Positions 1 to 64,000 of a stretch of DNA of 64,000 nt are shown here, one piece after another (position 1 is the stretch's first letter; each line of letters begins with the position of its first letter). The translations under genes and the position numbers were made by a program. A model generated the notes under the pieces. That model searched no databases and was not told the origin of the DNA. It saw nothing but the letters and a program-made list of their open reading frames with translations. This stretch comes from Dietzia lutea (GTDB lineage Bacteria > Actinomycetota > Actinomycetes > Mycobacteriales > Mycobacteriaceae): assembly GCF_003096075.1 (NCBI RefSeq), contig NZ_CP015449.1, positions 682,001-746,000 of the forward strand, read 5' to 3'.

Positions 1-374
1 CACTATTCGCCGCCTACGGCGGCTGCACCCACCCCGACTGCGACCAGGACGCCCGACACTGCCAAGCCCACCACGCCGATAAACCCTGGGCCGCAGGCGG
101 GCTGACCAACATCAACGAACTGGCCCTGACCAGCGCCGACTGCCACGCCATGATCCACGACACCGGCTGGACCACCATCCCCGACCGCACCGCACCCCAA
201 GGCGTCCGATGGATCCCACCAGCCGGAACCCCACGCGCGACCAACCCACCGCCACCCACACCCGGCCCACCACCACTGACGCCGCTGCACGCGCCAGTCC
301 TACCGTTCGCCCTTCTCCACGACCTCGACACAGCGATCGCGCAGCGCCTCACCGACACCCGGATCGCCGCATGA
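1..374 (+). CDS. DUF222/HNH endonuclease, C-terminal fragment (5' end outside window)
   Basis: The reading frame is open from base 3 to a TGA at 372-374 and has no start in the window, so this is the last ~123 residues of a longer protein. It contains the HNH-type core CTHPDCDQDARHCQAHH, then LTNINELALTSADCH, the pattern of the C-terminal nuclease domain of the large DUF222/HNH family common in high-GC actinobacteria. The rest is a proline-rich tail. Family members are usually repeated many times per genome and are often linked to mobile or recombinogenic DNA, but their role is not established. The call rests on the zinc/HNH motif; whether this copy is intact cannot be judged. Confidence 0.75.
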   Translation, partial: LFAAYGGCTHPDCDQDARHCQAHHADKPWAAGGLTNINELALTSADCHAMIHDTGWTTIPDRTAPQGVRWIPPAGTPRATNPPPPTPGPPPLTPLHAPVLPFALLHDLDTAIAQRLTDTRIAA

Positions 375-430
375 CCGCGCGAGCTGGTGCGGCCCCGTCA
401 CGGCGAACCCGGTCAGGCCGCAGAGCCGCG

Positions 431-2422
431 TCAGCGCCGGACGATCACCATGTGCGATCCCACCTCGCGCACATCGAACAGCGCGGGATCGTCGAATTGA
501 CGTGGGGCGAAGACGATCTCCTCGCGGGCGTTGTTCTGGGCCCGCGGCATCACGTTGACCATGGCCGGGAAGACCCACCTGCGGGACCCTTCGCGATCCA
601 GGACCAGGACGTCCGGACCGCGGAACGGGCTCGACTCGATCGCGGCGGTCAGCTCCGCGGGCGAGTCGGTGTCGGACCACCGACGGATCTCGTCGAGCCG
701 CTCCTCGTACCGGCCCGCCGGGGTCGCGTAGGCCTGTGCCGGCGCCTGAAAGGTGTGGAAGGGCTCGTACGAGTAGAGCGCCGGGTCCGCAGTCAGCAGG
801 ACCAGGTCGGACGGTGCGCGGTCGCCGGTCATCTCGTCGATCGCCCCGAGCACATCGTGCGGCACCCCGGGGTTCCCCCGTGCGGCCGCGGCGAACTGCG
901 CGTCCTCCTCGGAGACGTGCTGCACCATCTGCACCGCGGCGAGTCCGGCGATCACGACCGCGGCGGCGGTCACACGCCCGCGGGATTGCTCGGGCGAGGT
1001 CCGCACCGCCCAACGGGCCAGCGCGACCGCGCCGACGACCCCGGCCAGTGCGAGCACCAGCGTGACCACCGGGATCATGCGGAACGGCAGCAGTGTGCTC
1101 CCGGTGACCGCGCGCAGTCCGGACAGGATGTACCACCCGAGCGCGGCCACCACCGTCAATCCCAGTGCGTGCGCCAGGACCCGCCGGCGCCCGACGGAGG
1201 GGAGCGGGCCGTCCTCTCGGCGCGCGGAGTCGGCGGTGGCGCCGGCCCCGGCACCGGAGCTGGCACCGACACGTGCTCGCACCGATTCCGCCGCGTGATC
1301 GGCGACCGCTCCGGCCCCAGCGGGCCACACGGTGACGACCAGCCACACGACGCCGATCAGACAAAGGAGTCCGGCGGCGGACGGCTCGAACATCGGCAAC
1401 GGCCACCGCGACGCGACCTCGGGCGCGAAGTCGTTCGCCACCGACGGCTCGGTCTCCGCGCCGCCCAGCACCGCCAGCAGATAGCGGTGCCAGAACAGCA
1501 GTGCGATCGCCGCCGAGATGCCGGCTATGGCGGCCAGCCGTCCGAGCAGCGCCCCGACCACCGCGCGGTCGGCGCGGTGCCGCCAGGAATGGAGGACGAC
1601 GACCAGTCCGACCATCAGCGCCGCGAAACCCGCGATCAGCGTGTAGCCGAGCGCAGCCCAGCCGAGGTACACGCCGATCGTCACCACCAGCGGCCACGTG
1701 GGCGGATGGCCCGCCCCGGTCCCGGCCCGGGCGTCGGCGGCGCGCGCGCAGAGCAGGAAGGCCGCCACGACGACCTGCGGGAGCAGGCAGATCAGGATCC
1801 ACGAGTAGGGCTCGTAGGCGTTGGTGTGACCGCCGACCACGGAGGTGGCGAGGCCGAACAGCACGGCCAGCCGGGCGGGGACCAGCCAGCGCCACGCCAC
1901 GAACGCGATCGCGCCCGCGATGGCCATGGTGACGATCGCGTACGGCTTGTAGAACTCCCAGCCGTCGATGCCGAACAGTGCCGCGAGTCGTCCGCCCACC
2001 CAGAACCACTGCGGCGGGTAGAACGGCGCGGCGTCGGCGTAGAAGGGGTCCGCGATCGCGGGGGAGTCGGCGAAGCGAGTGACGTAGGCGACGCGGTTGA
2101 GCTGGTCGCCGCCCAGACCGAACAGGTAGTGGGGGGTGCCGCTGAGCAGCAGACCCAGATGGGAGGAGGCGAGAAAGGCCGGGCCGGCGGTGCCGAGCGC
2201 CCACAGGGTCCGGTCACCGGTGGAGCGGCGCAGCAGAAGCCACCCGGCGGCGATGACGGCCAGCGCTGCGAGTGTTCCGCCGAACGTCTCGGGCAGCCAG
2301 CTCGGTTCGGCGAACGGCAGCGCGTCGACCGCGAGGAAGGTGACGGCACCGACGACCGCGGCGACGAGGAGCGCGGCGAGGAGTTCGGCTCCCCGTCGGG
2401 CGAGCGGGCGGAGTGCGGTCAC
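431..2422 (-). CDS. aftA: galactan 5-O-arabinofuranosyltransferase AftA
   Basis: This is a 663-residue polytopic membrane protein that matches AftA (GT85), the enzyme that puts the first arabinofuranose from decaprenyl-phosphoryl arabinose onto the galactan of arabinogalactan, outside the plasma membrane. The N-terminal two thirds consist of hydrophobic helices with the loop segment FADSPAIADPFYADAAPFYP, typical of the GT-C fold of the family. The soluble C-terminal third ends in QFDDPALFDVREVGSHMVIV, also seen in AftA. The length agrees with M. tuberculosis AftA (about 640 aa). The start is GTG 2422, because its GTGA overlaps the TGA of the upstream flippase gene. The frame stays open further upstream, but that part is antisense shadow. 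Confidence 0.88.
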   Translation of the reverse strand: MTALRPLARRGAELLAALLVAAVVGAVTFLAVDALPFAEPSWLPETFGGTLAALAVIAAGWLLLRRSTGDRTLWALGTAGPAFLASSHLGLLLSGTPHYLFGLGGDQLNRVAYVTRFADSPAIADPFYADAAPFYPPQWFWVGGRLAALFGIDGWEFYKPYAIVTMAIAGAIAFVAWRWLVPARLAVLFGLATSVVGGHTNAYEPYSWILICLLPQVVVAAFLLCARAADARAGTGAGHPPTWPLVVTIGVYLGWAALGYTLIAGFAALMVGLVVVLHSWRHRADRAVVGALLGRLAAIAGISAAIALLFWHRYLLAVLGGAETEPSVANDFAPEVASRWPLPMFEPSAAGLLCLIGVVWLVVTVWPAGAGAVADHAAESVRARVGASSGAGAGATADSARREDGPLPSVGRRRVLAHALGLTVVAALGWYILSGLRAVTGSTLLPFRMIPVVTLVLALAGVVGAVALARWAVRTSPEQSRGRVTAAAVVIAGLAAVQMVQHVSEEDAQFAAAARGNPGVPHDVLGAIDEMTGDRAPSDLVLLTADPALYSYEPFHTFQAPAQAYATPAGRYEERLDEIRRWSDTDSPAELTAAIESSPFRGPDVLVLDREGSRRWVFPAMVNVMPRAQNNAREEIVFAPRQFDDPALFDVREVGSHMVIVRR

Positions 2423-3756
2423 TCCGCGGCTCCCGGGTGCCGCGCCGCGGCGATCAGGCCCACCACGTGCAGTGCGACCCCGATGCCCGGTCCGGCCAGC
2501 AGCGCGATCGCCGCGCGCACGTCGAGCGAGCCGGGGACGGCCACCAACAGGATGGCGGCGGCGACGACCGCGACCCACCACCCGGCGTTGTAGAGCAGAT
2601 GGCGATCGAAGGCGAGGGCGGCGTTCCCGGTGACCATGAGCGCGGCGGTACCCACGGAGGCGGCGGTCAGGGCGGCGAGGACGGCGCCGGGCAGCTCGAA
2701 GTCGCCGCCGAACAGGACCCGGATCAGCCAGGGGCCGATCAGCCACGCGGCGCCCGCGCCGACGATTCCGACGGCGGTGACCAGGCCCAGCGGCGCGGCC
2801 AGGGAGCGCGGGCCGCTGTCGCGGCGCCGGACGAAGTAGACGATGATCGCGCTCTGGAAGCTGGTCAGCGGCACCAGCAGCGGGGCGCGGGTGAGGGTGA
2901 TGGCGAGGATCACCGCACCGACGAGCGGAGCCGGATCGGAGTCGCGGACGGTCGCGGTGACGAACAGCGGGAAACCGGTGACCAGTGCGGAGGTGCCGGC
3001 GGAGGCGAGCATCGCGGTGGCGGTGTTCCGCCAGAAGCGTCGGCGGCCGGAGTCGACGGCGGAGGCAAGTGCGGCGCGGGTGCCGGGCGACAGTGCGATG
3101 AGCAGTGCCCAGGTCACGGCGCCCGCGACGGTGGCCACGGCGAAGCCGAGCCCGGTGTCGCCGAGCCCCCACGCGACGCCGGCGACGGCCAGGCGCAGGG
3201 CGGCGTCGACGGTGAGCAGGACGGCGTACAGCCCCCACCGTTCCGTCCCGGACAGGGCACCGGCGGTGGCGGCCTGGAGGCTGAAGCCGAGGATGCCGAA
3301 CGCCATGATCGCCACCCCGGCGCCGGAGAACGTGGGCAGTCCCAGTGGCGGCCACGCCGGTGCGCTCACGACGACCGCGGCGGCCAGGATCAGGCCCAGG
3401 GTGAGTCCGGCCGGCAGCAGCCGGACGGCGCCCCTCGACGATCGTGTGCGCGCCTCCGCGGCACCGCCGGCGCCGGCGCCGGCATCGGCACCGGGGGCGC
3501 GGTTCTCCCGCGCCGAGCGGACGGCCCGCGTGACCTCCTGCATCAGCCCGTTGGCCACTCCGCCCAGGGCGAAGAACGCGCCCCAGTAGGTGGCGAACAG
3601 CGGATAGTCCGCCGGGCCCAGGGCGCGGCCGGCGATGAGCATCACCAGGTACCCCGAGGCCGCGGCGAACACGGTCGCGAGGGTCAGTGCCCGCATGCCG
3701 CCCGCGGCCCCCGGGGCGGCGCCGGGCTCCGCCTCAGCGGCGGCCGGGGTGGTCAT
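2419..3756 (-). CDS. MOP-superfamily polysaccharide/lipid-linked sugar flippase-like protein
   Basis: The 445-residue protein is almost entirely hydrophobic, with about 12 predicted helices, and begins MTTPAAAEAEPG before a first helix containing TVFAAASGYLVMLIAGRALG. The motif GRALGPADYPLFATYW is the Wzx/RfbX signature region of oligosaccharide flippases. A Gly/Ala/Asp-rich loop follows helix 2. The gene overlaps the M1 peptidase gene by 23 bp upstream and aftA by 4 bp downstream, so the three are almost surely co-translated. Coupling to AftA suggests transport of a lipid-linked precursor for wall arabinan or a related glycan. That is inference; the family assignment itself is fairly secure. 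Confidence 0.8.
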   Translation of the reverse strand: MTTPAAAEAEPGAAPGAAGGMRALTLATVFAAASGYLVMLIAGRALGPADYPLFATYWGAFFALGGVANGLMQEVTRAVRSARENRAPGADAGAGAGGAAEARTRSSRGAVRLLPAGLTLGLILAAAVVVSAPAWPPLGLPTFSGAGVAIMAFGILGFSLQAATAGALSGTERWGLYAVLLTVDAALRLAVAGVAWGLGDTGLGFAVATVAGAVTWALLIALSPGTRAALASAVDSGRRRFWRNTATAMLASAGTSALVTGFPLFVTATVRDSDPAPLVGAVILAITLTRAPLLVPLTSFQSAIIVYFVRRRDSGPRSLAAPLGLVTAVGIVGAGAAWLIGPWLIRVLFGGDFELPGAVLAALTAASVGTAALMVTGNAALAFDRHLLYNAGWWVAVVAAAILLVAVPGSLDVRAAIALLAGPGIGVALHVVGLIAAARHPGAAE

Positions 3757-5128
3757 GGGGCATGCCGAGGGTCGGCGGCAGCGGCTCGGAGAACAACCAG
3801 GCGTCCCACAAGGGCTGCAGGTCGACGGGGGAGTGGTCGGCGGCCATGCGGAGGAAGTCGTCCGTGGTGGCGGTCCTGCCGGAGTAGGTGGATACCCACG
3901 CCCGGAGGAGGTCGAAGAACGCGGTGTCGCCGACGGCCTGGCGCAGGGCGTGCAGGGTCAGGGCGCCGCGCTTGTAGATCCGGTCGTCGAACATGTCTTT
4001 CGGCCCGGGGTCCGCCAACAGGATGTCCTGCGGGGAGTTCTGCAGCTTGGAGTAGTAGCGCAGGGCGTGGCTGCCGGCGTCGGCGCCGCCGGAGAACTCG
4101 GTCCACAGCCACTCGGCGTAGCAGGCGAAGCCCTCGTGCAGCCAGATGTGCTTCCACTCGGCGGCGGTGACGGCGTTGCCGAACCACTGGTGGGCTAGTT
4201 CGTGGGCGATCAGCCGCTCGTCGCGGTCGCCGGACTCGGCGGTACCACGGCCGAACGTCGACATCCCCATGGCCTCGAGCGGGATCTCGAGCTCGTCGTC
4301 GGTGACCACGACCGTGTACTCGTCGAACGGGTAGGGGCCGAACAGCCCGCTGAACACGTCGATCATCTCGGTCTGTCGGGCGAACGCCTGCCGGAACCCG
4401 CGCTTGAGGTCGGCGGGCAGGAAGGCGTGGACGGGGACGGCACCGTCGCCCACCTTGAGGTGCTCGTAGCGGCCGAGGTTGATGGTGACCAGGTAGGTGG
4501 AGGTGGGGTACGGCAGGTCGAATTCCCAGGTGGTCGTGCTGCCGCTGCGCTTCTTGCCGACCAGCGCGCCGGTGACGACGGCCCGGTACGGCGAGTCCGT
4601 GGTCAGGCGGATGCGGAACGGTGCCTTGGACGAGGGGTGGTCGTCGCAGGGGAACCAGCTGGCCGCGCCGTTGGGCTGATTGGCGACGAGCACCCCGTCG
4701 GTGAGTTCCTCCCAGCCGACCTCGCCCCAGGTGCCGCGGATGGGCCGCGGATTGCCTGAGTAGCGGATGGTCAGCGTGAACTCGGTGCCCGGTTCGAGCG
4801 GCTCGGCGAGCGTGACGGCGAGCTTGCCGCGGGGCCGGGAGTAGCGGGCGACGCGGCCCCGGTCGATCGTCACCTTGGACACGTCCAGGTGCGGGGAGAG
4901 GTCGAGCCGGAGCGCGTCGAGCGGCTCGGTGGCGGTCGCGGTGATGACGGCTTCGCCGCGGAGGTTGTTGGAGCTCATCTTGTAGGTGAGGTCCAGTTCG
5001 TAGCGCGCGACGCGGTAGCCGTGATTGCCGGCCGTCGGCAGGTAGGGGTCGACCGGATCGCCGCTCGCCGGGGCGTGGTGGCCCGCGAGCCTGGCGACGA
5101 GGTCCTTGCTGGCTGCCTTCAATTCCAT
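3734..5128 (-). CDS. M1 family zinc metallopeptidase
   Basis: The 464-residue protein has the gluzincin site HELAHQWFGN at residues 309-318 with the third zinc ligand Glu332 in WLHEGFACYAEW, and the downstream YKRGAL that carries the family's transition-state tyrosine. An N-terminal beta-domain (about 35-230) precedes the catalytic domain, but there is no helical C-terminal domain, so it is a short M1 enzyme. The exopeptidase motif GAMEN is replaced by EAMGM (about 285-289). No signal peptide is visible. ATG 5128 is preferred to an upstream TTG (5212) that lies inside the divergent promoter. The gene leads a three-gene unit with the flippase and aftA. Confidence 0.85.
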   Translation of the reverse strand: MELKAASKDLVARLAGHHAPASGDPVDPYLPTAGNHGYRVARYELDLTYKMSSNNLRGEAVITATATEPLDALRLDLSPHLDVSKVTIDRGRVARYSRPRGKLAVTLAEPLEPGTEFTLTIRYSGNPRPIRGTWGEVGWEELTDGVLVANQPNGAASWFPCDDHPSSKAPFRIRLTTDSPYRAVVTGALVGKKRSGSTTTWEFDLPYPTSTYLVTINLGRYEHLKVGDGAVPVHAFLPADLKRGFRQAFARQTEMIDVFSGLFGPYPFDEYTVVVTDDELEIPLEAMGMSTFGRGTAESGDRDERLIAHELAHQWFGNAVTAAEWKHIWLHEGFACYAEWLWTEFSGGADAGSHALRYYSKLQNSPQDILLADPGPKDMFDDRIYKRGALTLHALRQAVGDTAFFDLLRAWVSTYSGRTATTDDFLRMAADHSPVDLQPLWDAWLFSEPLPPTLGMPHDHPGRR

Positions 5129-5199
5129 GACCTGCGCGAGTCTAGAGGACCTCCCGGCTCGCCTGCCCCGGCCGACGCCCCTCATCACCGATCTTGAGA

Positions 5200-5235
5200 A
5201 ACTACTTGCCAATCGAGAAAGTAGTTGCCTACAGT
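5200..5235 (+). promoter_or_regulatory. promoter with overlapping palindromic operator
   Basis: A -35-like TTGCCA (5206-5211) and a -10-like TACAGT (5230-5235) lie 18 bp apart upstream of the 5290 gene. A perfect inverted repeat AACTACTT (5200-5207) / AAGTAGTT (5219-5226) straddles the spacer and both boxes. This is the layout of an autorepressed operon, and the second gene of the operon encodes a winged-helix protein. Confidence 0.6.
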
Positions 5236-5289
5236 TGAGTCATCGCCTCGGAGGAAACGCCAACGGGGTCCACCGAGAAAGGTGTCGTC

Positions 5290-5739
5290 ATGAACACGGA
5301 GAACCCCACGACCGACCCGGTCGACCGCGCCGAGGCCGCCCGACTGCTCGCCGAGGCGGAGGGCCGCCCGCCGGTGAGCACCGCCCACGACGTCCGGATC
5401 TTCGCCGGCTTCGCCGCCGCGATCGCGGTGCTCATGGGCGTCGGCACCATCGCGATCATGTTCACCAACTGGGCACTGTTGCCGTACGTGGCACTGCTGT
5501 TCGTGGCGATTTACTGGCAGCGGCGCGCGATCAGCGCCAGCCCCCGCGGCTCGGGGCGGACGTACACGTGGGGCATGGCGGGATCGGGCGTGATGATCCT
5601 CGTCGTCGTCACCGCCCTGAACGTCCTCCGCACGACGATCGGCCTCACCGCCTGGTGGTACGCGCTCGGCGTCGTCCTGGTCGCGCTGCCCGGCCTGGTG
5701 GCCGCCGCGATCATCGCCCGGCGAGGTGCGGCGCGATGA
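5290..5739 (+). CDS. small integral membrane protein
   Basis: This 149-residue protein has an acidic N-terminal segment (residues 1-38) and four predicted hydrophobic helices: FAGFAAAIAVLMGVGTIAIM, LLPYVALLFVAIYW, a third around SGVMILVVVTAL, and a fourth around WWYALGVVLVALPGLVAAAI. The start ATG has GAGAAAGG nearby as a ribosome site. The stop overlaps the ATG of the following winged-helix regulator (ATGA), a pairing of membrane protein and MarR/PadR-like repressor seen often in actinobacteria. No enzymatic motif is visible, so I propose no function beyond a membrane component controlled by its partner. Confidence 0.75.
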   Translation: MNTENPTTDPVDRAEAARLLAEAEGRPPVSTAHDVRIFAGFAAAIAVLMGVGTIAIMFTNWALLPYVALLFVAIYWQRRAISASPRGSGRTYTWGMAGSGVMILVVVTALNVLRTTIGLTAWWYALGVVLVALPGLVAAAIIARRGAAR

Positions 5740-6125
5740 AGGACGGGAAGGTGACGACGACAAGCACCGCCGGCGCATCGGGGGGCTCCGCCCCGGGGGC
5801 GGGCTCCCGCCGGGATGAGCAGGTCCGGCCCGGGGGTCACGCCCGGCATCGTCTCGACGAGGTCATCCACGCCCCGGTCCGCTTCTCGATCGTGGCGGCG
5901 CTGGCCGGCGTCGACGACGCGGAGTTCGCCACGATCCGCGATGCGGTCGAGGTGACCGACTCGACGCTGTCCAAGCAGGTCGCCGTGCTGGAGAAGGCCG
6001 GTTACGTCACGGTCCGCAAGGGCTATGTGGGCAAGCGGCCCCGAACATGGCTCTCGCTGAGCCGGGACGGGCGCAAGGCGTACGAGTCCCACCTCGCGGC
6101 GCTGCGCGCCATCGCCGGCGCCTGA
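5736..6125 (+). CDS. winged-helix transcriptional regulator
   Basis: The 129-residue protein has a disordered Gly/Ser-rich N-terminus (1-45) followed by a compact winged-helix domain. The segment HAPVRFSIVAALAGVDDAEF leads into a helix-turn-helix with TDSTLSKQVAVLEKAGYV, and the wing KGYVGKRPRTWLSLSRDGR follows. This matches the single-domain MarR/ArsR-like regulators that bind as dimers. It overlaps the upstream membrane-protein gene by 4 bp. The obvious target is the palindrome at 5200-5226 in front of that gene, which would give autorepression. The inducer is unknown. Confidence 0.85.
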   Translation: MKDGKVTTTSTAGASGGSAPGAGSRRDEQVRPGGHARHRLDEVIHAPVRFSIVAALAGVDDAEFATIRDAVEVTDSTLSKQVAVLEKAGYVTVRKGYVGKRPRTWLSLSRDGRKAYESHLAALRAIAGA

Positions 6126-6158
6126 TCGCGCGCCGACCCGCCCGGCCCGGCGCCCGCT

Positions 6159-9100
6159 CTAGCCCCGCCAGGGTGAGATCGGGTTGCCCTGCCACCGCGT
6201 GCCGGCGGGGATGCGGTCGCCGCGCATGACCAGCGAGGCCGGTCCGACGGTGGAGCCCGCGCCGATCGACGACGCGGGCAGCGCGACGCAGTGGCTGCCC
6301 AGGGTGGCGCCCTCCTCGAGATCGACGCGGTCGATCTGCATGATGCGGTCGTGGAACAGGTGCGTCTGGACCACACAGCCGCGGTTGACGGTGGCGCCGC
6401 GACCGAGGGAGATGAGGTCGGCCTCGGGCAGCCAGTACGACTCGCACCACACGCCGCGGCCCACGCGCGAACCCAACAGCCGCAGCATGAGGTTGAGGAC
6501 GGGCGTGCCGGAGGCGGGCCGCGCCACCCACGGCGCGGCCATCAGCTCGACGAACATGTCCGCCACCTCGTTGCGCCACACGAACGACGACCACAGGGGT
6601 TGCTCACCGGCGCGGATCCGGCCCACCAGCACCCACTTGGCGAGTACGGCCACCACCAGGGCGACCAGGCCCGCGTAGGCGAGGACCGGGCCGGAGAGCA
6701 GGGCGGCCACGCCGAAGCCCCACTCCCGGTGCGCGGCCTGCAACAGCACCAGCACGCCGACGAGCAGGAGGAACGACAGCCACACGGGGACCAGTCGCAG
6801 CGTCTCCCACGCCCCACGCGCGATCTTCAGGCGGCGCGGCGGCCGGTAGGTGCGCCCGTCGTCGTCGCCGTCGGCGAGGGCGCGCGGCAGTTTCTGCGGC
6901 GGCGAGCCCAGCCACGAGGTGCCCTTCTTGGCCTTCTGCGGGGCGGACGACAGGACGGCGACCAGGCCGCGGGCGGGCACCTTGCGGCCTGCGGAGGCGA
7001 TCCCGGAGTTGCCGAGGAACGCGCGTTTGCCGATCTGGGCGTGCTCGAGCCGCATCCACCCCGAGCCCAGTTCGTACGGGGCGACCATGGTGTCGTCGGC
7101 GAGGAACGCGCCGTCGCGGACGGTGGTGAGCGAGGGGATGAGCAGGACGGTCGACGCCTCGACGTCGCGGCCGATCCTCGCGCCCAGCAGACGCAGCCAG
7201 ACCGGGGTGAGCATGGAGGCGTACAGCGGATAGAGCCAGGTGCGGGCGGCGTCCATGATCCGCTCGCTGCACCACGCCTGCCAGGCGATGCGGGAGTGGA
7301 CCGGGTGGAAGCCCGGGGTCAGGCGGATCGAGAGCAGGCGGATCGACATCAGCGTGAACGCGGCGAACAGGGCAAATGCGAGCAGGGCACCGGGGACCGA
7401 CCACAGCGCGGCGCGCGCCGCCAGCTCCCCGACACCCGCGGCGTCGCCGGCGCCCCTCGTCACGAGCGCGAGTCCCGCGGCCAGGGCCAGGAGCGGCACC
7501 CCGCCCAGCACCAGGGCGGACAGTTGATACGCGAGGCTCCAGCCGCGGCGGTGGGGCGCGGGCTCGGCGGGCCAACTCGACCCGCGTTTGCCACGCTTGA
7601 GCGCCGGCGAACCCGCGTAGCGCTTGCCGGCCTTGACCGTGCCCACCACGGCCGAGCCGATCTCGACGTGCGCACCGCGGCCGATCACCGCGCCGGGTAG
7701 CAGCATGGACCGCGCGCCGACCACGGCCTGCTCGCCGATCTCGATAGTGCCGATGTGCACCACGTCACCGTCCACCCAGTGCCCGGCCAGGTCGACCTCG
7801 GGCTCGACGGAGGCGCCGTCGCCCACGGTGAGCAGGCCGGTCACCGGCGGCAGCGTGTGCATGTCGACGTCGCGTCCGATCCGCGCGCCCAGGAGCCGGG
7901 CGAAGGTGGTCAGCCACCCGGCCCCGGTCAGGGAGACGGCGCCGGAGGACTCCACGAGCCGCTCGGCCGCCCACAGGCGGAGGTGCACGGACCCGGCGCG
8001 CGGGTACGTCCCCGGACGGATGCCGGCCGTGAGGAGCCGGCACAGGCCGGCGGTGACGACCATCCGGCCGACGGGGAGGAGGAGCAGTACCGCGAGCACG
8101 CCCAGTACCCACCACGACACGGGTCGCGCCCACGCCACGCCGAGCCCGGCCGCGACGTTGTTGGCCAGGCCGAGCCAGGTCAGCCATTGCACACCGGTGA
8201 CGGCGAGCAGCGGGATCGTCGAGAGGACCTGGACCACCTGCGCGCCGAGGCCGACCGGTGCCACGTGGCGGGGTGCCACCTCGGCCTCCGGCTCGAGGTC
8301 ATCGAGGTACTCGGCGAAGTCGCCCAGCCGGGACCGCTCGTAGATGTCGCCCACCGTCACGGCGGGGAAGCGTTCGCGGACGCGGGCCACGACGTGGGCG
8401 GCGGCCAGCGAGCCGCCGCCGAGGGCGAAGAAGTCCTCGTCGACGCCGGAGACGTCGGCGGCGAGGGCGTGGGACCACAGCTCGGCGATCCACGCCTCGG
8501 TGCCGTCGAGCTCGGACTCCGCGGCCGAGGTCTGGGCCAGCGGCCAGGGCAGGGCGGCGCGGTCGACCTTCCCGGAGGTACGGGTGGGCAGCTCCTCGAC
8601 GAGCGCGAGCCGCGGTACGACGCCCGCCGGCAGCTGCTCGCGCAGCAGCCCGGCGGCCGCCGCCAGGTCGAAGCCGTCCGGGTCGTCGGCGACGAGGTAC
8701 GCCACGAGCACCGGCTGCCCGGCCTCCGTCTTCTGCACCGCGGCCGCGCCCGCGCTGACGCCGGGGAGCGCGGACACCGCGGTGTCGACCTCGCCCAGCT
8801 CGAGTCGGCGTCCGCCGATCTTGACCTGGTCGTCGACACGGCCGTGGAAGTACAGGCCGTCGGCCTCGAGCCGCACCATGTCGCCGGAGCGGTAGGCGCG
8901 GTCCCAGCCGAGGGTCTGCATGGGGGCGTACTTCTCGAGGTCCTTCGCGGGGTCGAGGTAGCGGGCCAACCCGACGCCACCGATCACCAGTTCACCGGAC
9001 TCGCCGTAGCCCACCGGCTGCCCGGCGGAATCGACCACCGCGAGGTCCCAGCCGTCGAGGGGGAGCCCGATCGACACCTCGCCGGCGCCGGTCAGCGGGG

Positions 9101-10010
9101 CGGCGCACGCCACGACGGTGGCCTCGGTGGGGCCGTAGGTGTTCCATACCTCGCGGCCGTCGGCGGCGAGCCGCGCGGCCAGTTCCGGGGGGCACGCCTC
9201 GCCGCCGAGGATGACCAGGCGGACGTCGGTGAGCATGGAGTCCGTCCACATCGACGCCAGCGTCGGCACCGTCGAGATCACGGTGATCCGCCGCTCGCGC
9301 AGCCAGGGCCCCAGGTCGAGCCCGGACTTGACGATCGAGCGGGGCGCGGGCACGAGGCACGCACCGTGGGCCCAGGCCAGCCACATCTCCTCGCACGAGG
9401 CGTCGAAGGCCACGGACAGGCCGGCGAGGACGCGGTCGCCCGGGCCGAGGGGGGAGTCCCGGAGGAAGACCCGTGACTCGGCGTCGACGAACGCGGCGGC
9501 GCTGCGGTGCGTGACGGCCACGCCCTTGGGCAGGCCGGTGGTCCCGGAGGTGAAGATAATCCAGCAGTCGTCGTCGACGGTCGGCCGGCGGTGTCGTGCG
9601 GGGTCGTCGGCCCGGCCGGGGTCGGTGACACGCATCCCGTGGGCGGTGTACACGGCGGCGACCCGCGCCTGGCCGAACACCAGCTCGGCCCGCTCGGCCG
9701 GGTCGTCCACGTCGACGGGGACGTAGGCCGCGCCGGCGGCGAGCGTGCTGAGGATCGCCAGGTACAGCTCGGCCGAACCCGAGGGCATGTGGATGCCGAC
9801 CCGGTCACCGGCGCCGACGCCCTGGTCCTGCATCCACGCGGCGGAGACCTGGATCTGCCTCCAGACCTCGGCGTAGGTGAGGACACGGGTGCCGTCGTCG
9901 AGGCACGCCGCGTCGGGGTGGCGCTCGACCACCGAGCCGAACACGTCGAGGAGGGTCCGGGGCTTCGCGGCGTGTGAGCTGCGAAGATACTGCTCTCCGA
10001 TGGTGACCAC
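6159..10010 (-). CDS. Pls/PosA-family non-ribosomal peptide synthetase (A-T-membrane-LbH)
   Basis: The 1283-residue protein has an adenylation domain (about 1-490; A3 FTSGTTGLPKG, A5 NTYGPTEAT, A8 GRVDDQVKIGGRRLELGE, A10 TSGKVD), then a carrier domain with phosphopantetheine site LGGGS (Ser534). A C-terminal half of about 700 residues follows, where hydrophobic helices alternate with three left-handed beta-helix (hexapeptide) repeats. That is the architecture of epsilon-poly-lysine synthetase and its relatives, which make linear homo-oligomers without a condensation domain. Specificity residues aligned by eye to the GrsA positions read D,A,E,S,I,G,T,V,V,K, close to lysine pockets. GTG 10010 is preferred as start over an upstream TTG because the domain begins right after it. 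No other biosynthetic genes flank it. Confidence 0.85.
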   Translation of the reverse strand: MVTIGEQYLRSSHAAKPRTLLDVFGSVVERHPDAACLDDGTRVLTYAEVWRQIQVSAAWMQDQGVGAGDRVGIHMPSGSAELYLAILSTLAAGAAYVPVDVDDPAERAELVFGQARVAAVYTAHGMRVTDPGRADDPARHRRPTVDDDCWIIFTSGTTGLPKGVAVTHRSAAAFVDAESRVFLRDSPLGPGDRVLAGLSVAFDASCEEMWLAWAHGACLVPAPRSIVKSGLDLGPWLRERRITVISTVPTLASMWTDSMLTDVRLVILGGEACPPELAARLAADGREVWNTYGPTEATVVACAAPLTGAGEVSIGLPLDGWDLAVVDSAGQPVGYGESGELVIGGVGLARYLDPAKDLEKYAPMQTLGWDRAYRSGDMVRLEADGLYFHGRVDDQVKIGGRRLELGEVDTAVSALPGVSAGAAAVQKTEAGQPVLVAYLVADDPDGFDLAAAAGLLREQLPAGVVPRLALVEELPTRTSGKVDRAALPWPLAQTSAAESELDGTEAWIAELWSHALAADVSGVDEDFFALGGGSLAAAHVVARVRERFPAVTVGDIYERSRLGDFAEYLDDLEPEAEVAPRHVAPVGLGAQVVQVLSTIPLLAVTGVQWLTWLGLANNVAAGLGVAWARPVSWWVLGVLAVLLLLPVGRMVVTAGLCRLLTAGIRPGTYPRAGSVHLRLWAAERLVESSGAVSLTGAGWLTTFARLLGARIGRDVDMHTLPPVTGLLTVGDGASVEPEVDLAGHWVDGDVVHIGTIEIGEQAVVGARSMLLPGAVIGRGAHVEIGSAVVGTVKAGKRYAGSPALKRGKRGSSWPAEPAPHRRGWSLAYQLSALVLGGVPLLALAAGLALVTRGAGDAAGVGELAARAALWSVPGALLAFALFAAFTLMSIRLLSIRLTPGFHPVHSRIAWQAWCSERIMDAARTWLYPLYASMLTPVWLRLLGARIGRDVEASTVLLIPSLTTVRDGAFLADDTMVAPYELGSGWMRLEHAQIGKRAFLGNSGIASAGRKVPARGLVAVLSSAPQKAKKGTSWLGSPPQKLPRALADGDDDGRTYRPPRRLKIARGAWETLRLVPVWLSFLLLVGVLVLLQAAHREWGFGVAALLSGPVLAYAGLVALVVAVLAKWVLVGRIRAGEQPLWSSFVWRNEVADMFVELMAAPWVARPASGTPVLNLMLRLLGSRVGRGVWCESYWLPEADLISLGRGATVNRGCVVQTHLFHDRIMQIDRVDLEEGATLGSHCVALPASSIGAGSTVGPASLVMRGDRIPAGTRWQGNPISPWRG

Positions 10011-10078
10011 CTGCGGATGGTATCGCCCCGAGGTGAACACCCCGCCACGGTCGCCTCCGGGCTGGTTAAGTGAGGCGC

Positions 10079-10933
10079 ATGACTTCACCCAATCTTCGGA
10101 ACAGGACCGTCGTGATCGTGGGAGCGGGCCCGGGCTTCGGTCACACGCTGGCCCTGCGCGCCGCGGCGCAGGGCGCGTCGGTGGTGGTCGCGGCGCGTAC
10201 GGCGTCGCGGGTGGAGGAGATCGCGGACGCGGTCCGCCGGGACGATGACGTGCGCCGCGCGGGTGGTACGGCGATCGCCGCGCCCGTCGACGCCACCGAC
10301 CCCGACTCGGTGCGCGCCCTGCGCGAGACCGTCGAGGGTCACACCGACGCGGTCCACGGGCTGGTGTACAGCGCGTTCGCGGTGCCCAGCATGAAGCCGC
10401 TGGCCCGGACCGACCACGCTCAGATCTCCGCGGGGATCGACCTGTCCGTCCTGGGCGCCCTGCGCACGACGCAGGAGTTCACCCCGCTCCTCGAGGCCGG
10501 CGTGGCGGGTGGGGCCCGGGGCGACGGCTCCGCTGCCGCCGCCCGCCCCGCGACGAGTTCGGTCGTCATGATGGCCTCGGCCGTCATCCACCACTCCCGC
10601 GAACGCTATGCGGGCTACAAGATCGCCAAGACCGCTCTGGTCGCGCTGGGGCATTCGCTGGCCACCGAGCTCGGGCCGCGCGGCATCCGCGTCAACACCG
10701 TCGCGCCGGGCTACATCTACGGCGACACCCTCAAGGCGTATTTCGAGAGTCTGGCCACCAAGTACGGCGGCACGGTCGAGGACGTCTACGCGCACACGGC
10801 GGAGAAGATGGACCTGCGTCGCCTGCCCGACGAGGCGGAGATCGTCGACCCGGTCCTGTTCCTGCTCTCCGACGCCGCGTCGGCCGTCACGGGGCAGACC
10901 CTCACCGTGGACTGCGGCGAGTTCCACACCTGA
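10079..10933 (+). CDS. SDR-family oxidoreductase
   Basis: The 284-residue protein is a classical short-chain dehydrogenase. It has a Rossmann glycine motif VGAGPGFG (about residues 13-20), a catalytic serine in VVMMASAV, YKIAK as the Y-x-x-x-K pair, and GPRGIRVNTVAPGYI after it. The C-terminus LLSDAASAVTGQTLTVDCGE is typical of the family. The arginine after the glycine motif (VAARTASR) suggests NADP(H), which is an inference. A loop rich in Gly/Ala (AGVAGGARGDGSAAAARPA) is longer than usual. The gene is divergent from the peptide synthetase with a 68-bp gap. The substrate is unknown. Confidence 0.88.
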   Translation: MTSPNLRNRTVVIVGAGPGFGHTLALRAAAQGASVVVAARTASRVEEIADAVRRDDDVRRAGGTAIAAPVDATDPDSVRALRETVEGHTDAVHGLVYSAFAVPSMKPLARTDHAQISAGIDLSVLGALRTTQEFTPLLEAGVAGGARGDGSAAAARPATSSVVMMASAVIHHSRERYAGYKIAKTALVALGHSLATELGPRGIRVNTVAPGYIYGDTLKAYFESLATKYGGTVEDVYAHTAEKMDLRRLPDEAEIVDPVLFLLSDAASAVTGQTLTVDCGEFHT

Positions 10934-11126
10934 CGCGAGCCGCGCGCCCGGGTCCGTGTTGAGCGCGCCGCGCCACCCCGACCGCGCCGCGCCACCCCGA
11001 GGCGCGGGATCAGGGTCGGAATCCGGGTGATTCCCCGATGTGGTGCGGGGCGCGGCGGGGGAGTGTGGAGGTCACCGGGGAACACGTCCCCGGTCGTCCG
11101 GACAGGACGACGACGAGGAGATCACC

Positions 11127-11333
11127 ATGACCTACGAACCCGCCTCTCAGCCAAAGCGCCTGACCCGATCCGAGGACCGCTGGATCGGTGGCGTGTGCGG
11201 TGGCCTGGCCGACTACTTCGGCCTGGACCCGGCGTTGGTGCGCGTCCTGTTCGTGGCCTCGCTGCTGCTCCCGGGCCCGCAGTTGCTCGTCTACGTGATC
11301 CTGTGGTTCGTCATGCCCGACGCCCGCGCCTGA
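11127..11333 (+). CDS. PspC-domain small membrane protein
   Basis: This 68-residue protein is essentially one PspC domain. A basic N-terminus is followed by KRLTRSEDRWIGGVCGGLAD, then YFGLDPALVRVLF and a C-terminal helix PQLLVYVILWFVMPD. PspC domains belong to envelope-stress (phage-shock) systems, and free-standing ones are widespread in actinobacteria. The ATG at 11127 has GAGGAG 8 bases upstream; the longer frame to 11040 has no support. No pspA neighbour is present here. Confidence 0.88.
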   Translation: MTYEPASQPKRLTRSEDRWIGGVCGGLADYFGLDPALVRVLFVASLLLPGPQLLVYVILWFVMPDARA

Positions 11334-11391
11334 CCGGGGACCGGGCGGAGGGGCCGCCCCGTCGCCGGGGTCGCTCTGGCAGGCTGAGCGC

Positions 11392-12267
11392 ATGAGCACT
11401 GCAGACACCTCAGCCGCCGCCTCGTCCGCCTCCGGTGAGTACGCGTCCGTCCGCGTCGAGAAGGCCACCCGGCACCCGCACGTCGCCCAGGTGACGCTGA
11501 CCGGACCGGGCCGCAACAACGCCATGGGCCCGGACTTCTGGGCGGATATGCCCCGGGTCATGGCCGAGCTCGACGCCGATCCCGACGTCCGCGCGGCTGT
11601 CATCGCCGCCGAGGGCCGCAACTTCACCTACGGCCTCGATCTGATGGCGATGATGCCGCAGTTCATGGAGTTCCTGCCGCAGGACAAGGCCCCGGACGCG
11701 TCCCGCAACGAGCGCATCCTCGACTCCGTGGAGGACATGCGCCGGGCCGTCGACGCCGTCGCGTCCGCCAAGACGCCGACGGTGGCGGCAGTGCAGGGCC
11801 GCTGCATCGGCGGCGGCATCGACCTCATCTCGGCCTGCGACGTCCGCCACGGCTCCGCGGACTCGACGTACTCGGTGCGCGAGGTCAAGGTCGGCATCGT
11901 CGCCGACATGGGCTCACTCGCGCGGCTGCCCTACATCATCGGCTCGGGCCTGACCCGCGAGCTGGCGCTCACCGGCCGCGACATCGACGCCGAGACCGCG
12001 CTGCGGTACGGCCTGGTCACCCACGTCGCCGACGACGCCGCCGGGGTCCTCGACTCGGCACACGCCACGGCCGCCGAGATCGCGGACAACCCGCCGCTGG
12101 TGGTGCGCGGCACCCGCGAGGTGCTCAACCGGGCGATCGAGGGGCCGATCTACGAGTCCAACCGCTACGTGGCCACGTGGAATGCGGGTTTCCTGGCCTC
12201 CGCCGACATGATGGAGGCGATCAGCGCGACGCTGGAGAAGCGCGAGGCCAAGTTCACCGGCCGCTGA
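11392..12267 (+). CDS. enoyl-CoA hydratase/isomerase family protein (dienoyl-CoA isomerase-like)
   Basis: This 291-residue crotonase-fold protein has the oxyanion-hole segments AAEGRNFTYGLDL and AAVQGRCIGGGIDLISACD. The segment SVREVKVGIVADMGSLARLP carries the Glu and Asp pair found in delta3,5-delta2,4-dienoyl-CoA isomerases (ECH1) rather than in simple hydratases. M. tuberculosis EchA21 is the likely counterpart. It would act in beta-oxidation of unsaturated fatty acids in the cytoplasm. The start ATG follows TAGCAGGCTGAGCGC with no clear Shine-Dalgarno. It is convergent with ppa across a long hairpin. Confidence 0.85.
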   Translation: MSTADTSAAASSASGEYASVRVEKATRHPHVAQVTLTGPGRNNAMGPDFWADMPRVMAELDADPDVRAAVIAAEGRNFTYGLDLMAMMPQFMEFLPQDKAPDASRNERILDSVEDMRRAVDAVASAKTPTVAAVQGRCIGGGIDLISACDVRHGSADSTYSVREVKVGIVADMGSLARLPYIIGSGLTRELALTGRDIDAETALRYGLVTHVADDAAGVLDSAHATAAEIADNPPLVVRGTREVLNRAIEGPIYESNRYVATWNAGFLASADMMEAISATLEKREAKFTGR

Positions 12268-12315
12268 CCGGTCGAGTTCGGCCCCGGTACCGCGCGTCCG
12301 CCACCCTGCCGCCGA

Positions 12316-12372
12316 CGAGAAGACAGTTCCGCACATCGCCACTCGGGCGATACGGGCGGAACTGTCTTCTCG
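12316..12372. terminator. bidirectional hairpin between convergent genes
   Basis: Perfect 17-bp arms (12316-12332 and 12356-12372) enclose a second nested stem ATCGCC (12335-12340) / GGCGAT (12346-12351). It lies between two genes that point at each other, so it probably ends transcription from both sides. It lacks a T-tract on either side. Confidence 0.7.
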
Positions 12373-12455
12373 ATGAGGTCGGTCGGGCCCGGACGGCGGC
12401 GGCGCCGGGACGCGAACTGCGCCCCGTGCCGCGGGCTGCCGCCCCGCGCCGCGGA

Positions 12456-12968
12456 TCAGCCGCGGAAGGGCTCGGCCTTCTCCTCGGGGTGCTCGGAGAA
12501 GTTCTCCAGGCCCGCGGCGACGAGCGACTCGCCGTGCGCCTTGTCCCGCCACTCGCCCGGGGTGACGTGCTTGCCCGGCTCGAGGTCCTTGTAGTGGAGG
12601 AAGAAGTGCTCGATGGCTTTGAGCTCGAAGTCGGGGACGTCGCCGATGTCCTGGATGTGATCCCAGCGCGGGTCCAGGTCCGGCACGCACAGCAGCTTGT
12701 CGTCGCCGCCGGCCTCGTCGGACATCGTGTAGACGCCCACGACGCGGGACTTGACGATCACGCCCGGGTACACGGACTCGTCGAGAAGCACGAGGGCGTC
12801 GCAGGGGTCGCCGTCGTCGGCGAGGGTCTTGTCGATGTAGCCGTAGTCGGCCGGGTAGCCCATCGAGGTGAAGAGGAACCGGTCGAGGTAGATCTTGCCG
12901 GTCTCGTGGTGGATCTCGTACTTGTTCCGCGAACCCTTGGGGATCTCGATGGTCACTTCGACGGTCAC
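12456..12968 (-). CDS. ppa: inorganic pyrophosphatase (family I)
   Basis: The 170-residue enzyme hydrolyses pyrophosphate to phosphate in the cytoplasm and pulls biosynthetic reactions forward. It carries the family I signature [12 protein letters not shown] with the three metal-binding aspartates, [14 protein letters not shown] at the N-terminus, and [17 protein letters not shown], all close to mycobacterial Ppa. The start is GTG 12968, with GAGGT 7 bases upstream. It is divergent from dacB, the same arrangement as Rv3628/Rv3627c in M. tuberculosis. Confidence 0.96.
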
Positions 12969-13151
12969 GGGCTACCTCACAAATCGTCATGCTCCGGAAC
13001 CCGAGACGGCTCTCCCGGGCGATTCGGGGTGATTCTAGTAGGCGCCACCGGCGTCGGGGGTGGGCGCCGTCACGCGGGCCGCTAGCGTGGGGCGGCAGCA
13101 GGCGACATGGACAGGTGCGGTGGACGCGCGGGCGTCCGGGAAGTGGGTCGA

Positions 13152-14546
13152 GTGACCGAGCGGGGAGTGTGGCGCGGGCGGGGGCTCGTGTGGCGGGCGG
13201 GGGTCGTGCTCGTCGTCGTCGCCGTCCTCGTCGCCGGGCTCGTGGCGGCGGCCCTGGTCACCGACGTCGACCAGCGCGGCGCGATCATCGGCGAGGCCAC
13301 CTCCGACGCCGCGGACGAGGTCGACCCCGGCCTGCTCCCGGCCGACGGCTCGGCGCCGATGCCCGACCCGGCCGCCCTCGAGCGGATCCTCGGCCCCCTC
13401 GCGGCCGCGCCGGCGGTGGGCGACCTCACCGCCAGCGTGGTCGACGACGCCACCGGACAGGTGCTGTGGGAGCGCCGCCCGAGGGACCCGAAGGTCCCCG
13501 CCTCCACCACCAAGCTGCTCACCGCGGTCGCCGCGCTCACCAGGCTGCCCGGCGACGCCCGCGTCGACACGGTCCTGGCGCGCGGCGCCGAGGCCGGAAC
13601 GCTCGTCGTGGTCCCGGACGGCGACCCGACCATGTCCCGCGGCGACGAGCCCGGCCCACTGTTCCCCGGTTCGGCCACGCTCGCCGAGGCCGCCGAGATC
13701 GTCCGCGCCTCCGACCTCAGGCCCACACGCATCGTGGTGGATCCGGGCCCGTACACCGGCCCCGACCTGGGGCCGGGCTGGTCCCCGGTGGAGATTCCGG
13801 CGGGCAACATCGCGCCGATCGAGGCGTGGATGCTCGACGCCGGCCGCCTCGACCCCGCCGACGAGTACTCGCCCCGCTCCACCGACCCCGCACTCGCCGC
13901 CGGCCGGGCGCTCGCCCGCGAACTGGGCGTCGATCCCGAGCGCGTGAAGGTCGCCACCGAGAGGGTCGACACGACCGACGAGCTGGGGCGGGTGTCGTCG
14001 GCCGAACTCACCGAGCGGGTCCGCTCGATGCTCGTCTACTCCGACAACGTGTTGGCCGAGACGATCTGCCGCGAGGTCGCCCTGGCCCGCGACCCGGACA
14101 GCCCGGCCGACTTCGCCGCCGGCACCGCCGCGGTCGTGGACACGCTCTCCGAACGCGGCCTCGACATGTCCGGGGTCCGCCTGGACGACTGCTCCGGCAT
14201 GAGTCCGGGCAACCGGCTCTCCGCGACCGCCCTCACCGACGTCCTGCGCACCGCCGCCGCGCCCGACGCGACCCGCGAGATGCGCGACCTGCTCGACACG
14301 CTGCCCGTGGCCGCCGGCTCGGGCACCCTGCTCGACCGTTTCAGCGGCCCGTCCGCCTCGGGCGCGGGGTGGGTGCGCGCGAAGACCGGCACGCTGGCCG
14401 GCACGAGCGCCCTCGCCGGCAGCGTGACCAGCGCCGACGGCCGCTCGATGAGCTTCGCCCTGTTGTCCTCGGGCACCGAGCCCGCCGTCGCCCGCCCGGT
14501 GCTGGACCGGATCGCGGCGGCGTTGCGCGACTGCGGGTGCAGGTAG
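13152..14546 (+). CDS. dacB: D-alanyl-D-alanine carboxypeptidase/endopeptidase (PBP4 type)
   Basis: The 464-residue secreted or membrane-anchored penicillin-binding protein trims or hydrolyses peptide cross-bridges of peptidoglycan. The three active-site motifs of the S13 family are present: S118-T-T-K121, S297-D-N299 and K411-T-G413. A single N-terminal hydrophobic helix (about residues 16-37) acts as uncleaved signal anchor. The frame extends to ATG 13107, but GTG 13152 puts the basic residues directly before the helix and is preferred. tilS follows after 4 bp, so the two are probably one transcript with hpt. Confidence 0.92.
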   Translation: MTERGVWRGRGLVWRAGVVLVVVAVLVAGLVAAALVTDVDQRGAIIGEATSDAADEVDPGLLPADGSAPMPDPAALERILGPLAAAPAVGDLTASVVDDATGQVLWERRPRDPKVPASTTKLLTAVAALTRLPGDARVDTVLARGAEAGTLVVVPDGDPTMSRGDEPGPLFPGSATLAEAAEIVRASDLRPTRIVVDPGPYTGPDLGPGWSPVEIPAGNIAPIEAWMLDAGRLDPADEYSPRSTDPALAAGRALARELGVDPERVKVATERVDTTDELGRVSSAELTERVRSMLVYSDNVLAETICREVALARDPDSPADFAAGTAAVVDTLSERGLDMSGVRLDDCSGMSPGNRLSATALTDVLRTAAAPDATREMRDLLDTLPVAAGSGTLLDRFSGPSASGAGWVRAKTGTLAGTSALAGSVTSADGRSMSFALLSSGTEPAVARPVLDRIAAALRDCGCR

Positions 14547-14550
14547 GGCC

Positions 14551-15555
14551 GTGGCCGGCGACTGGACCGGCGCCGCGTGGACGGTGCGCGCCGCGGTGCG
14601 GGCGTTCCGGCGCGCCCACCCCGAGGTCGGCGACGAGGTGTGCGTGGGCCTGTCCGGGGGCGCCGACTCGCTGGCCCTGATCGCCGCGGCCGTCGCCGAG
14701 TTCGCCGACGTGACGGCCCTCGTGGTGGACCACGGCCTGCAGCCCGGGTCCGACGAGGTCGCCCGTCGCGCGGCCGCCGCGGCTCGCGGGCTCGGGGCGG
14801 CCGCGGAGGTCCTCGTCGTCGTCGTCGACTCCGACGGTTCCGGCCCCGAGGCCGCCGCCCGCACCGCGCGGTACACCGCGCTCGACGCCGCGCGCCGCGA
14901 CCGACCCGTGCTGCTCGCCCACACCATCGACGACCAGGCCGAGACCGTCCTGCTCGCCCTGGGGCGCGGCTCCGGCGCGCGGTCGTTGCGCGGGATGGCC
15001 GCGTGGGACGCGCCGTGGGGCCGCCCCCTCCTCGGCGTGCGCGCCGACGACACCCGCGCCGCCTGCCGCGACCTCGGCCTGACCTGGTGGGACGACCCGC
15101 ACAACACCGACCCGACGTACACGCGCGTGCGCGTGCGCCGCGAGGTACTGCCGCTCCTCGAGGACGTCCTGGGGGGTGGGGTCGCCGAGGGACTGGCGCG
15201 CACCGCGGAACTGGCGAGGGTCGACGACGACGAGCTCGACCGCCTCGCCGAGGCCGTTCCCGTCGGCGACGACGGCGCACTGGACGTGAGCCGACTGGAG
15301 CGGTTGCCGACCGCCGTGCTCACCCGGGTCCTGCGCCGCTGGCTGCTGTCCCGGGGGGTCACTTCTCCGACGTACGCACACCTGACGGCGGTGGCCGCGC
15401 TCGTCACGGACTGGCGCGGACAGGGCGGCGTCGCGGTCGGTGGCACCGGACCTGCCGGGGCGTGCGGGGTGGGCCCGACGGCCAGGTTGGTCGCCCGGCG
15501 CCGACATGGAAAGGTGGTGTTGGAGAACGAGCGGGCGAGTGGAGTGGGGACGTAG
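14551..15555 (+). CDS. tilS: tRNA(Ile)-lysidine synthase
   Basis: The 334-residue enzyme modifies C34 of the minor tRNA-Ile(CAU) with lysine so that it reads AUA. It has the N-type ATPase P-loop SGGADS (about residues 35-40), VVDHGLQPGS and the TIDDQAETVLLALGRGSG segment characteristic of TilS. As in other actinobacterial TilS proteins, the C-terminal part is short. The start is GTG. Its stop directly abuts the ATG of hpt, so the two are translationally linked, as in mycobacteria. Confidence 0.93.
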   Translation: MAGDWTGAAWTVRAAVRAFRRAHPEVGDEVCVGLSGGADSLALIAAAVAEFADVTALVVDHGLQPGSDEVARRAAAAARGLGAAAEVLVVVVDSDGSGPEAAARTARYTALDAARRDRPVLLAHTIDDQAETVLLALGRGSGARSLRGMAAWDAPWGRPLLGVRADDTRAACRDLGLTWWDDPHNTDPTYTRVRVRREVLPLLEDVLGGGVAEGLARTAELARVDDDELDRLAEAVPVGDDGALDVSRLERLPTAVLTRVLRRWLLSRGVTSPTYAHLTAVAALVTDWRGQGGVAVGGTGPAGACGVGPTARLVARRRHGKVVLENERASGVGT

Positions 15556-16113
15556 ATGACCACGGACAAGTACGCGGACGAGATCGAGTCCGTACTCCTC
15601 GATGAAGACGCGATCCGGGAGCGGATCGCCGAGATGGCCGCCACCGTCGGCGAGCGCTACGCGGACGTCGAGAAGGAGATCGTGCTGATCGCCGTCCTCA
15701 AGGGCGCCGCGATCTTCGTCTCCGACTTCGCGCGGGCCCTGCCCATCCCGTCCGAGATGGAGTTCATGGCCGTGAGCTCCTACGGCTCGTCCACCAGCTC
15801 CTCGGGCGTCGTGCGGATCCTCAAGGATCTCGACCGCGACATCGCCGACCGCGACGTCATCATCGTCGAGGACATCATCGACTCCGGCCTCACCCTGTCG
15901 TGGCTCATGCGCAACCTACGCACCCGTAACCCGCGCTCGCTGGAGATCGTCACGCTGCTGCGCAAGCCCGACGCGGTCAAGGCGGATCTCGACATCCTCG
16001 AGATCGGCTTCGACATCCCCAACGAGTTCGTGGTGGGCTACGGCCTCGACTTCGCCGAGCGCTACCGCGATCTGCCGTACATCGGCAAGCTGCACCCGCG
16101 CATGTACTCCTGA
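15556..16113 (+). CDS. hpt: hypoxanthine phosphoribosyltransferase
   Basis: The 185-residue purine salvage enzyme converts hypoxanthine or guanine plus PRPP to IMP or GMP. The PRPP-binding signature [13 protein letters not shown] is intact and preceded by [21 protein letters not shown] and [20 protein letters not shown] are typical of bacterial Hpt. It starts at the base after the tilS stop. The tilS-hpt-ftsH neighbourhood is conserved across many Gram-positive genomes, although here ftsH comes 5 kb later. Confidence 0.95.
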
Positions 16114-16164
16114 CCTGCGGCGGAGATGCGGCCGCCGGGGACCCGCGGAGTGCGATAACGATTC

Positions 16165-16195
16165 CGTGACGCAGGTCACATGACGGGGTTACGCT
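16165..16195 (+). promoter_or_regulatory. promoter with Crp/GlxR-like half-palindrome, possible leaderless start
   Basis: CGTGA-N6-TCACA (16165-16180) differs by one base from the Crp/GlxR consensus TGTGA-N6-TCACA. It overlaps a weak -35 (TGACGC, 16167-16172), 17 bp before TACGCT (16190-16195). That -10 sits 6 bases before ATG 16202, so the transcript would be leaderless. Confidence 0.45.
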
Positions 16196-16201
16196 CTGGA
16201 C

Positions 16202-17737
16202 ATGTATCCAGGAACCTTCGCCGTCATCACCCCGGACAAGCCCGCCGTGATCCGTCCCGCGACGGGTGAGCAGATCACGTACGCCGAGCTCGAGGCCCGC
16301 TCGGCCCAGCTCGCGCACCTCCTGGTCGACGACTGGGGGCTGCGCCCCGGAGAGACGATCGCCGTGGTCTCGGACAACACGCTCGAGATGCTCGAGATCT
16401 ACTGGGCGGCCCTGCGGACCGGCCTGTACATCGCCGCGATCAACCATCACCTGACCCCGGACGAGTCGTCGTACATCATCGGCGACTGCGGTGCCCGCGC
16501 CCTGTTCGTCTCCGCGCCGGTCGCCGACCACGTCGACCTCAGCCCGGAGGCCCACCCGGGCGTCGAGCACCGTGTGGTGTTCGGCGGCGCGCTCGAGGGG
16601 TTCGACGACTACCGGTCGCTGCTCGAGGGCAAGTCGACCGAGCCTCCGGCGGATCAGCCGCGCGGCCACGACTTCCTCTACTCGTCGGGCACCACCGGCC
16701 GGCCCAAGGGCGTCCGCGTGGACCCGCCTGAGGGGCAGATCGACGAGGTGGCCGACCACTACACGCCGGTCTTCAGCTTCCTCTACGGCTTCGACGCCGA
16801 CAGCGTCTACCTGTGCCCGGCGCCGCTGTACCACGCTGCGCCGCTGCGCTTCTGCGGCGTGGTCAACTCCGTCGGCGGAACCGTGGTGCTCATGGACCGC
16901 TTCGACGCGGAGGAGGCGCTGCGACTCATCGAGGCCTACAAGGTGACGCACTCGCAGTGGGTGCCGACGATGTTCGTGCGCATGCTCAAGCTGCCGGATG
17001 AGACCCGCGCGAAGTACGACCTGTCGAGCCTGACCCACGCCATCCACGCCGCCGCGCCGTGCCCGCCCGAGGTCAAGCGCCGCATGATCGAGTGGTGGGG
17101 GCCGGTGATCCACGAGTACTACTCGGCGACCGAGGGCATGGGCATCACGTTCATCAGCTCGCAGGAGGCACTCGAGCGCCCCGGATCGGTGGGGCGTGAC
17201 GGACTCAAGGGCATCGCCCACATCTGCGACGACGAGGGCAACGAGCTGCCGGCCGGCGAGATCGGCACCATCTACTGGCAGAACGACGAGGGCGGCTTCG
17301 CCTATCACGGTGATCCGGAGAAGACGGCGTCCGTGCGCCACCCCGACCATCCCACCTGGGCGACCTTCGGCGACGTCGGATACCTCGACGAGGACCGCTT
17401 CCTGTACCTCACGGACCGCAAGGCGTTCACCATCATCTCCGGTGGCGTGAACATCTACCCGCAGGAGATCGAGAACGCCCTCGTCCTGCATCCGGCCGTC
17501 GAGGACGTCGCCGTGATCGGACTGCCGGATGAGGAGATGGGGGAGCGGGTCCACGCCGTGGTCGTGCCCGCCGCGGACCGCGCTGACGACCCGGGGCTCG
17601 CCCGCGAGATCCTCGACTCCCTGCGGGGGAGGATCTCCGACTTCAAGATCCCCCGCGGTCTCGACCTCGTCGACGAGCTGCCCCGCACGCCCACCGGGAA
17701 GCTGGTCAAGCACCGCATCGTGCAGCAGTACGTCTGA
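16202..17737 (+). CDS. acyl-CoA synthetase / AMP-binding ligase (FadD-like)
   Basis: The 511-residue member of the ANL superfamily activates a carboxylic acid as acyl-adenylate and transfers it to CoA. It shows the P-loop YSSGTTGRPKG, the A5-type EYYSATEGMG, the hinge region YLTDRKAFTIISGGVNIYPQ, and the catalytic lysine in PRTPTGKLVKH near the C-terminus. The closest relatives I recognise are mycobacterial FadD4/FadD12-type ligases. The substrate chain length cannot be read from the sequence. The promoter lies immediately upstream with a Crp-like site, which would tie expression to carbon status (inference). Confidence 0.88.
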   Translation: MYPGTFAVITPDKPAVIRPATGEQITYAELEARSAQLAHLLVDDWGLRPGETIAVVSDNTLEMLEIYWAALRTGLYIAAINHHLTPDESSYIIGDCGARALFVSAPVADHVDLSPEAHPGVEHRVVFGGALEGFDDYRSLLEGKSTEPPADQPRGHDFLYSSGTTGRPKGVRVDPPEGQIDEVADHYTPVFSFLYGFDADSVYLCPAPLYHAAPLRFCGVVNSVGGTVVLMDRFDAEEALRLIEAYKVTHSQWVPTMFVRMLKLPDETRAKYDLSSLTHAIHAAAPCPPEVKRRMIEWWGPVIHEYYSATEGMGITFISSQEALERPGSVGRDGLKGIAHICDDEGNELPAGEIGTIYWQNDEGGFAYHGDPEKTASVRHPDHPTWATFGDVGYLDEDRFLYLTDRKAFTIISGGVNIYPQEIENALVLHPAVEDVAVIGLPDEEMGERVHAVVVPAADRADDPGLAREILDSLRGRISDFKIPRGLDLVDELPRTPTGKLVKHRIVQQYV

Positions 17738-18040
17738 GCCGGCCCCGGCGGCGCCGGTCGACGCTGCCGCCGGGGAGTGTGGCGGAACTCTCGGACGGTG
17801 TGCGGGAACAGATCCGCCGCCTTCGTGGTTCTACTGGGCGGATCGGGATGCGGCAGTGTCCCCCGGGCTCAATCACACAGCCCTCGCGGAGTTCCGTTCG
17901 GCTGGAGCCGCGTTGCGCCCCTCGCCGTGAGGCGACCCCGCGTCCCGGTCCGCCCACTTCGCAGACAGAAGAGAGAAGCCGCCGACCTCCCGGTCGGCGG
18001 CTTCCTGCGTGTTGGAATGTTCCCGCTGGGCTGCTTCCCC
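17738..18040. other. intergenic stretch: low-complexity sequence and two hairpins
   Basis: No convincing gene lies between the ligase stop and the minus-strand mini-protein gene. A short plus-strand frame (17779-18123) runs over both hairpins and has neither a ribosome site nor coding character. The useful content is the terminator hairpins at 17975-18004 and 18023-18052 for the minus-strand genes. Confidence 0.5.
17975..18004 (-). terminator. factor-independent terminator for the mini-protein genes
   Basis: A perfect 13-bp stem (17975-17987 with 17992-18004) closes a 4-base loop. Read on the minus strand it is followed by TCTCTCTTCT, a pyrimidine-rich tail. It lies 37 bp downstream of the 60-aa gene stop. 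Confidence 0.7.
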
Positions 18041-18052
18041 TCAGCCCAGCGG
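18023..18052 (-). terminator. hairpin overlapping the stop codon of the 60-aa gene
   Basis: CCGCTGGGCTG (18023-18033) pairs with CAGCCCAGCGG (18042-18052) around an 8-base loop. The stop codon at 18041-18043 is part of the structure. It stands in tandem with the terminator at 17975-18004 and may protect the short mRNA from 3' decay (inference). Confidence 0.55.
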
Positions 18053-18223
18053 ACCGCCGCCGTCGCCGACGCTGGCGGTCAGGTCGGCCGACGCGCCGAA
18101 TCCAACCGAATCCAGGATCATGAGGAAGAGGGCGGGGAGATTGGTGGCGAAATCTGCGATGGTGGAGCCAGAGTTCAGCCCGAAAGCGGCTGAGCCTTGT
18201 GCGAATTCACTGAGACTGCCCAT
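18041..18223 (-). CDS. 60-aa mini-protein, PorA/PorH-like candidate (paralogue 1)
   Basis: The protein starts MGSLSEFAQGSAAFGLNSGS and continues TIADFATNLPALFLMILDSV, with an acidic, glycine-rich tail GDGGGPLG. It has no signal peptide, no cysteine and no lysine or arginine at all. The middle can form an amphipathic or hydrophobic helix. It is about 54 percent identical over 54 positions (hand count) to the gene next to it. ATG 18223 has AGGAAGGA as a ribosome site; the longer frame to 18295 is not needed. Size, acidity, lack of a signal and tandem arrangement resemble the PorA/PorH channel peptides of the corynebacterial mycomembrane, which can be O-mycoloylated on serine. That is analogy, not homology shown here. 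Confidence 0.7.
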   Translation of the reverse strand: MGSLSEFAQGSAAFGLNSGSTIADFATNLPALFLMILDSVGFGASADLTASVGDGGGPLG

Positions 18224-18263
18224 AACGGAGTCCTTCCTAGAGGAGGAGAAGGAGGGGCTGGCA

Positions 18264-18282
18264 GCCGGACGCCCCGTCCGGC
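18264..18282 (-). other. intercistronic hairpin
   Basis: GCCGGACG (18264-18271) and CGTCCGGC (18275-18282) form a perfect 8-bp stem with a 3-base loop, between the two mini-protein genes and in the leader of the downstream one. It could be a weak terminator, an attenuator or an mRNA processing site. Confidence 0.5.
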
Positions 18283-18296
18283 TTGACGAAACCATT

Positions 18297-18312
18297 TGTG
18301 AGATAACTCACA
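18297..18312. promoter_or_regulatory. perfect Crp/GlxR-type binding site
   Basis: TGTGAGATAACTCACA is a perfect 16-bp match to TGTGA-N6-TCACA and also fits the GlxR form TGTGANNTANNTCACA. It lies 74 bp upstream of the 60-aa gene start and downstream of the 54-aa gene, so it would control the second gene separately. Confidence 0.7.
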
Positions 18313-18374
18313 TAAACCCCCCGCCGAAGATGGTGCTCTTTTTATCTGGTCTAGTCAAGCCCCGGTTCTGCGCG

Positions 18375-18539
18375 TCAGTCGGCGACGCTGGCCACCAGGT
18401 CGACGGCGATTCCGTCGAGCAGTGCGGCGAGGAAGGACAGCGCCAGCGACGGCAGTCTCGTCCCCATGTCGGCGAGAGTGGAGCCCGAGTCGAGTGCGAA
18501 CTCGGCGGATCCGGCGGCGAGGGTGGCGAGACTTCCCAT
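18375..18539 (-). CDS. 54-aa mini-protein, PorA/PorH-like candidate (paralogue 2)
   Basis: This short gene encodes MGSLATLAAGSAEFALDSGS, then TLADMGTRLPSLALSFLAAL and LDGIAVDLVASVAD. It begins with the same MGSL, shares SGST-AD and DL-ASV-D with the 60-aa paralogue, has one arginine and is otherwise acidic. AAAGGA lies 8 bases before ATG 18539. There is no signal sequence, lipobox or cysteine, so secretion would have to be Sec-independent, as assumed for PorA/PorH. It is transcribed first in a tandem with the 60-aa gene 151 bp downstream. Codon choice is strongly GC-biased, like genuine genes here. Function is unproven. Confidence 0.7.
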   Translation of the reverse strand: MGSLATLAAGSAEFALDSGSTLADMGTRLPSLALSFLAALLDGIAVDLVASVAD

Positions 18540-18744
18540 TGTTCGTCCTTTACTGTCGACGGCTCCCCGTCAGGGGGCGGCCGGTCTGTGGTGGGCGGCG
18601 CCGGCGCGATCCGGCTGATGGCACCGGGCGATCGGCGTCGCCTCCGTAGCCGGTTTCATCATCCCCGGAGGTCGCCGACCGGGCCGGCGCTTTGACGGTT
18701 TTTCTTTATGGTGGGAGCGTGCGTGGGGTGAGAGGGGGACGGGC

Positions 18745-19641
18745 GTGGACGTGGTGACGAGCTTCGAGCGCGAGCGGCCCCGACTCGTCCGGATCGCCGG
18801 GCGCCTGCTGGGGGACCATGCGGAGGCCGAGGACATCGTCCAGCAGGCCTGGCTGCGCCTCGCCCGCGCGGACGATGCGACCATCGACTCACTGCCCGCC
18901 TGGCTCACGACCGTCGTCACGCGATTGTGCCTCGACCGGCTCAAGGCGGCGGTGCCGCGGCCGCTCGAACCCGGCAACCCAGAACACCCCGACCGCGCCT
19001 CCATCGACCGCGCCTCCATCGACCGGGCCTCCACCGACCGCGCCTCCGTCGACCCGGACCCCTCCGAGGAGGCGGTGCTCGCGGACTCGATGGGTGCGGC
19101 GCTGCATGTCGTCCTCGACCGCCTCACCCCGTCGGAGCGGGTGGCCTTCGTCCTGCACGACCTGTTCTCGGTCGACTTCGCCACGGTCGCCGACATCCTC
19201 GACTGCCTCCCGGCCACGGCGCGCAAAGTGGCGTCGAGGGCCCGCGCGAAGATCACCGGGGCGGGCGACACCGGCGAGCAGGCGGACTGGCTCGTCGTCG
19301 ACGCCTTCCTCGCCGCAGCCCGACACGGCGAGTTCACCCGCCTCCTCGAGCTCCTCGCGCCGGACGTCGTCGTCACCGGCGACCCTGTCGCCGTGCGCGT
19401 GGGTACCCCGTCGCGCATCGACGGCCGCGACGCCGTGGCGGAGTTCTTCAACGGCGCGGCCGCCGCGGCGCTGCCCGTCTTCGTCCACGACAGACCGGGC
19501 GCGGCGTGGTTCGACCGCGGCGAGGCCCGGGTGGCGTTCGACTTCCTGGTCACCGACGGCCTGGTCCGCCGGATCGCCTTCCGCGCGGACCCCGACGTGC
19601 TCGCCGGGTTGCGCCGGCGTCGGGGCGGCGACCGGAGGTGA
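18745..19641 (+). CDS. ECF sigma factor with SnoaL-like C-terminal domain (SigJ/ECF41-like)
   Basis: The 298-residue protein has sigma region 2 (GDHAEAEDIVQQAWLRLARA, residues about 24-43) and region 4 (LTPSERVAFVLHDLFSVDFA, about 130-150, then the helix-turn-helix). A C-terminal domain from about residue 185, WLVVDAFLAAARHGEFTRLL onward, has the SnoaL/NTF2 fold that ECF41 sigma factors such as mycobacterial SigJ use for self-control instead of an anti-sigma factor. The linker between regions 2 and 4 holds four tandem DRAS-type pentapeptides encoded by a 15-bp repeat. The start is GTG after GAGAGGGGGAC. The usual ECF41 partner oxidoreductase is not adjacent; a DUF1059 gene follows. Confidence 0.88.
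   Translation: MDVVTSFERERPRLVRIAGRLLGDHAEAEDIVQQAWLRLARADDATIDSLPAWLTTVVTRLCLDRLKAAVPRPLEPGNPEHPDRASIDRASIDRASTDRASVDPDPSEEAVLADSMGAALHVVLDRLTPSERVAFVLHDLFSVDFATVADILDCLPATARKVASRARAKITGAGDTGEQADWLVVDAFLAAARHGEFTRLLELLAPDVVVTGDPVAVRVGTPSRIDGRDAVAEFFNGAAAAALPVFVHDRPGAAWFDRGEARVAFDFLVTDGLVRRIAFRADPDVLAGLRRRRGGDRR
18991..19050 (+). repeat. 15-bp tandem repeat, four copies, inside the sigma-factor gene
   Basis: The unit GACCGCGCCTCCATC occurs at 18991, 19006, 19021 and 19036 with at most two substitutions per copy, and encodes (D-R-A-S-I/T/V)4. A 15-bp unit keeps the frame whatever the copy number, so length variation between strains would be tolerated. Confidence 0.9.
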
Positions 19642-19755
19642 GCGCCCGGCGGCGAGACGGGGTGAGCGCCGCGGTCACATCCGGGGCGCGCCGCTCGTCA
19701 ACGAGGTGAGGCGGTGCGATCGGCGACCGCCACGACCCGAGAGGACGAATTCCGC

Positions 19756-19992
19756 ATGAAGACCATGACCTGCAAGGACCTGGGCGGGCCCTGCGACCTG
19801 GCGCACCACGGCGAGACGGCGGACGACGTGATCAGCGCCCAGGACGCCCACCTCAAGGAGCGCGTCCGGGCCGGCGACGAGGCGCACGTGCCGGCGCGGG
19901 AGGACATGAAGGGCAGGTGGCGTCGGCCCAGGCAGTCGCTCGGGTGGTACCGCGACGTGAAGAAGCGCTTCGCCGACCTGCCGGAGGACTGA
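19756..19992 (+). CDS. DUF1059 family small protein
   Basis: The 78-residue protein starts MKTMTCKDLGGPCDLAHHGE, the hallmark of DUF1059 (Met-Thr-Cys-Lys-x-Leu-Gly-Gly-x-Cys-Asp), and has a second half with DAHLKERVRAGDEAHVPA and a basic C-terminus ending KKRFADLPED. The two conserved cysteines (about residues 6 and 13) may bind metal, but the function of the family is unknown. The ATG at 19756 is preceded by GAGGACGAA. It lies 114 bp downstream of the SigJ-like gene on the same strand and may be in its regulon. Confidence 0.82.
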   Translation: MKTMTCKDLGGPCDLAHHGETADDVISAQDAHLKERVRAGDEAHVPAREDMKGRWRRPRQSLGWYRDVKKRFADLPED

Positions 19993-20010
19993 GTGTCAGG
20001 AGACCGAGCG

Positions 20011-21372
20011 TCAGGAAGCGCCGGCCTCGCCCGGGGTCCGTTCGCTGACGGTCGCCCGCTCGATCACGGCCGCGAGGGCGAGCAGCGTCGCCTCTGAGCC
20101 GGGTCGCCCTACCAGCTGGACCGAGGTGGGCAGGGGCCGTCCCGCCTGGGTGGTGGTGCTGCCGCACGGTACGGAGACCGCCGGCCAGCCCAGGACGTTC
20201 GCCAGCGGAGTGAAGGGCGAGAACCGCATGGAGGCCCACAGGGAGCGCCCCCAGGATCGCCGGTGCCAGTCGGTCGCCTCGGGCGGGACGTCGGCCAGTG
20301 CCGGGGTCAGCCACACGTCGACCCCGGCGCTGTCCATGGCGCGCTCGACGTCCGCGCGGAGCGCCCGGACGCCGCGGTTCCAGCGGGTGTCACCGTCGCC
20401 GGCGCCGCCGCGCCGGAAGACGGTCCGACCGAGCAGGGCGTGGTGCCGGGTGCGACGCTCCATAGCCGAGAGGGGGAGGTTCTCCTCCTCGGCGGCGCGC
20501 GCCACGGCGGAGGTCCACCGCGCCAGGTAGAGGACGGGGTCGCGTGGGGACGGCAGGGAGGTGTCGACGACGACGAGGTCCTCGGCGCGCAGCAGTGAAA
20601 CGGCCTCCCGCGCCGCGCGAACCCAGGGTGCGTGAACGCGCACGAGATCACGGCCCAGCCGTATCGGGCTGGCGACGGACAGGCCGACGCGGGTCCCGCC
20701 GGGCACGGGGCCGATGCTGGCGAGCTCCGGGCGGCCCGCCATGACCGACAGGGCGAGCGCGACGTCCCCGACGGTCCGGGCCAGCGGACCGGATTCGGCC
20801 AGGCCGCCCCAGTTGTCCCCGGACAGACGCGTGGGCACGACACCGGGCCCGGGCTTGATGGTGACGATCCCGCAGGCCGCGGCGGGGATGCGCAGCGAGC
20901 CCATCCCGTCGTCACCCACCGCGAGCGGCACCATGCCGGAGGCCACGGCCGCGGCCGAGCCGCCCGAGGACCCTCCGGCCGACAGCGCGGTGTCCCGGGG
21001 GTTGCGGGTGATGCCGTGGGCGTCGGAATCGGTCATCCCCCACGTGCACAGTTGCGGGGCGGCGGTCACACCCACCGGGACGGCGCCGGCCGCCAGCAGG
21101 GGAGCCACCACGGGGTTGTCGAGGGTGACCGTGCTCTTGATCGCGAGCGGGACCCCCGCCAGTGGGAGTCGTGCGCGGGCCTCCCGTGTCCTGGCGTCGA
21201 CGGCGGCGCCGGCCGCCCGGCCGTCCGCCCGCAGCAGGGTGGTGAAGGCGCGTAGTGACGGGTTCAGATCGTCCACCCGGTCGAAGGCGGCGTCGAGGGT
21301 CTCCAGCGCGCCGGTGACGCCGGTGCGCACGGCCTCCGCGGTCGCGGTCGCGGACGAGGGATCGGTGGTCAC
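20011..21372 (-). CDS. amidase-signature family hydrolase
   Basis: The 453-residue protein has the Ser-Ser-Lys triad elements of the amidase signature family: the lysine in GVPLAIKST, the glycine/serine-rich motif SAGGSSGGSAAAVASG and the second serine in GMGSLRIPAAACG, where relatives have GGSIR. It cleaves an amide bond of unknown substrate; GatA-type function is unlikely without gatB/gatC here. GTG 21372 is chosen because the upstream frame to 21513 would run into the ftsH promoter. Start codons of this gene and ftsH are divergent, 152 bp apart. Confidence 0.82.
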   Translation of the reverse strand: MTTDPSSATATAEAVRTGVTGALETLDAAFDRVDDLNPSLRAFTTLLRADGRAAGAAVDARTREARARLPLAGVPLAIKSTVTLDNPVVAPLLAAGAVPVGVTAAPQLCTWGMTDSDAHGITRNPRDTALSAGGSSGGSAAAVASGMVPLAVGDDGMGSLRIPAAACGIVTIKPGPGVVPTRLSGDNWGGLAESGPLARTVGDVALALSVMAGRPELASIGPVPGGTRVGLSVASPIRLGRDLVRVHAPWVRAAREAVSLLRAEDLVVVDTSLPSPRDPVLYLARWTSAVARAAEEENLPLSAMERRTRHHALLGRTVFRRGGAGDGDTRWNRGVRALRADVERAMDSAGVDVWLTPALADVPPEATDWHRRSWGRSLWASMRFSPFTPLANVLGWPAVSVPCGSTTTQAGRPLPTSVQLVGRPGSEATLLALAAVIERATVSERTPGEAGAS

Positions 21373-21524
21373 GGCCCCGATCGTACGACGGCGGGGGTGT
21401 GCGCCCGTGGCGATCATCGGGGTGGGGTGTCGGTGCCGGCGGGTAGCCTGGGGCGATACCGACGACGTCGGGTGCACGACCGGGCCCTCCGACCGGCTGG
21501 GCCGTCCTTCCACACGAGGGCCGA

Positions 21525-23999
21525 ATGGAACGCAAGAGCAACACCGTCTTCCGCAACGTCGCGATCGCGGGCGTGATCATCCTGGCGATCGTCGGGTTCT
21601 CGTTCTTCGCGAACGACGACCGCGGTTTCGCCGAGGTCGACACCTCGGTGGCGTTGGCGCAGGTCGACGCGGGCAACGTCAGGGAAGCGCTGATCGAGGA
21701 CCGGGAGCAGCAGCTGCGGCTCACGCTCGAGAACCCGATCACGCCCGAGGAGGGTGCGGAGGAGACCGATCAGCTCCTCGCCAAGTACCCGGAGCGGGCC
21801 GCGGATCAGATCTTCGACCGGGTGGCCGCCGCGGAGCCGGAGAAGTACGACACCGCGGTCACCCAGCAGGGCTTCCTGTCGCAGATGCTGTCGTTCCTGC
21901 TGCCCATGCTCATCCTATTCGGGCTGCTGTTCTTCTTCATGTCCCGGATGCAGGGCGGCAAGGGCGGACTGTTCGGTGTGGGCAAGTCGCGCGCCGTCGA
22001 GTTCACCAAGGACATGCCCCAGACCATGTTCGCGGACGTCGCGGGCGAGGACGAGGCGGTCGAGGAGCTCAACGAGATCAAGGACTTCCTGCAGAACCCG
22101 GCGCGGTACGAGCGCCTCGGCGCCAAGATCCCGCGCGGTGTCCTGCTGTACGGCCCGCCCGGCACCGGTAAGACCCTGCTCGCGCGCGCCGTCGCGGGCG
22201 AGGCCGGGGTGCCGTTCTACTCCATCTCCGGTTCGGACTTCGTCGAGATGTTCGTCGGTGTCGGTGCCTCGCGTGTGCGTGACCTGTTCGAGAAGGCCAA
22301 GCAGAACGCGCCCTGCATCGTGTTCGTCGACGAGATCGACGCCGTCGGCCGGCACCGCGGGTCGGGCACCGGCGGTGGCCACGACGAGCGCGAGCAGACC
22401 CTCAACCAGCTCCTCGTGGAGATGGACGGGTTCGACGACCGCTCGACCGTCATCCTCATCGCCGCGACCAACCGGCCCGACGTCCTGGACCCGGCGCTGC
22501 TGCGCCCGGGCCGGTTCGACCGTCAGGTCCCGGTGACCAATCCGGACCTCAAGGGCCGTGAGGCGATCCTCGCCGTCCACTCGATCGGCAAGCCGCTGGC
22601 GGCGGACGTCGACATGACGTCGCTGGCCCGGCGCACCATCGGCATGTCGGGCGCGGACCTGGCCAATGTGCTCAACGAGGGCGCGCTGCTGGCGGCGCGT
22701 CTGGGCCGCGACGAGATCGACATCGAGGTCCTCGAGGAGGCCACCGACCGCGTGGTGGGCGGCCCGCGCCGGAAGCACCGGGTGATCAGCGAGCACGAGA
22801 AGAAGGTCACCGCCTACCACGAGTCGGGCCACGCCCTGGCCGCGTGGGCGATGGAGGACCTCGAACCCGTCCACAAGGTCACCATCCTCGCCCGCGGCCG
22901 CACCGGCGGTCACGCCCTCGTGGTCCCCGAGGACGACAAGTCGTTGATGACGCGCGCTGACATGATCGCGAGGATCGTCATGGCGATGGGTGGCCGCGCC
23001 GCCGAGGAGTACATCTTCGGTGAGCCCACGTCGGGGGCCAGTTCGGACATCGAGCAGGCCACCCGCATCGCCCGCACGATGGTCGCCGAGTACGGCATGA
23101 GCGCCAAGCTCGGCGCCGTGAAGTACGGCGGCGAGGGCGGGGACCCGTTCCTCGGCCGCGGCGGCTCCGCGGCGGGGGAGTACTCGCCCGAGGTCGCCAA
23201 GATCATCGACGACGAGGTCCGCCGGATCATCGACGCCGCGCACACCGAGGCGTGGCAGGTGCTCGAGGCCAACCGCGACATCCTCGACGCGGTCGCGGGC
23301 GAACTGCTCGAGAAGGAGACCCTGCGCCAGGACGATCTCGAGAGGCTCTTCGCGGACGTGGTCAAGCGCCCGCGGATCACCGAGTTCGACGACTTCGGTG
23401 GCCGCATCCCGTCGACGCGGCCGCCCATCAAGACCCCGGGCGAACTGGCCAAGGAGCGCGGCGAGCCGTGGCCCCCGCCGGTGACCGACCCGTTCGCGAT
23501 GCCGATCCTGCCGACCGGTCGCGAGGCGGGCGACCGCGAGTCGGACGGCGACTCGCGGGCCCACGACCGGCCGGGCGACGAGCGCAACGGCGTCGGCGCC
23601 CCCGCCGGTGTGCCCGGCGGTCCGGGAGCTCCCGACCGCGGTCAGGGATCGTCCGGCATCCCCGCCTACGGGACGCCGCCGCCCCCGGGCTGGTCGGCGC
23701 CGGGCTGGCCCCCGCGCCAGCCCGCCCACCACGGTGACCGTGGGCCGAGCGGGGCGGAGACCACTCGTCTGCCCGCCGCGCCCGTGAACGGTCGACCCAC
23801 CGACGGGTGGGGCGGCCCCGAGGGCGGCGACCGCCGCGAGCACTCCGCCGAGCCCTCCAACCGAGCCTGGTCCCGGGCGGGAGACGGCGACACGGACGAC
23901 GTCCCCCGCGACACCGACTCCGACGTCCCGAGCGGTGGTTCGCACCGCCGTGAGGACAAGGACCCCGACTGGCAACCGCCGTGGGAACGTGAGGACTGA
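21525..23999 (+). CDS. ftsH: ATP-dependent zinc metalloprotease FtsH
   Basis: The 824-residue membrane-anchored AAA+ protease degrades misfolded membrane and some regulatory proteins. Two transmembrane helices (about 10-27 and 121-139) flank an extracytoplasmic loop. The Walker A motif GPPGTGKT (about 209-216), Walker B IVFVDEID, the second region of homology with [17 protein letters not shown], and the zinc site HESGH (about 431-435) are all intact. From about residue 625 a 200-residue tail, rich in Pro, Gly, Asp and Arg and without predicted structure, extends beyond typical FtsH; mycobacterial FtsH has a shorter one. ATG 21525 follows CGAGGG. The folate genes begin 33 bp downstream. Confidence 0.95.
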
Positions 24000-24032
24000 C
24001 CGCCGCGGCCGCTTCGTGCGAGAAGAGGATTG

Positions 24033-24656
24033 ATGACGACCCCTGACCACATACCCCCCGCCGATGCGCGCTCGAGGCACACGGGGGAGGTCTTCGACGC
24101 CGCCCGCGCGGAGGCCGCTGTCCGTGACCTGCTGATCGCCGTCGGCGAGGACCCGGACCGCGAGGGCCTGCAGGACACGCCCGCCCGGGTGGCGAGGGCC
24201 TACCGCGAGGTGTTCGCCGGCCTGTACACGGACCCCTCCGAGGTGCTGTCCCGCACCTTCGACGAGGATCACCGCGAGCTCGTGCTGGTGCGTGACATCC
24301 CCATCTATTCGACGTGCGAGCACCACCTCGTGCCGTTCCACGGGGTCGCCCACATCGGCTACATCCCCGGGCAGTCGGGCGCGGTGACGGGCCTGAGCAA
24401 GCTCGCCCGCCTCGTCGACCTCTACGCCAAGCGCCCCCAGGTGCAGGAGCGCCTCACCAGTCAGGTCGCCGACGCGCTGGTCGACAAGCTCGACCCCTCC
24501 GGCGTGCTCGTGGTGATCGAGTGCGAGCACCTCTGCATGTCCATGCGCGGGATCCGCAAGGCGGGTGCGGTCACCACGACGTCGGCCGTCCGCGGCATCA
24601 TGCGGTCCAACGCCTCCACGAGGGCGGAGGCGCTCGGCCTCCTGCGCGGGACGTGA
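24033..24656 (+). CDS. folE: GTP cyclohydrolase I
   Basis: The 207-residue enzyme opens GTP to 7,8-dihydroneopterin triphosphate, the first step of folate synthesis. The zinc-binding Cys/His set is in [12 protein letters not shown] and [21 protein letters not shown]-like helix [19 protein letters not shown] and the active-site RPQVQERLT are conserved. ATG 24033 has GAAGAGGA 4-11 bases upstream. The stop overlaps the GTG of folP (GTGA), so the two are translationally coupled. Confidence 0.95.
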
Positions 24657-25516
24657 GCGCGCCCGGTCGGCTGCCCCGCCCGGAGCACTGCGCGGTGATG
24701 GGGGTCCTCAACGTCACGGCGGACTCCTTCTCCGACGGTGGACGGCATCTCGTGTTCGACGACGCGGTCTCGCACGCCCGGCGAATGGTCTCCGAGGGCG
24801 CGGACCTCATCGACATCGGCGGCGAGTCCACCCGGCCCGGCGCGCTGCGGGTCGAGGAGTCCGACGAGGAACAGCGCGTCGTGCCGCTCGTCCGCGAGGT
24901 CTGCGGCTTCGCGCCGGTCTCGGTGGACACCATGCGTTCCCGGGTCGCCGCCCGCGCGATGGAGGAGGGCGCGGCGATCATCAACGACGTCTCCGGCGGG
25001 CTCGCCGACCCCGACATGCTCCGGGTCGTCGCCGAGCACCGGAGGTCGGTCATCCTCATGCACTGGGTGTCCCCGGACGAGTACCGGGCCGGTGCAGGTG
25101 GCCGTGCCGACTACGGCGATGACGTCGTGGGCGCGGTGCGCGACCACCTGGCCCGCCGGGCCGACGCCGCCCTCGCGGCGGGGATCGACGCCGCGGACAT
25201 CGTCCTCGACCCGGGCCTCGGCTTCGCGAAGAACGGGCAGGACAACTGGGCGCTGCTGCACGGGCTCGACCGGCTCGTCGATCTGGGGTTCCCGGTCCTG
25301 GTGGCCGCCTCCCGCAAGCGCTTCCTCGGCTCCCTCCTGCCGGAGCCCGACGGGCGGCCCCGCGCGGTGTCGGGCCGGGACCCGGCCACGGCGGCGATCA
25401 CCACGCTCTCGGCCGCCGCCGGTGCGTGGGCCGTGCGCGTCCACGACGTCGCCCCCAGCGCGGACGCGGTGCGGGTCGCCGCGGCGTGGGCGGCCGGACG
25501 CGCGGGAGCGCGCTGA
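24653..25516 (+). CDS. folP: dihydropteroate synthase
   Basis: The 287-residue TIM-barrel enzyme joins p-aminobenzoate to hydroxymethyl-dihydropterin pyrophosphate and is the target of sulfonamides. The two signature segments are present: [16 protein letters not shown] (residues about 15-30) and [14 protein letters not shown], with the loop AASRKRFLG and C-terminal [16 protein letters not shown]. The start is GTG 24653 overlapping the folE stop, and its TGA overlaps the ATG of folB (TGATG). These overlaps put folE-folP-folB-folK in one operon, as in mycobacteria. Confidence 0.95.
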
Positions 25517-25911
25517 TGGCCGACCGCATCGAACTCCGCGGACTGAGGGTGCGGGGCACGCACGGGGTCTTCGACCACGAGAAGCGGGACGGCCAGGACT
25601 TCCTCGTGGATCTCGTCCTGTGGACCGACTTCACCGCCGCGGCCGCCTCCGACGACCTGGCCGACACGGTCGACTACGGCGCGCTCGCGCTGTTCGCGCG
25701 CGACGTCGTCGCCGGGCCGTCCTGCGACCTCATCGAGACGGTGGCCTCGCGGATCGCCGACGGCATCATGGAGATGGCCCCCGACGCCCACGCGGTGGAG
25801 GTGACGCTGCACAAGCCGCAGGCCCCCATCCCGGCCGAGTTCGCCGACGTCGCCGTCGTGGCACGGCGCTCGCGCGGCGGCGGGAACCGTCGCGAGCGGG
25901 GCGAGCGGTGA
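25516..25911 (+). CDS. folB: dihydroneopterin aldolase
   Basis: The 131-residue enzyme cleaves dihydroneopterin to 6-hydroxymethyl-dihydropterin and glycolaldehyde. It shows the family pattern [20 protein letters not shown] with the catalytic tyrosine in [22 protein letters not shown] with the pterin-binding Glu, and the C-terminal lysine in [11 protein letters not shown]. The length is standard (about 120-130). It overlaps folP by one base and folK by four. A basic Arg/Gly tail follows the catalytic core. Confidence 0.94.
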
Positions 25912-26438
25912 GCTGCCGGGCGGTGCTGTCGATTGGCGGGAACCAGGGCGATGCCCTCGGGCTCCTGCGGGGCGTCGTGGACGCCGCGGCCACCGACGGG
26001 ATCCTGCGCGCGGCGTCCTCGGTCTACGCCACCCCGCCGTGGGGCGGCGTCGAGCAGGACGACTTCCTCAACGCCGCTCTCGTCGTGGAGCATTCCGGCA
26101 CTCCGGCCGACGTCCTCGAGTGGGGTTTCTCCCGCGAGCGCGCGGCCGGCCGCACCCGCGAGGTGCGGTGGGGGCCGAGGACCCTCGACGTGGACGTGGT
26201 GACCGCCGACGTCGACGGCGAGACCGTGGTCTCCGACGATCCGGCCCTCATCCTTCCCCATCCGCGTGCGGCCGAGCGCGCCTTCGTGCTCGTGCCGTGG
26301 CTGGAGATCGATCCCGACGCCCGCCTGGCCGGCGTGCCCGTCACCGACCACCTCGCGGCGCTCGACCCGGCGGACGTCTCCGCGGTGCGTCGGCTTCCCG
26401 GGGCCCTCGCTCCTCAGGGCCGGGTGTCGCCGTCATGA
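25908..26438 (+). CDS. folK: 2-amino-4-hydroxy-6-hydroxymethyldihydropteridine pyrophosphokinase
   Basis: The 176-residue enzyme transfers pyrophosphate from ATP to hydroxymethyl-dihydropterin, preparing the FolP substrate. [34 protein letters not shown] and the metal-binding [11 protein letters not shown], with the late [16 protein letters not shown], cover all HPPK landmarks. The start is GTG 25908 in the GTGA overlap with folB. Its stop overlaps the start of the DUF3180 gene. Confidence 0.94.
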
Positions 26439-26911
26439 CGCGGGTGGCCAAGTCGACCCTCGCGTTGGTGGCGCTCGTCGCGGCGGTGGCCGCCTACGTC
26501 CTCGTCGACGCGTTCCTGGGATCCATGCCGCCGATCGGCTTCGGCTGGGTGACGCTGCTGGTGGTCGCGGCGGTCGACGTCCTGTTGGCCATCCGCATCC
26601 GCGCGGCGATCTCGGACGGCGGTGTCGGGCAGGACCGTAGTCAGATGCACCCGCTCACCATCGCCCGTTGCGCGGCGCTGGGGCAGGCCTCGGCGGTGCT
26701 CGGGGCGGTCGCCGGTGGGTTCGGGGCGGGGCTGGCCCTGTTCTTCCTCCCGCGCCTGGGTGAGCTGGCGGCCGCGTCGGCGGAGCTGCCCGCGTCCCTC
26801 GCCGTCCTGGTGTCCGGGGCGGTCCTGGTGGGGGCCGGCCTGTTCCTGGAGTCGGCGTGTGAGACCCCGCCCGACGACGACGAGAACGGCGGACTGGGCG
26901 AACCCGCCTGA
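26435..26911 (+). CDS. DUF3180 membrane protein
   Basis: The 158-residue protein has four hydrophobic segments: STLALVALVAAVAAYVLVDA, FGWVTLLVVAAVDVLLAIRI, a third with GQASAVLGAVAGGFGAGLAL and a fourth with LAVLVSGAVLVGAGLFLE. Between helices 2 and 3 it carries the family segment MHPLTIARCAALGQASA, which is why I call DUF3180 (mycobacterial Rv3605c). The ATG overlaps the folK stop, a linkage conserved in the order. The acidic tail is PPDDDENGG. The role is unknown; constant association with folate genes may reflect only operon history. Confidence 0.87.
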   Translation: MTRVAKSTLALVALVAAVAAYVLVDAFLGSMPPIGFGWVTLLVVAAVDVLLAIRIRAAISDGGVGQDRSQMHPLTIARCAALGQASAVLGAVAGGFGAGLALFFLPRLGELAAASAELPASLAVLVSGAVLVGAGLFLESACETPPDDDENGGLGEPA

Positions 26912-27033
26912 GCCGGCCGTGCGGGACCGGCGGGTGAGATCCCGCCTGGCGACCCGACTCTCGTCGGCCCCGTTGGAGCGGACACGCGCTGGTTACCTGT
27001 GTGACCCGTGATTCTCTGAGTATCATGCGGGGC

Positions 27034-28182
27034 ATGAGTTCCGACGGCGCGATGGACAAGCCCCGGTCAGCTCGCCCCGCGCGCGGCGACGATCGCGGAC
27101 TGGCGAGCATCGCTCTGGGGGTGCTGCTGGTCCTGGCGCTCATCGCCACAGTCGTCATGGTCTTCTCCGACAACCCGGTGTGGATGCGGATCGGGACACT
27201 GTCCGCCCTGTGGGCGGCGTTCATCGGGGCGTTCCTCGTGGCGCGCTACCGCAGGCAGGCCGCGGCCGAGGCCGCCCGGGTCCGGGACCTGCACACCGTC
27301 TACGAGCTCCAGCTCGAGCGTGAGATCTCGGCCCGCCGGGAGCACGAACTGGTGGTGGAGAAGGAGCTGCGCGCCAGCGTCCGCGCCGAGACCGAGGACT
27401 CGGTGCTCGCGCTGCGTCAGGAGATCGCCGCGCTGCGCGAGCAGCTGTCGGCGCTGGGGGTCAGCCTCCCCGAGGACCGCTTCGCCGTGGGCGGCCCGGG
27501 CGCCGCCGGGCAGCTCGGCGCGCGATCGTCCCTGCCGTCCGTCCCGTCGGAGCGGGTCGCGCCCCGCCGTCGTACCCCCGGGATGACGCCGCCGCGGGTC
27601 GGCGCGAGGACCTCCGCTGACACGGAATCGTCCGGGGAGAAGACGACCTCCGACCGGCCCGGCCAGTCCGCGCCGTTCACGCGGTCGACGCAGCCGGGGA
27701 GTCCCTCGTCGCCGACCGAGCCGTCCCCGACAGAGCCGTCGGTGGCCGGGGTCGGGCCGGATGCCACCCCGAGCACCGAGCGCACCGAGCGGCTCTCCCC
27801 GGTCGCCGGACGTGGGGCCGCCGCGGACTCGCCGACCGGTGAGTCGCGTCGCCCCGCCGTGCGCCCCGTGGCCGGGCAGCCGTCCCGTGACCCGAGCTCG
27901 AGCGGCCCGGCGGCCGCGCCGAAGACCGGGTCGAAGCCTGCTCCGCAGACAGAGCCGAAGCGCGAGTCCGCTGCGAAGGCCGAATCGACGTCCGAGCCGC
28001 GGCGCACGTCGGAGCCCGCGCCGGCGTCGGCTCCCGGGCCCGCGTCCCAGCCCGCCTCCGAGTCGGCGCCGTCGAGCCGCCACGGCGAGGGCCGCGGCTT
28101 GTCGGTGGCCGAACTCATGGCACGTCTGGGGGAGGGCGACGCGCCCAAGCCGAGCCATCGCCGGCGCCGCGCGGAGGACTGA
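27034..28182 (+). CDS. DUF6779-type membrane protein with long disordered tail (Rv3604c-like)
   Basis: The 382-residue protein has two close transmembrane helices (about residues 23-45 and 52-70) and then a charged coiled-coil-like stretch, ARVRDLHTVYELQLEREISA and following, which is the conserved block shared with Rv3604c. After about residue 140 comes a 240-residue Pro/Ser/Thr/Glu-rich region without predicted fold, ending in a short conserved-looking GLSVAELMARLGEG. The start is uncertain: ATG 27034 is taken, but GTG 27001 and ATG 27025 are in frame. It sits between the folate and pantothenate genes as in mycobacteria. Function unknown, membrane location clear. Confidence 0.75.
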   Translation: MSSDGAMDKPRSARPARGDDRGLASIALGVLLVLALIATVVMVFSDNPVWMRIGTLSALWAAFIGAFLVARYRRQAAAEAARVRDLHTVYELQLEREISARREHELVVEKELRASVRAETEDSVLALRQEIAALREQLSALGVSLPEDRFAVGGPGAAGQLGARSSLPSVPSERVAPRRRTPGMTPPRVGARTSADTESSGEKTTSDRPGQSAPFTRSTQPGSPSSPTEPSPTEPSVAGVGPDATPSTERTERLSPVAGRGAAADSPTGESRRPAVRPVAGQPSRDPSSSGPAAAPKTGSKPAPQTEPKRESAAKAESTSEPRRTSEPAPASAPGPASQPASESAPSSRHGEGRGLSVAELMARLGEGDAPKPSHRRRRAED

Positions 28183-28328
28183 CGCGCGAGCGGCTCCTCC
28201 GGTTCTGTGAGGTGCGCCACTCGATACTGCTTCGGCCCGTCCACAGGACTACTCTTCCCTGCGAGATGTCCGGGACCTGCCGACAGTGAGCGGGCCTGGA
28301 ACGGATCGAGCACTGGAGCACCCCTGAG

Positions 28329-29282
28329 ATGTCCGACCACGGCGTCACCGGAACACCCCCTGCCCGCCTGTCCATAGGCCTCGTGTCCGCCGGCCGGGTG
28401 GGCACCGCCGTCGGAGCCGCCCTCGAGCGCCGCGGCCACGTCGTGTCCGCGCTGGTCGCGCGCTCCGAGCGCTCGCGCGACCTCGCCGCGCGCCGCCTCC
28501 CCGAAGCCCGCATCGCCGATCCCGCCGCGGTCGCGGCGGCCGGCGAACTCCTCATCCTCGCCGTGCCGGACGCCGCACTCCCCGGCGTCGTGGCCGACCT
28601 CGCCGAGGCGGACGCGTTCAGGCCCGGCCACATCGTCGTCCACGTCGCGGGCGCGGTCGGCGCCGAGGTCCTGCGCCCGGCTGCCGACGCCGGCGCGGTG
28701 GTCGTGGCGGCCCACCCGGCCATGACCTTCACCGGCGGTTCGGCCGACGTCGACCGCATGGAGGGCTGCTCGTGGGCGCTGACCTCGCCGGACGAGGTCG
28801 GCCTCGTGGTGGGCCAGATGCTGGTCATGGAGACCGGCGGCCTGCCCGTCACGGTCGCCGAGTCCCACCGCGCGCTGTATCACGCGGCCCTCGCCCACGG
28901 CGCGAACCACCTGGTCACCCTCGTCAACGACGCGGCCGAGGCGCTCGCGGCCTCGTTCTCCGTCTTGCCCGGCGGGGCGGTCGAGGGCGATCCCGACGGC
29001 ATGCTCGGCGCGGACGCGGAGGCGCTCGCCCGCCGGACGCTGGAGCCGCTGCTGCGGGCGGCCCTCGACAACGTCCTGGCCTCCGGCGACGCCGCGTTGA
29101 CGGGGCCCGTGATGCGTGGGGACGCCGTCACCGTCTCCCGCCACCTCGACGCCCTCGAGGACGTCGACGGCGGCATCGCCACCGGGTACCGGGCACTCGC
29201 CCTGCGCACAGCCGACCGCGTGGGCGCCGGCCCCGACGTGACCGACCTGTTGGCCCCCGACCTCACGGAGCAGCTTCGATGA
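28329..29282 (+). CDS. Rossmann-fold/DUF2520 protein, candidate ketopantoate reductase-like
   Basis: The 317-residue protein starts with a nucleotide-binding fold, [20 protein letters not shown] (residues about 15-34), then [20 protein letters not shown], and a C-terminal all-helical DUF2520 domain from about residue 160 ([20 protein letters not shown]). This is the Rv3603c family, always next to panC. The two-domain plan equals that of 6-phosphogluconate-dehydrogenase-like ketopantoate reductases, and no panE is visible here, so a PanG-like role in pantoate synthesis is reasonable. That is inference from fold and linkage. The stop overlaps the ATG of panC. Confidence 0.8.
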
Positions 29283-30265
29283 CCTCCACGACGTATGCGG
29301 TGCGCACCGCGGTGCCCGGCCGTCCCGCCACCGGCTACAACCGCGGCGAGCTGACCGTCCACCACGACCCGTCCACCTTGAGCGCGGTCACCGAGTCGCT
29401 GCGCAAGGTCGGCAGGCAGGTCACGTTCGTGCCCACCATGGGTGCGCTCCACGAGGGCCACCTCGCGCTGGTCGAGGCCGCCCGGCGGACCCCCGGCTCG
29501 GTCGTGGTCGTGTCGATCTTCGTCAACCCGCTGCAGTTCGGCCCCGGCGAGGACCTCGACGCCTACCCGCGGACGCTGGACGAGGACGTCGCCCGCCTCG
29601 CCGACGCCGGCGTCGAGCTGGTCTTCGCGCCCAGCGCCGCCGCGATGTACCCCGAGGGCCCGCGGACGACGCTGCAGCCGGGCCCGACGGGCGAGATCCT
29701 CGACGGCGCGGCCCGCCCCGGCCACTTCGCCGGGATGCTCACCGTGGTGAACAAGCTGTTCAACATCGTCCGACCGCACCAGGCGTTCTTCGGCGAGAAG
29801 GACTACCAGCAGCTCGTGCTCATCCGTCAGATGGTGGCGGATCTCGACATGGACGTCCGCGTCGTCGGGGTGCCGACCGTCCGCGAGTCCGACGGTCTGG
29901 CCATGAGCTCCCGCAACCGCTACCTCTCCGCCGACGAGCGGGAACTCGCCACCGTTCTCAACGCCGCCCTGGTCGCCGGGACGTTCGCGGCGAAGGGCGG
30001 ACGGCAGTCCGTCGTCGACGCCGCCCGCGCGGTCCTGGGCGAGCGTCCCCAGATCTCCGTGGACTACCTCGAGCTGCGGGGAGCCGACCTCGGCGAACCG
30101 CCGGAGGAGGGCCCCGGCCGGCTCCTCGTCGCCGCCCGTATCGGGACCACCAGACTCATCGACAACGTCGGGGTGGCCATCGGCACCGGCTTCCTCGCCG
30201 CCGCCGAGGCCACCGTCGCCGCCCAGCAGGCCGAGATGGCCGAAGACCTGAAGGAAGGCCTGTAG
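29279..30265 (+). CDS. panC: pantothenate synthetase
   Basis: The 328-residue enzyme condenses pantoate with beta-alanine at the cost of [19 protein letters not shown] carries the HxGH-type nucleotide site. [37 protein letters not shown] and [16 protein letters not shown] complete the signature. A 30-residue N-terminal extension precedes the domain relative to E. coli. It overlaps the DUF2520 gene by 4 bp and abuts panD without a gap, giving a panC-panD-coaX unit that makes and phosphorylates pantothenate. Confidence 0.96.
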
Positions 30266-30691
30266 ATGCAGCGCACCATGCTCCACTCCAAGATCCACCG
30301 TGCCACCGTTACCCAGGCCGACCTGCACTACGTCGGCTCCTGCACGATCGACGCCGACCTCATGGACGCCGCCGACCTGCTCGAGGGACAGCAGATCGAC
30401 ATCGTCGACATCGACAACGGCAGCCGTCTCACCACCTACGCCATCACCGGCGAGCGTGGCTCGGGGGTCATCAGCATCAACGGCGCCGCCGCGCACCTCG
30501 TCCACCCCGGCGACCTGGTCATCATCATCGCCTACGCCCAGATGGACGACGCCGAGGCCCGCGCCTACTCCCCGCGTGTCGTGTTCGTCGATGGCGAGAA
30601 CCGCATGCTCACCGAGGGCACCGACCCGGCGGACGTCCCCGAGGGGTCGGGCCTGAAGAACCCACGCGTGCCCGAGCCGGCCGCCGTCTAG
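30266..30691 (+). CDS. panD: aspartate 1-decarboxylase (pyruvoyl-dependent)
   Basis: The 141-residue proenzyme cleaves itself between Gly24 and Ser25 (in YVGSCTID) to give the pyruvoyl group that decarboxylates aspartate to beta-alanine. The N-terminal [20 protein letters not shown], the catalytic Tyr-containing [20 protein letters not shown] and the acidic region DDAEA are as in mycobacterial PanD. The C-terminal ~20 residues are variable. It starts at the base after the panC stop, so expression follows panC. In M. tuberculosis this is a target of pyrazinoic acid. Confidence 0.96.
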
Positions 30692-30707
30692 CCCGCACGG
30701 ACCGGAC

Positions 30708-31478
30708 ATGCTGCTCACCGTCGACGTCGGTAACACCCACATCCGACTCGGCGTCTTCCACCCCGGCGGCGGCCCGCTCGAGCGCACCTGGAGCATGCGC
30801 ACCTCCCCGGCGGTGACGTCCGACGAGCTCGCCCTGACGATCCGCGGACTACTGGGGGACTGCGCTCAGGAGCTCACCGGCATCGCCGCGATGTCGGTGG
30901 TCCCGTCGGTCACGGGCGAGCTCCGGAGGATGGCCGCCGACTACTGGTCGCAGCTGCCGGCCGTCGTCGTCGCGCCCGGGGTGAAGACCGGGGTGCCGCT
31001 CAAGGTCGACAATCCGCGGGAGGTGGGCTCGGACCGCGTGGTCAACGCGCTGGCCGCCCACCACCTGTTCGACGGGCCCGTCGTCGTCGTCGACGTCGAC
31101 ACGGCGACCACCGTCGACGCGGTCTCCGCGCGCGGCGAGCTGCTCGGCGGGGCGATCGCGCCGGGCATCGACATCTCCGTCGACGCCCTCGCCGACCGCA
31201 CGGCCCTCCTGCGCAAGATCGAGGTCGTGCGGCCACGCGGCGCGCTAGGCAAGAACACCGTCGCCGCGCTGCAGGCGGGGATCGTGATCGGGTTCGCCGG
31301 CCAGATCGACGCCCTCGTCGACCGACTGCGCACCGACGTCGACGAGCTGGCCGACGCGTCGGTCGTGCTCACCGGGCTGCGCGCGGACGTCGTCGCGGAG
31401 GAGTCGCGGACCATCACCGACGTCGAGCCCGAGCTGGCGCTCGAGGGCCTGCGACTGGTGTTCGACCGCAACTGCTGA
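30708..31478 (+). CDS. coaX: type III pantothenate kinase
   Basis: The 256-residue enzyme phosphorylates pantothenate, the first step of coenzyme A synthesis. It belongs to the ASKHA fold: LLTVDVGNTHIRLGVF with the catalytic Asp, the phosphate loop VVDVDTATTVDAVSARGELL, and GGAIAPGIDISVDAL. Unlike type I enzymes, it is not feedback-inhibited by CoA (family knowledge). ATG 30708 lies 16 bp after panD. The 3' side is followed by an unrelated membrane-channel gene. Confidence 0.95.
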   Translation: MLLTVDVGNTHIRLGVFHPGGGPLERTWSMRTSPAVTSDELALTIRGLLGDCAQELTGIAAMSVVPSVTGELRRMAADYWSQLPAVVVAPGVKTGVPLKVDNPREVGSDRVVNALAAHHLFDGPVVVVDVDTATTVDAVSARGELLGGAIAPGIDISVDALADRTALLRKIEVVRPRGALGKNTVAALQAGIVIGFAGQIDALVDRLRTDVDELADASVVLTGLRADVVAEESRTITDVEPELALEGLRLVFDRNC

Positions 31479-31534
31479 CCCGTCGGTCCGGCGAACCCGG
31501 CCGCGCCGGTGCGTCGGTCGGGCATGCTGGGCCG

Positions 31535-32197
31535 GTGGAGGGTGCGCACGCCGGTCGGGAGGGGGACGACGACGAGGTCCTGCGCCGCGAGTCGTCGGAG
31601 TTCGACCGCGGGCTGTCCTTCTTCGACGCCATCTACGGCTTCGCCGTGACGCTGCTCATCGCGAACGTCGACCTGCCCGGGCCGGAGGCGTGGCGCGACG
31701 TGGGTTCTCTGGCGGAGTCCGGCCTGGGACAGCAGCTCTTCGGTGTGGTGCTGAGCTTCGTGGTGATCTGCGGGCTGTGGCGTGTCAACGTGCGCGTGTT
31801 CAAGGCGCTGACCGGGATCACCGGGGCCATGATGGTCGCCAACCTCGCCGCCGCCGGACTGGTGATTCTCGTGCCGTTCACCACCGACGCGATCACGCAT
31901 CCCGAGACGTCGGATCTCGCCCTGCCGACCGTGCTCTACGCGCTCAACATCGCGGGCGTCGCCGTCGCGCAGGCGGCCGTCTACCAGCTCGGGCGGACTG
32001 CCGGGCTCGAGCGGCGGCCCACGTCCGCGCGGGAGAACGGGGCCCGGCTGGCCGCCGCGGCGGTCGCGCCCGCCGTGTTCCTCGTCTCGGCAGTGATCGC
32101 CCTGACCCTCGGGGCGGCCGTCGCGCAGTGGTCGTGGTTGTCCCTGGCCGTGCTGCTACCGCTGGCCGGGCACCTCGCCGAGCGCGTGCGCGACTGA
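31535..32197 (+). CDS. TMEM175-family (DUF1211) potassium channel-like protein
   Basis: The 220-residue membrane protein opens with an acidic segment, then EFDRGLSFFDAIYGFAVTLL, which fits the TM1 selectivity-filter motif (RxxxFxDAxxxFAxTLL-like) of prokaryotic TMEM175 channels. Five more hydrophobic stretches follow, so about six helices in total, as in the family. The start is GTG 31535. The gene stands 57 bp after coaX on the same strand. The potassium-channel role is inferred from the family. Confidence 0.8.
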   Translation: MEGAHAGREGDDDEVLRRESSEFDRGLSFFDAIYGFAVTLLIANVDLPGPEAWRDVGSLAESGLGQQLFGVVLSFVVICGLWRVNVRVFKALTGITGAMMVANLAAAGLVILVPFTTDAITHPETSDLALPTVLYALNIAGVAVAQAAVYQLGRTAGLERRPTSARENGARLAAAAVAPAVFLVSAVIALTLGAAVAQWSWLSLAVLLPLAGHLAERVRD

Positions 32198-32223
32198 CCC
32201 GGCGCGGTCGGCCTCCGGCGGCG

Positions 32224-33015
32224 TCAGGCCGCGGAGCGGTAGCTGGTCATGGACACCGAGCCCCACGCGTAGCCCTTGCTGAAGGCGTCGAGCGTCTCGC
32301 CGGTCCCGGCGGCCATCCCGGCCGTGTACAGCAGGGGCAGGAAGTGGTCGGCGGTCGGCACGGACGCCTGCGCGTCCGGATGCTCGAGCAACGCGAGGGC
32401 GTCCTCGGGCCGCGAGGTCAGCAGGTCCTGGGCGTGGTCGTCGAAGCGGTGCGCCCAGTCGGTGCCGGCGTTGCCGCGAGACGGGTCGACCGCGCCGAGG
32501 TTGTGCACGACGTTGCCGCTGGCCAGGACCAGCACGCCGGAGTCGCGGAGCGCGGCCAGCTTCGTGCCCAGCTCGAAGTGGTAGCTCGCCGGCTTGGTGG
32601 CGTCGACCGACAACTGGGCGACCGGCACGTCGGCGTCGGGGAAGACGTGTGCGAGCACCGACCATGTCCCGTGGTCGAGGCCCCACGAGTCCAGGTCGGC
32701 GCCCACCCAGGTCGGCTTGACGACCTCGGCCACCTCGGCCGCGAGCTCGGGTGCGCCGGCGGCGGGGTATTCGAACTCGTTGAGCTCGCGGGGGAAGCCG
32801 AAGAAGTCGTGGATGGTGCGCGGTGAACTCATCGCGGTGACGGCGGTGGCGTTGATGTACCAGTGCGCCGAGACGGCCAGCACCGCCCGGGGGCGCTCGG
32901 GGAGCGAGTCGCCGAGCGCGGCCCAGTAGCGGGTCCACTCGTTGACCTCGAGGGCGTTGAGGGGGACGCCGTGGCCGATGAAGACGGCGGGCTGGCGGGC
33001 GGGTGAGGGGGACAT
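32224..33015 (-). CDS. ygiD: extradiol ring-cleavage (4,5-DOPA dioxygenase-like) family protein
   Basis: The 263-residue protein is a LigB/YgiD type dioxygenase. Metal-ligand histidines are in AVFIGHGVPLNAL, VLAVSAHWYINATA and GNVVHNLGA, with the C-terminal TADHFLPLLYTAGMA. PAAGAPELAAEVAEVV and WGLDHGTWSVLAHVFPDADV fit the zinc/iron enzyme family. It is known to open catecholic rings such as DOPA; the natural substrate here is unknown. ATG 33015 has AAGGAG 6 bases upstream; the upstream frame to 33141 is not needed. It is divergent from the rhodanese-like gene over a shared regulatory gap. Confidence 0.86.
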   Translation of the reverse strand: MSPSPARQPAVFIGHGVPLNALEVNEWTRYWAALGDSLPERPRAVLAVSAHWYINATAVTAMSSPRTIHDFFGFPRELNEFEYPAAGAPELAAEVAEVVKPTWVGADLDSWGLDHGTWSVLAHVFPDADVPVAQLSVDATKPASYHFELGTKLAALRDSGVLVLASGNVVHNLGAVDPSRGNAGTDWAHRFDDHAQDLLTSRPEDALALLEHPDAQASVPTADHFLPLLYTAGMAAGTGETLDAFSKGYAWGSVSMTSYRSAA

Positions 33016-33096
33016 CGCTACTCCTTCGTTCTCTGTACATGATGCATCAACTACGTCTGTCGGCGCCAGCGCCCCCATCCTTCCGTGCTCCCGACC

Positions 33097-33134
33097 TTGC
33101 GGCAGATAGACCGGTCTGTCTACTATTGGCGTCA
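33097..33134 (+). promoter_or_regulatory. strong promoter with palindromic operator, leaderless transcript start
   Basis: TTGCGG (33097-33102) and TACTAT (33121-33126) lie 18 bp apart, and an ATG sits 8 bp after the -10 at 33134. Between the boxes is the perfect palindrome AGACCGGTCT (33108-33117), flanked by TAGAC/GTCTA half-repeats. The arrangement is that of a repressor site controlling the divergent genes. Confidence 0.6.
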
Positions 33135-33253
33135 TGAACACGCGACGAATGCCCCCGGCCGGTCCGGCGCCATCCGTGCGGGTTCAGCACTGGTGTTCCC
33201 GGCCGGCAGCCCCTCAGCCAGTCCCACGCCGACACCCCTCCCGGGAGCACCAG

Positions 33254-33688
33254 ATGACTTCACGAGTCCCCACCGCCACCACCGCCACCCGTTCCACCGC
33301 CACCGGCGGCACGGTCCTCACCGCCGCCGAGTATCCCGCCGCCGTGCGGGCGGGCGCGCTGGTCGTGGACATCCGGTCCCGCGCGCAGCGCGAGCGTCAG
33401 GGCGTTCTCGCCGGCGCGATCGCCGTCGAGGCGCGACCCGCCGTGGACCTGATCGATCCCCGCTCGGCCGCGCCCCTCGCGGCCGTCGGTGAGGGGCGCG
33501 AGGTGGTCCTCGTCAGCGACGACGGCCTGGACGCCGAACTGTTCGCCCTCGAGCTCCACTCGCGCGGCGTGCGCGGGGTCCGCGCGGTGGACGGCGGTCA
33601 CGGCGCGCTGCGCGCCGCCCGGGCACTCGCCCTGCTCTCGGACGCCGAGCACCTGCTGCGCGAGCGCTCCGCCATCTCCGCGCACTGA
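33254..33688 (+). CDS. rhodanese-like domain protein lacking the catalytic cysteine
   Basis: The 144-residue protein has the rhodanese N-half RAGALVVDIRSRAQRERQGV with the Asp-Ile-Arg signature and the AVDGGHGALRAA end, but the active-site loop that should read Cys-x-x-Gly-x-Arg is SDDGLDA. It therefore cannot form a persulfide in the usual way and is probably a structural or regulatory relic. ATG 33254 follows CGGGAGCAC; ATG 33134, 40 codons upstream, is at the transcription start of a strong promoter. The upstream 40 codons (MNTRRMPPAGPAP...) could be an N-terminal extension or a leader peptide. Confidence 0.7.
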   Translation: MTSRVPTATTATRSTATGGTVLTAAEYPAAVRAGALVVDIRSRAQRERQGVLAGAIAVEARPAVDLIDPRSAAPLAAVGEGREVVLVSDDGLDAELFALELHSRGVRGVRAVDGGHGALRAARALALLSDAEHLLRERSAISAH

Positions 33689-33727
33689 CCGGGGGCGCGC
33701 GGGGGCGCGCGCCGGTACGGTCGCAGC

Positions 33728-34687
33728 ATGACGGACATCTCCGCCGACCTTCTCGCCGAGATCCTGGACGAGGTCCGCGACGACACCTCCGGGGAGCTGG
33801 TGCCGCACCTCGGCGACTACGAGCACCCGAGTCCGGACGCCCTCGCCCTGGCGGTCTGCGACATGGACGGCCAGATCACCTCGGCCGGTGACGACGAGCT
33901 CCTGTTCGACCTGCAGTCCGCCTCCAAGCCGTTCGTCTACGCGCTCGCGCTGGACCAGAAGGGCGTCGACGAGGTCGCCGACCGGATCGGGGTGGAACCG
34001 TCGGGCGAGGCGTTCAACGAGATCTCGCTCGAGGAGGGCACGGGCCGCGCGCCCAACGCCCTGGTCAACGCCGGCGCGCTGGCGGCGCACGCGTTGGTGG
34101 GGGACGCCGACGACGACGAGGAGTCCCGTTTCGAACAGATCAGGGGGTTGTTCACCCGCCTGGTGGGCCGGGAGGTCGAGGTGGACGAGGAGATCGTCGA
34201 GATCGAGTCCCGGAGCGCCAACCGGAACCAGGCGCTGGCGCATCTGCTGGCGGAGGCGGGCAGTCTGGCGCGGGACCCTCACGAGGTGGTCTCGGGGTAC
34301 AGCCACCAGTGCGCGATCCGGGTCGACAGCCGCGAGCTGGCCCACATGGCCGCGGTGCTCGCGAACCGGGGACAGGCGCTGGGAAGCGACGAGCAGATCG
34401 TGGGGCACCGGGCGGCGCGCTACGCCAACAGTGTGATGTTCACCTGCGGGATGTACGACGCGGCCGGCGACTGGGTCTACCAGGTGGGCCTGCCCGCCAA
34501 GAGCGGCGTCTCGGGCTGCCTGTTCGCCGTGGTGCCCGGCCGGCTCGGGGTGGCGGCCTTCTCGCCGCGGCTGGACGGGCACGGGAACAGCGTGCGGGCG
34601 GCGGCCGCGATCGAGGAGCTCTCGGACCGACTGCACCTGCACGTGTTGGACGAGGTGGGTGGCTACGGGTTCGATCCCGCCGCGTAG
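33728..34687 (+). CDS. glsA: glutaminase
   Basis: The 319-residue serine-dependent glutaminase hydrolyses glutamine to glutamate and ammonia. It has the beta-lactamase-like S64-x-x-K67 dyad in LQSASKPFVYAL, NALVNAGALAAH, SANRNQALAHLLAEAG and the C-terminal GLPAKSGVSGCLFAVVPGR, as in GlsA of E. coli and Bacillus. Length is standard (about 310). It stands alone between the rhodanese and lysS genes on the same strand. ATG 33728 has no strong Shine-Dalgarno. Confidence 0.92.
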   Translation: MTDISADLLAEILDEVRDDTSGELVPHLGDYEHPSPDALALAVCDMDGQITSAGDDELLFDLQSASKPFVYALALDQKGVDEVADRIGVEPSGEAFNEISLEEGTGRAPNALVNAGALAAHALVGDADDDEESRFEQIRGLFTRLVGREVEVDEEIVEIESRSANRNQALAHLLAEAGSLARDPHEVVSGYSHQCAIRVDSRELAHMAAVLANRGQALGSDEQIVGHRAARYANSVMFTCGMYDAAGDWVYQVGLPAKSGVSGCLFAVVPGRLGVAAFSPRLDGHGNSVRAAAAIEELSDRLHLHVLDEVGGYGFDPAA

Positions 34688-34708
34688 GGACGACTATCCT
34701 CGTCAGTC

Positions 34709-36343
<1,635 letters not shown>

Positions 36344-36356
36344 CCGATCCCGCCGG

Positions 36357-36825
36357 TCAGAACGCGACGACCTCGTCACCGACCTCCAGGTCGTCGAAGA
36401 AGTGCGCGGCGGCGTGTCGGCCCAGGTGCACGCAACCGTGAGAGGGCTCGTCCAGGCGTCCCTGGTGGGAGCCGGTGGGCGTCGCCGGCGTCGACGGGCC
36501 CGGTGGAGAGGACGTCGCGGGCGATGAGATCGACGTCCGTGAGGCCCGCGTCGCGGTCCTGGTCCGCCAGGACCTGCCGGGCCACGGACGTCACCAGCCG
36601 CGAGTCGACCGGGGCGGGCCGGGGTGACGCGTCCGCCACCGAGGCGGCGGCCGGGTGGGCGGTTGCCGGGCGGACGTCGGCCGGAGCGTCAGGGGCGGGG
36701 ACCGCGCCGGTCGCCGCGGGCGTTCCCGATGGCGAGCCGGTGGCCGCCCCCGCCGCAGCGGGACCGATCAGCGACGCGGCGGCGAGGACCGCCAGTGGGG
36801 CGCGGCCGGTACGGCGGCTGCTCAT
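36357..36825 (-). pseudogene. broken L,D-transpeptidase (YkuD) gene, frameshift plus internal deletion
   Basis: From ATG 36825 an intact signal peptide is read (SSRRTGRAPLAVLAAASLIG ...) followed by a Pro/Ala linker, up to about RDVLSTGP. The catalytic motif SHGCVHLG and the C-terminus HFFDDLEVGDEVVAF lie in another frame, ending at TGA 36357. Joining the two frames gives only ~155 codons, whereas the catalytic domain alone needs about 120. Most of its beta-sandwich, including the His-Gly-containing part upstream of the active Cys, is gone. So this is a remnant of an L,D-transpeptidase, an enzyme that makes 3-3 cross-links in peptidoglycan. Its ATG overlaps the stop of the upstream membrane-protein gene. 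Confidence 0.75.
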
Positions 36826-37385
36826 TCGTCCTCGTGCGCCCCGTGCGCCGTGTGGGCTTCGACGTCGGGGAAGACGTAGGCGGCCGCGCGTGCGGCCCAC
36901 GCCGATCCCGCGGCCACCAGGACGAACCCGAGTGCGGCGACCCACGGCCCGAACGTGACGGAGGCGCCGGTCGGGAGGCCGGACAGGGTCGGTTCGTCGC
37001 CGCCGGTCGAGGACATGAGTGTCCACACGAAGGCGAGGTGGGCGGCCAGTACCACCAGCGAGACGACGGCGCCCGCGGCGGCGAACGCCCCGAGCCGCGT
37101 CACGGCGGTGACGCCCACCAGGAGCAGCAGCACGACCAGGCCGAGGAAGAGCACCGGGGCGACGCTGCGCACGTCGATGATCTCCGTGATGCCCAGTGCG
37201 GTGATCTGGTCACCGCCGTCCGTGCTCAGCCACGGCAGGTAGAGGCTGACCAGCGCGAGGGCGAGGCCGGCGACGGCGATGAGGGCGCCGACGCGGTTCC
37301 TCACGTGCGGCACGACCTTCGTCCGGGACGGGGCCCGGGTCGGCAGCGGGGAGCGGTGTGGGGAGGGGGGCGTGTACGCGGTCAC
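36822..37385 (-). CDS. four-helix membrane protein of unknown function
   Basis: The 187-residue protein has a basic, Pro/Ser-rich N-terminus and four hydrophobic helices: RVGALIAVAGLALALVSLYL, VAPVLFLGLVVLLLLVGVTA, FAAAGAVVSLVVLAAHLAFV and WVAALGFVLVAAGSAWAARA. Helices 1 and 2 are separated by a loop with PWLSTDGG. The tail is rich in His and Glu (EAHTAHGAHEDE), suggesting metal interaction. GTG 37385 with GGAAGG 9 bases upstream is chosen over an ATG at 37430 that precedes the predicted transcription start. A Crp/GlxR site covers the promoter. The stop overlaps the broken transpeptidase gene. Confidence 0.72.
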   Translation of the reverse strand: MTAYTPPSPHRSPLPTRAPSRTKVVPHVRNRVGALIAVAGLALALVSLYLPWLSTDGGDQITALGITEIIDVRSVAPVLFLGLVVLLLLVGVTAVTRLGAFAAAGAVVSLVVLAAHLAFVWTLMSSTGGDEPTLSGLPTGASVTFGPWVAALGFVLVAAGSAWAARAAAYVFPDVEAHTAHGAHEDE

Positions 37386-37415
37386 TGTGATCACCCTTCC
37401 GGCGTGGATCGCGTG

Positions 37416-37436
37416 TGTGATGCTCATCACATACTA
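37416..37436 (-). promoter_or_regulatory. Crp/GlxR-type site overlapping the -10 of the membrane-protein gene
   Basis: TGTGA (37416-37420)-N6-TCACA (37427-37431) is a perfect consensus match. TAGTAT (37436-37431 on the minus strand), a good -10, overlaps its edge, so a bound regulator would block the polymerase. The second perfect site of this type in the window. Confidence 0.65.
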
Positions 37437-37471
37437 GGTGGGAAACCGCAGGATAGCCACCTCGCGCGGGG

Positions 37472-40027
37472 TCAGCGGCGCCGGTTGGTGCGCCGCGTCG
37501 GCTCGGCCGTCATCGGGTCCTCCGGCCATGGGTGCCGCGGGTAGCGGCCGCGCATCTCGGCCCGGACCGCGGGGTAGGCCTCCCGCCAGAAGAACCCGAG
37601 GTCGCGCGTCACCGCGAGCGGCCGTCCGGCGGGCGAGAGCAGGTGGACCGTCACCGGGACCCGACCGTCGCAGATGCGGGGCGAGGTGGTCCAGCCGAAG
37701 CACTCCTGCAGCTTCACCGCGAGGACCGGCGGGTCGTCGGCCCCGACCGCGGGATAGTCGACGCGGTACGACGACGAGGAGGGCACCTCCAGTCGGTCGG
37801 GCACCAGCTCGTCGAACCGACCGGCCTCGGGCCACGGCAGCAGGCGCCGCAGGGCCGGGCCGAGGTCCCGTCCCGCCAGGCGGGAGCCGTGGACGAGGGC
37901 GTCGATCTCGGGGGCGAGCCAGTCGTCCAGCCGCTCGGAGAGCCCGTCCGCGGACACCTCCGGCCACGGCGCGCCGAGCTCGCGGCGGGCCAGCCCGAGA
38001 CGGCACCACAGGCGGACGGAGTCGTCATCGGGACCCAGTGCCGCGAACCCGCCGGCCCTGATCGCCGCCGCCACCGCCTCCCGGGCGGCCGCGGGGGAGG
38101 GCCGCACCGGGGTGGAGGAGAGTTCGATCGCCCCGAGTCGGCGGATGCGTCGACCCGTGACCGCACCACGGTCGAAGACGGCCGTCTCGTCGTCGTCGAG
38201 AAGGTGTGAGGCCGCACGCTCCGCGCCCTCCCGGTCCAGCGGGGCGGCGGAGCGGATCACCGCGCCGGCCTCACCGGCCGCGCGCCCGGCCGCACGTCCC
38301 ACCTCGGCGACGGCGAGCCAGTCGTGGCCGGCCAGCGCCGAGCCCGGCGCCAGCACCGCGCCGGTCCCCGAGGCGAACGTGTACTGGTCGCCACGGCGAC
38401 GCGCGACGCGGTCCGGGTGGGCGAGCGCGACGATCGTGCCGACGGCGTCGTCCGCCGTCATCCCGGCCGTGCCCGCGCCGCCGGCGCGCCCGCGGACCAT
38501 CCGGTCCAGCCGCCGGGCCTCGCGCTCCCACGTCGCCGCGTCCGGCGCCCTCCGCGCGCGCAGCGCACGGAGATCCGCCGTCAGGTCGCCCCCGGGGGAG
38601 CGGCGACCGGAGGACAGCAGCGCGACCACCTCGGCGGCCACCCCCGCGCCGACGATTTCCGCGCCGTCGAGCAGCGCGCGGGCGTGCCGGGGATCGGCGG
38701 GCACCCGCGCGAGGGCGCGCCCGCGGTCCGTGGCGCGACCGTCGGCGTCGACCGCCCCGAGTCCGCGCAACACCTTCTCGGCGCGGGCGATCTCCCCGTC
38801 CGGCGGCGGATCGGGCAGCGCCAGACCCTGGCCGCGGGGCGCGCCCCAACAGGCCACGTCCAGCGCGAGCGTCGTCAGATCCGACGTCGCGATCGCCGCC
38901 GTGCGGTGGGCGGGCAGGACCGCGTACTCCTGCTCGGTCAGGCAGCGCACCGCGAGCCCCGGGCCGAGGCGGGCGGCGCGACCCGCGCGCTGCACGCACG
39001 AGTCGCGCGACGCCGACACCGTCACCAGGCCCGTCATGTCCCGCGCGGTGTCCCGACGCGGCTCGCGGCTCAGGCACGCGTCCACGACCAGCCGCACGCC
39101 CGGCACGGTGAGGGAGGACTCCGCCAGATCGGTCGACACCACGATCCGCGGGCGCGTCCCCCCGGGCGGGTCGTCCGCTGCTCGCGATCCGCTCGCGCGG
39201 CCGGACACCGCCCGATCCTGGGCGGCCGGCTCCAGGCCGCCGTGCAGGGGCAGCACCTCGGCCCCGCCGTCGAGTCGCGCGCCCAGCGCACGCACGACCC
39301 GCTCGATCTCGCGCACGCCCGGCAGGAACACCAGGGCGTCGACCCCGGAGGCCCGCACCTCGTCCGCCGTCACCGCCGCCACGTGATCGAGGAACCCGTC
39401 CGTGACCCCGCGCGCGTCGAGGCGGGGGACCGGCGGCGGCGCGTACCTGACCTCCAGGGGGTGCGCGACGGCCGGGACGTCGACGACCGGCGCGCCGGCG
39501 AGCAGCCGCGCGAACCGGTCGGCCTCGACCGTCGCGGACATCGCAACCACCGGCAGGTCGTCGCGGAGCTCGCGCACCTCGCACAGCAACGCGAACGCCA
39601 GGTCGGACTCCACGTCGCGCTCGTGGACCTCGTCGAGCACCACCGCCCCCACGCCGGGTAGATCGGGGTCGGCGATCAGCCTCCGCACGAGCACGCCCGG
39701 CGTCACGAACTCCACGCGCGTGTCCCGGCCGACCCGCGAGTCCCCGCGCACCGAATAGCCGACCAGCTCCCCGGTGCCGGTGCCCGTCAGGGCCGCCAGG
39801 CGCCGCGCGGCCGAGCGGGCGGCCACACGTCGGGGCTGGGTGACGACCACGCGCCCGGACACCCCGTCCGCCCCGGCCACCGCGGGCGGCACGAGCGTGG
39901 TCTTGCCGGTGCCGGGCGGCGCCTGGACCACGGCGGCGCCGGACGCGGCGAGGGCCTCGGCCAGGGCGGGCAGGGCCTGCTCGAACGGCAGCCCGCGGCC
40001 GATCCGCTCGAGGTCGAAGGTGCTCAC
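37472..40027 (-). CDS. hrpB: ATP-dependent helicase HrpB
   Basis: The 851-residue DEAH-box protein has Walker A AVVQAPPGTGKTTLVPPA, the DEAH motif VVLDEVHERD, SATVEADRF as motif III, and STDLAESSLTVPGVRLVVDA with SCVQRAGRAAR as motif VI. The helicase-associated and C-terminal HrpB domains (LEVPSSSSYRVDYP, AVKLQECFGW) follow, so it is full length. HrpB helicases act on RNA or structured nucleic acid; the biological role in actinobacteria is unclear. GTG 40027 is the start. It occupies, with two other genes, the place where mycobacteria have lsr2 between lysS and clpC. Confidence 0.92.
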   Translation of the reverse strand: MSTFDLERIGRGLPFEQALPALAEALAASGAAVVQAPPGTGKTTLVPPAVAGADGVSGRVVVTQPRRVAARSAARRLAALTGTGTGELVGYSVRGDSRVGRDTRVEFVTPGVLVRRLIADPDLPGVGAVVLDEVHERDVESDLAFALLCEVRELRDDLPVVAMSATVEADRFARLLAGAPVVDVPAVAHPLEVRYAPPPVPRLDARGVTDGFLDHVAAVTADEVRASGVDALVFLPGVREIERVVRALGARLDGGAEVLPLHGGLEPAAQDRAVSGRASGSRAADDPPGGTRPRIVVSTDLAESSLTVPGVRLVVDACLSREPRRDTARDMTGLVTVSASRDSCVQRAGRAARLGPGLAVRCLTEQEYAVLPAHRTAAIATSDLTTLALDVACWGAPRGQGLALPDPPPDGEIARAEKVLRGLGAVDADGRATDRGRALARVPADPRHARALLDGAEIVGAGVAAEVVALLSSGRRSPGGDLTADLRALRARRAPDAATWEREARRLDRMVRGRAGGAGTAGMTADDAVGTIVALAHPDRVARRRGDQYTFASGTGAVLAPGSALAGHDWLAVAEVGRAAGRAAGEAGAVIRSAAPLDREGAERAASHLLDDDETAVFDRGAVTGRRIRRLGAIELSSTPVRPSPAAAREAVAAAIRAGGFAALGPDDDSVRLWCRLGLARRELGAPWPEVSADGLSERLDDWLAPEIDALVHGSRLAGRDLGPALRRLLPWPEAGRFDELVPDRLEVPSSSSYRVDYPAVGADDPPVLAVKLQECFGWTTSPRICDGRVPVTVHLLSPAGRPLAVTRDLGFFWREAYPAVRAEMRGRYPRHPWPEDPMTAEPTRRTNRRR

Positions 40028-40364
40028 CCCGACGCGGGACGCTCGTCGACCGCCCGCGGACCGCGGTCCTGCGCGTCCGGGTGGACGCCGCGCGTCTCCG
40101 AGCGGACGTGGTTCCGCGGCAGCAGATCCCGTCCCATGCTGAACCCGCGCCTACGCACCACGCCCCCACCGTCTTCGTTTTCCGCTGTCACCCATGCTAA
40201 ACGGGGCCCGTTCCCGGCGTTCGCTGACGGCGTACACGAATATGCAATGGTTCCCCGACCTGCCGCGTTGAATCCTGGTGACAGACCCCGTGCTGCTCCT
40301 GCGGTACAGAGCGTCAGAACCGGCCACTACAGTGGTGAAAAACCGAGGAATGTGAGGTAGCACG
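40028..40364. other. regulatory gap between hrpB and clpC
   Basis: This stretch holds the clpC control region. A ClgR-like operator lies at 40222-40232 and an AT-richer segment with TATGCA follows at 40241-40246. A 12-bp near-palindrome CCACTACAGTGG is at 40325-40336. A minus-strand frame of 37 codons (40024-40137) and a plus-strand frame (40136-40360) have no ribosome site or recognisable product, and I do not call them genes. Confidence 0.5.
40222..40232 (+). promoter_or_regulatory. ClgR-like operator upstream of clpC
   Basis: CGCTGACGGCG fits the core CGC-Y-N-A-N-R-GCG of the ClgR motif, followed by TAC (W-W-S), 133 bp before the clpC start. In Corynebacterium and Streptomyces ClgR activates clp genes after proteolytic stress. 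One base of the outer motif differs from the published form. Confidence 0.55.
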
Positions 40365-43019
<2,655 letters not shown>

Positions 43020-43043
43020 TCGCCTCCGGCGCCTGAAGTAGAG

Positions 43044-43071
43044 AAGGCCCCCGCCACATGGCGGGGGCCTT
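43044..43071 (+). terminator. factor-independent terminator of clpC
   Basis: AAGGCCCCCGCC (43044-43055) pairs fully with GGCGGGGGCCTT (43060-43071) around ACAT. It sits 24 bp after the clpC stop and is followed by a short, pyrimidine-rich TTCCTGCGTCT. Confidence 0.85.
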
Positions 43072-43178
43072 CCTGCGTCTGCCGGCGGCCGCTCGCCCGC
43101 CGTGGGGCGCCCCGCGCCTACGTGGAGTCCCCTACGCTTGGCGCCTGAGTCGGACCGGACGACAGGGGTGCGCGACGG

Positions 43179-43836
43179 ATGGAGCACAGGGGCGAGCGGG
43201 TGCCGCCGGGCCACGGCTACGGGCAGGCACCGCCGGGCCACGGCCACGACCCGGGCCCGTGGCGACCGCCGCACCCGGGGGAGTGGCGGCCGCCGCGCGA
43301 GCAGAGCGGCGGGTGCCAGGGTGGCGGGGCCGCATGGCTGGTCGGTGGCGTCGCGGTACTGGGCGTCGTCGGCGGGCGAGCGGCCATCAGCCCGCACCGC
43401 CCCGCCCGAACCGTCCGAGCCGTCCGAGGCGGTCGACCCGCCCACGGGCGGCCGGCCCGACTCGTTCCCGCAGGTCCGCCCCGCGGCCGACCTGCTACCC
43501 GCGGATGGGCGGAGGCTCGGGACCGAGGTCGAGGTCAGCACCTCGCCGCTGCGTTACCGGGTCATGGACTTCTTCGACGAGCCCATCTACAACTGCATCT
43601 TCTCGGTCGACCTCGGGAACCTCTCCGACCGGCCGCTCGCGGTGAGCGTGGCGTTCCGCACGACGGGAGCCCCGCGGGCGGAGTGGGCGGACAGCGAGCC
43701 GACGACGATCGGGGCCCGGGAACGCTCGGAACTGATCGTGGGCTGGGACGGCCTGTCGCCGGACGAGGTGCCGCCCACAGAGTCCGAGTGCGCGGGGCCG
43801 GTGGAGTTGACCCGTCTGGCCGTCACCCCGGGGTGA
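43179..43836 (+). pseudogene. frameshifted membrane-anchored protein
   Basis: The 5' part from ATG 43179 reads as a Pro/Gly/His-rich cytoplasmic segment followed by a transmembrane helix (AAWLVGGVAVLGVVGG). Just after the helix (around 43373-43380) the frame has to change by one base to continue into an acidic Pro/Glu/Ser linker and a folded domain containing RYRVMDFFDEPIYNCIFSVD and PVELTRLAVTPG, which ends at TGA 43836. Both halves have clear coding character and the joint is at a G-rich run (GGCGGGCGAG), so it is a recent frameshift or a sequencing error. The C-terminal domain is not one I recognise. Confidence 0.6.
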
Positions 43837-43857
43837 TCGGATCGCCGCCGGGCCCGG

Positions 43858-44250
43858 TCAGGCGGTGGCGCGGTCCCAGAGGGCGGCGATCGCCGTCCAG
43901 CCGACCACGCCGACGGTGGAGTACAGCAGGGCCCACAGCACGCACCCGACGGTGACGGCGGGCAGGTACCTGCGCAGCGGCATCACGGTGAAGCCGGCGC
44001 TGAAGTTGATGGCGGTCTGCACACCCACCGTGAGGAAGGACAGCGGCACCGCGATCACCCCGTAGCGGGCGGACAGCCGCTGGGCGCGCTGCATGGTCGG
44101 TCCCTCGAGGCGGTGGGCGAATCGCTCGCTGAGCCGACTACCGCGCAGCGCGCCCCGGCCGAGCCAGTAGGTGGCGTTGGCGCGCAGCATGACGATCACG
44201 AACAGCGTGCTGAACGCGATGGCGAGGGGCTGCTCGGCGATCCGGTCCAT
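43858..44250 (-). CDS. small DedA/VTT-like membrane protein
   Basis: The 130-residue protein has three or four hydrophobic segments, with RANATYWLGRGALRGSRLSE and SARYGVIAVPLSFLTVGVQT between them. The pattern of a short re-entrant helix, Gly-Arg-rich turn, and a second helix matches the C-terminal half of SNARE-associated (DedA/VTT) proteins, where MPLRRYLPAVTVGCVLWALL is typical. Full DedA proteins have about 200 residues, so this is a short member rather than a clear truncation. It may act in envelope lipid transport (inference). A 42-bp gap separates it from mhuD, which is upstream on the same strand. Confidence 0.72.
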   Translation of the reverse strand: MDRIAEQPLAIAFSTLFVIVMLRANATYWLGRGALRGSRLSERFAHRLEGPTMQRAQRLSARYGVIAVPLSFLTVGVQTAINFSAGFTVMPLRRYLPAVTVGCVLWALLYSTVGVVGWTAIAALWDRATA

Positions 44251-44292
44251 TCGAGGGGTGTGCGGCGCGCGGTGCGGAAGGCCCGGCGGAGG

Positions 44293-44607
44293 TCAGGCGG
44301 AGGTGGAGGGCTTGACGTCCATCACGACGTCGAACTCCAGCAGGTTGGCGCCCTCGGCGACGGGCTTGCCGTGCTGGCCGGCGTGGGCGGCGCGGGCGTC
44401 CCCGTCGCGCCAGGCGGCGAACGACTCGTCGTCCTCCCACATGGTCATCACGAAGTAGCGGGTCTCCCCGCCGGTGGGACGCAGCAGCTGGAAGCCGAGG
44501 AAGCCGGGGGAGTTCTCCACCGTGTGGGCGCGCTCGGAGAAGCGGCGCTCGAGCTCGGCACCGGCCTGCGGCGGGACGTTGAGGGCATTGATCTTCACGA
44601 CGGCCAT
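44293..44607 (-). CDS. mhuD: heme-degrading monooxygenase MhuD
   Basis: The 104-residue IsdG-family enzyme breaks heme down to release iron without carbon monoxide. It aligns without gaps to M. tuberculosis MhuD at the N-terminus (VVKINALNVPP, ENSPGFLGFQLLRP) and keeps the three functional residues at the same numbers: Asn7, Trp66 and the heme-ligand His75. ANLLEFDVVMDV ends the fold. It is next to mutY and near can, as in Rv3592-Rv3588c. An intact active site argues for heme iron use. Confidence 0.94.
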   Translation of the reverse strand: MAVVKINALNVPPQAGAELERRFSERAHTVENSPGFLGFQLLRPTGGETRYFVMTMWEDDESFAAWRDGDARAAHAGQHGKPVAEGANLLEFDVVMDVKPSTSA

Positions 44608-44631
44608 GCAGGTGAGCCTACCCTCAGCCGG

Positions 44632-45501
44632 CTACGCGGGCAGTGAGTATCGGTCGCCGGCCCGCACCATGAGTCCGTCGGCCAACAGGGAGTCCAGCGC
44701 GCGGTCGCGTTGGACGGCGTCGGGCCACACCGCGTTCAGCGCGGCGCGGGGCGCGGTGCCGTCGCCGTCGCGCAGCACGTCGAGCAGGAGGCCGCGCACC
44801 TGGCGGTCGGTGCCGGCGAAGGTCTGGACCCGGCGGCGCGGGCCGTCCCAGTCGGGGCGGCCGGCGGCGACCCAGGCGCAGGAGGAGGCCAGCGGGCAGT
44901 CGTCGCACCGCGGGGACCGGGCGGTGCACACGAGCGCGCCGAGTTCCATGATCGCGATCGAGAACGCGACCGCCTGTTCGCGGTCGGGGGGTAGGAGGGT
45001 CTCGACGGCGGCGAGGTCGCGCCGCGCGGACGGGGGCCCGGCCTCGGCCTCGCCGCGCACGGCGCGGGCCACGACGCGGCGCACGTTGGTGTCGACCACG
45101 GGCACGCGCTGTCCGTAGGCGAAACAGGCCACGGCGCGCGCGGTGTAGTCGCCGACGCCGGGCAGCTCGAGGAGCTCGTCGACGTCGTGGGGTACCCGGC
45201 CGCCATGGGTGTCGACGACGACGAGAGCGCATTCCCGGAGCCGGAGCGCGCGGCGGGGATAGCCGAGCTTGCCCCACATGCGGATCACGTCGGCGGGGGC
45301 GGCGGCGGCGAGTTCGGCGGGGCCCGGCCAGCGTTCGAGCCAGGCGCGCCAGACGGGTTCGACCCGGGCGACGGGGGTCTGTTGGCTCATGACCTCACAG
45401 AGGAGGATCTCCCACGCGCCGGTGCCCTGCGCGCGCCAGGGCAGCGGGCGGCCGACGCGCTCGAACCAGGACAGCAGAGCCGGCGTGTCGACAGAGGTCA
45501 A
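44632..45501 (-). CDS. mutY: A/G-specific adenine DNA glycosylase
   Basis: The 289-residue enzyme removes adenine mispaired with 8-oxoguanine. It has the helix-hairpin-helix LPGVGDYTARAVACF, the catalytic Glu in EVMSQQT, the catalytic Asp in VVDTNVRRV, and a 4Fe-4S cluster loop with Cys spacing 6-2-5 in CTARSPRCDDCPLASSC. The C-terminal NUDIX-like domain is reduced, as in other actinobacterial MutY. TTG 45501 with GGAGGT 6-11 bases upstream is chosen; a TTG at 45531 lies under the divergent can gene. Confidence 0.93.
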   Translation of the reverse strand: MTSVDTPALLSWFERVGRPLPWRAQGTGAWEILLCEVMSQQTPVARVEPVWRAWLERWPGPAELAAAAPADVIRMWGKLGYPRRALRLRECALVVVDTHGGRVPHDVDELLELPGVGDYTARAVACFAYGQRVPVVDTNVRRVVARAVRGEAEAGPPSARRDLAAVETLLPPDREQAVAFSIAIMELGALVCTARSPRCDDCPLASSCAWVAAGRPDWDGPRRRVQTFAGTDRQVRGLLLDVLRDGDGTAPRAALNAVWPDAVQRDRALDSLLADGLMVRAGDRYSLPA

Positions 45502-45539
45502 CGTCCGACCTCCGCGGGTGGCCGTGCACAATATGAGCC

Positions 45540-46193
45540 ATGCCTCATACCAACCCGATCAGTGCCTGGGCCTCGCTGCGCGACGGCAATCACCGGTTCG
45601 TCGAGGGCCAGATGCGTCATCCCAGTCAGAATACCGAGCGGCGGGAGAAGCTCGTCGCCGCGCAGCACCCCAAAGCGGTGCTGTTCGGGTGTTCCGACTC
45701 GCGGGTGGCGGCCGAGATCATCTTCGACCAGGGTCTCGGCGACCTCTTCGTCATCCGCACGGCGGGCCACATCATCGACACCGCCGTCCTCGGGTCCATC
45801 GAGTACGCCGTGCACGTCCTCGACACCCCGCTCATCGTCGTGCTGGGCCACGACAGCTGTGGCGCGGTCAAGGCCACCACGGACGCGCTGGAGACCGGGG
45901 AGATCCCGCCCGGCTTCCTGCGTGACGTGGTCGAAAAGGTCTCGCCGTCGATCCTCAACGGCCGTCGCGAGGGACTGAGCACGACCGACGACTTCGAGGC
46001 GCGCCACGTACTGGAGACGGGCGAACTGCTCAAGCAGCGGTCCAAGATCATCAGCGACAGGGTCGACGAGGGCCGGTTGGCGATCGTCGGTGTCACCTAC
46101 AAGCTCTCCGACGGTCACGCGTACCTCCGCAGCGCCATCGGGGACGTGCAGGACGTCCCGCACGGCCCGGGCGAGGAGATGGTCGCGGTCTAG
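45540..46193 (+). CDS. can: beta-class carbonic anhydrase
   Basis: The 217-residue enzyme interconverts CO2 and bicarbonate. Zinc ligands are in GCSDSRVAAEIIFD (Cys, with the Asp-Arg pair) and GHDSCGAVKATTD (His and Cys), the usual Cys-His-Cys pattern of beta carbonic anhydrases. RTAGHIIDTAVLGSIEYAVH is also typical. It corresponds to M. tuberculosis CanB (Rv3588c), next to mutY as here. The start ATG overlaps the divergent upstream region of mutY by a few dozen bases. Confidence 0.94.
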   Translation: MPHTNPISAWASLRDGNHRFVEGQMRHPSQNTERREKLVAAQHPKAVLFGCSDSRVAAEIIFDQGLGDLFVIRTAGHIIDTAVLGSIEYAVHVLDTPLIVVLGHDSCGAVKATTDALETGEIPPGFLRDVVEKVSPSILNGRREGLSTTDDFEARHVLETGELLKQRSKIISDRVDEGRLAIVGVTYKLSDGHAYLRSAIGDVQDVPHGPGEEMVAV

Positions 46194-46264
46194 CGGCCGC
46201 GTACCGGCGGCGCGGTCTGGGGGACACGCCGCGCCGCAGGTCCTACGGTGCGCGGGCTCGGCTC

Positions 46265-46270
46265 TAGAGT
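46265..46270 (+). promoter_or_regulatory. -10 element of a leaderless gene
   Basis: TAGAGT (46265-46270) lies 7 bases before GTG 46278, the spacing expected when transcription starts at the start codon. The -35 region is poor. Leaderless mRNAs of this type are common in mycobacteria and relatives. Confidence 0.45.
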
Positions 46271-46277
46271 TGGGCCC

Positions 46278-46937
46278 GTGCACGAACCCCAGGGCCCCCT
46301 TCCGCGTGAAGTCTATGTGCGTCGCCGCGTCGCCGCGGTGGTCGTCGCGGTCGTCGCCGTTCTGGTCGTGGTGCTCGCGCTCTTCCTCGCCTCGCGGGAC
46401 ACCGGGACGGACACCCAGGAGACCGCCACCGGCGGCGACGCGGGTTCCACGGAGCCGGTGGCCACCTCGGTGACGTCGACCACCGAGACCTCGGCGCGCG
46501 ACGACGACGGAGGCGCCTCGCGGGGCCGGTGCGCGGACGAGGACCTGCGCCTGGACGTCTGGCCCGCCGAGCCGAACGTGGCGGTGGGGCAGGACGTGCG
46601 GTTCTTCGTGAACATCGTCAACGTCTCGGACACCACCTGTGACCGTGACCTGGCGGAGGCGCCGCTGTCGTTCGAGGTGTACCGCCTGGACGACAACTCC
46701 AAGGTGTGGTCGAGCATCGACTGCACGACCCCGCGCGACGAGGACGAGGTCGAGTTGCGTCCCGACGAGCCCGAGCCGCGTCAGATCGACTGGACCGGAC
46801 GGCGCTCGGCGGAGGGCGCCTGTTCCGAGGCGGACCGCACTCCCGTGGAGGTCGGTGCGTACCAGGTGTACGCGCTGGTCGGGAACGTCTTCAGTCCGGC
46901 GGCCACGTTCAACGTCGTCGAGGCCCCCGAGTCCTGA
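46278..46937 (+). CDS. membrane-anchored protein of the Rv3587c type
   Basis: The 219-residue protein has a short N-terminus (HEPQGPLPREVYVRRR), one transmembrane helix (about 17-40), a Thr/Gly/Asp-rich linker and an extracytoplasmic domain with cysteines at the start and in TTCDRDL, SIDCTTPRDE and EGACSEADR, probably forming disulfides. The domain ends with VGAYQVYALVGNVFSPAATF. It corresponds in place and shape to Rv3587c, a conserved membrane protein of unknown function near can and disA. GTG 46278 appears leaderless. It is convergent with disA. Confidence 0.82.
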   Translation: MHEPQGPLPREVYVRRRVAAVVVAVVAVLVVVLALFLASRDTGTDTQETATGGDAGSTEPVATSVTSTTETSARDDDGGASRGRCADEDLRLDVWPAEPNVAVGQDVRFFVNIVNVSDTTCDRDLAEAPLSFEVYRLDDNSKVWSSIDCTTPRDEDEVELRPDEPEPRQIDWTGRRSAEGACSEADRTPVEVGAYQVYALVGNVFSPAATFNVVEAPES

Positions 46938-47016
46938 GCCGAACCCCGCGCGGGCAGCTCCCAGACACCGCGCGGGCCCGGGCACCGGCGTGGGGCACCG
47001 GCGTCGCCCGTGTCGA

Positions 47017-48075
47017 TCAGACGACGCCCAGGCCCGTGAGGCGCTGGCGGACGTGCCGCGCCCACAGTGCGCCGACGCCCTCGACGTCCGCGAAGTCCGA
47101 CTGCTCGGCCGAAAGCAGCGCGGGGACCGAGCCGAAGCGCTCGACCAGGGCCATGATCTGTACCGGCCGGAGGCGCGGGATGTGCGCGAGCATGCGGTAC
47201 CCGCGGGCCGTGACGTGCTCGTCAAGGTCCTCGGGCTCGGCCGGCAACCCCAGGCATCGGGCCACGGGAGCGGGCAGGAGGAGGTCGGCGTCGGAGAGCG
47301 CGGCCAGCCGCTCCAGCCCGGCCTCGATCTGCTCGGCGGTCGGGACCGGGCGCACGTGACCGTCGACGGGCTCCACCCGCAGGTGGTCGGCCACGAGGCC
47401 CCGCAGTTCGTCCGGGGTGTCGGACAGTAGCTCCTCCAGCTGGAGAGTGGTCTGCCGACCGTACTCGCCCATCTCCACGGTGAGCTCGGCGAGCTCGGCG
47501 CCCAGGCGCTCGAGACGGAGCAGTCGCTGGGCCATGGCCACCACGTCGCGGACCGAGGCGTAGTCGCCCATCTCCGCCCGGTCGAGTCGGGCGCGGGCGC
47601 GAGCCGCGTGGGCGCCGTGGCGCTCCATGGTCGCGACCGTCTGATCGGCGCGCGCGAGCAGCACGACCGGGTCCGAGAGCACGCGGGCCAGCCCGTCGGC
47701 GTAGACGGTGACCGTGGTCATCGACGCCGAGACGGCGACGGTGGGCACACCGGTGTGCGCGGCCGTCCGCTCCGCGGCGCGGTGCCGGGTGCCCGTCTCG
47801 ACGGCGGGCAGCGAGGGGTCCGGTACGAGATGGACGTTGGCGCGGGTGATGCGGGAACCGTCGGTGGAGAGTACGACCGCGCCGTCCATCTTGCTCAGTT
47901 CCCGCAGGCGGGCCGGGGTGAACTCGACGTCGAGGTCCACGCCCCCGTCGCAGACGGCCTGGACGACCGGGTCGTCGCCGAGCACCACGAGGCCGCCGGT
48001 GCCGCTGCGGCGGATCCGGTCGAGTGCGTCACGCAGCGCGGTGCCCGGGGCGAGACGGCGCAGCACGGCGCGCAT
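47017..48075 (-). CDS. disA: DNA integrity scanning protein, diadenylate cyclase
   Basis: The 352-residue protein makes cyclic di-AMP and scans DNA. The DAC domain (about 1-145) contains KMDGAVVLSTDGSRI and GTRHRAAERTA, that is the DGA and RHR motifs needed for ATP condensation. Helices follow (about 150-290) and then a C-terminal helix-hairpin-helix DNA-binding domain (IPRLRPVQIMALVERFGSVP). It parallels Rv3586. In mycobacteria radA lies between disA and lpqE; here only a 52-bp gap separates disA from the lpqE-like gene. ATG 48075 is the only plausible start. Confidence 0.94.
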   Translation of the reverse strand: MRAVLRRLAPGTALRDALDRIRRSGTGGLVVLGDDPVVQAVCDGGVDLDVEFTPARLRELSKMDGAVVLSTDGSRITRANVHLVPDPSLPAVETGTRHRAAERTAAHTGVPTVAVSASMTTVTVYADGLARVLSDPVVLLARADQTVATMERHGAHAARARARLDRAEMGDYASVRDVVAMAQRLLRLERLGAELAELTVEMGEYGRQTTLQLEELLSDTPDELRGLVADHLRVEPVDGHVRPVPTAEQIEAGLERLAALSDADLLLPAPVARCLGLPAEPEDLDEHVTARGYRMLAHIPRLRPVQIMALVERFGSVPALLSAEQSDFADVEGVGALWARHVRQRLTGLGVV

Positions 48076-48127
48076 CTCGGGGTCGACCGGCGAACCGTCG
48101 GCCGAGCGGGCGGAGAGGGCGGACGTG

Positions 48128-48697
48128 TCAGTGCCCCTCGGACTCGCCGACGAACTCCGTCGGGCGCACGTACTCGCCGGCCTCGACGAGCTCGCCGACG
48201 ACGGCGGCCTCGGTCTCGATCCGGTCGCCGTTGGAGAAGGAGACGGTGGCGGGCACCGAGGTGCCGATGCTCAGGTCGTCCGCCGACGGCAGGGTCGCGG
48301 TGGTCTGCTCGACGCACACGCCCTCGACCGGCGAGGGCTCGGCGTTCTCGCGGGCGTCGACGACGATCGAGCAGCCGCGCTCGAGCGGCTGCGTCTCACC
48401 GAGCTGGACGGGGGTCCCGTCGATCTCGACGCTGTCCAGGGAGACCGACTCCCCGAGGCCGTAGCCGCTGAACGACGCGACGAAGCCGACGCGGGCCTCA
48501 CCGCCGTTCTCGGGGACGACCACCTGCAGGTCGTTGACCGCCAGATCGCCCGCCTCGCCCCGCCCACCGTCGACCGCGGCGACCTGGTTGGCCGTCTGCG
48601 AGACCTGGCCGGCGCTGCAGGCCGACGCCCCGAGGGCGGCGCCCACGGCCAGGACTACGAGCGCGGTGCGGCGCAGGCCGATGTTCGGTGAAGTCAC
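48128..48697 (-). CDS. LpqE-like lipoprotein
   Basis: The 189-residue protein has a signal peptide (LRRTALVVLAVGAALGASAC) with a lipobox Ala-Ser-Ala-Cys, so it should be lipidated at Cys27. The mature part begins SAGQVSQTANQVAAVDGG and carries a beta-rich domain with DLAVNDLQVVVPENGGEARV. It matches Rv3584 (lpqE) by position, next to carD. Function is unknown; family members are sometimes described as copper-chaperone-like PCu(A)C proteins, though the His/Met metal motif is not obvious here. The start is GTG 48697. Confidence 0.82.
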   Translation of the reverse strand: MTSPNIGLRRTALVVLAVGAALGASACSAGQVSQTANQVAAVDGGRGEAGDLAVNDLQVVVPENGGEARVGFVASFSGYGLGESVSLDSVEIDGTPVQLGETQPLERGCSIVVDARENAEPSPVEGVCVEQTTATLPSADDLSIGTSVPATVSFSNGDRIETEAAVVGELVEAGEYVRPTEFVGESEGH

Positions 48698-48860
48698 GTC
48701 AGGCTCCTCGGGGATGGTCGTCTCTCAGGCCGGTCTCATCGTAGTCCACGGCCGGTCCTGACCCGCGCCAGAGTCGCCCCCTCACACCCCGGGGATTGCG
48801 CCGCCCGGCCGCACACGTTGCTGACCTGCATAAACGGAAAACGCCTGGACTGTGCCGTGC

Positions 48861-48866
48861 TAAGAT
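48861..48866 (+). promoter_or_regulatory. -10 element of carD
   Basis: TGCTAAGAT ends in TAAGAT (48861-48866), an extended -10, 28 bp before the carD ATG. A -35 is not clear. The ribosome site GAAAGGGGAAA follows. Confidence 0.5.
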
Positions 48867-48893
48867 GGAGCGGTCGAAAGGGGAAAGCCACTC

Positions 48894-49388
48894 ATGGAGT
48901 TCAAGGTCGGCGACACCGTCGTCTACCCGCATCACGGCGCCGCCACCATCCAGGCGATCGAGATGCGGACGGTCAAGGGCACCGAGAAGGAATACCTCGT
49001 CCTCAAGGTCTCACAGGGCGACCTCACGGTGAAGGTACCGGCCGAGAACGCCGAGTACGTGGGCGTGCGCGACGTCGTGGACCAGGCGGGCCTCGACAAG
49101 GTCTTCGAGGTCCTGCGCACCGAGCACGCGGAGGAGCCCACCAACTGGTCCCGCCGCTACAAGGCCAACGGCGAGAAGCTCGCCTCCGGCGACGTCAACA
49201 AGGTGGCCGAGGTCGTCCGCGACCTCTGGCGCCGCGACCTCGACCGCGGCCTGTCCGCCGGCGAGAAGCGGATGCTCGCCAAGGCACGCCAGGTGCTCGT
49301 CGGCGAGCTGGCGCTCGCCGAGCGCTCCGACGAGGAGCGTGCGGACGCCCTCCTCGACGAGGTGCTGGGCTCCGCCGCACCGGCGTGA
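48894..49388 (+). CDS. carD: RNA polymerase-binding transcription factor CarD
   Basis: The 164-residue protein stabilises open promoter complexes of RNA polymerase and is essential in mycobacteria. The N-terminal Tudor-like RNA-polymerase-interaction domain is [20 protein letters not shown]. The DNA-binding C-terminal domain has the intercalating-type Trp in [14 protein letters not shown] and the helix [20 protein letters not shown]. The order carD-ispD-ispF-cysS-rlmB is that of Rv3583c-Rv3579c. ATG 48894 has AAAGGGGAAA as a ribosome site. Confidence 0.96.
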
Positions 49389-49410
49389 CACCCGCCGCCC
49401 ACCAGACGGC

Positions 49411-50244
49411 ATGACGCGTCAGCGCACGCCCGAGGACGCACCCGGGCCCGGTACCGACGGCCACCCCGCCCCCACGGGCAGGGTGGCCGCCGTCGTCCCC
49501 GCGGCCGGGTCCGGCGTCCGGCTGGGAGCGGGACTGCCCAAGGCGTTCGTCGAGCTACACGGCCGCACCATGCTCGAGCGGGCCGCCGCCGGCCTGCTGG
49601 CCTCCGGTGCCGTCGACGACGTCGTCGCCGTGGTGCCCGAGGACCGCGTCGCACAGGCGGAGTCGGAGCTGGCCCACCTCCGGGACGATGACCACCTCGT
49701 CGTCGTCACCACCGGGGGCGCGGAGCGCACCGACTCGGTGCGCAACGGACTCGCGGCGCTGACCGCCCACCGACACCACCCCCGCGCGGCGGTCTACGAC
49801 GTCCTGCTCGTGCACGACGCGGCGCGCTGCCTCACACCCCCCGACGCGATCCGACGGGTCGTGGCGGCCGTCCGTACCGGCGCGGTCGCGGTGGTTCCCG
49901 TTCTCCCGGTCGTCGACACCGTCAAACAGGTCGACGCCGACGGCTACGTCGTGGGCACCCCCGACCGCGCCGCCCTCCGCGCCGTCCAGACGCCCCAGGG
50001 CTTCGCGCCCGACGTCCTGCTCGCCGCGTACGACGCCGCCGGGGACGTGGCCACCGACGACGCCGGACTCGTCGAGCGGACCGGCGGCCGCGTCGCCACG
50101 GTCCCCGGCGACCCGCTCGCGTTCAAGATCACCACCGCCGACGACCACTCCCGCGCCCTCGCCGAGCTCGACCCCGGGTCGCCCGACACAGGCGCGCTCG
50201 ACCCCGGCGCGCTCGTCCCCGCCGGCCCCCAGGAGGAGAAGTGA
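49411..50244 (+). CDS. ispD: 2-C-methyl-D-erythritol 4-phosphate cytidylyltransferase
   Basis: The 277-residue enzyme of the non-mevalonate isoprenoid pathway transfers CMP to methylerythritol phosphate. The CTP-binding [47 protein letters not shown] and [12 protein letters not shown] all match IspD. A 25-residue N-terminal extension and a 20-residue Pro/Gly-rich C-terminus are variable. ATG 49411 lies 22 bp after carD. The end overlaps ispF by 4 bp. Confidence 0.94.
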
Positions 50245-50723
50245 CCGGACCCGTCATCCCCCGAGTCGGGATCGGTACCGACGCCCACCGCGTCGAACCG
50301 GGCAAGCCCTGCATGATGGCGTGCCTGCACTTCCCCGACGACCACGGCTGCGAGGGCCACTCCGACGGCGACGTCGTGGCCCACTCCGTGGTCGACGCCC
50401 TGCTGTCCGCCGCCGGACTCGGCGACCTCGGCACGCTCGTCGGGACCGGCCGGCCCGAATACGATGACGTCTCCGGCGAACGACTGCTGCGCGAGGCGTG
50501 CGACGAGCTGGCGCGGTACGGATGGACGATCGGCAACGCCGCTGTGCAGATGGTGGGCAACCGGCCCAAGATGGGCCCCCGGCGCGTGGAGGCCGAACAG
50601 CGGCTCGGCGAGATCATCGGTGCGCCCGTCTCCATCTCGGCCACCACCACCGACGGCATGGGCTTCACCGGACGCGGCGAGGGGGTCTCCGCCGTCGCCA
50701 CCGCCCTGGTGTACCGGGCCTGA
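50241..50723 (+). CDS. ispF: 2-C-methyl-D-erythritol 2,4-cyclodiphosphate synthase
   Basis: The 160-residue enzyme forms the cyclic diphosphate of the methylerythritol phosphate pathway. The metal-binding Asp/His of [14 protein letters not shown], the [19 protein letters not shown] core and [15 protein letters not shown] are intact. The start is GTG 50241 in a GTGA overlap with the ispD stop, so both enzymes are made from one transcript. Length is standard. Confidence 0.95.
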
Positions 50724-50849
50724 CGCCCCCACACCCCACTCGGGACGCCGCCCACCCCCGCGCGCCAACGCCCGGGCCCCGCGCGACACCGCCCACACCC
50801 CGCGCGACGAGGCGGGCTCCGGGCCCCGCCACCGGTAGACTCGGGCCCC

Positions 50850-52298
50850 GTGACGCTCCATCTCTACGACACCGCCACCCGCTCCCTCCGGGAGTTCACC
50901 CCCGTCCGGGAAGGGCACGCGTCGGTCTACCTCTGTGGAGCCACCCCCCAGGCCGTCCCCCACATCGGTCACGTCCGCTCCGGCGTCGCGTTCGACGTCC
51001 TGCGCCGCTGGCTGGTCGCCACCGGCTACGACGTCGCGTTCGTGCGCAACGTCACGGACATCGACGACAAGATCCTCACCAAGGCCGCCGAGAACGGCCG
51101 CCCCTGGTGGGAGTGGGCCGCCACCCATGAGCGCGAGTTCACCCGCGCCTACGACGCGCTCGGCGTGCTGCCGCCGTCCACGGAACCCCGCGCCACCGGG
51201 CACATGACCCAGATGATCGAGTACATGGAACGCCTCATCGAGCGCGGCTACGCCTACCCCGCCGAGGGCAGCGTCTACTTCGACGTCGCGGCGTGGTCGG
51301 CCGCACCCGAGGGCGACTACGGGCACCTGTCCGGTCACCGGCTCGACGAGGTCGACCAGGGTGAGGCCGCCGACCTGCGCGGGAAGCGCGACCCCCGTGA
51401 CTTCGCGCTGTGGAAGGCCGCCAAGCCCGGCGAGCCCAGCTGGCCCACCCCCTGGGGCGACGGCCGGCCCGGTTGGCACCTCGAGTGCTCGGCGATGGCC
51501 ACCTGGTACCTGGGCGGGACCTTCGACATCCACGGCGGCGGGCTCGACCTGCAGTTCCCGCACCACGAGAACGAGGCCGCCCAGTCCCACGCCGCCGGCG
51601 ACGGGTTCGCCCGCTACTGGCTGCACAACGGCTGGGTGACCATGGCCGGCGAGAAGATGAGCAAGTCGCTCGGCAACGTGCTCAGCGTGCCGAACATCCT
51701 CACCGCCGTGCGGCCGGTCGAACTGCGCTACTACCTCGGAAGTGCGCATTACCGGTCGATGCTGGAATACTCTCCCGAAGCACTGCAGGAGGCGGCCGCC
51801 GCGTACCGGCGGATCGAGGCGTTCGTGCAGCGGGTGGACGAGGCCGTCAGGTCGGGCACGGCGCCGGACGCGGCACCCGGCGCGGAGGTGACCGTCGGTG
51901 ACTGGACGGAGGCGTTCGCCGCCGCGATGGACGACGATCTGGGGGTGCCCGCCGCGTTGGCGGAGATCCACGGCCGGGTCCGGGCCGGCAACACCGCGTT
52001 GTCGGCGGGCGACACGGAGGCGGCGCTCACCGCGGCCTCGTCCGTCCGGGCGATGACCGCGGTACTCGGGGTCGACCCGCTCGACCCGCAGTGGACCTCC
52101 GCCGCGGGCGGCGACGACGCCGCCCTCACCGCACTCGATCTCCTCGTCCGCGCGGAGCTCGAGGCCCGCGCTCAGGCACGGGCCGACAAGGACTTCGCCA
52201 CCGCCGACGCCATCCGTGACCGACTGGTCGCGGCGGGTATCGAGGTGGCCGACACCGCGGACGGCCAGAAGTGGTCGCTCGCCCACCGGAAGGACTGA
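50850..52298 (+). CDS. cysS: cysteinyl-tRNA synthetase
   Basis: The 482-residue class I synthetase charges tRNA-Cys. [20 protein letters not shown] holds the first zinc Cys and the PHIGH nucleotide motif, and the KMSKS motif is in [14 protein letters not shown]. Zinc and Cys recognition residues occur around WHLECSAM and HHENEAAQS. It is the canonical protein, distinct from the mycothiol ligase MshC, which lacks the C-terminal anticodon part; here that part is present. GTG 50850 follows the gap of 126 bp after ispF. Confidence 0.93.
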
Positions 52299-52299
52299 C

Positions 52300-53268
52300 A
52301 TGGCAGGGAACTCGAGTCGGCGCGGAGCCATCCGCAAGTCCGGCACCAAGAAGGGCCAGGTCGTCGGGTCGGGCGGCCAGCGACGCCGGGGACTGGAGGC
52401 GCGCGGCGCCACGCCCAAGGCCGAGGATCGGACCTACCACCCGGCCCACCGCCGGGCCAAGGCCGCCAGTCGCAAGGCAGAGGGCGCGCAGCAGCGTCGA
52501 CGCCAGGCGCAGAAGCAGGCCGACGGTCCCGAGTACGTGGTGGGTCGCAACCCGGTGCTGGAATGCCTCCGCGCCGGCGTTCCCGCGACCGCGCTGTACG
52601 TCGCGGTCGGCTCTGACGCCGACGAGCGGTTGACCGAGGCCGTCCACCTCGCCGCCGGCAAGGGCATCTCCATCCTCGAGGTGCCGCGCACCGACCTCGA
52701 CCGCATGGTGTCGAACGGTATGCACCAGGGGGTCGGGCTCCAGGTGCCGCCGTACCAGTACGCCGACCCCGCCGAACTGCTCGACATGGCGATGGGCTCC
52801 TCCGAGCCCGCGCTGCTGGTCGCCCTGGACAACATCACGGACACGCGCAACCTCGGAGCGGTCATCCGATCGGTCGCCGCGTTCGGCGGGCACGGGGTGC
52901 TCATCCCCGAGCGTCGCAGCGCCTCCATCACGGCCGTCGCGTGGCGGGCCTCCGCCGGTGCCGCCGCCCGACTTCCCGTCGCGCGGGCCACCAATCTCAA
53001 CCGGACGCTGCTCGACTGGGCCAAGGCCGGGGTGCAGCTCGTCGGCCTCGACGCCGGCGGTGACGTCTCGCTGGACGACTACGACGGCACCGGGCCCACC
53101 GTCATCGTGGTGGGCTCAGAGGGCAAGGGCCTCTCCCGCCTGGTCCGCGAGAACTGTGACTCCATCCTGTCGATCCCGATCGCCTCGGAGGTCGAGAGCC
53201 TCAACGCCTCCGTCGCCGCGGGCGTGGTGCTCTCGGAGTTCGCGCGGCAGCGGCGCGTCAAGGGCTGA
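52300..53268 (+). CDS. rlmB: 23S rRNA 2'-O-methyltransferase (SpoU/RlmB family)
   Basis: The 322-residue protein methylates the 2'-hydroxyl of G2251 of 23S rRNA in relatives. A basic N-terminal tail (first ~75 residues, rich in Arg, Lys, Gln) precedes an L30e-like domain ([20 protein letters not shown]) and the knotted SPOUT domain with [32 protein letters not shown] and [20 protein letters not shown], the three motifs of the family. ATG 52300 directly follows the cysS stop. The tail probably binds RNA. Confidence 0.94.
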
Positions 53269-53288
53269 CCGGCTCGCCGGGCCCGCGC

Positions 53289-53344
53289 TCGCCGGGCCGC
53301 GGTCGCCGGGCCGCGGTCGCCGGGCCGCGGTCGCCGGGCCGCGG
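53289..53344 (+). repeat. 14-bp tandem repeat, four copies, after rlmB
   Basis: TCGCCGGGCCGCGG occurs four times head-to-tail (53289, 53303, 53317, 53331), with a partial copy on either side. It lies 20 bp after the rlmB stop. Each unit contains CCGCGG, which is itself palindromic. Confidence 0.9.
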
Positions 53345-53488
53345 TCGCCGGGGACCCGCGACGGCGCCCGCGCCCTCGTTCCGCGCCCGCGGCTGCGATC
53401 CCGCGTGTGCGGCTGACCGCCTGCGCTGGCGGCTGCGCGTTCGTTCCGTGCCCGCGGCTGCGCTCCCGCGCCTGTCCATGTCACCCCG

Positions 53489-53549
53489 CCCGTCGGCATG
53501 GCGTCTCGCGTCCGCGGATGTCACGCGGCCCGTCGGCATGGCGTCTCGC
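53489..53549 (-). repeat. two inverted copies of the 15-bp repeat core
   Basis: CCCGTCGGCATGGCGTCTCG stands at 53489-53508 and again at 53529-53548, 40 bp apart. The core GGCATGGCGTCTCGC (53495-53509, 53535-53549) is the reverse complement of the core in the array at 53566. Confidence 0.85.
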
Positions 53550-53565
53550 TCGAGCATCGGAGCTG

Positions 53566-53738
53566 GCGAGACGCCATGCCGGGGAGCGGCTGTGGGCTCC
53601 GGCCGGGCAAATTCGGGAGCGAGACGCCATGCCGGGGAGCGGCTGTGGGCTCCGGCCGGGCAGAGGCGAGAGCGAGACGCCATTGCGAGGAGCGGCTGCC
53701 CACGGGGCCGGGCAGAGGCGAGAGCGAGACGCCATGCC
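53566..53738 (+). repeat. 53-bp tandem repeat array (three units plus a final core)
   Basis: The core GCGAGACGCCATGCC recurs at 53566, 53619, 53672 (variant with an inserted T) and 53724, a period of 53, 53 and 52 bp. The rest of each unit (AGCGGCTG, then CCGGCCGGGCA, then a short variable part ending GGGAGC or CGAGAGC) is also repeated. It fills the convergent gap between rlmB and the phosphotransferase pseudogene. There is no coding signal that I trust. Confidence 0.9.
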
Positions 53739-53775
53739 GACGCGCGGCTGCGAGGGCGCAGGCTCCGTTCTGCGA

Positions 53776-54714
53776 TCAGGCCCTCGGGCGGTGGGGTGAA
53801 CGGCAGCGGTCGAACGCCGCTCGCGCGTACTCCCACGTCTCCACCCCGTAGTACAGGTGGCCCGCGATCATGTAGAGCGCGGCCAGCCGCTGGTACGTCC
53901 ACGCCCGGTCGAGGAAGGTGTCGTCGACCCGGCCGACGTACCGGGCCAGGACGTCCTCGACGAAGCGTGGGCCGTATTCGTACAGTTCGGCGAAGTCCAC
54001 GGCCGGGTCGCCCAGGCACATGTCGGTGAAGTCGATGAGCCCCAGACGCCCGGGGGCGGGGTCGCGGTCCCAGTACAGGTGGCGTGAGTAGATGTCGTTG
54101 TGCAGGAACACCCGGGGCAGCAACGTGGACTGCAACGCGCCGACCTCGTCGCAGATCTCGTGGGCGGTGCGCATCTCGTCCGGGGTGAACACCGACGGCA
54201 GGTCGTGGGCCACGATGCCGCGCACGAAGTCCAGGTTCTCGGGTTGGTAGGAGTGCGAGACCCGGTCGAGTGGCGGCGCCGAGACGTCCTGGATGTGCAG
54301 CGCGGACAGGAGTGCACCCAGCTGGCCGGCGATGACCGTCTTCTCCGGATGGGGCAGGCTGTGCAGCAGTTCCGGCGTGAGGCGCTGACCGCGCACCAGC
54401 GGATAGCCGGCGAACCGCCCGTGGGCCGGGACGTGTGAGTAGCGGGGGAGTGCCGCCTCGACATGCCCGGCGAGGTGCTCCAGGACCGCGATCTCGGTGG
54501 GCAGCTATGTGAGCGCCTGCTCGTCGTGGGGGAAACGGAAGACCAGGTCGCGGTGTCCGAGGGCGCCGTCCCCGCGGCAGCCGTGGCAGATCACCACCAC
54601 GTGGTCCCAGCCCTCGTCGACCCGCTCGGCGTGGTCCCAGCTCAGTGTGGGGTAGTCGGCGCGGATGGCCGCGAGCTCGGCGGCGCAGGGATGAGCGCTG
54701 GGGTCGCTGTTCAC
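53776..54714 (-). pseudogene. aminoglycoside phosphotransferase-like kinase interrupted by one amber codon
   Basis: One frame runs from ATG 54714 to TGA 53776 (312 codons), broken only by TAG at 54505-54507 (codon 70). N-terminal VVICHGCRGDGALGHRDLVF and FRFPHDEQALT precede the stop; after it come LPTEIAVLEHLAGH, the catalytic loop FLHNDIYSRHLYWD and the metal-binding IDFTDMCLGDPAVD. Both halves are well preserved, so the mutation is recent, or the codon is read through. Downstream of the stop an internal start at 54396 would give a kinase without its glycine-rich nucleotide loop. Its substrate may be a sugar, choline or antibiotic. Confidence 0.75.
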
Positions 54715-54738
54715 GGCTCAGACGCTAGTACCGCGCGG

Positions 54739-55587
54739 TCAGCGCCGGACCGCCGCCACCGCACGACACGCCAGGTAGATGACGAACGAGACGGTGGTGA
54801 CGAACACCGAGACCGGCACGCCGGGGGCGAGCGAGAGCAGCATCCCGCCCACGGCGGCGATCTCGGCGAAGAGGATCGTCAGCCCGATGGCCCTCGCGGG
54901 GCTGGAGGTGACGGCGGCCGCCGCGGCGGCGGGGGTGATGAGCAGGGAAAGCACGAGCAGCGCGCCGACCACCTGCACGGCCTGCGCCGCCGCGAGCCCC
55001 ACGAGCACGGCGAAGATCATGTTGATCGCCCGCACGGGCACACCGCGAGCCGCGGCCACCTCGGGGTCGGCGGAGGAGAACACGAGCGGTCGGTACAGCG
55101 CGATCAGTGCGACGCAGATGATCGCGGCGACCACCGCCATCTGCACGAGGCCGTGCTCGGAGACGCCGACGATCTGCCCGGTGAGCAGGGAGAAACTGGT
55201 GCCGGACCGTCCGGGGTAGAGGTGGATGAACAGCACCGCGAGTCCGAGGCCGAACGCCAGCACGACGCCGATCGAGGAATCGCGTTGGGAGGCCCGGGCG
55301 CCCATGATCCCGAACATCAGCGCCGCGATCACCGACCCCACGACGGCCCCCAGGCCGAGGTTGAGTCCGAAGAGCAGCGCGGCGGCGGCGCCGGTGAGGG
55401 CGAGCTCGCTGGCGCCGTGGACGGAGAACGACATCTGCCGCATGATGATGAACGGTCCGATCGCGCCGGAGAGCAGGCCGAGCAACGCGATCGCGGCGAG
55501 GCCGAAGATCACGAAGTCCTGCTGCAGCAGGTAGGCGGTCGTCTCGGTGTCGGCGATGGACTCGCCGATCTCGAGCAGGCGGTCCAT
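54739..55587 (-). CDS. znuB: zinc ABC transporter permease
   Basis: The 282-residue polytopic protein (about eight helices) belongs to the ABC-3 family of zinc/manganese permeases. MRQMSFSVHGASELALTGAA is the family signature, followed by LLTGQIVGVSEHGL and the loop RPLVFSSADPEVAAARGVPV. It forms the membrane part of the importer with ZnuC and ZnuA. Its ATG at 55587 shares a base with the znuC stop. The upstream Zur-like box controls the three genes together (inference). Confidence 0.9.
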   Translation of the reverse strand: MDRLLEIGESIADTETTAYLLQQDFVIFGLAAIALLGLLSGAIGPFIIMRQMSFSVHGASELALTGAAAALLFGLNLGLGAVVGSVIAALMFGIMGARASQRDSSIGVVLAFGLGLAVLFIHLYPGRSGTSFSLLTGQIVGVSEHGLVQMAVVAAIICVALIALYRPLVFSSADPEVAAARGVPVRAINMIFAVLVGLAAAQAVQVVGALLVLSLLITPAAAAAAVTSSPARAIGLTILFAEIAAVGGMLLSLAPGVPVSVFVTTVSFVIYLACRAVAAVRR

Positions 55588-56474
55588 CAGTGCGCTCCGT
55601 CCCCGGTGTGGTCGTGGTGGTGTCCCGTGGTCCAGGGCTCGGTGCACAGGTGTTGGGTGTCGCCCACCACGATGATCTGTCCGCGCACGCGCAGCACCTC
55701 GACGGGGGAGGAGTACAGCTCGGACATGACCTCGCTGGTGAACACCTCGTCGGGAGTGCCGATGCGGTGCCGCCCGTCGACGAGGTAGACGATCCGGTCG
55801 ACCATCGGCAGGACCGGGTTGATCTCGTGGGTGACGAACACGACCGCCGTGTCGTGCTCGCGGCGTCGGTGGTCGAGGACGGAGGCGACGGTGCGCTGGC
55901 CGGTGTGGTCGAGGCTGAGGAGCGGTTCGTCGCAGAGCATGACGCACGGGTCGGCGGCGATGGCCTGGGCCACGCGCACCCGCTGTTGTTCGCCGCCGGA
56001 CATCCGCCCGAGCGGCTTGTCGGACAGTGTCGCGGCCTCGAGCCGGGCGAGGGAGTCGGCGACGATGCGGCGCTTGTCGGCGCGCCGGGACGGCCGGCCG
56101 GGCCCCCAGCGGGTGCCGTCGATCCCGAGGGCGACGAGGTCGCGTCCACGCAGGGTTATGCCGGGGTCGAACGCGCGTTGCTGCGGGACGTAGCCGAGGT
56201 GGGTGGCGCGGTCGCCGGGCGGCCGGCCGTCGACCAGAACGCTTCCGGCGTCGGGGCGGTGCTCGCCGAGCAGGACCTTGAGCAGGGTGGTCTTGCCGGC
56301 GCCGTTGGGCCCGAGGACGGCCACGAACTCACCGGGCTGCACCTCGAGGTCGAGGTCGCGGATCAGGGTGCGGCCGCCGCGCGAGACGGTGACGCCGCGC
56401 AGGGAGACGACGGGACCGGGCCCGGGGGTGCCGCGCACGTGCGCGGCGGCGGGATCGGCGGGGTCGGTGCCCAT
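55587..56474 (-). CDS. znuC: zinc ABC transporter ATP-binding protein
   Basis: The 295-residue protein has Walker A VLGPNGAGKTTLLKVLLGE, the ABC signature GRMSGGEQQRVRVAQAIAAD, Walker B CVMLCDEPLLSLDHTGQ and the H-loop FVTHEINPVLPM. It lacks any membrane segment and powers the ZnuB permease. The C-terminal HHHDHTGDGAH is a His-rich patch, common in zinc ATPases. I choose ATG 56474 with GGAG at -11; a GTG at 56504 that overlaps znuA is also in frame. Confidence 0.9.
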   Translation of the reverse strand: MGTDPADPAAAHVRGTPGPGPVVSLRGVTVSRGGRTLIRDLDLEVQPGEFVAVLGPNGAGKTTLLKVLLGEHRPDAGSVLVDGRPPGDRATHLGYVPQQRAFDPGITLRGRDLVALGIDGTRWGPGRPSRRADKRRIVADSLARLEAATLSDKPLGRMSGGEQQRVRVAQAIAADPCVMLCDEPLLSLDHTGQRTVASVLDHRRREHDTAVVFVTHEINPVLPMVDRIVYLVDGRHRIGTPDEVFTSEVMSELYSSPVEVLRVRGQIIVVGDTQHLCTEPWTTGHHHDHTGDGAH

Positions 56475-56493
56475 CGGGTCGGTCTCCACTCGA

Positions 56494-57585
56494 TCAGTGC
56501 CCACCGTCGGCCAGCGGGGCGGCGTCGTCGAGCGCGCCGGCCACCCGGTCGACGATCCCGGTCATCCAGCTCAGGTAGTCGGCGCCCTCGGGGAGGGTCT
56601 CGGTGAGGTCGACGACGACGAGGTCCGCCTCCTCCGCGGCGTCGCGGACGCGCGTGGTCACGGATGTCTCGGTCTGGGTGTTGAAGGCCAGGAAGGCGAC
56701 CCGTCGCTCGGCGAGCAGATCGAGCAGGGCGGCGAGGTCGGCGGCTGACGGGTCGGTGTCGTTCTCGACCGAGGCGAGGAACCCGCGCGGCGTCAGGTCG
56801 GTCAGGTGTGCGGCGTCGAACAGATGCGCGCCGACCCGCTCGGTCTGGGCGTACGGGAAGTGGCCGCGGTCGTGGATCTCCTCGAGCTCGGCCTCGAGTG
56901 GCGCGAGGGCGTCGGCGAAGGCGCGGGCGTTGGCGCGGTATTCCTCGGCGTTCTCGGCGTCGATCGCGGCGAGTTCCTCGGCGACGCGCTCGGCGACGGC
57001 CGCGACGGTGGGCAGGCTGAACCACACGTGCTCGTTTTCGCCGGCGCCACCGTGCTCCTGGCCGGCGCCACCGTGCTCGTGGCCCGCGCCACCGTGGTCG
57101 TCGCCGTGCTCCTCGTCAGCGTGGTCGTGGCCGGAGTGGTCGTGGTCGGAGTGGTCGTGGTCGGCGACGGCGCCACCGGTGACGCGCGTGAACTCGTCGA
57201 CGGCCCGCACGACCGGCACGTCGTCGGCGTTCTCGAGCGCGAGGTCCACGAACCCGTCGTAGCCGGCCCCGTTGTAGACCACCAGGTCGGCGGTGGCGAC
57301 GGCCGCCGCGTCCGTCGGGCTGGCCTCGTAGGAGTGCGGATCGGCCGCCGGGTCGGAGATGACGGACTCCACCGTGGCGTTGTCGCCGGCCACCTGCTCG
57401 GCGATGTCGGCGTACACGGTCGTCGAGGCGACCACCTCGGGGCCGTCGCCCTCGCCCGTGGCGGCCTGACCGTCGGTGCCGCAGGCGGCGAGCGACCCCG
57501 CGCCGAGCAGGGTCACCGCGAGCGCGGCCAGCGCTCTGTGCGGAAGGATGCGCTTCTGGCGGGGGGTCGACGACACGAGCACCAC
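56494..57585 (-). CDS. znuA: zinc ABC transporter substrate-binding lipoprotein
   Basis: The 363-residue protein has a signal peptide with a lipobox (GAGSLAACG), so it is lipid-anchored. The cluster A-I fold includes PADPHSYEASPTDAAAVATA, whose His binds zinc. A flexible His/Asp/Glu-rich loop (residues about 145-195, repeats of HDHS and EHGG) precedes VWFSLPTVAAVAERVAEELA, and the last zinc ligand region is LAFNTQTETSVTTRVRDAAE. Such a His-rich loop is the mark of ZnuA-type proteins over manganese binders. GTG 57585 is the start, 9 bp inside the Zur-like box. Confidence 0.92.
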   Translation of the reverse strand: MVLVSSTPRQKRILPHRALAALAVTLLGAGSLAACGTDGQAATGEGDGPEVVASTTVYADIAEQVAGDNATVESVISDPAADPHSYEASPTDAAAVATADLVVYNGAGYDGFVDLALENADDVPVVRAVDEFTRVTGGAVADHDHSDHDHSGHDHADEEHGDDHGGAGHEHGGAGQEHGGAGENEHVWFSLPTVAAVAERVAEELAAIDAENAEEYRANARAFADALAPLEAELEEIHDRGHFPYAQTERVGAHLFDAAHLTDLTPRGFLASVENDTDPSAADLAALLDLLAERRVAFLAFNTQTETSVTTRVRDAAEEADLVVVDLTETLPEGADYLSWMTGIVDRVAGALDDAAPLADGGH

Positions 57586-57593
57586 TCTCGTAG

Positions 57594-57614
57594 TAATGGG
57601 AACCGTTGTCGTTA
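57594..57614 (-). promoter_or_regulatory. Zur-like operator of znuACB
   Basis: An imperfect 21-bp palindrome with TAATGGGAAC at 57594-57603 and GTTGTCGTTA at 57605-57614 matches the actinobacterial Zur pattern (TAATGAAAAC with inverted partner). It covers the stretch just upstream of znuA, so zinc-bound Zur would repress the operon. Confidence 0.6.
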
Positions 57615-57731
57615 AGTGTAGAACCGCGAACGCCCCGGTGTGTGACTCAGGGGGTGCGACGAGTACGGGACCGCGGGGCGGGCGGGGCGGCGTCGACGCA
57701 CGCCGCGAGGTCGGCCGCGCGCGCCGCGGGG

Positions 57732-58490
57732 TCAGCTGCGCAGGTCGGCGAGGGTGTCGAGCAGCTCGACCACCGCGGGGATGTCGGCCACGCGGTGGGC
57801 GGCCGCGGTCTCGCCCTCGCCGACCTTGATGCCCACGTCCTGCGGGCGCAGGCGGGTGAAGCCGCGCTCGTCGGTGACGTCGTCGCCGATGAACAGCGCG
57901 ACCTCGGCGCCGGTCTGCTCGACCATCTTCTCGATGGCCGCGCCCTTGCTCGCCTCGCGGACGGCGATCTCCACGACGTTCTTACCCTCGGTGACGAACA
58001 CCCCGTCGAGGGCGGCCGGCCCGGCCATCGCCTCGGACTGCGCACGGTCGCGCGCGGCGGGATCCGGCACCGGCCGGACGTGCAGGACGGCGGCGGTGGG
58101 CTTGGTCTCGACGTGGGCGCCGGGGGTGCGGGAGACGATGTCCTCCAGCTCGGAGCGCACCCGCTCGAGGAGCGCCACCTCGTCGTCGTCGAGGGGTGAG
58201 TCGAACCCGCCCTCCCACTCCGACCCGTGGCTCCCCACCAGCACCACCGGGGCGCCCGCGCCGCTCACCTCGCACAGGGCGGCGCGGTTGCGGCCCGACA
58301 GCAGCGCCACGGTCGTGCGGGGCAGGTCCGCGAGGCGCGCCAGCGCGTCCGCGGCACCGGGCGCGGGTACGGCGCTGGTGGGGTCGTCGACGAACGGCGC
58401 GAGCGTGCCGTCGTAGTCGCACGCCACCACCAGGGTGGGCGCCGCGGCAGCGCGTCGGAGGGCCTCGTCGAGCGTCTCGGGTGGCGTCAT
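57732..58490 (-). CDS. otsB: trehalose-6-phosphate phosphatase
   Basis: The 252-residue HAD-superfamily enzyme removes the phosphate from trehalose-6-phosphate. Motif I is VVACDYDGTLAPFVDD (Asp25-Tyr-Asp27), motif II LLSGRNRAAL, and motif IV FIGDDVTDERGF; GSHGSEWEGG belongs to the cap. Trehalose is the carrier for mycolic acids in this order and also an osmoprotectant. No otsA is visible here. ATG 58490 is preferred to a longer frame that starts in the ehu promoter. It is divergent from ehuB. Confidence 0.92.
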   Translation of the reverse strand: MTPPETLDEALRRAAAAPTLVVACDYDGTLAPFVDDPTSAVPAPGAADALARLADLPRTTVALLSGRNRAALCEVSGAGAPVVLVGSHGSEWEGGFDSPLDDDEVALLERVRSELEDIVSRTPGAHVETKPTAAVLHVRPVPDPAARDRAQSEAMAGPAALDGVFVTEGKNVVEIAVREASKGAAIEKMVEQTGAEVALFIGDDVTDERGFTRLRPQDVGIKVGEGETAAAHRVADIPAVVELLDTLADLRS

Positions 58491-58670
58491 GTGGCTCAGG
58501 ATAGGCGCGGTGACGACGTGAAAACCCTCTACCGGCGATGTGACGCGTGCTACGTTAAGCAAACCCATAGGAACCACCAGTCGGGCGTGGCGACCACGTA
58601 CCGGAGAGCGCATGAGGATCGGGCACACGGGTGAGCCTGGTGTCCGACCGCGATCGGAAGGTTGAAGACC

Positions 58671-59567
58671 ATGGCACCATCAGCGCTGAAGACATCTTTA
58701 CGCCGTCGTTCGAAGGGCATGGTCGCCGCCGTCGCGGTGGCCGCGCTGGCGCTCACGGGATGTACCTCGACGGACACCGACGACGACTCCAGCCTGCTGC
58801 AGACGCTGCAGGAGCGCGGCAGCGTCACGGTCGGCTTCGCCGGAGAGGCGCCGTACTCGTTCATGGAGAACGGGGAGCTGACCGGCGCGACCGTGGCGCT
58901 GCACCGCGAGATCTTCGGCAATCTCGGCATCGAGACCGTCGAGGGCGTGAACGCCGACTTCGGCGCCCTCATCCCCGGCCTGCAGGCCAACCGGTTCGAC
59001 GTGGTCAGCGCGGGGATGTCGATCCTGCCGGAGCGGTGCGAGCAGGCCGCGTTCAGTGAGCCGGAGTTCAACTACACCACCGCCCTCATGGTCACCGAGG
59101 GCAACCCGATGAACCTCACCGACATGCAGTCGGTGGCGGACAGCGGGGCGCGGCTGGCGACAATGACGGGCGCGATCGAGTCCGACTACGCGACTGAGCT
59201 GGGCATCGAGTCCATGCAGGTCGCCACCCCGCAGGACGGGATGGACGCGGTGACGTCCGGACGCGCCGACGTCTTCGCGCTGACCGGGATCTCGCTCAAC
59301 TGGATGAAGAACAACAACCCCGACGCGCCCGTCGAGGTCACCCAGTCGTTCGTCGCCGAGATCAACGGCGTGCCGCAGGTCGGCGCCGGCGGCACGGTGT
59401 TCCGCACCGACGACCAGGAACTGCTGGACGCCTACAACGAGGAACTGGCGAAGATCACGTCCGACCCGGAGAAGTACCTCTCCATCGTGGGCGAGTTCGG
59501 GTTCACGGAAGAAGAGATGCCCGATCCCGAACTGACGACCGCCGACCTGTGCGCCGGGGTCGAGTAG
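58671..59567 (+). CDS. ehuB: ectoine/hydroxyectoine ABC transporter substrate-binding lipoprotein
   Basis: The 298-residue lipoprotein has a signal peptide with lipobox ALALTGC. The mature protein follows the EhuB pattern: RGSVTVGFAGEAPYSFMENG, FGALIPGLQANRFDVVSAGM, ILPERCEQAAFSEPEFNYTT and a C-terminal DLCAG. In EhuB the ligand is ectoine bound in an aromatic cage. ATG 58671 with GGAAGG upstream is chosen; a TTG at 58662 is in frame. The four genes ehuBCDA follow in one direction with overlaps, so an osmolyte importer is the clear assignment. Confidence 0.88.
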   Translation: MAPSALKTSLRRRSKGMVAAVAVAALALTGCTSTDTDDDSSLLQTLQERGSVTVGFAGEAPYSFMENGELTGATVALHREIFGNLGIETVEGVNADFGALIPGLQANRFDVVSAGMSILPERCEQAAFSEPEFNYTTALMVTEGNPMNLTDMQSVADSGARLATMTGAIESDYATELGIESMQVATPQDGMDAVTSGRADVFALTGISLNWMKNNNPDAPVEVTQSFVAEINGVPQVGAGGTVFRTDDQELLDAYNEELAKITSDPEKYLSIVGEFGFTEEEMPDPELTTADLCAGVE

Positions 59568-59573
59568 CCGGCG

Positions 59574-60305
59574 GTGGACAGTAATATCGATGCCTTCCTG
59601 GAGGCGTGGCCACGCTTCCAGGAAGGCATCGTCACCACCATCTACCTCACTCTCGGTGGCGCGGCCCTCGCGTTCGCGCTGGCGCTCGTGCTCGGTGTCG
59701 CGGCGGGCTCCCGCTTCATGCTCATCCGCGGGGTGTCGAGGACGATCGTCGAGTTCTTCCGCGGGACCTCCCTCCTGGTGCAGCTGTTCTGGCTGTTCTT
59801 CGTCCTGCCGCTGCTCGGCTACGAACTCGACCCGCTGTTCTGCGGGATCCTGGCGCTGGGGCTCAACTACGGCGCCTACGCGGCCGAGGTGGTCCGCGGG
59901 TCGCTGGCGGCCGTGCCGGCCCCGCAGTGGGAGGCCGCACTGGCCCTGAACTTCACGTCGTGGCAGCGCCTGTACCGGGTCGTGTTCCCGCAGGCGTGGG
60001 TGCAGATGATCCCGCCGCTCAACAATCTGCTGATCCAGCTGCTCAAGGGAAGCGCACTGGCCAGCTTCATCCTGCTCCAGGACCTGACCTTCCACATCGG
60101 CGAGCTGCGGCGGGTCACCGGCGACACCGTCTTCGCCTTCGGGGTCGGACTGGTGCTGTACTTCCTCATCGCCTACGTCCTCACCCTGTTCATGAACATG
60201 CTCGAGGTCGGCGCGAAGTCCCGACTCGGGGTCGGGCCGTCGATGCGTGAGGTTCTGAGTCTGCGACCCGAACGGGTCGACGAGGCAGTGGGGGTCGGAC
60301 GATGA
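59574..60305 (+). CDS. ehuC: ectoine/hydroxyectoine ABC transporter permease
   Basis: The 243-residue inner-membrane permease of the polar amino acid family has about five helices and the EAA loop ALNFTSWQRLYRVVFPQAWV, with GGAALAFALALVLGVAAGSR as the first helix after the N-terminal amphipathic part. Homology in the operon makes it EhuC. GTG 59574 starts 6 bp after the ehuB stop. Codons 6-20 form one arm and loop of a strong 44-bp palindrome that may regulate translation. The end overlaps ehuD by 4 bp. Confidence 0.88.
   Translation: MDSNIDAFLEAWPRFQEGIVTTIYLTLGGAALAFALALVLGVAAGSRFMLIRGVSRTIVEFFRGTSLLVQLFWLFFVLPLLGYELDPLFCGILALGLNYGAYAAEVVRGSLAAVPAPQWEAALALNFTSWQRLYRVVFPQAWVQMIPPLNNLLIQLLKGSALASFILLQDLTFHIGELRRVTGDTVFAFGVGLVLYFLIAYVLTLFMNMLEVGAKSRLGVGPSMREVLSLRPERVDEAVGVGR
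59588..59631 (+). other. 44-bp near-perfect palindrome at the 5' end of ehuC
   Basis: Twenty-two symmetric positions pair, with one G-T mismatch (59603/59616), and no loop bases remain at the centre (59609/59610). The arms are CGATGCCTTCCTGGAG... and its complement at 59610-59631. It begins 14 bp after the GTG of ehuC and is long enough for a stable mRNA hairpin. Confidence 0.9.
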
Positions 60306-60946
60306 GTGTCGACTGGAGTTGGGAACGCGCCGCCGAGGCCGTGCCCGTCCTGCTCGAGGGCTTCAGGATCACGCTGCTCGCCACCGTGGTCGGATTCCTC
60401 ATCGCCGCCGCGCTGGGGCTGGTCGTGGCGGTGCTCCGTCGGGCCGCGCCCGCGGTGATCACCGTGCCCCTGCGGATGGTGACCGAGTTCATCCGGCTCA
60501 CCCCGCTCGTGGTGCAGCTGCTGTTCGCCTACTTCCTGCTCCCGCAGTTCACCGCGCTGCAGATCGGCATCGGCGTGATCGGCGTGCACTACGCGACCTA
60601 CATGGCGGAGGTGTACCGCGCGGGCATCGACGCCGTGCCGCGCGGACAGTGGGAGGCGGCGCAGGCGCTGTCCCTGCCCGCGGGGCGGACGTGGCGGGCG
60701 GTCGTGCTCCCGCAGGCGATCCGTAACACCGTCCCGGCGCTCGGCAACTACGCGATCTCGCTGTTCAAGGACACCCCGTTCCTGTTCGCCATCACCGTGG
60801 TGGAGATGGTCACGGCAGCGCAGCAGTACGGTGCCCGGAACTTCCAGTACCTCGAGCCGATCACGCTCGCCGGCGTGATCTTCCTCCTCGCGAGCTACCC
60901 GACATCGATTCTCATCCGGAGACTGGAGAAGTCCCTTGCCTACTGA
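60302..60946 (+). CDS. ehuD: ectoine/hydroxyectoine ABC transporter permease
   Basis: The 214-residue second permease has five helices and the EAA loop QALSLPAGRTWRAVVLPQAI, with ITLLATVVGFLIAAALGLVV as the first helix. It pairs with EhuC to form the membrane channel. ATG 60302 lies in the ATGA overlap with ehuC, and its stop overlaps the TTG of ehuA by 11 bp. No binding protein domain is fused. Confidence 0.88.
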   Translation: MSVDWSWERAAEAVPVLLEGFRITLLATVVGFLIAAALGLVVAVLRRAAPAVITVPLRMVTEFIRLTPLVVQLLFAYFLLPQFTALQIGIGVIGVHYATYMAEVYRAGIDAVPRGQWEAAQALSLPAGRTWRAVVLPQAIRNTVPALGNYAISLFKDTPFLFAITVVEMVTAAQQYGARNFQYLEPITLAGVIFLLASYPTSILIRRLEKSLAY

Positions 60947-61790
60947 CGACACCACCCCGGCCGGCGACGCCCCCGCCGGTCACACGGCCCCGGCCGGGCC
61001 GGGGTCCGCGGGCGCCGACGACGCCCCGATGGTGGTGTTCGAGAAGGTGGTCAAGAAGTTCGGCGACCACACCGTCCTGGACCACCTCGACTTCACCGTC
61101 CGACGCGGTGAGCGCGTGGCGCTGATCGGCCCGAGTGGATCGGGCAAGACGACGATCCTGCGGCTGCTGATGACGATCGAGTCGGTGGACGACGGTGTGA
61201 TCTGGGTGGAGGGCGAGCCGCTGACCCACCAGCTCAGGGACGGCAAGCTGGTCAGACCCTCCCAGAAGCACCTGCGTGCCGTCCGCTCGAAGATCGGCAT
61301 GGTGTTCCAGCAGTTCAACCTGTTCCCCAACATGACGGTGCTGAGGAACATCACCGAGGCTCCCATCCACGTCCTGGGGCGCTCCAAGGAGGAGGCGGAG
61401 GCGCGGGCGCGGGAACTCCTGGCGACCGTGGGGCTCTCCGACAAGGAGAACGCCCACCCCACCACTCTCTCGGGCGGCCAGCAGCAGCGTGTCGCCATCG
61501 CCCGCGCGCTCGCCATGGACCCCGACATCCTGCTGCTCGACGAGGTCACCTCGGCGCTCGACCCGGAGCTGGTGGCGGACGTGCTCGGGGTTCTGCGGAT
61601 GATCGCCGAATCCACCGACATCACGATGCTCATCGTCACCCACGAAATGGGCTTCGCCCGCGACGTCGCCGACCGCGTGCTCGTGTTCGACAAGGGCAAG
61701 ATCGTCGAGGAGGGGACGCCGGAGGCGATCTTCACCGACCCGCAGCAGGAGCGGACCCGCACGTTCCTCAAGGCCGTCCTCGACCGCTGA
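60936..61790 (+). CDS. ehuA: ectoine/hydroxyectoine ABC transporter ATP-binding protein
   Basis: The 284-residue ATPase has Walker A GPSGSGKTTILRLL, the signature LSGGQQQRVAIARALAMDPD, Walker B ILLLDEVTSALDPEL and H-loop THEMGFARDVADR, close to glutamine/ectoine importers. The N-terminal ~30 residues are Pro/Ala/Gly-rich linker. The start is TTG 60936 with GGAGAAG at -12 to -6; a downstream ATG at 61029 would lose the linker. The end is followed by the intergenic operator of the amidase unit. Confidence 0.88.
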   Translation: MPTDDTTPAGDAPAGHTAPAGPGSAGADDAPMVVFEKVVKKFGDHTVLDHLDFTVRRGERVALIGPSGSGKTTILRLLMTIESVDDGVIWVEGEPLTHQLRDGKLVRPSQKHLRAVRSKIGMVFQQFNLFPNMTVLRNITEAPIHVLGRSKEEAEARARELLATVGLSDKENAHPTTLSGGQQQRVAIARALAMDPDILLLDEVTSALDPELVADVLGVLRMIAESTDITMLIVTHEMGFARDVADRVLVFDKGKIVEEGTPEAIFTDPQQERTRTFLKAVLDR

Positions 61791-61811
61791 GACCCGCGGG
61801 TCAACGGGACC

Positions 61812-61850
61812 TTGACCGAGGGCCGCCGCGCTGTACGATTGTCGACAATC
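61812..61850 (+). promoter_or_regulatory. promoter with 14-bp perfect palindromic operator
   Basis: TTGACC (61812-61817) and TACGAT (61834-61839) are 16 bp apart. GATTGTCGACAATC (61837-61850) is a perfect palindrome that overlaps the -10 and the start point. Its TTGTNNACAA core is the usual site of FCD-type GntR regulators, and such a regulator is encoded in the same unit. Confidence 0.7.
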
Positions 61851-61875
61851 AGACGGTTCGGCGGAAGGTGCCCGC

Positions 61876-63348
61876 ATGACATTCACCCTGACGGCGCTGG
61901 AACTCGCCGAGTGCTTCCGGGACGGCGCGTACTCCCCGGTGGAGTCGGCCGAGGAGGCGCTCGACGCCATCGAGCGGGTGGACGGGGGGATCAACGCCTT
62001 CTGCCATGTCGACCGCGAGGCGACCCTCGCCGAGGCCCGGCGCTCCGAGGAGCGGTACAGGAGCGGTGCGCCGCTCGGTCCGCTCGACGGGGTGCCCACG
62101 TCGATCAAGGACATCTTCTACACCCGGGGCGTCCCGACCCTGCGGGGCTCCCACCTGCTGGCCGACAAACCGGGTGCTGCCGATCCGGGGTCCTGGCCAG
62201 ACGACGCACCGGTGACCTCCGCGGTCCACGAGGCCGGATGCGTGGTGATCGGCAAGACCACGACCCCGGAGTTCGCCTGGAAGGGCGTCACCGACAACAC
62301 GCTCACCGGGATCACTCGCAACCCGCACGACCCGGCCCTGACCCCGGGCGGCTCGAGCGGCGGGGCGGCGTCGGCGGTCGCCGCCGGGCTCGGGCAACTC
62401 GCGCTGGGCACCGACGGCGGCGGCTCGGTCCGGATCCCCGCAGCGTTCTGCGGGATCGTCGCGCTCAAACCCACCTACGGGGTCATCCCGATGTTCCCCT
62501 CGAGCCCGTTCGGCACGCTCGCGCACGCCGGGCCGATGACCCGCACCGTGTCCGACACCGCCGTGTTCATGGACGCCCTGCTGCGCCCCGACCCACGGGA
62601 CTGGTCCGCCGTCCCCGCGCGCGCCACCACGCCCGGTCCCGGCGGGTACCTGGCCGCGGCGACCGAGGGGACCCGCGGCGACCGCCCGCTCGAGGGCCTA
62701 CGGGTCGCCTACAGTCCGACGCTGGGCTTCGGCCGTAACGATGCCGACGTCGAGCGCGAGGTCACCCGCGCGGTCGGCGTCCTCTCCGACCTCGGCGCGC
62801 ACGTCGACACCGTCGACCCGGGCGTGACCGATCCCGTCGACGCGTTCCACGTCCTGTGGTTTGCGGGCCTCGCCGCGGTCCTGGCGCCGCACGGGCCGGA
62901 CGCGATCGAACGCGTGGACCCGTCGATGCGCGAGGCCCTGGGCCGGTACCACGACTACTCCGCCGCCGACTATCTCGACGCGGTCGCCGTCCGCATGGCG
63001 CTGGGGGCGAGAATGGCCGATTTTCACCAGCAGTACGACATCCTCATCACGCCCACCACCCCGATCCCGGCTTTCGAAGCGGGTTCGGACGTGCCGCCGG
63101 GCTGGCACAGCCCCGACTGGACCTCGTGGACGCCCTACACTTATCCGTTCAACATGACCCAGCAGCCAGCGCTGAGCGTCCCGTGCGGGACGACCGACGC
63201 CGGACTCCCGGTGGGCCTGCAGGTGGTGGGGGCCCGCTTCGAGGACCGGCTCGTCGTCCGGGTCGGCGCCGCCCTCGAGGCCGCGCTGGGCAGGGTGATG
63301 CCCACGCCGCGGGTCCACGCCGGCGGCTCGGGGGGCGGCGACCGATGA
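61876..63348 (+). CDS. amidase-signature family hydrolase next to the ectoine importer
   Basis: The 490-residue protein has the triad of the amidase signature family: Lys in GVPTSIKDIFYTRG, the Gly/Ser motif TPGGSSGGAASAVAAG and GTDGGGSVRIPAAFCG. It resembles AtzF/GatA-type enzymes but is alone, without gatB/gatC. Its substrate is unknown; being next to an ectoine uptake system, it might act on an amide-containing compatible solute or its breakdown product (inference). GGAAGG lies 7 bases upstream of ATG 61876. Its TGA overlaps the ATG of the GntR gene. Confidence 0.85.
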   Translation: MTFTLTALELAECFRDGAYSPVESAEEALDAIERVDGGINAFCHVDREATLAEARRSEERYRSGAPLGPLDGVPTSIKDIFYTRGVPTLRGSHLLADKPGAADPGSWPDDAPVTSAVHEAGCVVIGKTTTPEFAWKGVTDNTLTGITRNPHDPALTPGGSSGGAASAVAAGLGQLALGTDGGGSVRIPAAFCGIVALKPTYGVIPMFPSSPFGTLAHAGPMTRTVSDTAVFMDALLRPDPRDWSAVPARATTPGPGGYLAAATEGTRGDRPLEGLRVAYSPTLGFGRNDADVEREVTRAVGVLSDLGAHVDTVDPGVTDPVDAFHVLWFAGLAAVLAPHGPDAIERVDPSMREALGRYHDYSAADYLDAVAVRMALGARMADFHQQYDILITPTTPIPAFEAGSDVPPGWHSPDWTSWTPYTYPFNMTQQPALSVPCGTTDAGLPVGLQVVGARFEDRLVVRVGAALEAALGRVMPTPRVHAGGSGGGDR

Positions 63349-64000
63349 CGACTTCCGTCCCGGAACCCGGCGCCGGGCCGGCCGCGGTGCCCGCTGCGGA
63401 GTCCGCCCCTGATCACGCCCCGAGCCTGGCCCCCGTCGTCCGCGAGTCGACGCCCTCGCTCATCGCGCGGACGCTCCGGCGGGCGATCTCCGACGGCACG
63501 TTCGCCCCGGGCACCCAGCTCGGCGAGGCCGGGTTGGCGCGTTCCCTCGGCGTGAGCCGCGGCCCGCTGCGCGAGGCGATGCAGCGACTGACGCAGGAGG
63601 GGCTCCTGGTTTCCCACCGCAACCGCGGGCTCTTCGTCGCCGACCTGACCCCCGAGGCCGTCGAGGACATGTACCTGCTGCGCACGACGGTCGAGACGGC
63701 CGCCCTCGACCGGGTGCTCGACCTCGGTCTGGGGGCCGACACGGCCGACGCTCTCGACGCCGCCGTCGACGCCATGGCCGCCCTCGCCGACGAGCCGCGA
63801 TCCGCGGCCATGGTCGCGGCGGATCTGGACTTCCACCACGCCCTCGTCGAGGCCGCGCGGAGCCCGCGGCTGTCACGCGTGCACGAGACGGTGCTGGTCG
63901 AGACGAGCATGTGCCTGCGCGCCATGCGCGGTACGTATTCGGACGCCGCGTCCAGGCTCGCCGAGCACCGCGCGATCGCCGACGCGGTCCGCGCGGCGGA
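63345..64000 (+). CDS. GntR-family (FCD subgroup) regulator, 3' end outside window
   Basis: The 218 codons seen start MTTSVPEPGAG, with a disordered Pro/Ala tail, then the winged helix (SLIARTLRRAISDGTFAPGT, LGEAGLARSLGVSRGPLREA) at residues about 35-95 and the start of an all-helical FCD ligand domain (RTTVETAALDRVLDLGLGAD). It overlaps the amidase gene by 4 bp. The palindrome at 61837-61850 is the predicted target, giving autorepression with the amidase. The C-terminal part is cut off by the window edge. Confidence 0.88.
   Translation, partial: MTTSVPEPGAGPAAVPAAESAPDHAPSLAPVVRESTPSLIARTLRRAISDGTFAPGTQLGEAGLARSLGVSRGPLREAMQRLTQEGLLVSHRNRGLFVADLTPEAVEDMYLLRTTVETAALDRVLDLGLGADTADALDAAVDAMAALADEPRSAAMVAADLDFHHALVEAARSPRLSRVHETVLVETSMCLRAMRGTYSDAASRLAEHRAIADAVRAA

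Follow-up and report, generated by a model that had tools for sequence, protein, structure and literature searches.

What do two very small, adjacent genes on the minus strand of the Dietzia lutea genome encode, and are they genes at all? The window, by which we mean the whole 64-kb stretch of D. lutea DNA that was analysed (part of a 3.91-Mb genome, here G000), had been singled out by a first-pass annotation for two tandem reading frames of 54 and 60 codons, read as a possible counterpart of the corynebacterial mycomembrane proteins PorA and PorH. Both frames are where that annotation had placed them, the 54-aa gene being transcribed first and the 60-aa gene second (Table 1). Aligned without gaps, the two peptides share the same residue at 29 of 54 positions, in keeping with the roughly 54 percent it had given, and they are indeed almost devoid of basic residues and free of cysteine: each has a net charge of -5, with a single Arg in the 54-mer and no Lys or Arg in the 60-mer. 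The good ribosome sites could be located as two Shine–Dalgarno sequences, and the described lack of a signal peptide agrees with our inspection by eye of both peptides. When both strands of the window were filtered for 38–75-aa ATG ORFs that have a Shine–Dalgarno sequence, at most two Lys plus Arg, a net acidic charge and no Cys, exactly two passed, the 54-mer and the 60-mer; this filter and the serine test described below were designed after the data had been seen, so that their figures are descriptive. Neither peptide matched any Pfam or NCBIfam family up to E = 10, a sequence search of the PDB gave a single meaningless match (E = 0.69), and plasmid and phage records held no match to the 54-mer.

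Table 1. Features of the locus and its flanks. Positions refer to the window, except in the last row, where they refer to locus L117 (contig G003:C3).
Feature	Position	Strand	Basis or remark
Upstream gene, 54 aa, MGSLATLAAGSAEFALDSGSTLADMGTRLPSLALSFLAALLDGIAVDLVASVAD	18375..18539	minus	ORF list and relatives, dN/dS
Downstream gene, 60 aa, MGSLSEFAQGSAAFGLNSGSTIADFATNLPALFLMILDSVGFGASADLTASVGDGGGPLG	18041..18223	minus	ORF list and relatives, dN/dS
Shine–Dalgarno sequence of the 54-aa gene, AAAGGA	18546..18551	minus	sequence
Shine–Dalgarno sequence of the 60-aa gene, AGGAAGGA	18231..18238	minus	sequence
Promoter candidate, TTGACT-N17-CACCAT	18330..18358	minus	intercistronic; kept in relatives' alignments
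CRP/GlxR-type palindrome, TGTGAGATAACTCACA (+ strand)	18297..18312		perfect TGTGA-N6-TCACA, between the genes
5'-UTR hairpin of the 60-aa gene, 9-bp stem	18263..18283	minus	folding, relatives
Intrinsic terminator, 14-bp stem	17974..18005	minus	behind the pair; terminator scan, folding
SigJ-like sigma factor gene, with SnoaL-like stretch (below Pfam cut-off)	18745..19641	plus	divergent from the pair; domain searches
AMP-binding enzyme gene	16202..17737	plus	convergent with the pair; Pfam
Five tiny ORFs of L117	2709-2852, 2916-3086, 3781-3921, 4625-4783, 5150-5317		ORF scan

Both ORFs are real genes, as is seen from purifying selection, a kept genome position and conserved regulatory elements. 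The first-pass annotation had held that spurious frames would lack conservation and show ratios near 1; both frames are conserved in Dietzia, and over 15 pairwise comparisons for each gene dN/dS was 0.09–0.39 for the 54-aa gene and 0–0.43 for the downstream gene. A scan of named records found relatives of the pair at five loci, all of them in Dietzia (sp. E1, D. massiliensis, D. aerolata, D. cinnamea and D. natronolimnaea). Among the 23 Dietzia genomes searched with profiles, the pair's own branch, which we call class I, is clear in seven (G000, G001, G004, G005, G009, G011 and G019); in 19 some match at E <= 1 was obtained, and those outside class I represent other classes or noise. Five of the seven class-I genomes contain both genes, G001 has three tandem copies, and in G011 a single copy passed the ORF filter. 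An alternative 84-aa start for the 60-mer (18295) is disfavoured, since the internal ATG has the Shine–Dalgarno sequence and the alignable MGSL start, and a 228-aa opposite-strand ORF (18009-18695) was rejected as a real gene because it shrinks to 165, 164, 149 and 114 codons in four relatives.

At each of the three loci whose flanks were compared (G000, G019 and G009), the pair has an AMP-binding gene on one side and a sigJ-like gene on the other; in G019 and G009 these neighbours were recognised by their matching ORF sequences, some of them antisense, without a domain search. With a divergent SigJ-like gene adjoining them, the peptides might be taken for cytoplasmic or inner-membrane small regulators, or for a hydrophobic type-I-toxin-like pair, tied to that sigma factor. 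We consider this improbable, as the 13 neighbouring genes scanned at two further loci of the set described below include no sigma factor, and the acidic composition is unlike that of type-I-type toxins.

The expectation of a real, regulated transcript is borne out not only by the conserved ORFs and purifying selection but also by a conserved promoter block and operator, a hairpin and a terminator. The perfect Crp/GlxR site that had been noted is present between the genes, and its core GTGA-N6-TCAC recurs in five of six species, the sixth having GTGG-N6-TCAC. A scan of the window for this palindrome, allowing up to one mismatch, gave three matches where 0.54 were expected, and at least three were found in 2 of 100 shuffles. 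Two of the three matches are perfect; the second perfect CRP/GlxR-type palindrome, TGTGATGCTCATCACA, lies at window positions 37416-37431. The GTGA-N6-TCAC operator would act via a CRP/GlxR-type regulator, and its position downstream of the putative promoter would suggest repression. The second hexamer of this promoter block is CACCAT in the window and CATCAT in five relatives; the candidate is proposed from conservation, since a sigma-70 consensus scan did not detect it.

A hairpin of 7–9 pairs is predicted at the equivalent place in all six sequences, changed in sequence in the relatives (a count without shuffle control), which agrees with the intercistronic hairpin of the first-pass annotation. 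RNAalifold folded 17 pairs, five of them with at least one two-sided change (three in the hairpin, one in the operator palindrome and one in an outer helix), and with so few two-sided changes covariation is modest. Of the seven pairs of the hairpin, six are disrupted or gapped in no more than one of the six sequences, and the remaining one in two. The double terminator that had been described comes down to one strong terminator, whose counterpart was seen in five of five species and carries a compensatory change in the one most distant (again without shuffle control): the second minus-strand match of the scan overlaps it, and a second hairpin, over the stop codon of the 60-mer, is by eye intact only in D. 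lutea.

The earlier interpretation stands where it recognised a real, regulated paralogous pair, but it missed a PF11271 porin-type protein, to which we return below, and a larger set of proteins in Dietzia of which the pair is one branch. This new set consists of tiny proteins, 46–61 aa, acidic, Cys-free and signal-less, encoded at several loci. Profiles for class I/II were run on 401 genomes, for class III with two class IV rows on 301 and for class V on 401, the same 23 Dietzia genomes being included throughout, and ORF scans of 40 stretches, with a filter set post hoc, supplemented these searches. Of the 23 Dietzia genomes, 21 clearly contain one class or more; G022 has a weak relative only (E = 1.5e-4; a 58-aa ORF with a Shine–Dalgarno sequence) and G007 has none, absences that are soft because several genomes are incomplete drafts (64-88%). 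Class II occurs in nine of the 23, with the pattern M(W)GS(L/I)..(F/L)AGS...(S/T)GST.VD.., and class III, the most widespread, in 20 (48–55 aa; typically MFSDFW..LA.GS..L.P..GSAAIDGLL.LPAY.L.TL.GGA.LFGS). Class IV (typically MGSI..FLPGLATGS.AVNTGS..VD) is found in 14 and class V (typically MIE.IF.G.LGFFN.LI.TGSTAAEGF..TGS.AAEGVYGTVTGSLG) in 12, eleven at E <= 4.2e-19 and G001 at 5.9e-7; G013 and G014 were left out of the class V count, their matches reaching only 2.1e-4 and lying inside a 277-aa frame.

By profile comparison, classes I–IV are related. With hhalign, class I/II scored 96% against a profile of class III and two class IV rows (without shuffle control) and 95% against class IV, where none of 60 shuffles did equally well and the reversed profile gave P = 0.0043 versus 2.1e-8. 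Class V we count with the others tentatively, by layout and composition: its comparison with class I/II gave P = 0.056, equalled by 7 of 60 shuffles, and that with class IV was weak (28%), equalled by none of 60 shuffles, but with the reversed profile at 19%. Classes II and III are divergent neighbours, 231–237 bp apart, in all nine genomes with class II, and classes V and IV form a tandem pair in all 11 genomes with strong class V. D. lutea itself has classes I, III, IV and V but no class II, the best match to class II in its genome (E 0.19) being the class I gene. Its class III protein, encoded at L113:4822-4983 (G000:C1:284821-284982), ends in LFGS. Its V and IV genes make up a second tandem pair (L114:4816-4962 and 5320-5460; G000:C1 near 3.32 Mb), again with a GTGA-N6-TCAC site before the second gene and with hairpins before the Shine–Dalgarno sequences (without control); it is immediately flanked by an ArgJ-like gene and a polyketide-cyclase-like one, which makes the envelope context of this pair loose. 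In G003, five different tiny, acidic, signal-less ORFs are crowded into 2.6 kb around the V/IV pair (Table 1).

Among the family genomes searched outside Dietzia, classes I–IV have no convincing short-ORF relative. The class I/II profile matched weakly 10 times in 378 genomes (best E 4.6e-4), each time within an open frame of at least 196 aa, and the class III/IV profile 14 times, also weakly, in 278 genomes (best E 0.0016), a few of these matches lying in short frames; five of the class III/IV match loci (L103, L104, L106, L108 and L110) contain no qualifying small ORF. The outcome of the search for relatives proposed in the first-pass annotation is class I in seven Dietzia genomes and no convincing short-ORF relative of it in the 378 other family genomes. 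Class V reaches further. Its profile matched 46 of 401 genomes, namely 14 Dietzia (including the uncounted G013 and G014), 29 of a genus labelled g22 with genomes of 5.3–9.4 Mb, and three others. When the best-scoring g22 loci were translated, eight of eight (L177-L182, L184 and L185) were found to encode a peptide of 38–39 aa with the pattern MIPVII(D/N)TGSAAL.G(L/I)(L/V/F).TGSAA..G(I/V)(L/I/F).TL(F/W)TGSFG. We take g22 to be Nocardia because of one tblastn match in N. farcinica (NZ_LN868939.1:2363681-2363779, 79% over 33 residues). The peptide is unannotated in that record, but this says little, since only two features are recorded there. Some genomes have genes for such Nocardia-type peptides at several places.

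How far, then, does the parallel with PorA and PorH go? Those proteins, of 45–57 aa in C. glutamicum, are likewise encoded in tandem, acidic and signal-less, with serines in Gly/Ser-rich stretches, and the Dietzia pair shares with them a tiny size (below about 75 aa), acidity, absence of Cys, absence of a signal peptide as judged by eye, and a layout of two small tandem proteins. PorA and PorH are, however, barely alike each other, whereas the Dietzia two are clear paralogues with a promoter block and a CRP-type operator of their own before the second gene. Up to E = 10, neither peptide matches the NCBIfam models for PorH (NF033938 and NF033937) or PorA (NF033925), by which a corynebacterial PorH and its neighbour PorA, our positive control, were recognised over the curated cut-offs. 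The PorA and PorH genes are located between GroEL2 and PPK2, according to the accessible text of PMC5944148; this synteny is absent at the pair's locus, with its AMP-binding and SigJ-like neighbours. We therefore keep apart "works like" and "belongs to": size, charge, signal-lessness, tandem layout and host envelope agree, while model match and synteny fail, so that the parallel first drawn is retained for tiny, acidic, tandem and signal-less proteins and is not supported as family membership, the similarity to PorH being marginal.

This marginal similarity nonetheless bears on a stronger claim of descent, compatible with the explanation that we favour, under which the peptides would be true PorH orthologues diverged beyond recognition. 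We think this unlikely. In hhalign, class I/II aligned with PorH in register at P = 0.0018, a better value than that for PorH against PorA (P = 0.0046, with a reversed control at P = 0.0036); one of 60 column-shuffled controls equalled it, and the reversed profile was low. Moreover, PorH drifts fast. At E <= 0.1 our PorH query found matches in only 21 of the 151 genomes searched within its own genus (best identity 77%), which makes the missing model match weak evidence; that genus, labelled g3, we take to be Corynebacterium because NCBIfam calls the best match PorH and its neighbour PorA. Orthology is nevertheless opposed by the missing model match and synteny, and by the failure to find any short-ORF relative of class I/II in the 378 family genomes beyond Dietzia. 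The alignment is, besides, the best of eight Dietzia–Corynebacterium comparisons (classes I/II, III, IV and V, each with PorH and PorA), several of which were equalled by their shuffled or reversed controls. Class I/II against PorA was at noise level (P = 0.045; 6 of 60 shuffles equal), and the remaining comparisons were equalled by 0 to 27 of 60 shuffles; the reversed profile scored above or near the real one for class IV with PorH and class V with PorA, and closely so for class IV with PorA and class V with PorH. As short acidic helical profiles resemble one another to some extent by composition, homology to PorH or PorA is not established, and the similarity of class I/II to corynebacterial PorH is only suggestive.

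If the pair is a channel, what other channels does Dietzia have? Neither MspA nor PorB was detected in any of the 23 Dietzia genomes. The MspA model (PF09203) matched none of these, nor any of the 14 control genomes of that run; in a second run it matched 44 of 61 family genomes, the four Dietzia included being all negative. PorB (PF11565) was likewise found in none of the 23, with the C. glutamicum control matched. MspA proteins are larger and Sec-exported, and what the pair would share with them is the proposed role of a mycomembrane channel. Mafakheri 2014 reportedly describes the Dietzia channel as a complex of 120 kDa built from subunits of 35 kDa. A pore protein has been purified from D. 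maris (PMC4901239), and in its accessible portion a 2022 paper (PMC9233653), with reference to Mafakheri 2014, counts the channel of Dietzia as a member of the MspA superfamily; this assignment stands against the lack of PF09203 matches in the 23 genomes. The literature covered on Dietzia channel-forming proteins, porins and the mycomembrane, which leaves out most subscription papers, contains no description of these peptides.

A gene of the PF11271 family ("Porin PorA", DUF3068) is present in 17 of the 23 genomes, including all 15 of high quality. Its product in D. lutea has 448 aa, and neither peptide matches the PF11271 model or the Pfam models of MspA and PorB. PF11271 and class IV genes lie about 11–13 kb apart in the 12 genomes that have both on one contig; in D. 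lutea, where the distance is ~12 kb, a gene for the arabinogalactan enzyme AftD is situated between the PF11271 gene and the V/IV pair. With a PF11271 porin-type gene present, the pair is not the sole channel candidate, and the argument from a vacancy for a mini-porin is only partial. Nor is the pair a genus-wide porin, as no class I gene was detected in 16 of the 23 genomes.

These observations lend some weight to the possibility that the peptides are small mycoloylated surface or wall-linker proteins without a pore, like ProtX, with channels formed by PF11271 or other proteins. ProtX of C. glutamicum (cg2875), whose mycoloylated residue is Ser37, is in the accessible text of PMC5310785 a mycoloylated 38-aa protein of unknown function, and PorH and ProtX are reported as wall-linked in that of PMC12632848. 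Likened by these descriptions, ProtX shares with the Dietzia peptides a tiny size, signal-lessness and several serines, and the class III proteins of Dietzia end in FGS. The distribution of PF11271 favours such a role, and the variable copy number of class I, three in G001 and one in G011, fits a surface protein equally well. The available parts of the source do not, though, present ProtX as one of two tandem proteins, and tandem paralogous pairs recall the hetero-oligomeric PorA/PorH rather than ProtX. We regard the pore-less role as a real possibility, but well short of probable.

The conservation of individual residues is informative here. Across 12 class-I proteins, ten positions besides the initiator never vary, S3, S11, F14, S18, G19, S20, D24, T27, P30 and S51, and five of these are serines (hypergeometric P = 0.0015, post hoc). 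The original description of the peptides as Ser/Gly-rich holds. Mycoloylated sites are mostly Ser in flexible Ser/Gly/Ala-rich stretches, with no strict consensus, as far as the available text of PMC11066868 goes, and the corresponding part of PMC11927696 places Ser15 of PorA in a loop between two modelled helices. The amphipathic moments of the two Dietzia peptides are matched by 39 and 67 of 2000 shuffles, a modest signal, and that of PorA by 292 of 2000, so that PorA is not conspicuous either.

Small amphipathic proteins of this kind could also be secreted. The staphylococcal PSM-beta peptides are tandem, acidic and signal-less, at about 44 aa. Surfactant-like peptides of their type, used by Dietzia on hydrocarbons, would fit in size, acidity, tandem duplication and the absence of a visible signal peptide, and growth on alkanes has been studied in the genus (accessible part of PMC12472514). 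The invariant Ser, Gly, Pro and Asp residues do not, however, point to one uninterrupted amphipathic helix, and none of the three flanking genes scanned is an exporter; we give this reading little credence.

The explanation that we favour, with a confidence only somewhat above even, is that the pair encodes small amphipathic helical mycomembrane proteins of Dietzia that work like PorA, PorH and ProtX and are probably O-mycoloylated and perhaps pore-forming. That they are of the small mycomembrane type is the most likely reading; their helices, export, location, mycoloylation, oligomers and pore we infer. Both peptides would be translated without a signal peptide and exported by the route that serves PorA and PorH. 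A Cmt1/MytC-like mycoloyltransferase would then O-mycoloylate a conserved serine, the best candidate sites being Ser18 and Ser20 in the SGS at the centre and, towards the C-terminus, Ser51. The products would assemble in the mycomembrane as hetero-oligomers, plausibly a channel. Two functions are good options here, a pore and that of a mycoloylated protein with a structural or surface role. As a separate promoter block with a CRP/GlxR-type operator serves the second gene, the ratio of the two proteins could shift with cAMP or carbon state.

A bolder extension, which we put forward tentatively and hold to be rather doubtful, is that Dietzia has a multi-locus system of O-mycoloylated mini-proteins (in tandem as class I and V/IV, together with classes II and III) forming hetero-oligomeric pores that are swapped by cAMP-CRP, and that the TGSAA-repeat peptides of Nocardia share the class V core and make this a general device of mycolate bacteria. 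If true, mycoloylated mini-proteins would be such a device and not a corynebacterial oddity. Protein mycoloylation outside Corynebacterium was an open question in 2017, and mytC orthologues were mentioned in Nocardia, Gordonia and Rhodococcus (both in the accessible text of PMC5310785); the peptides provide specific candidate substrates in Dietzia and Nocardia for that question. They also offer an entry into how signal-less proteins reach the mycomembrane, and into the identity of the Dietzia channel, for which the 2022 assignment to MspA, in the portion of that paper available, contrasts with an MspA undetected in 23 genomes.

Which enzyme might carry out the modification? The D. lutea genome has 12 matches to PF00756, and counting such matches does not single out a MytC orthologue. 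Of five of these enzymes compared with the PDB, one is closest to Cmt1 and four to protein PS1, one of the four being nearly tied with Cmt1. The first, encoded at L192:271-1512 (G000:C1:3246270-3247511), has Cmt1 of C. glutamicum as its best solved relative (E = 5e-32), and by this similarity is a candidate protein-mycoloylating enzyme. Two further mycoloyltransferase-like enzymes, encoded at L187:663-1949 and L191:487-2034, have Ser/Gly-rich C-terminal tails.
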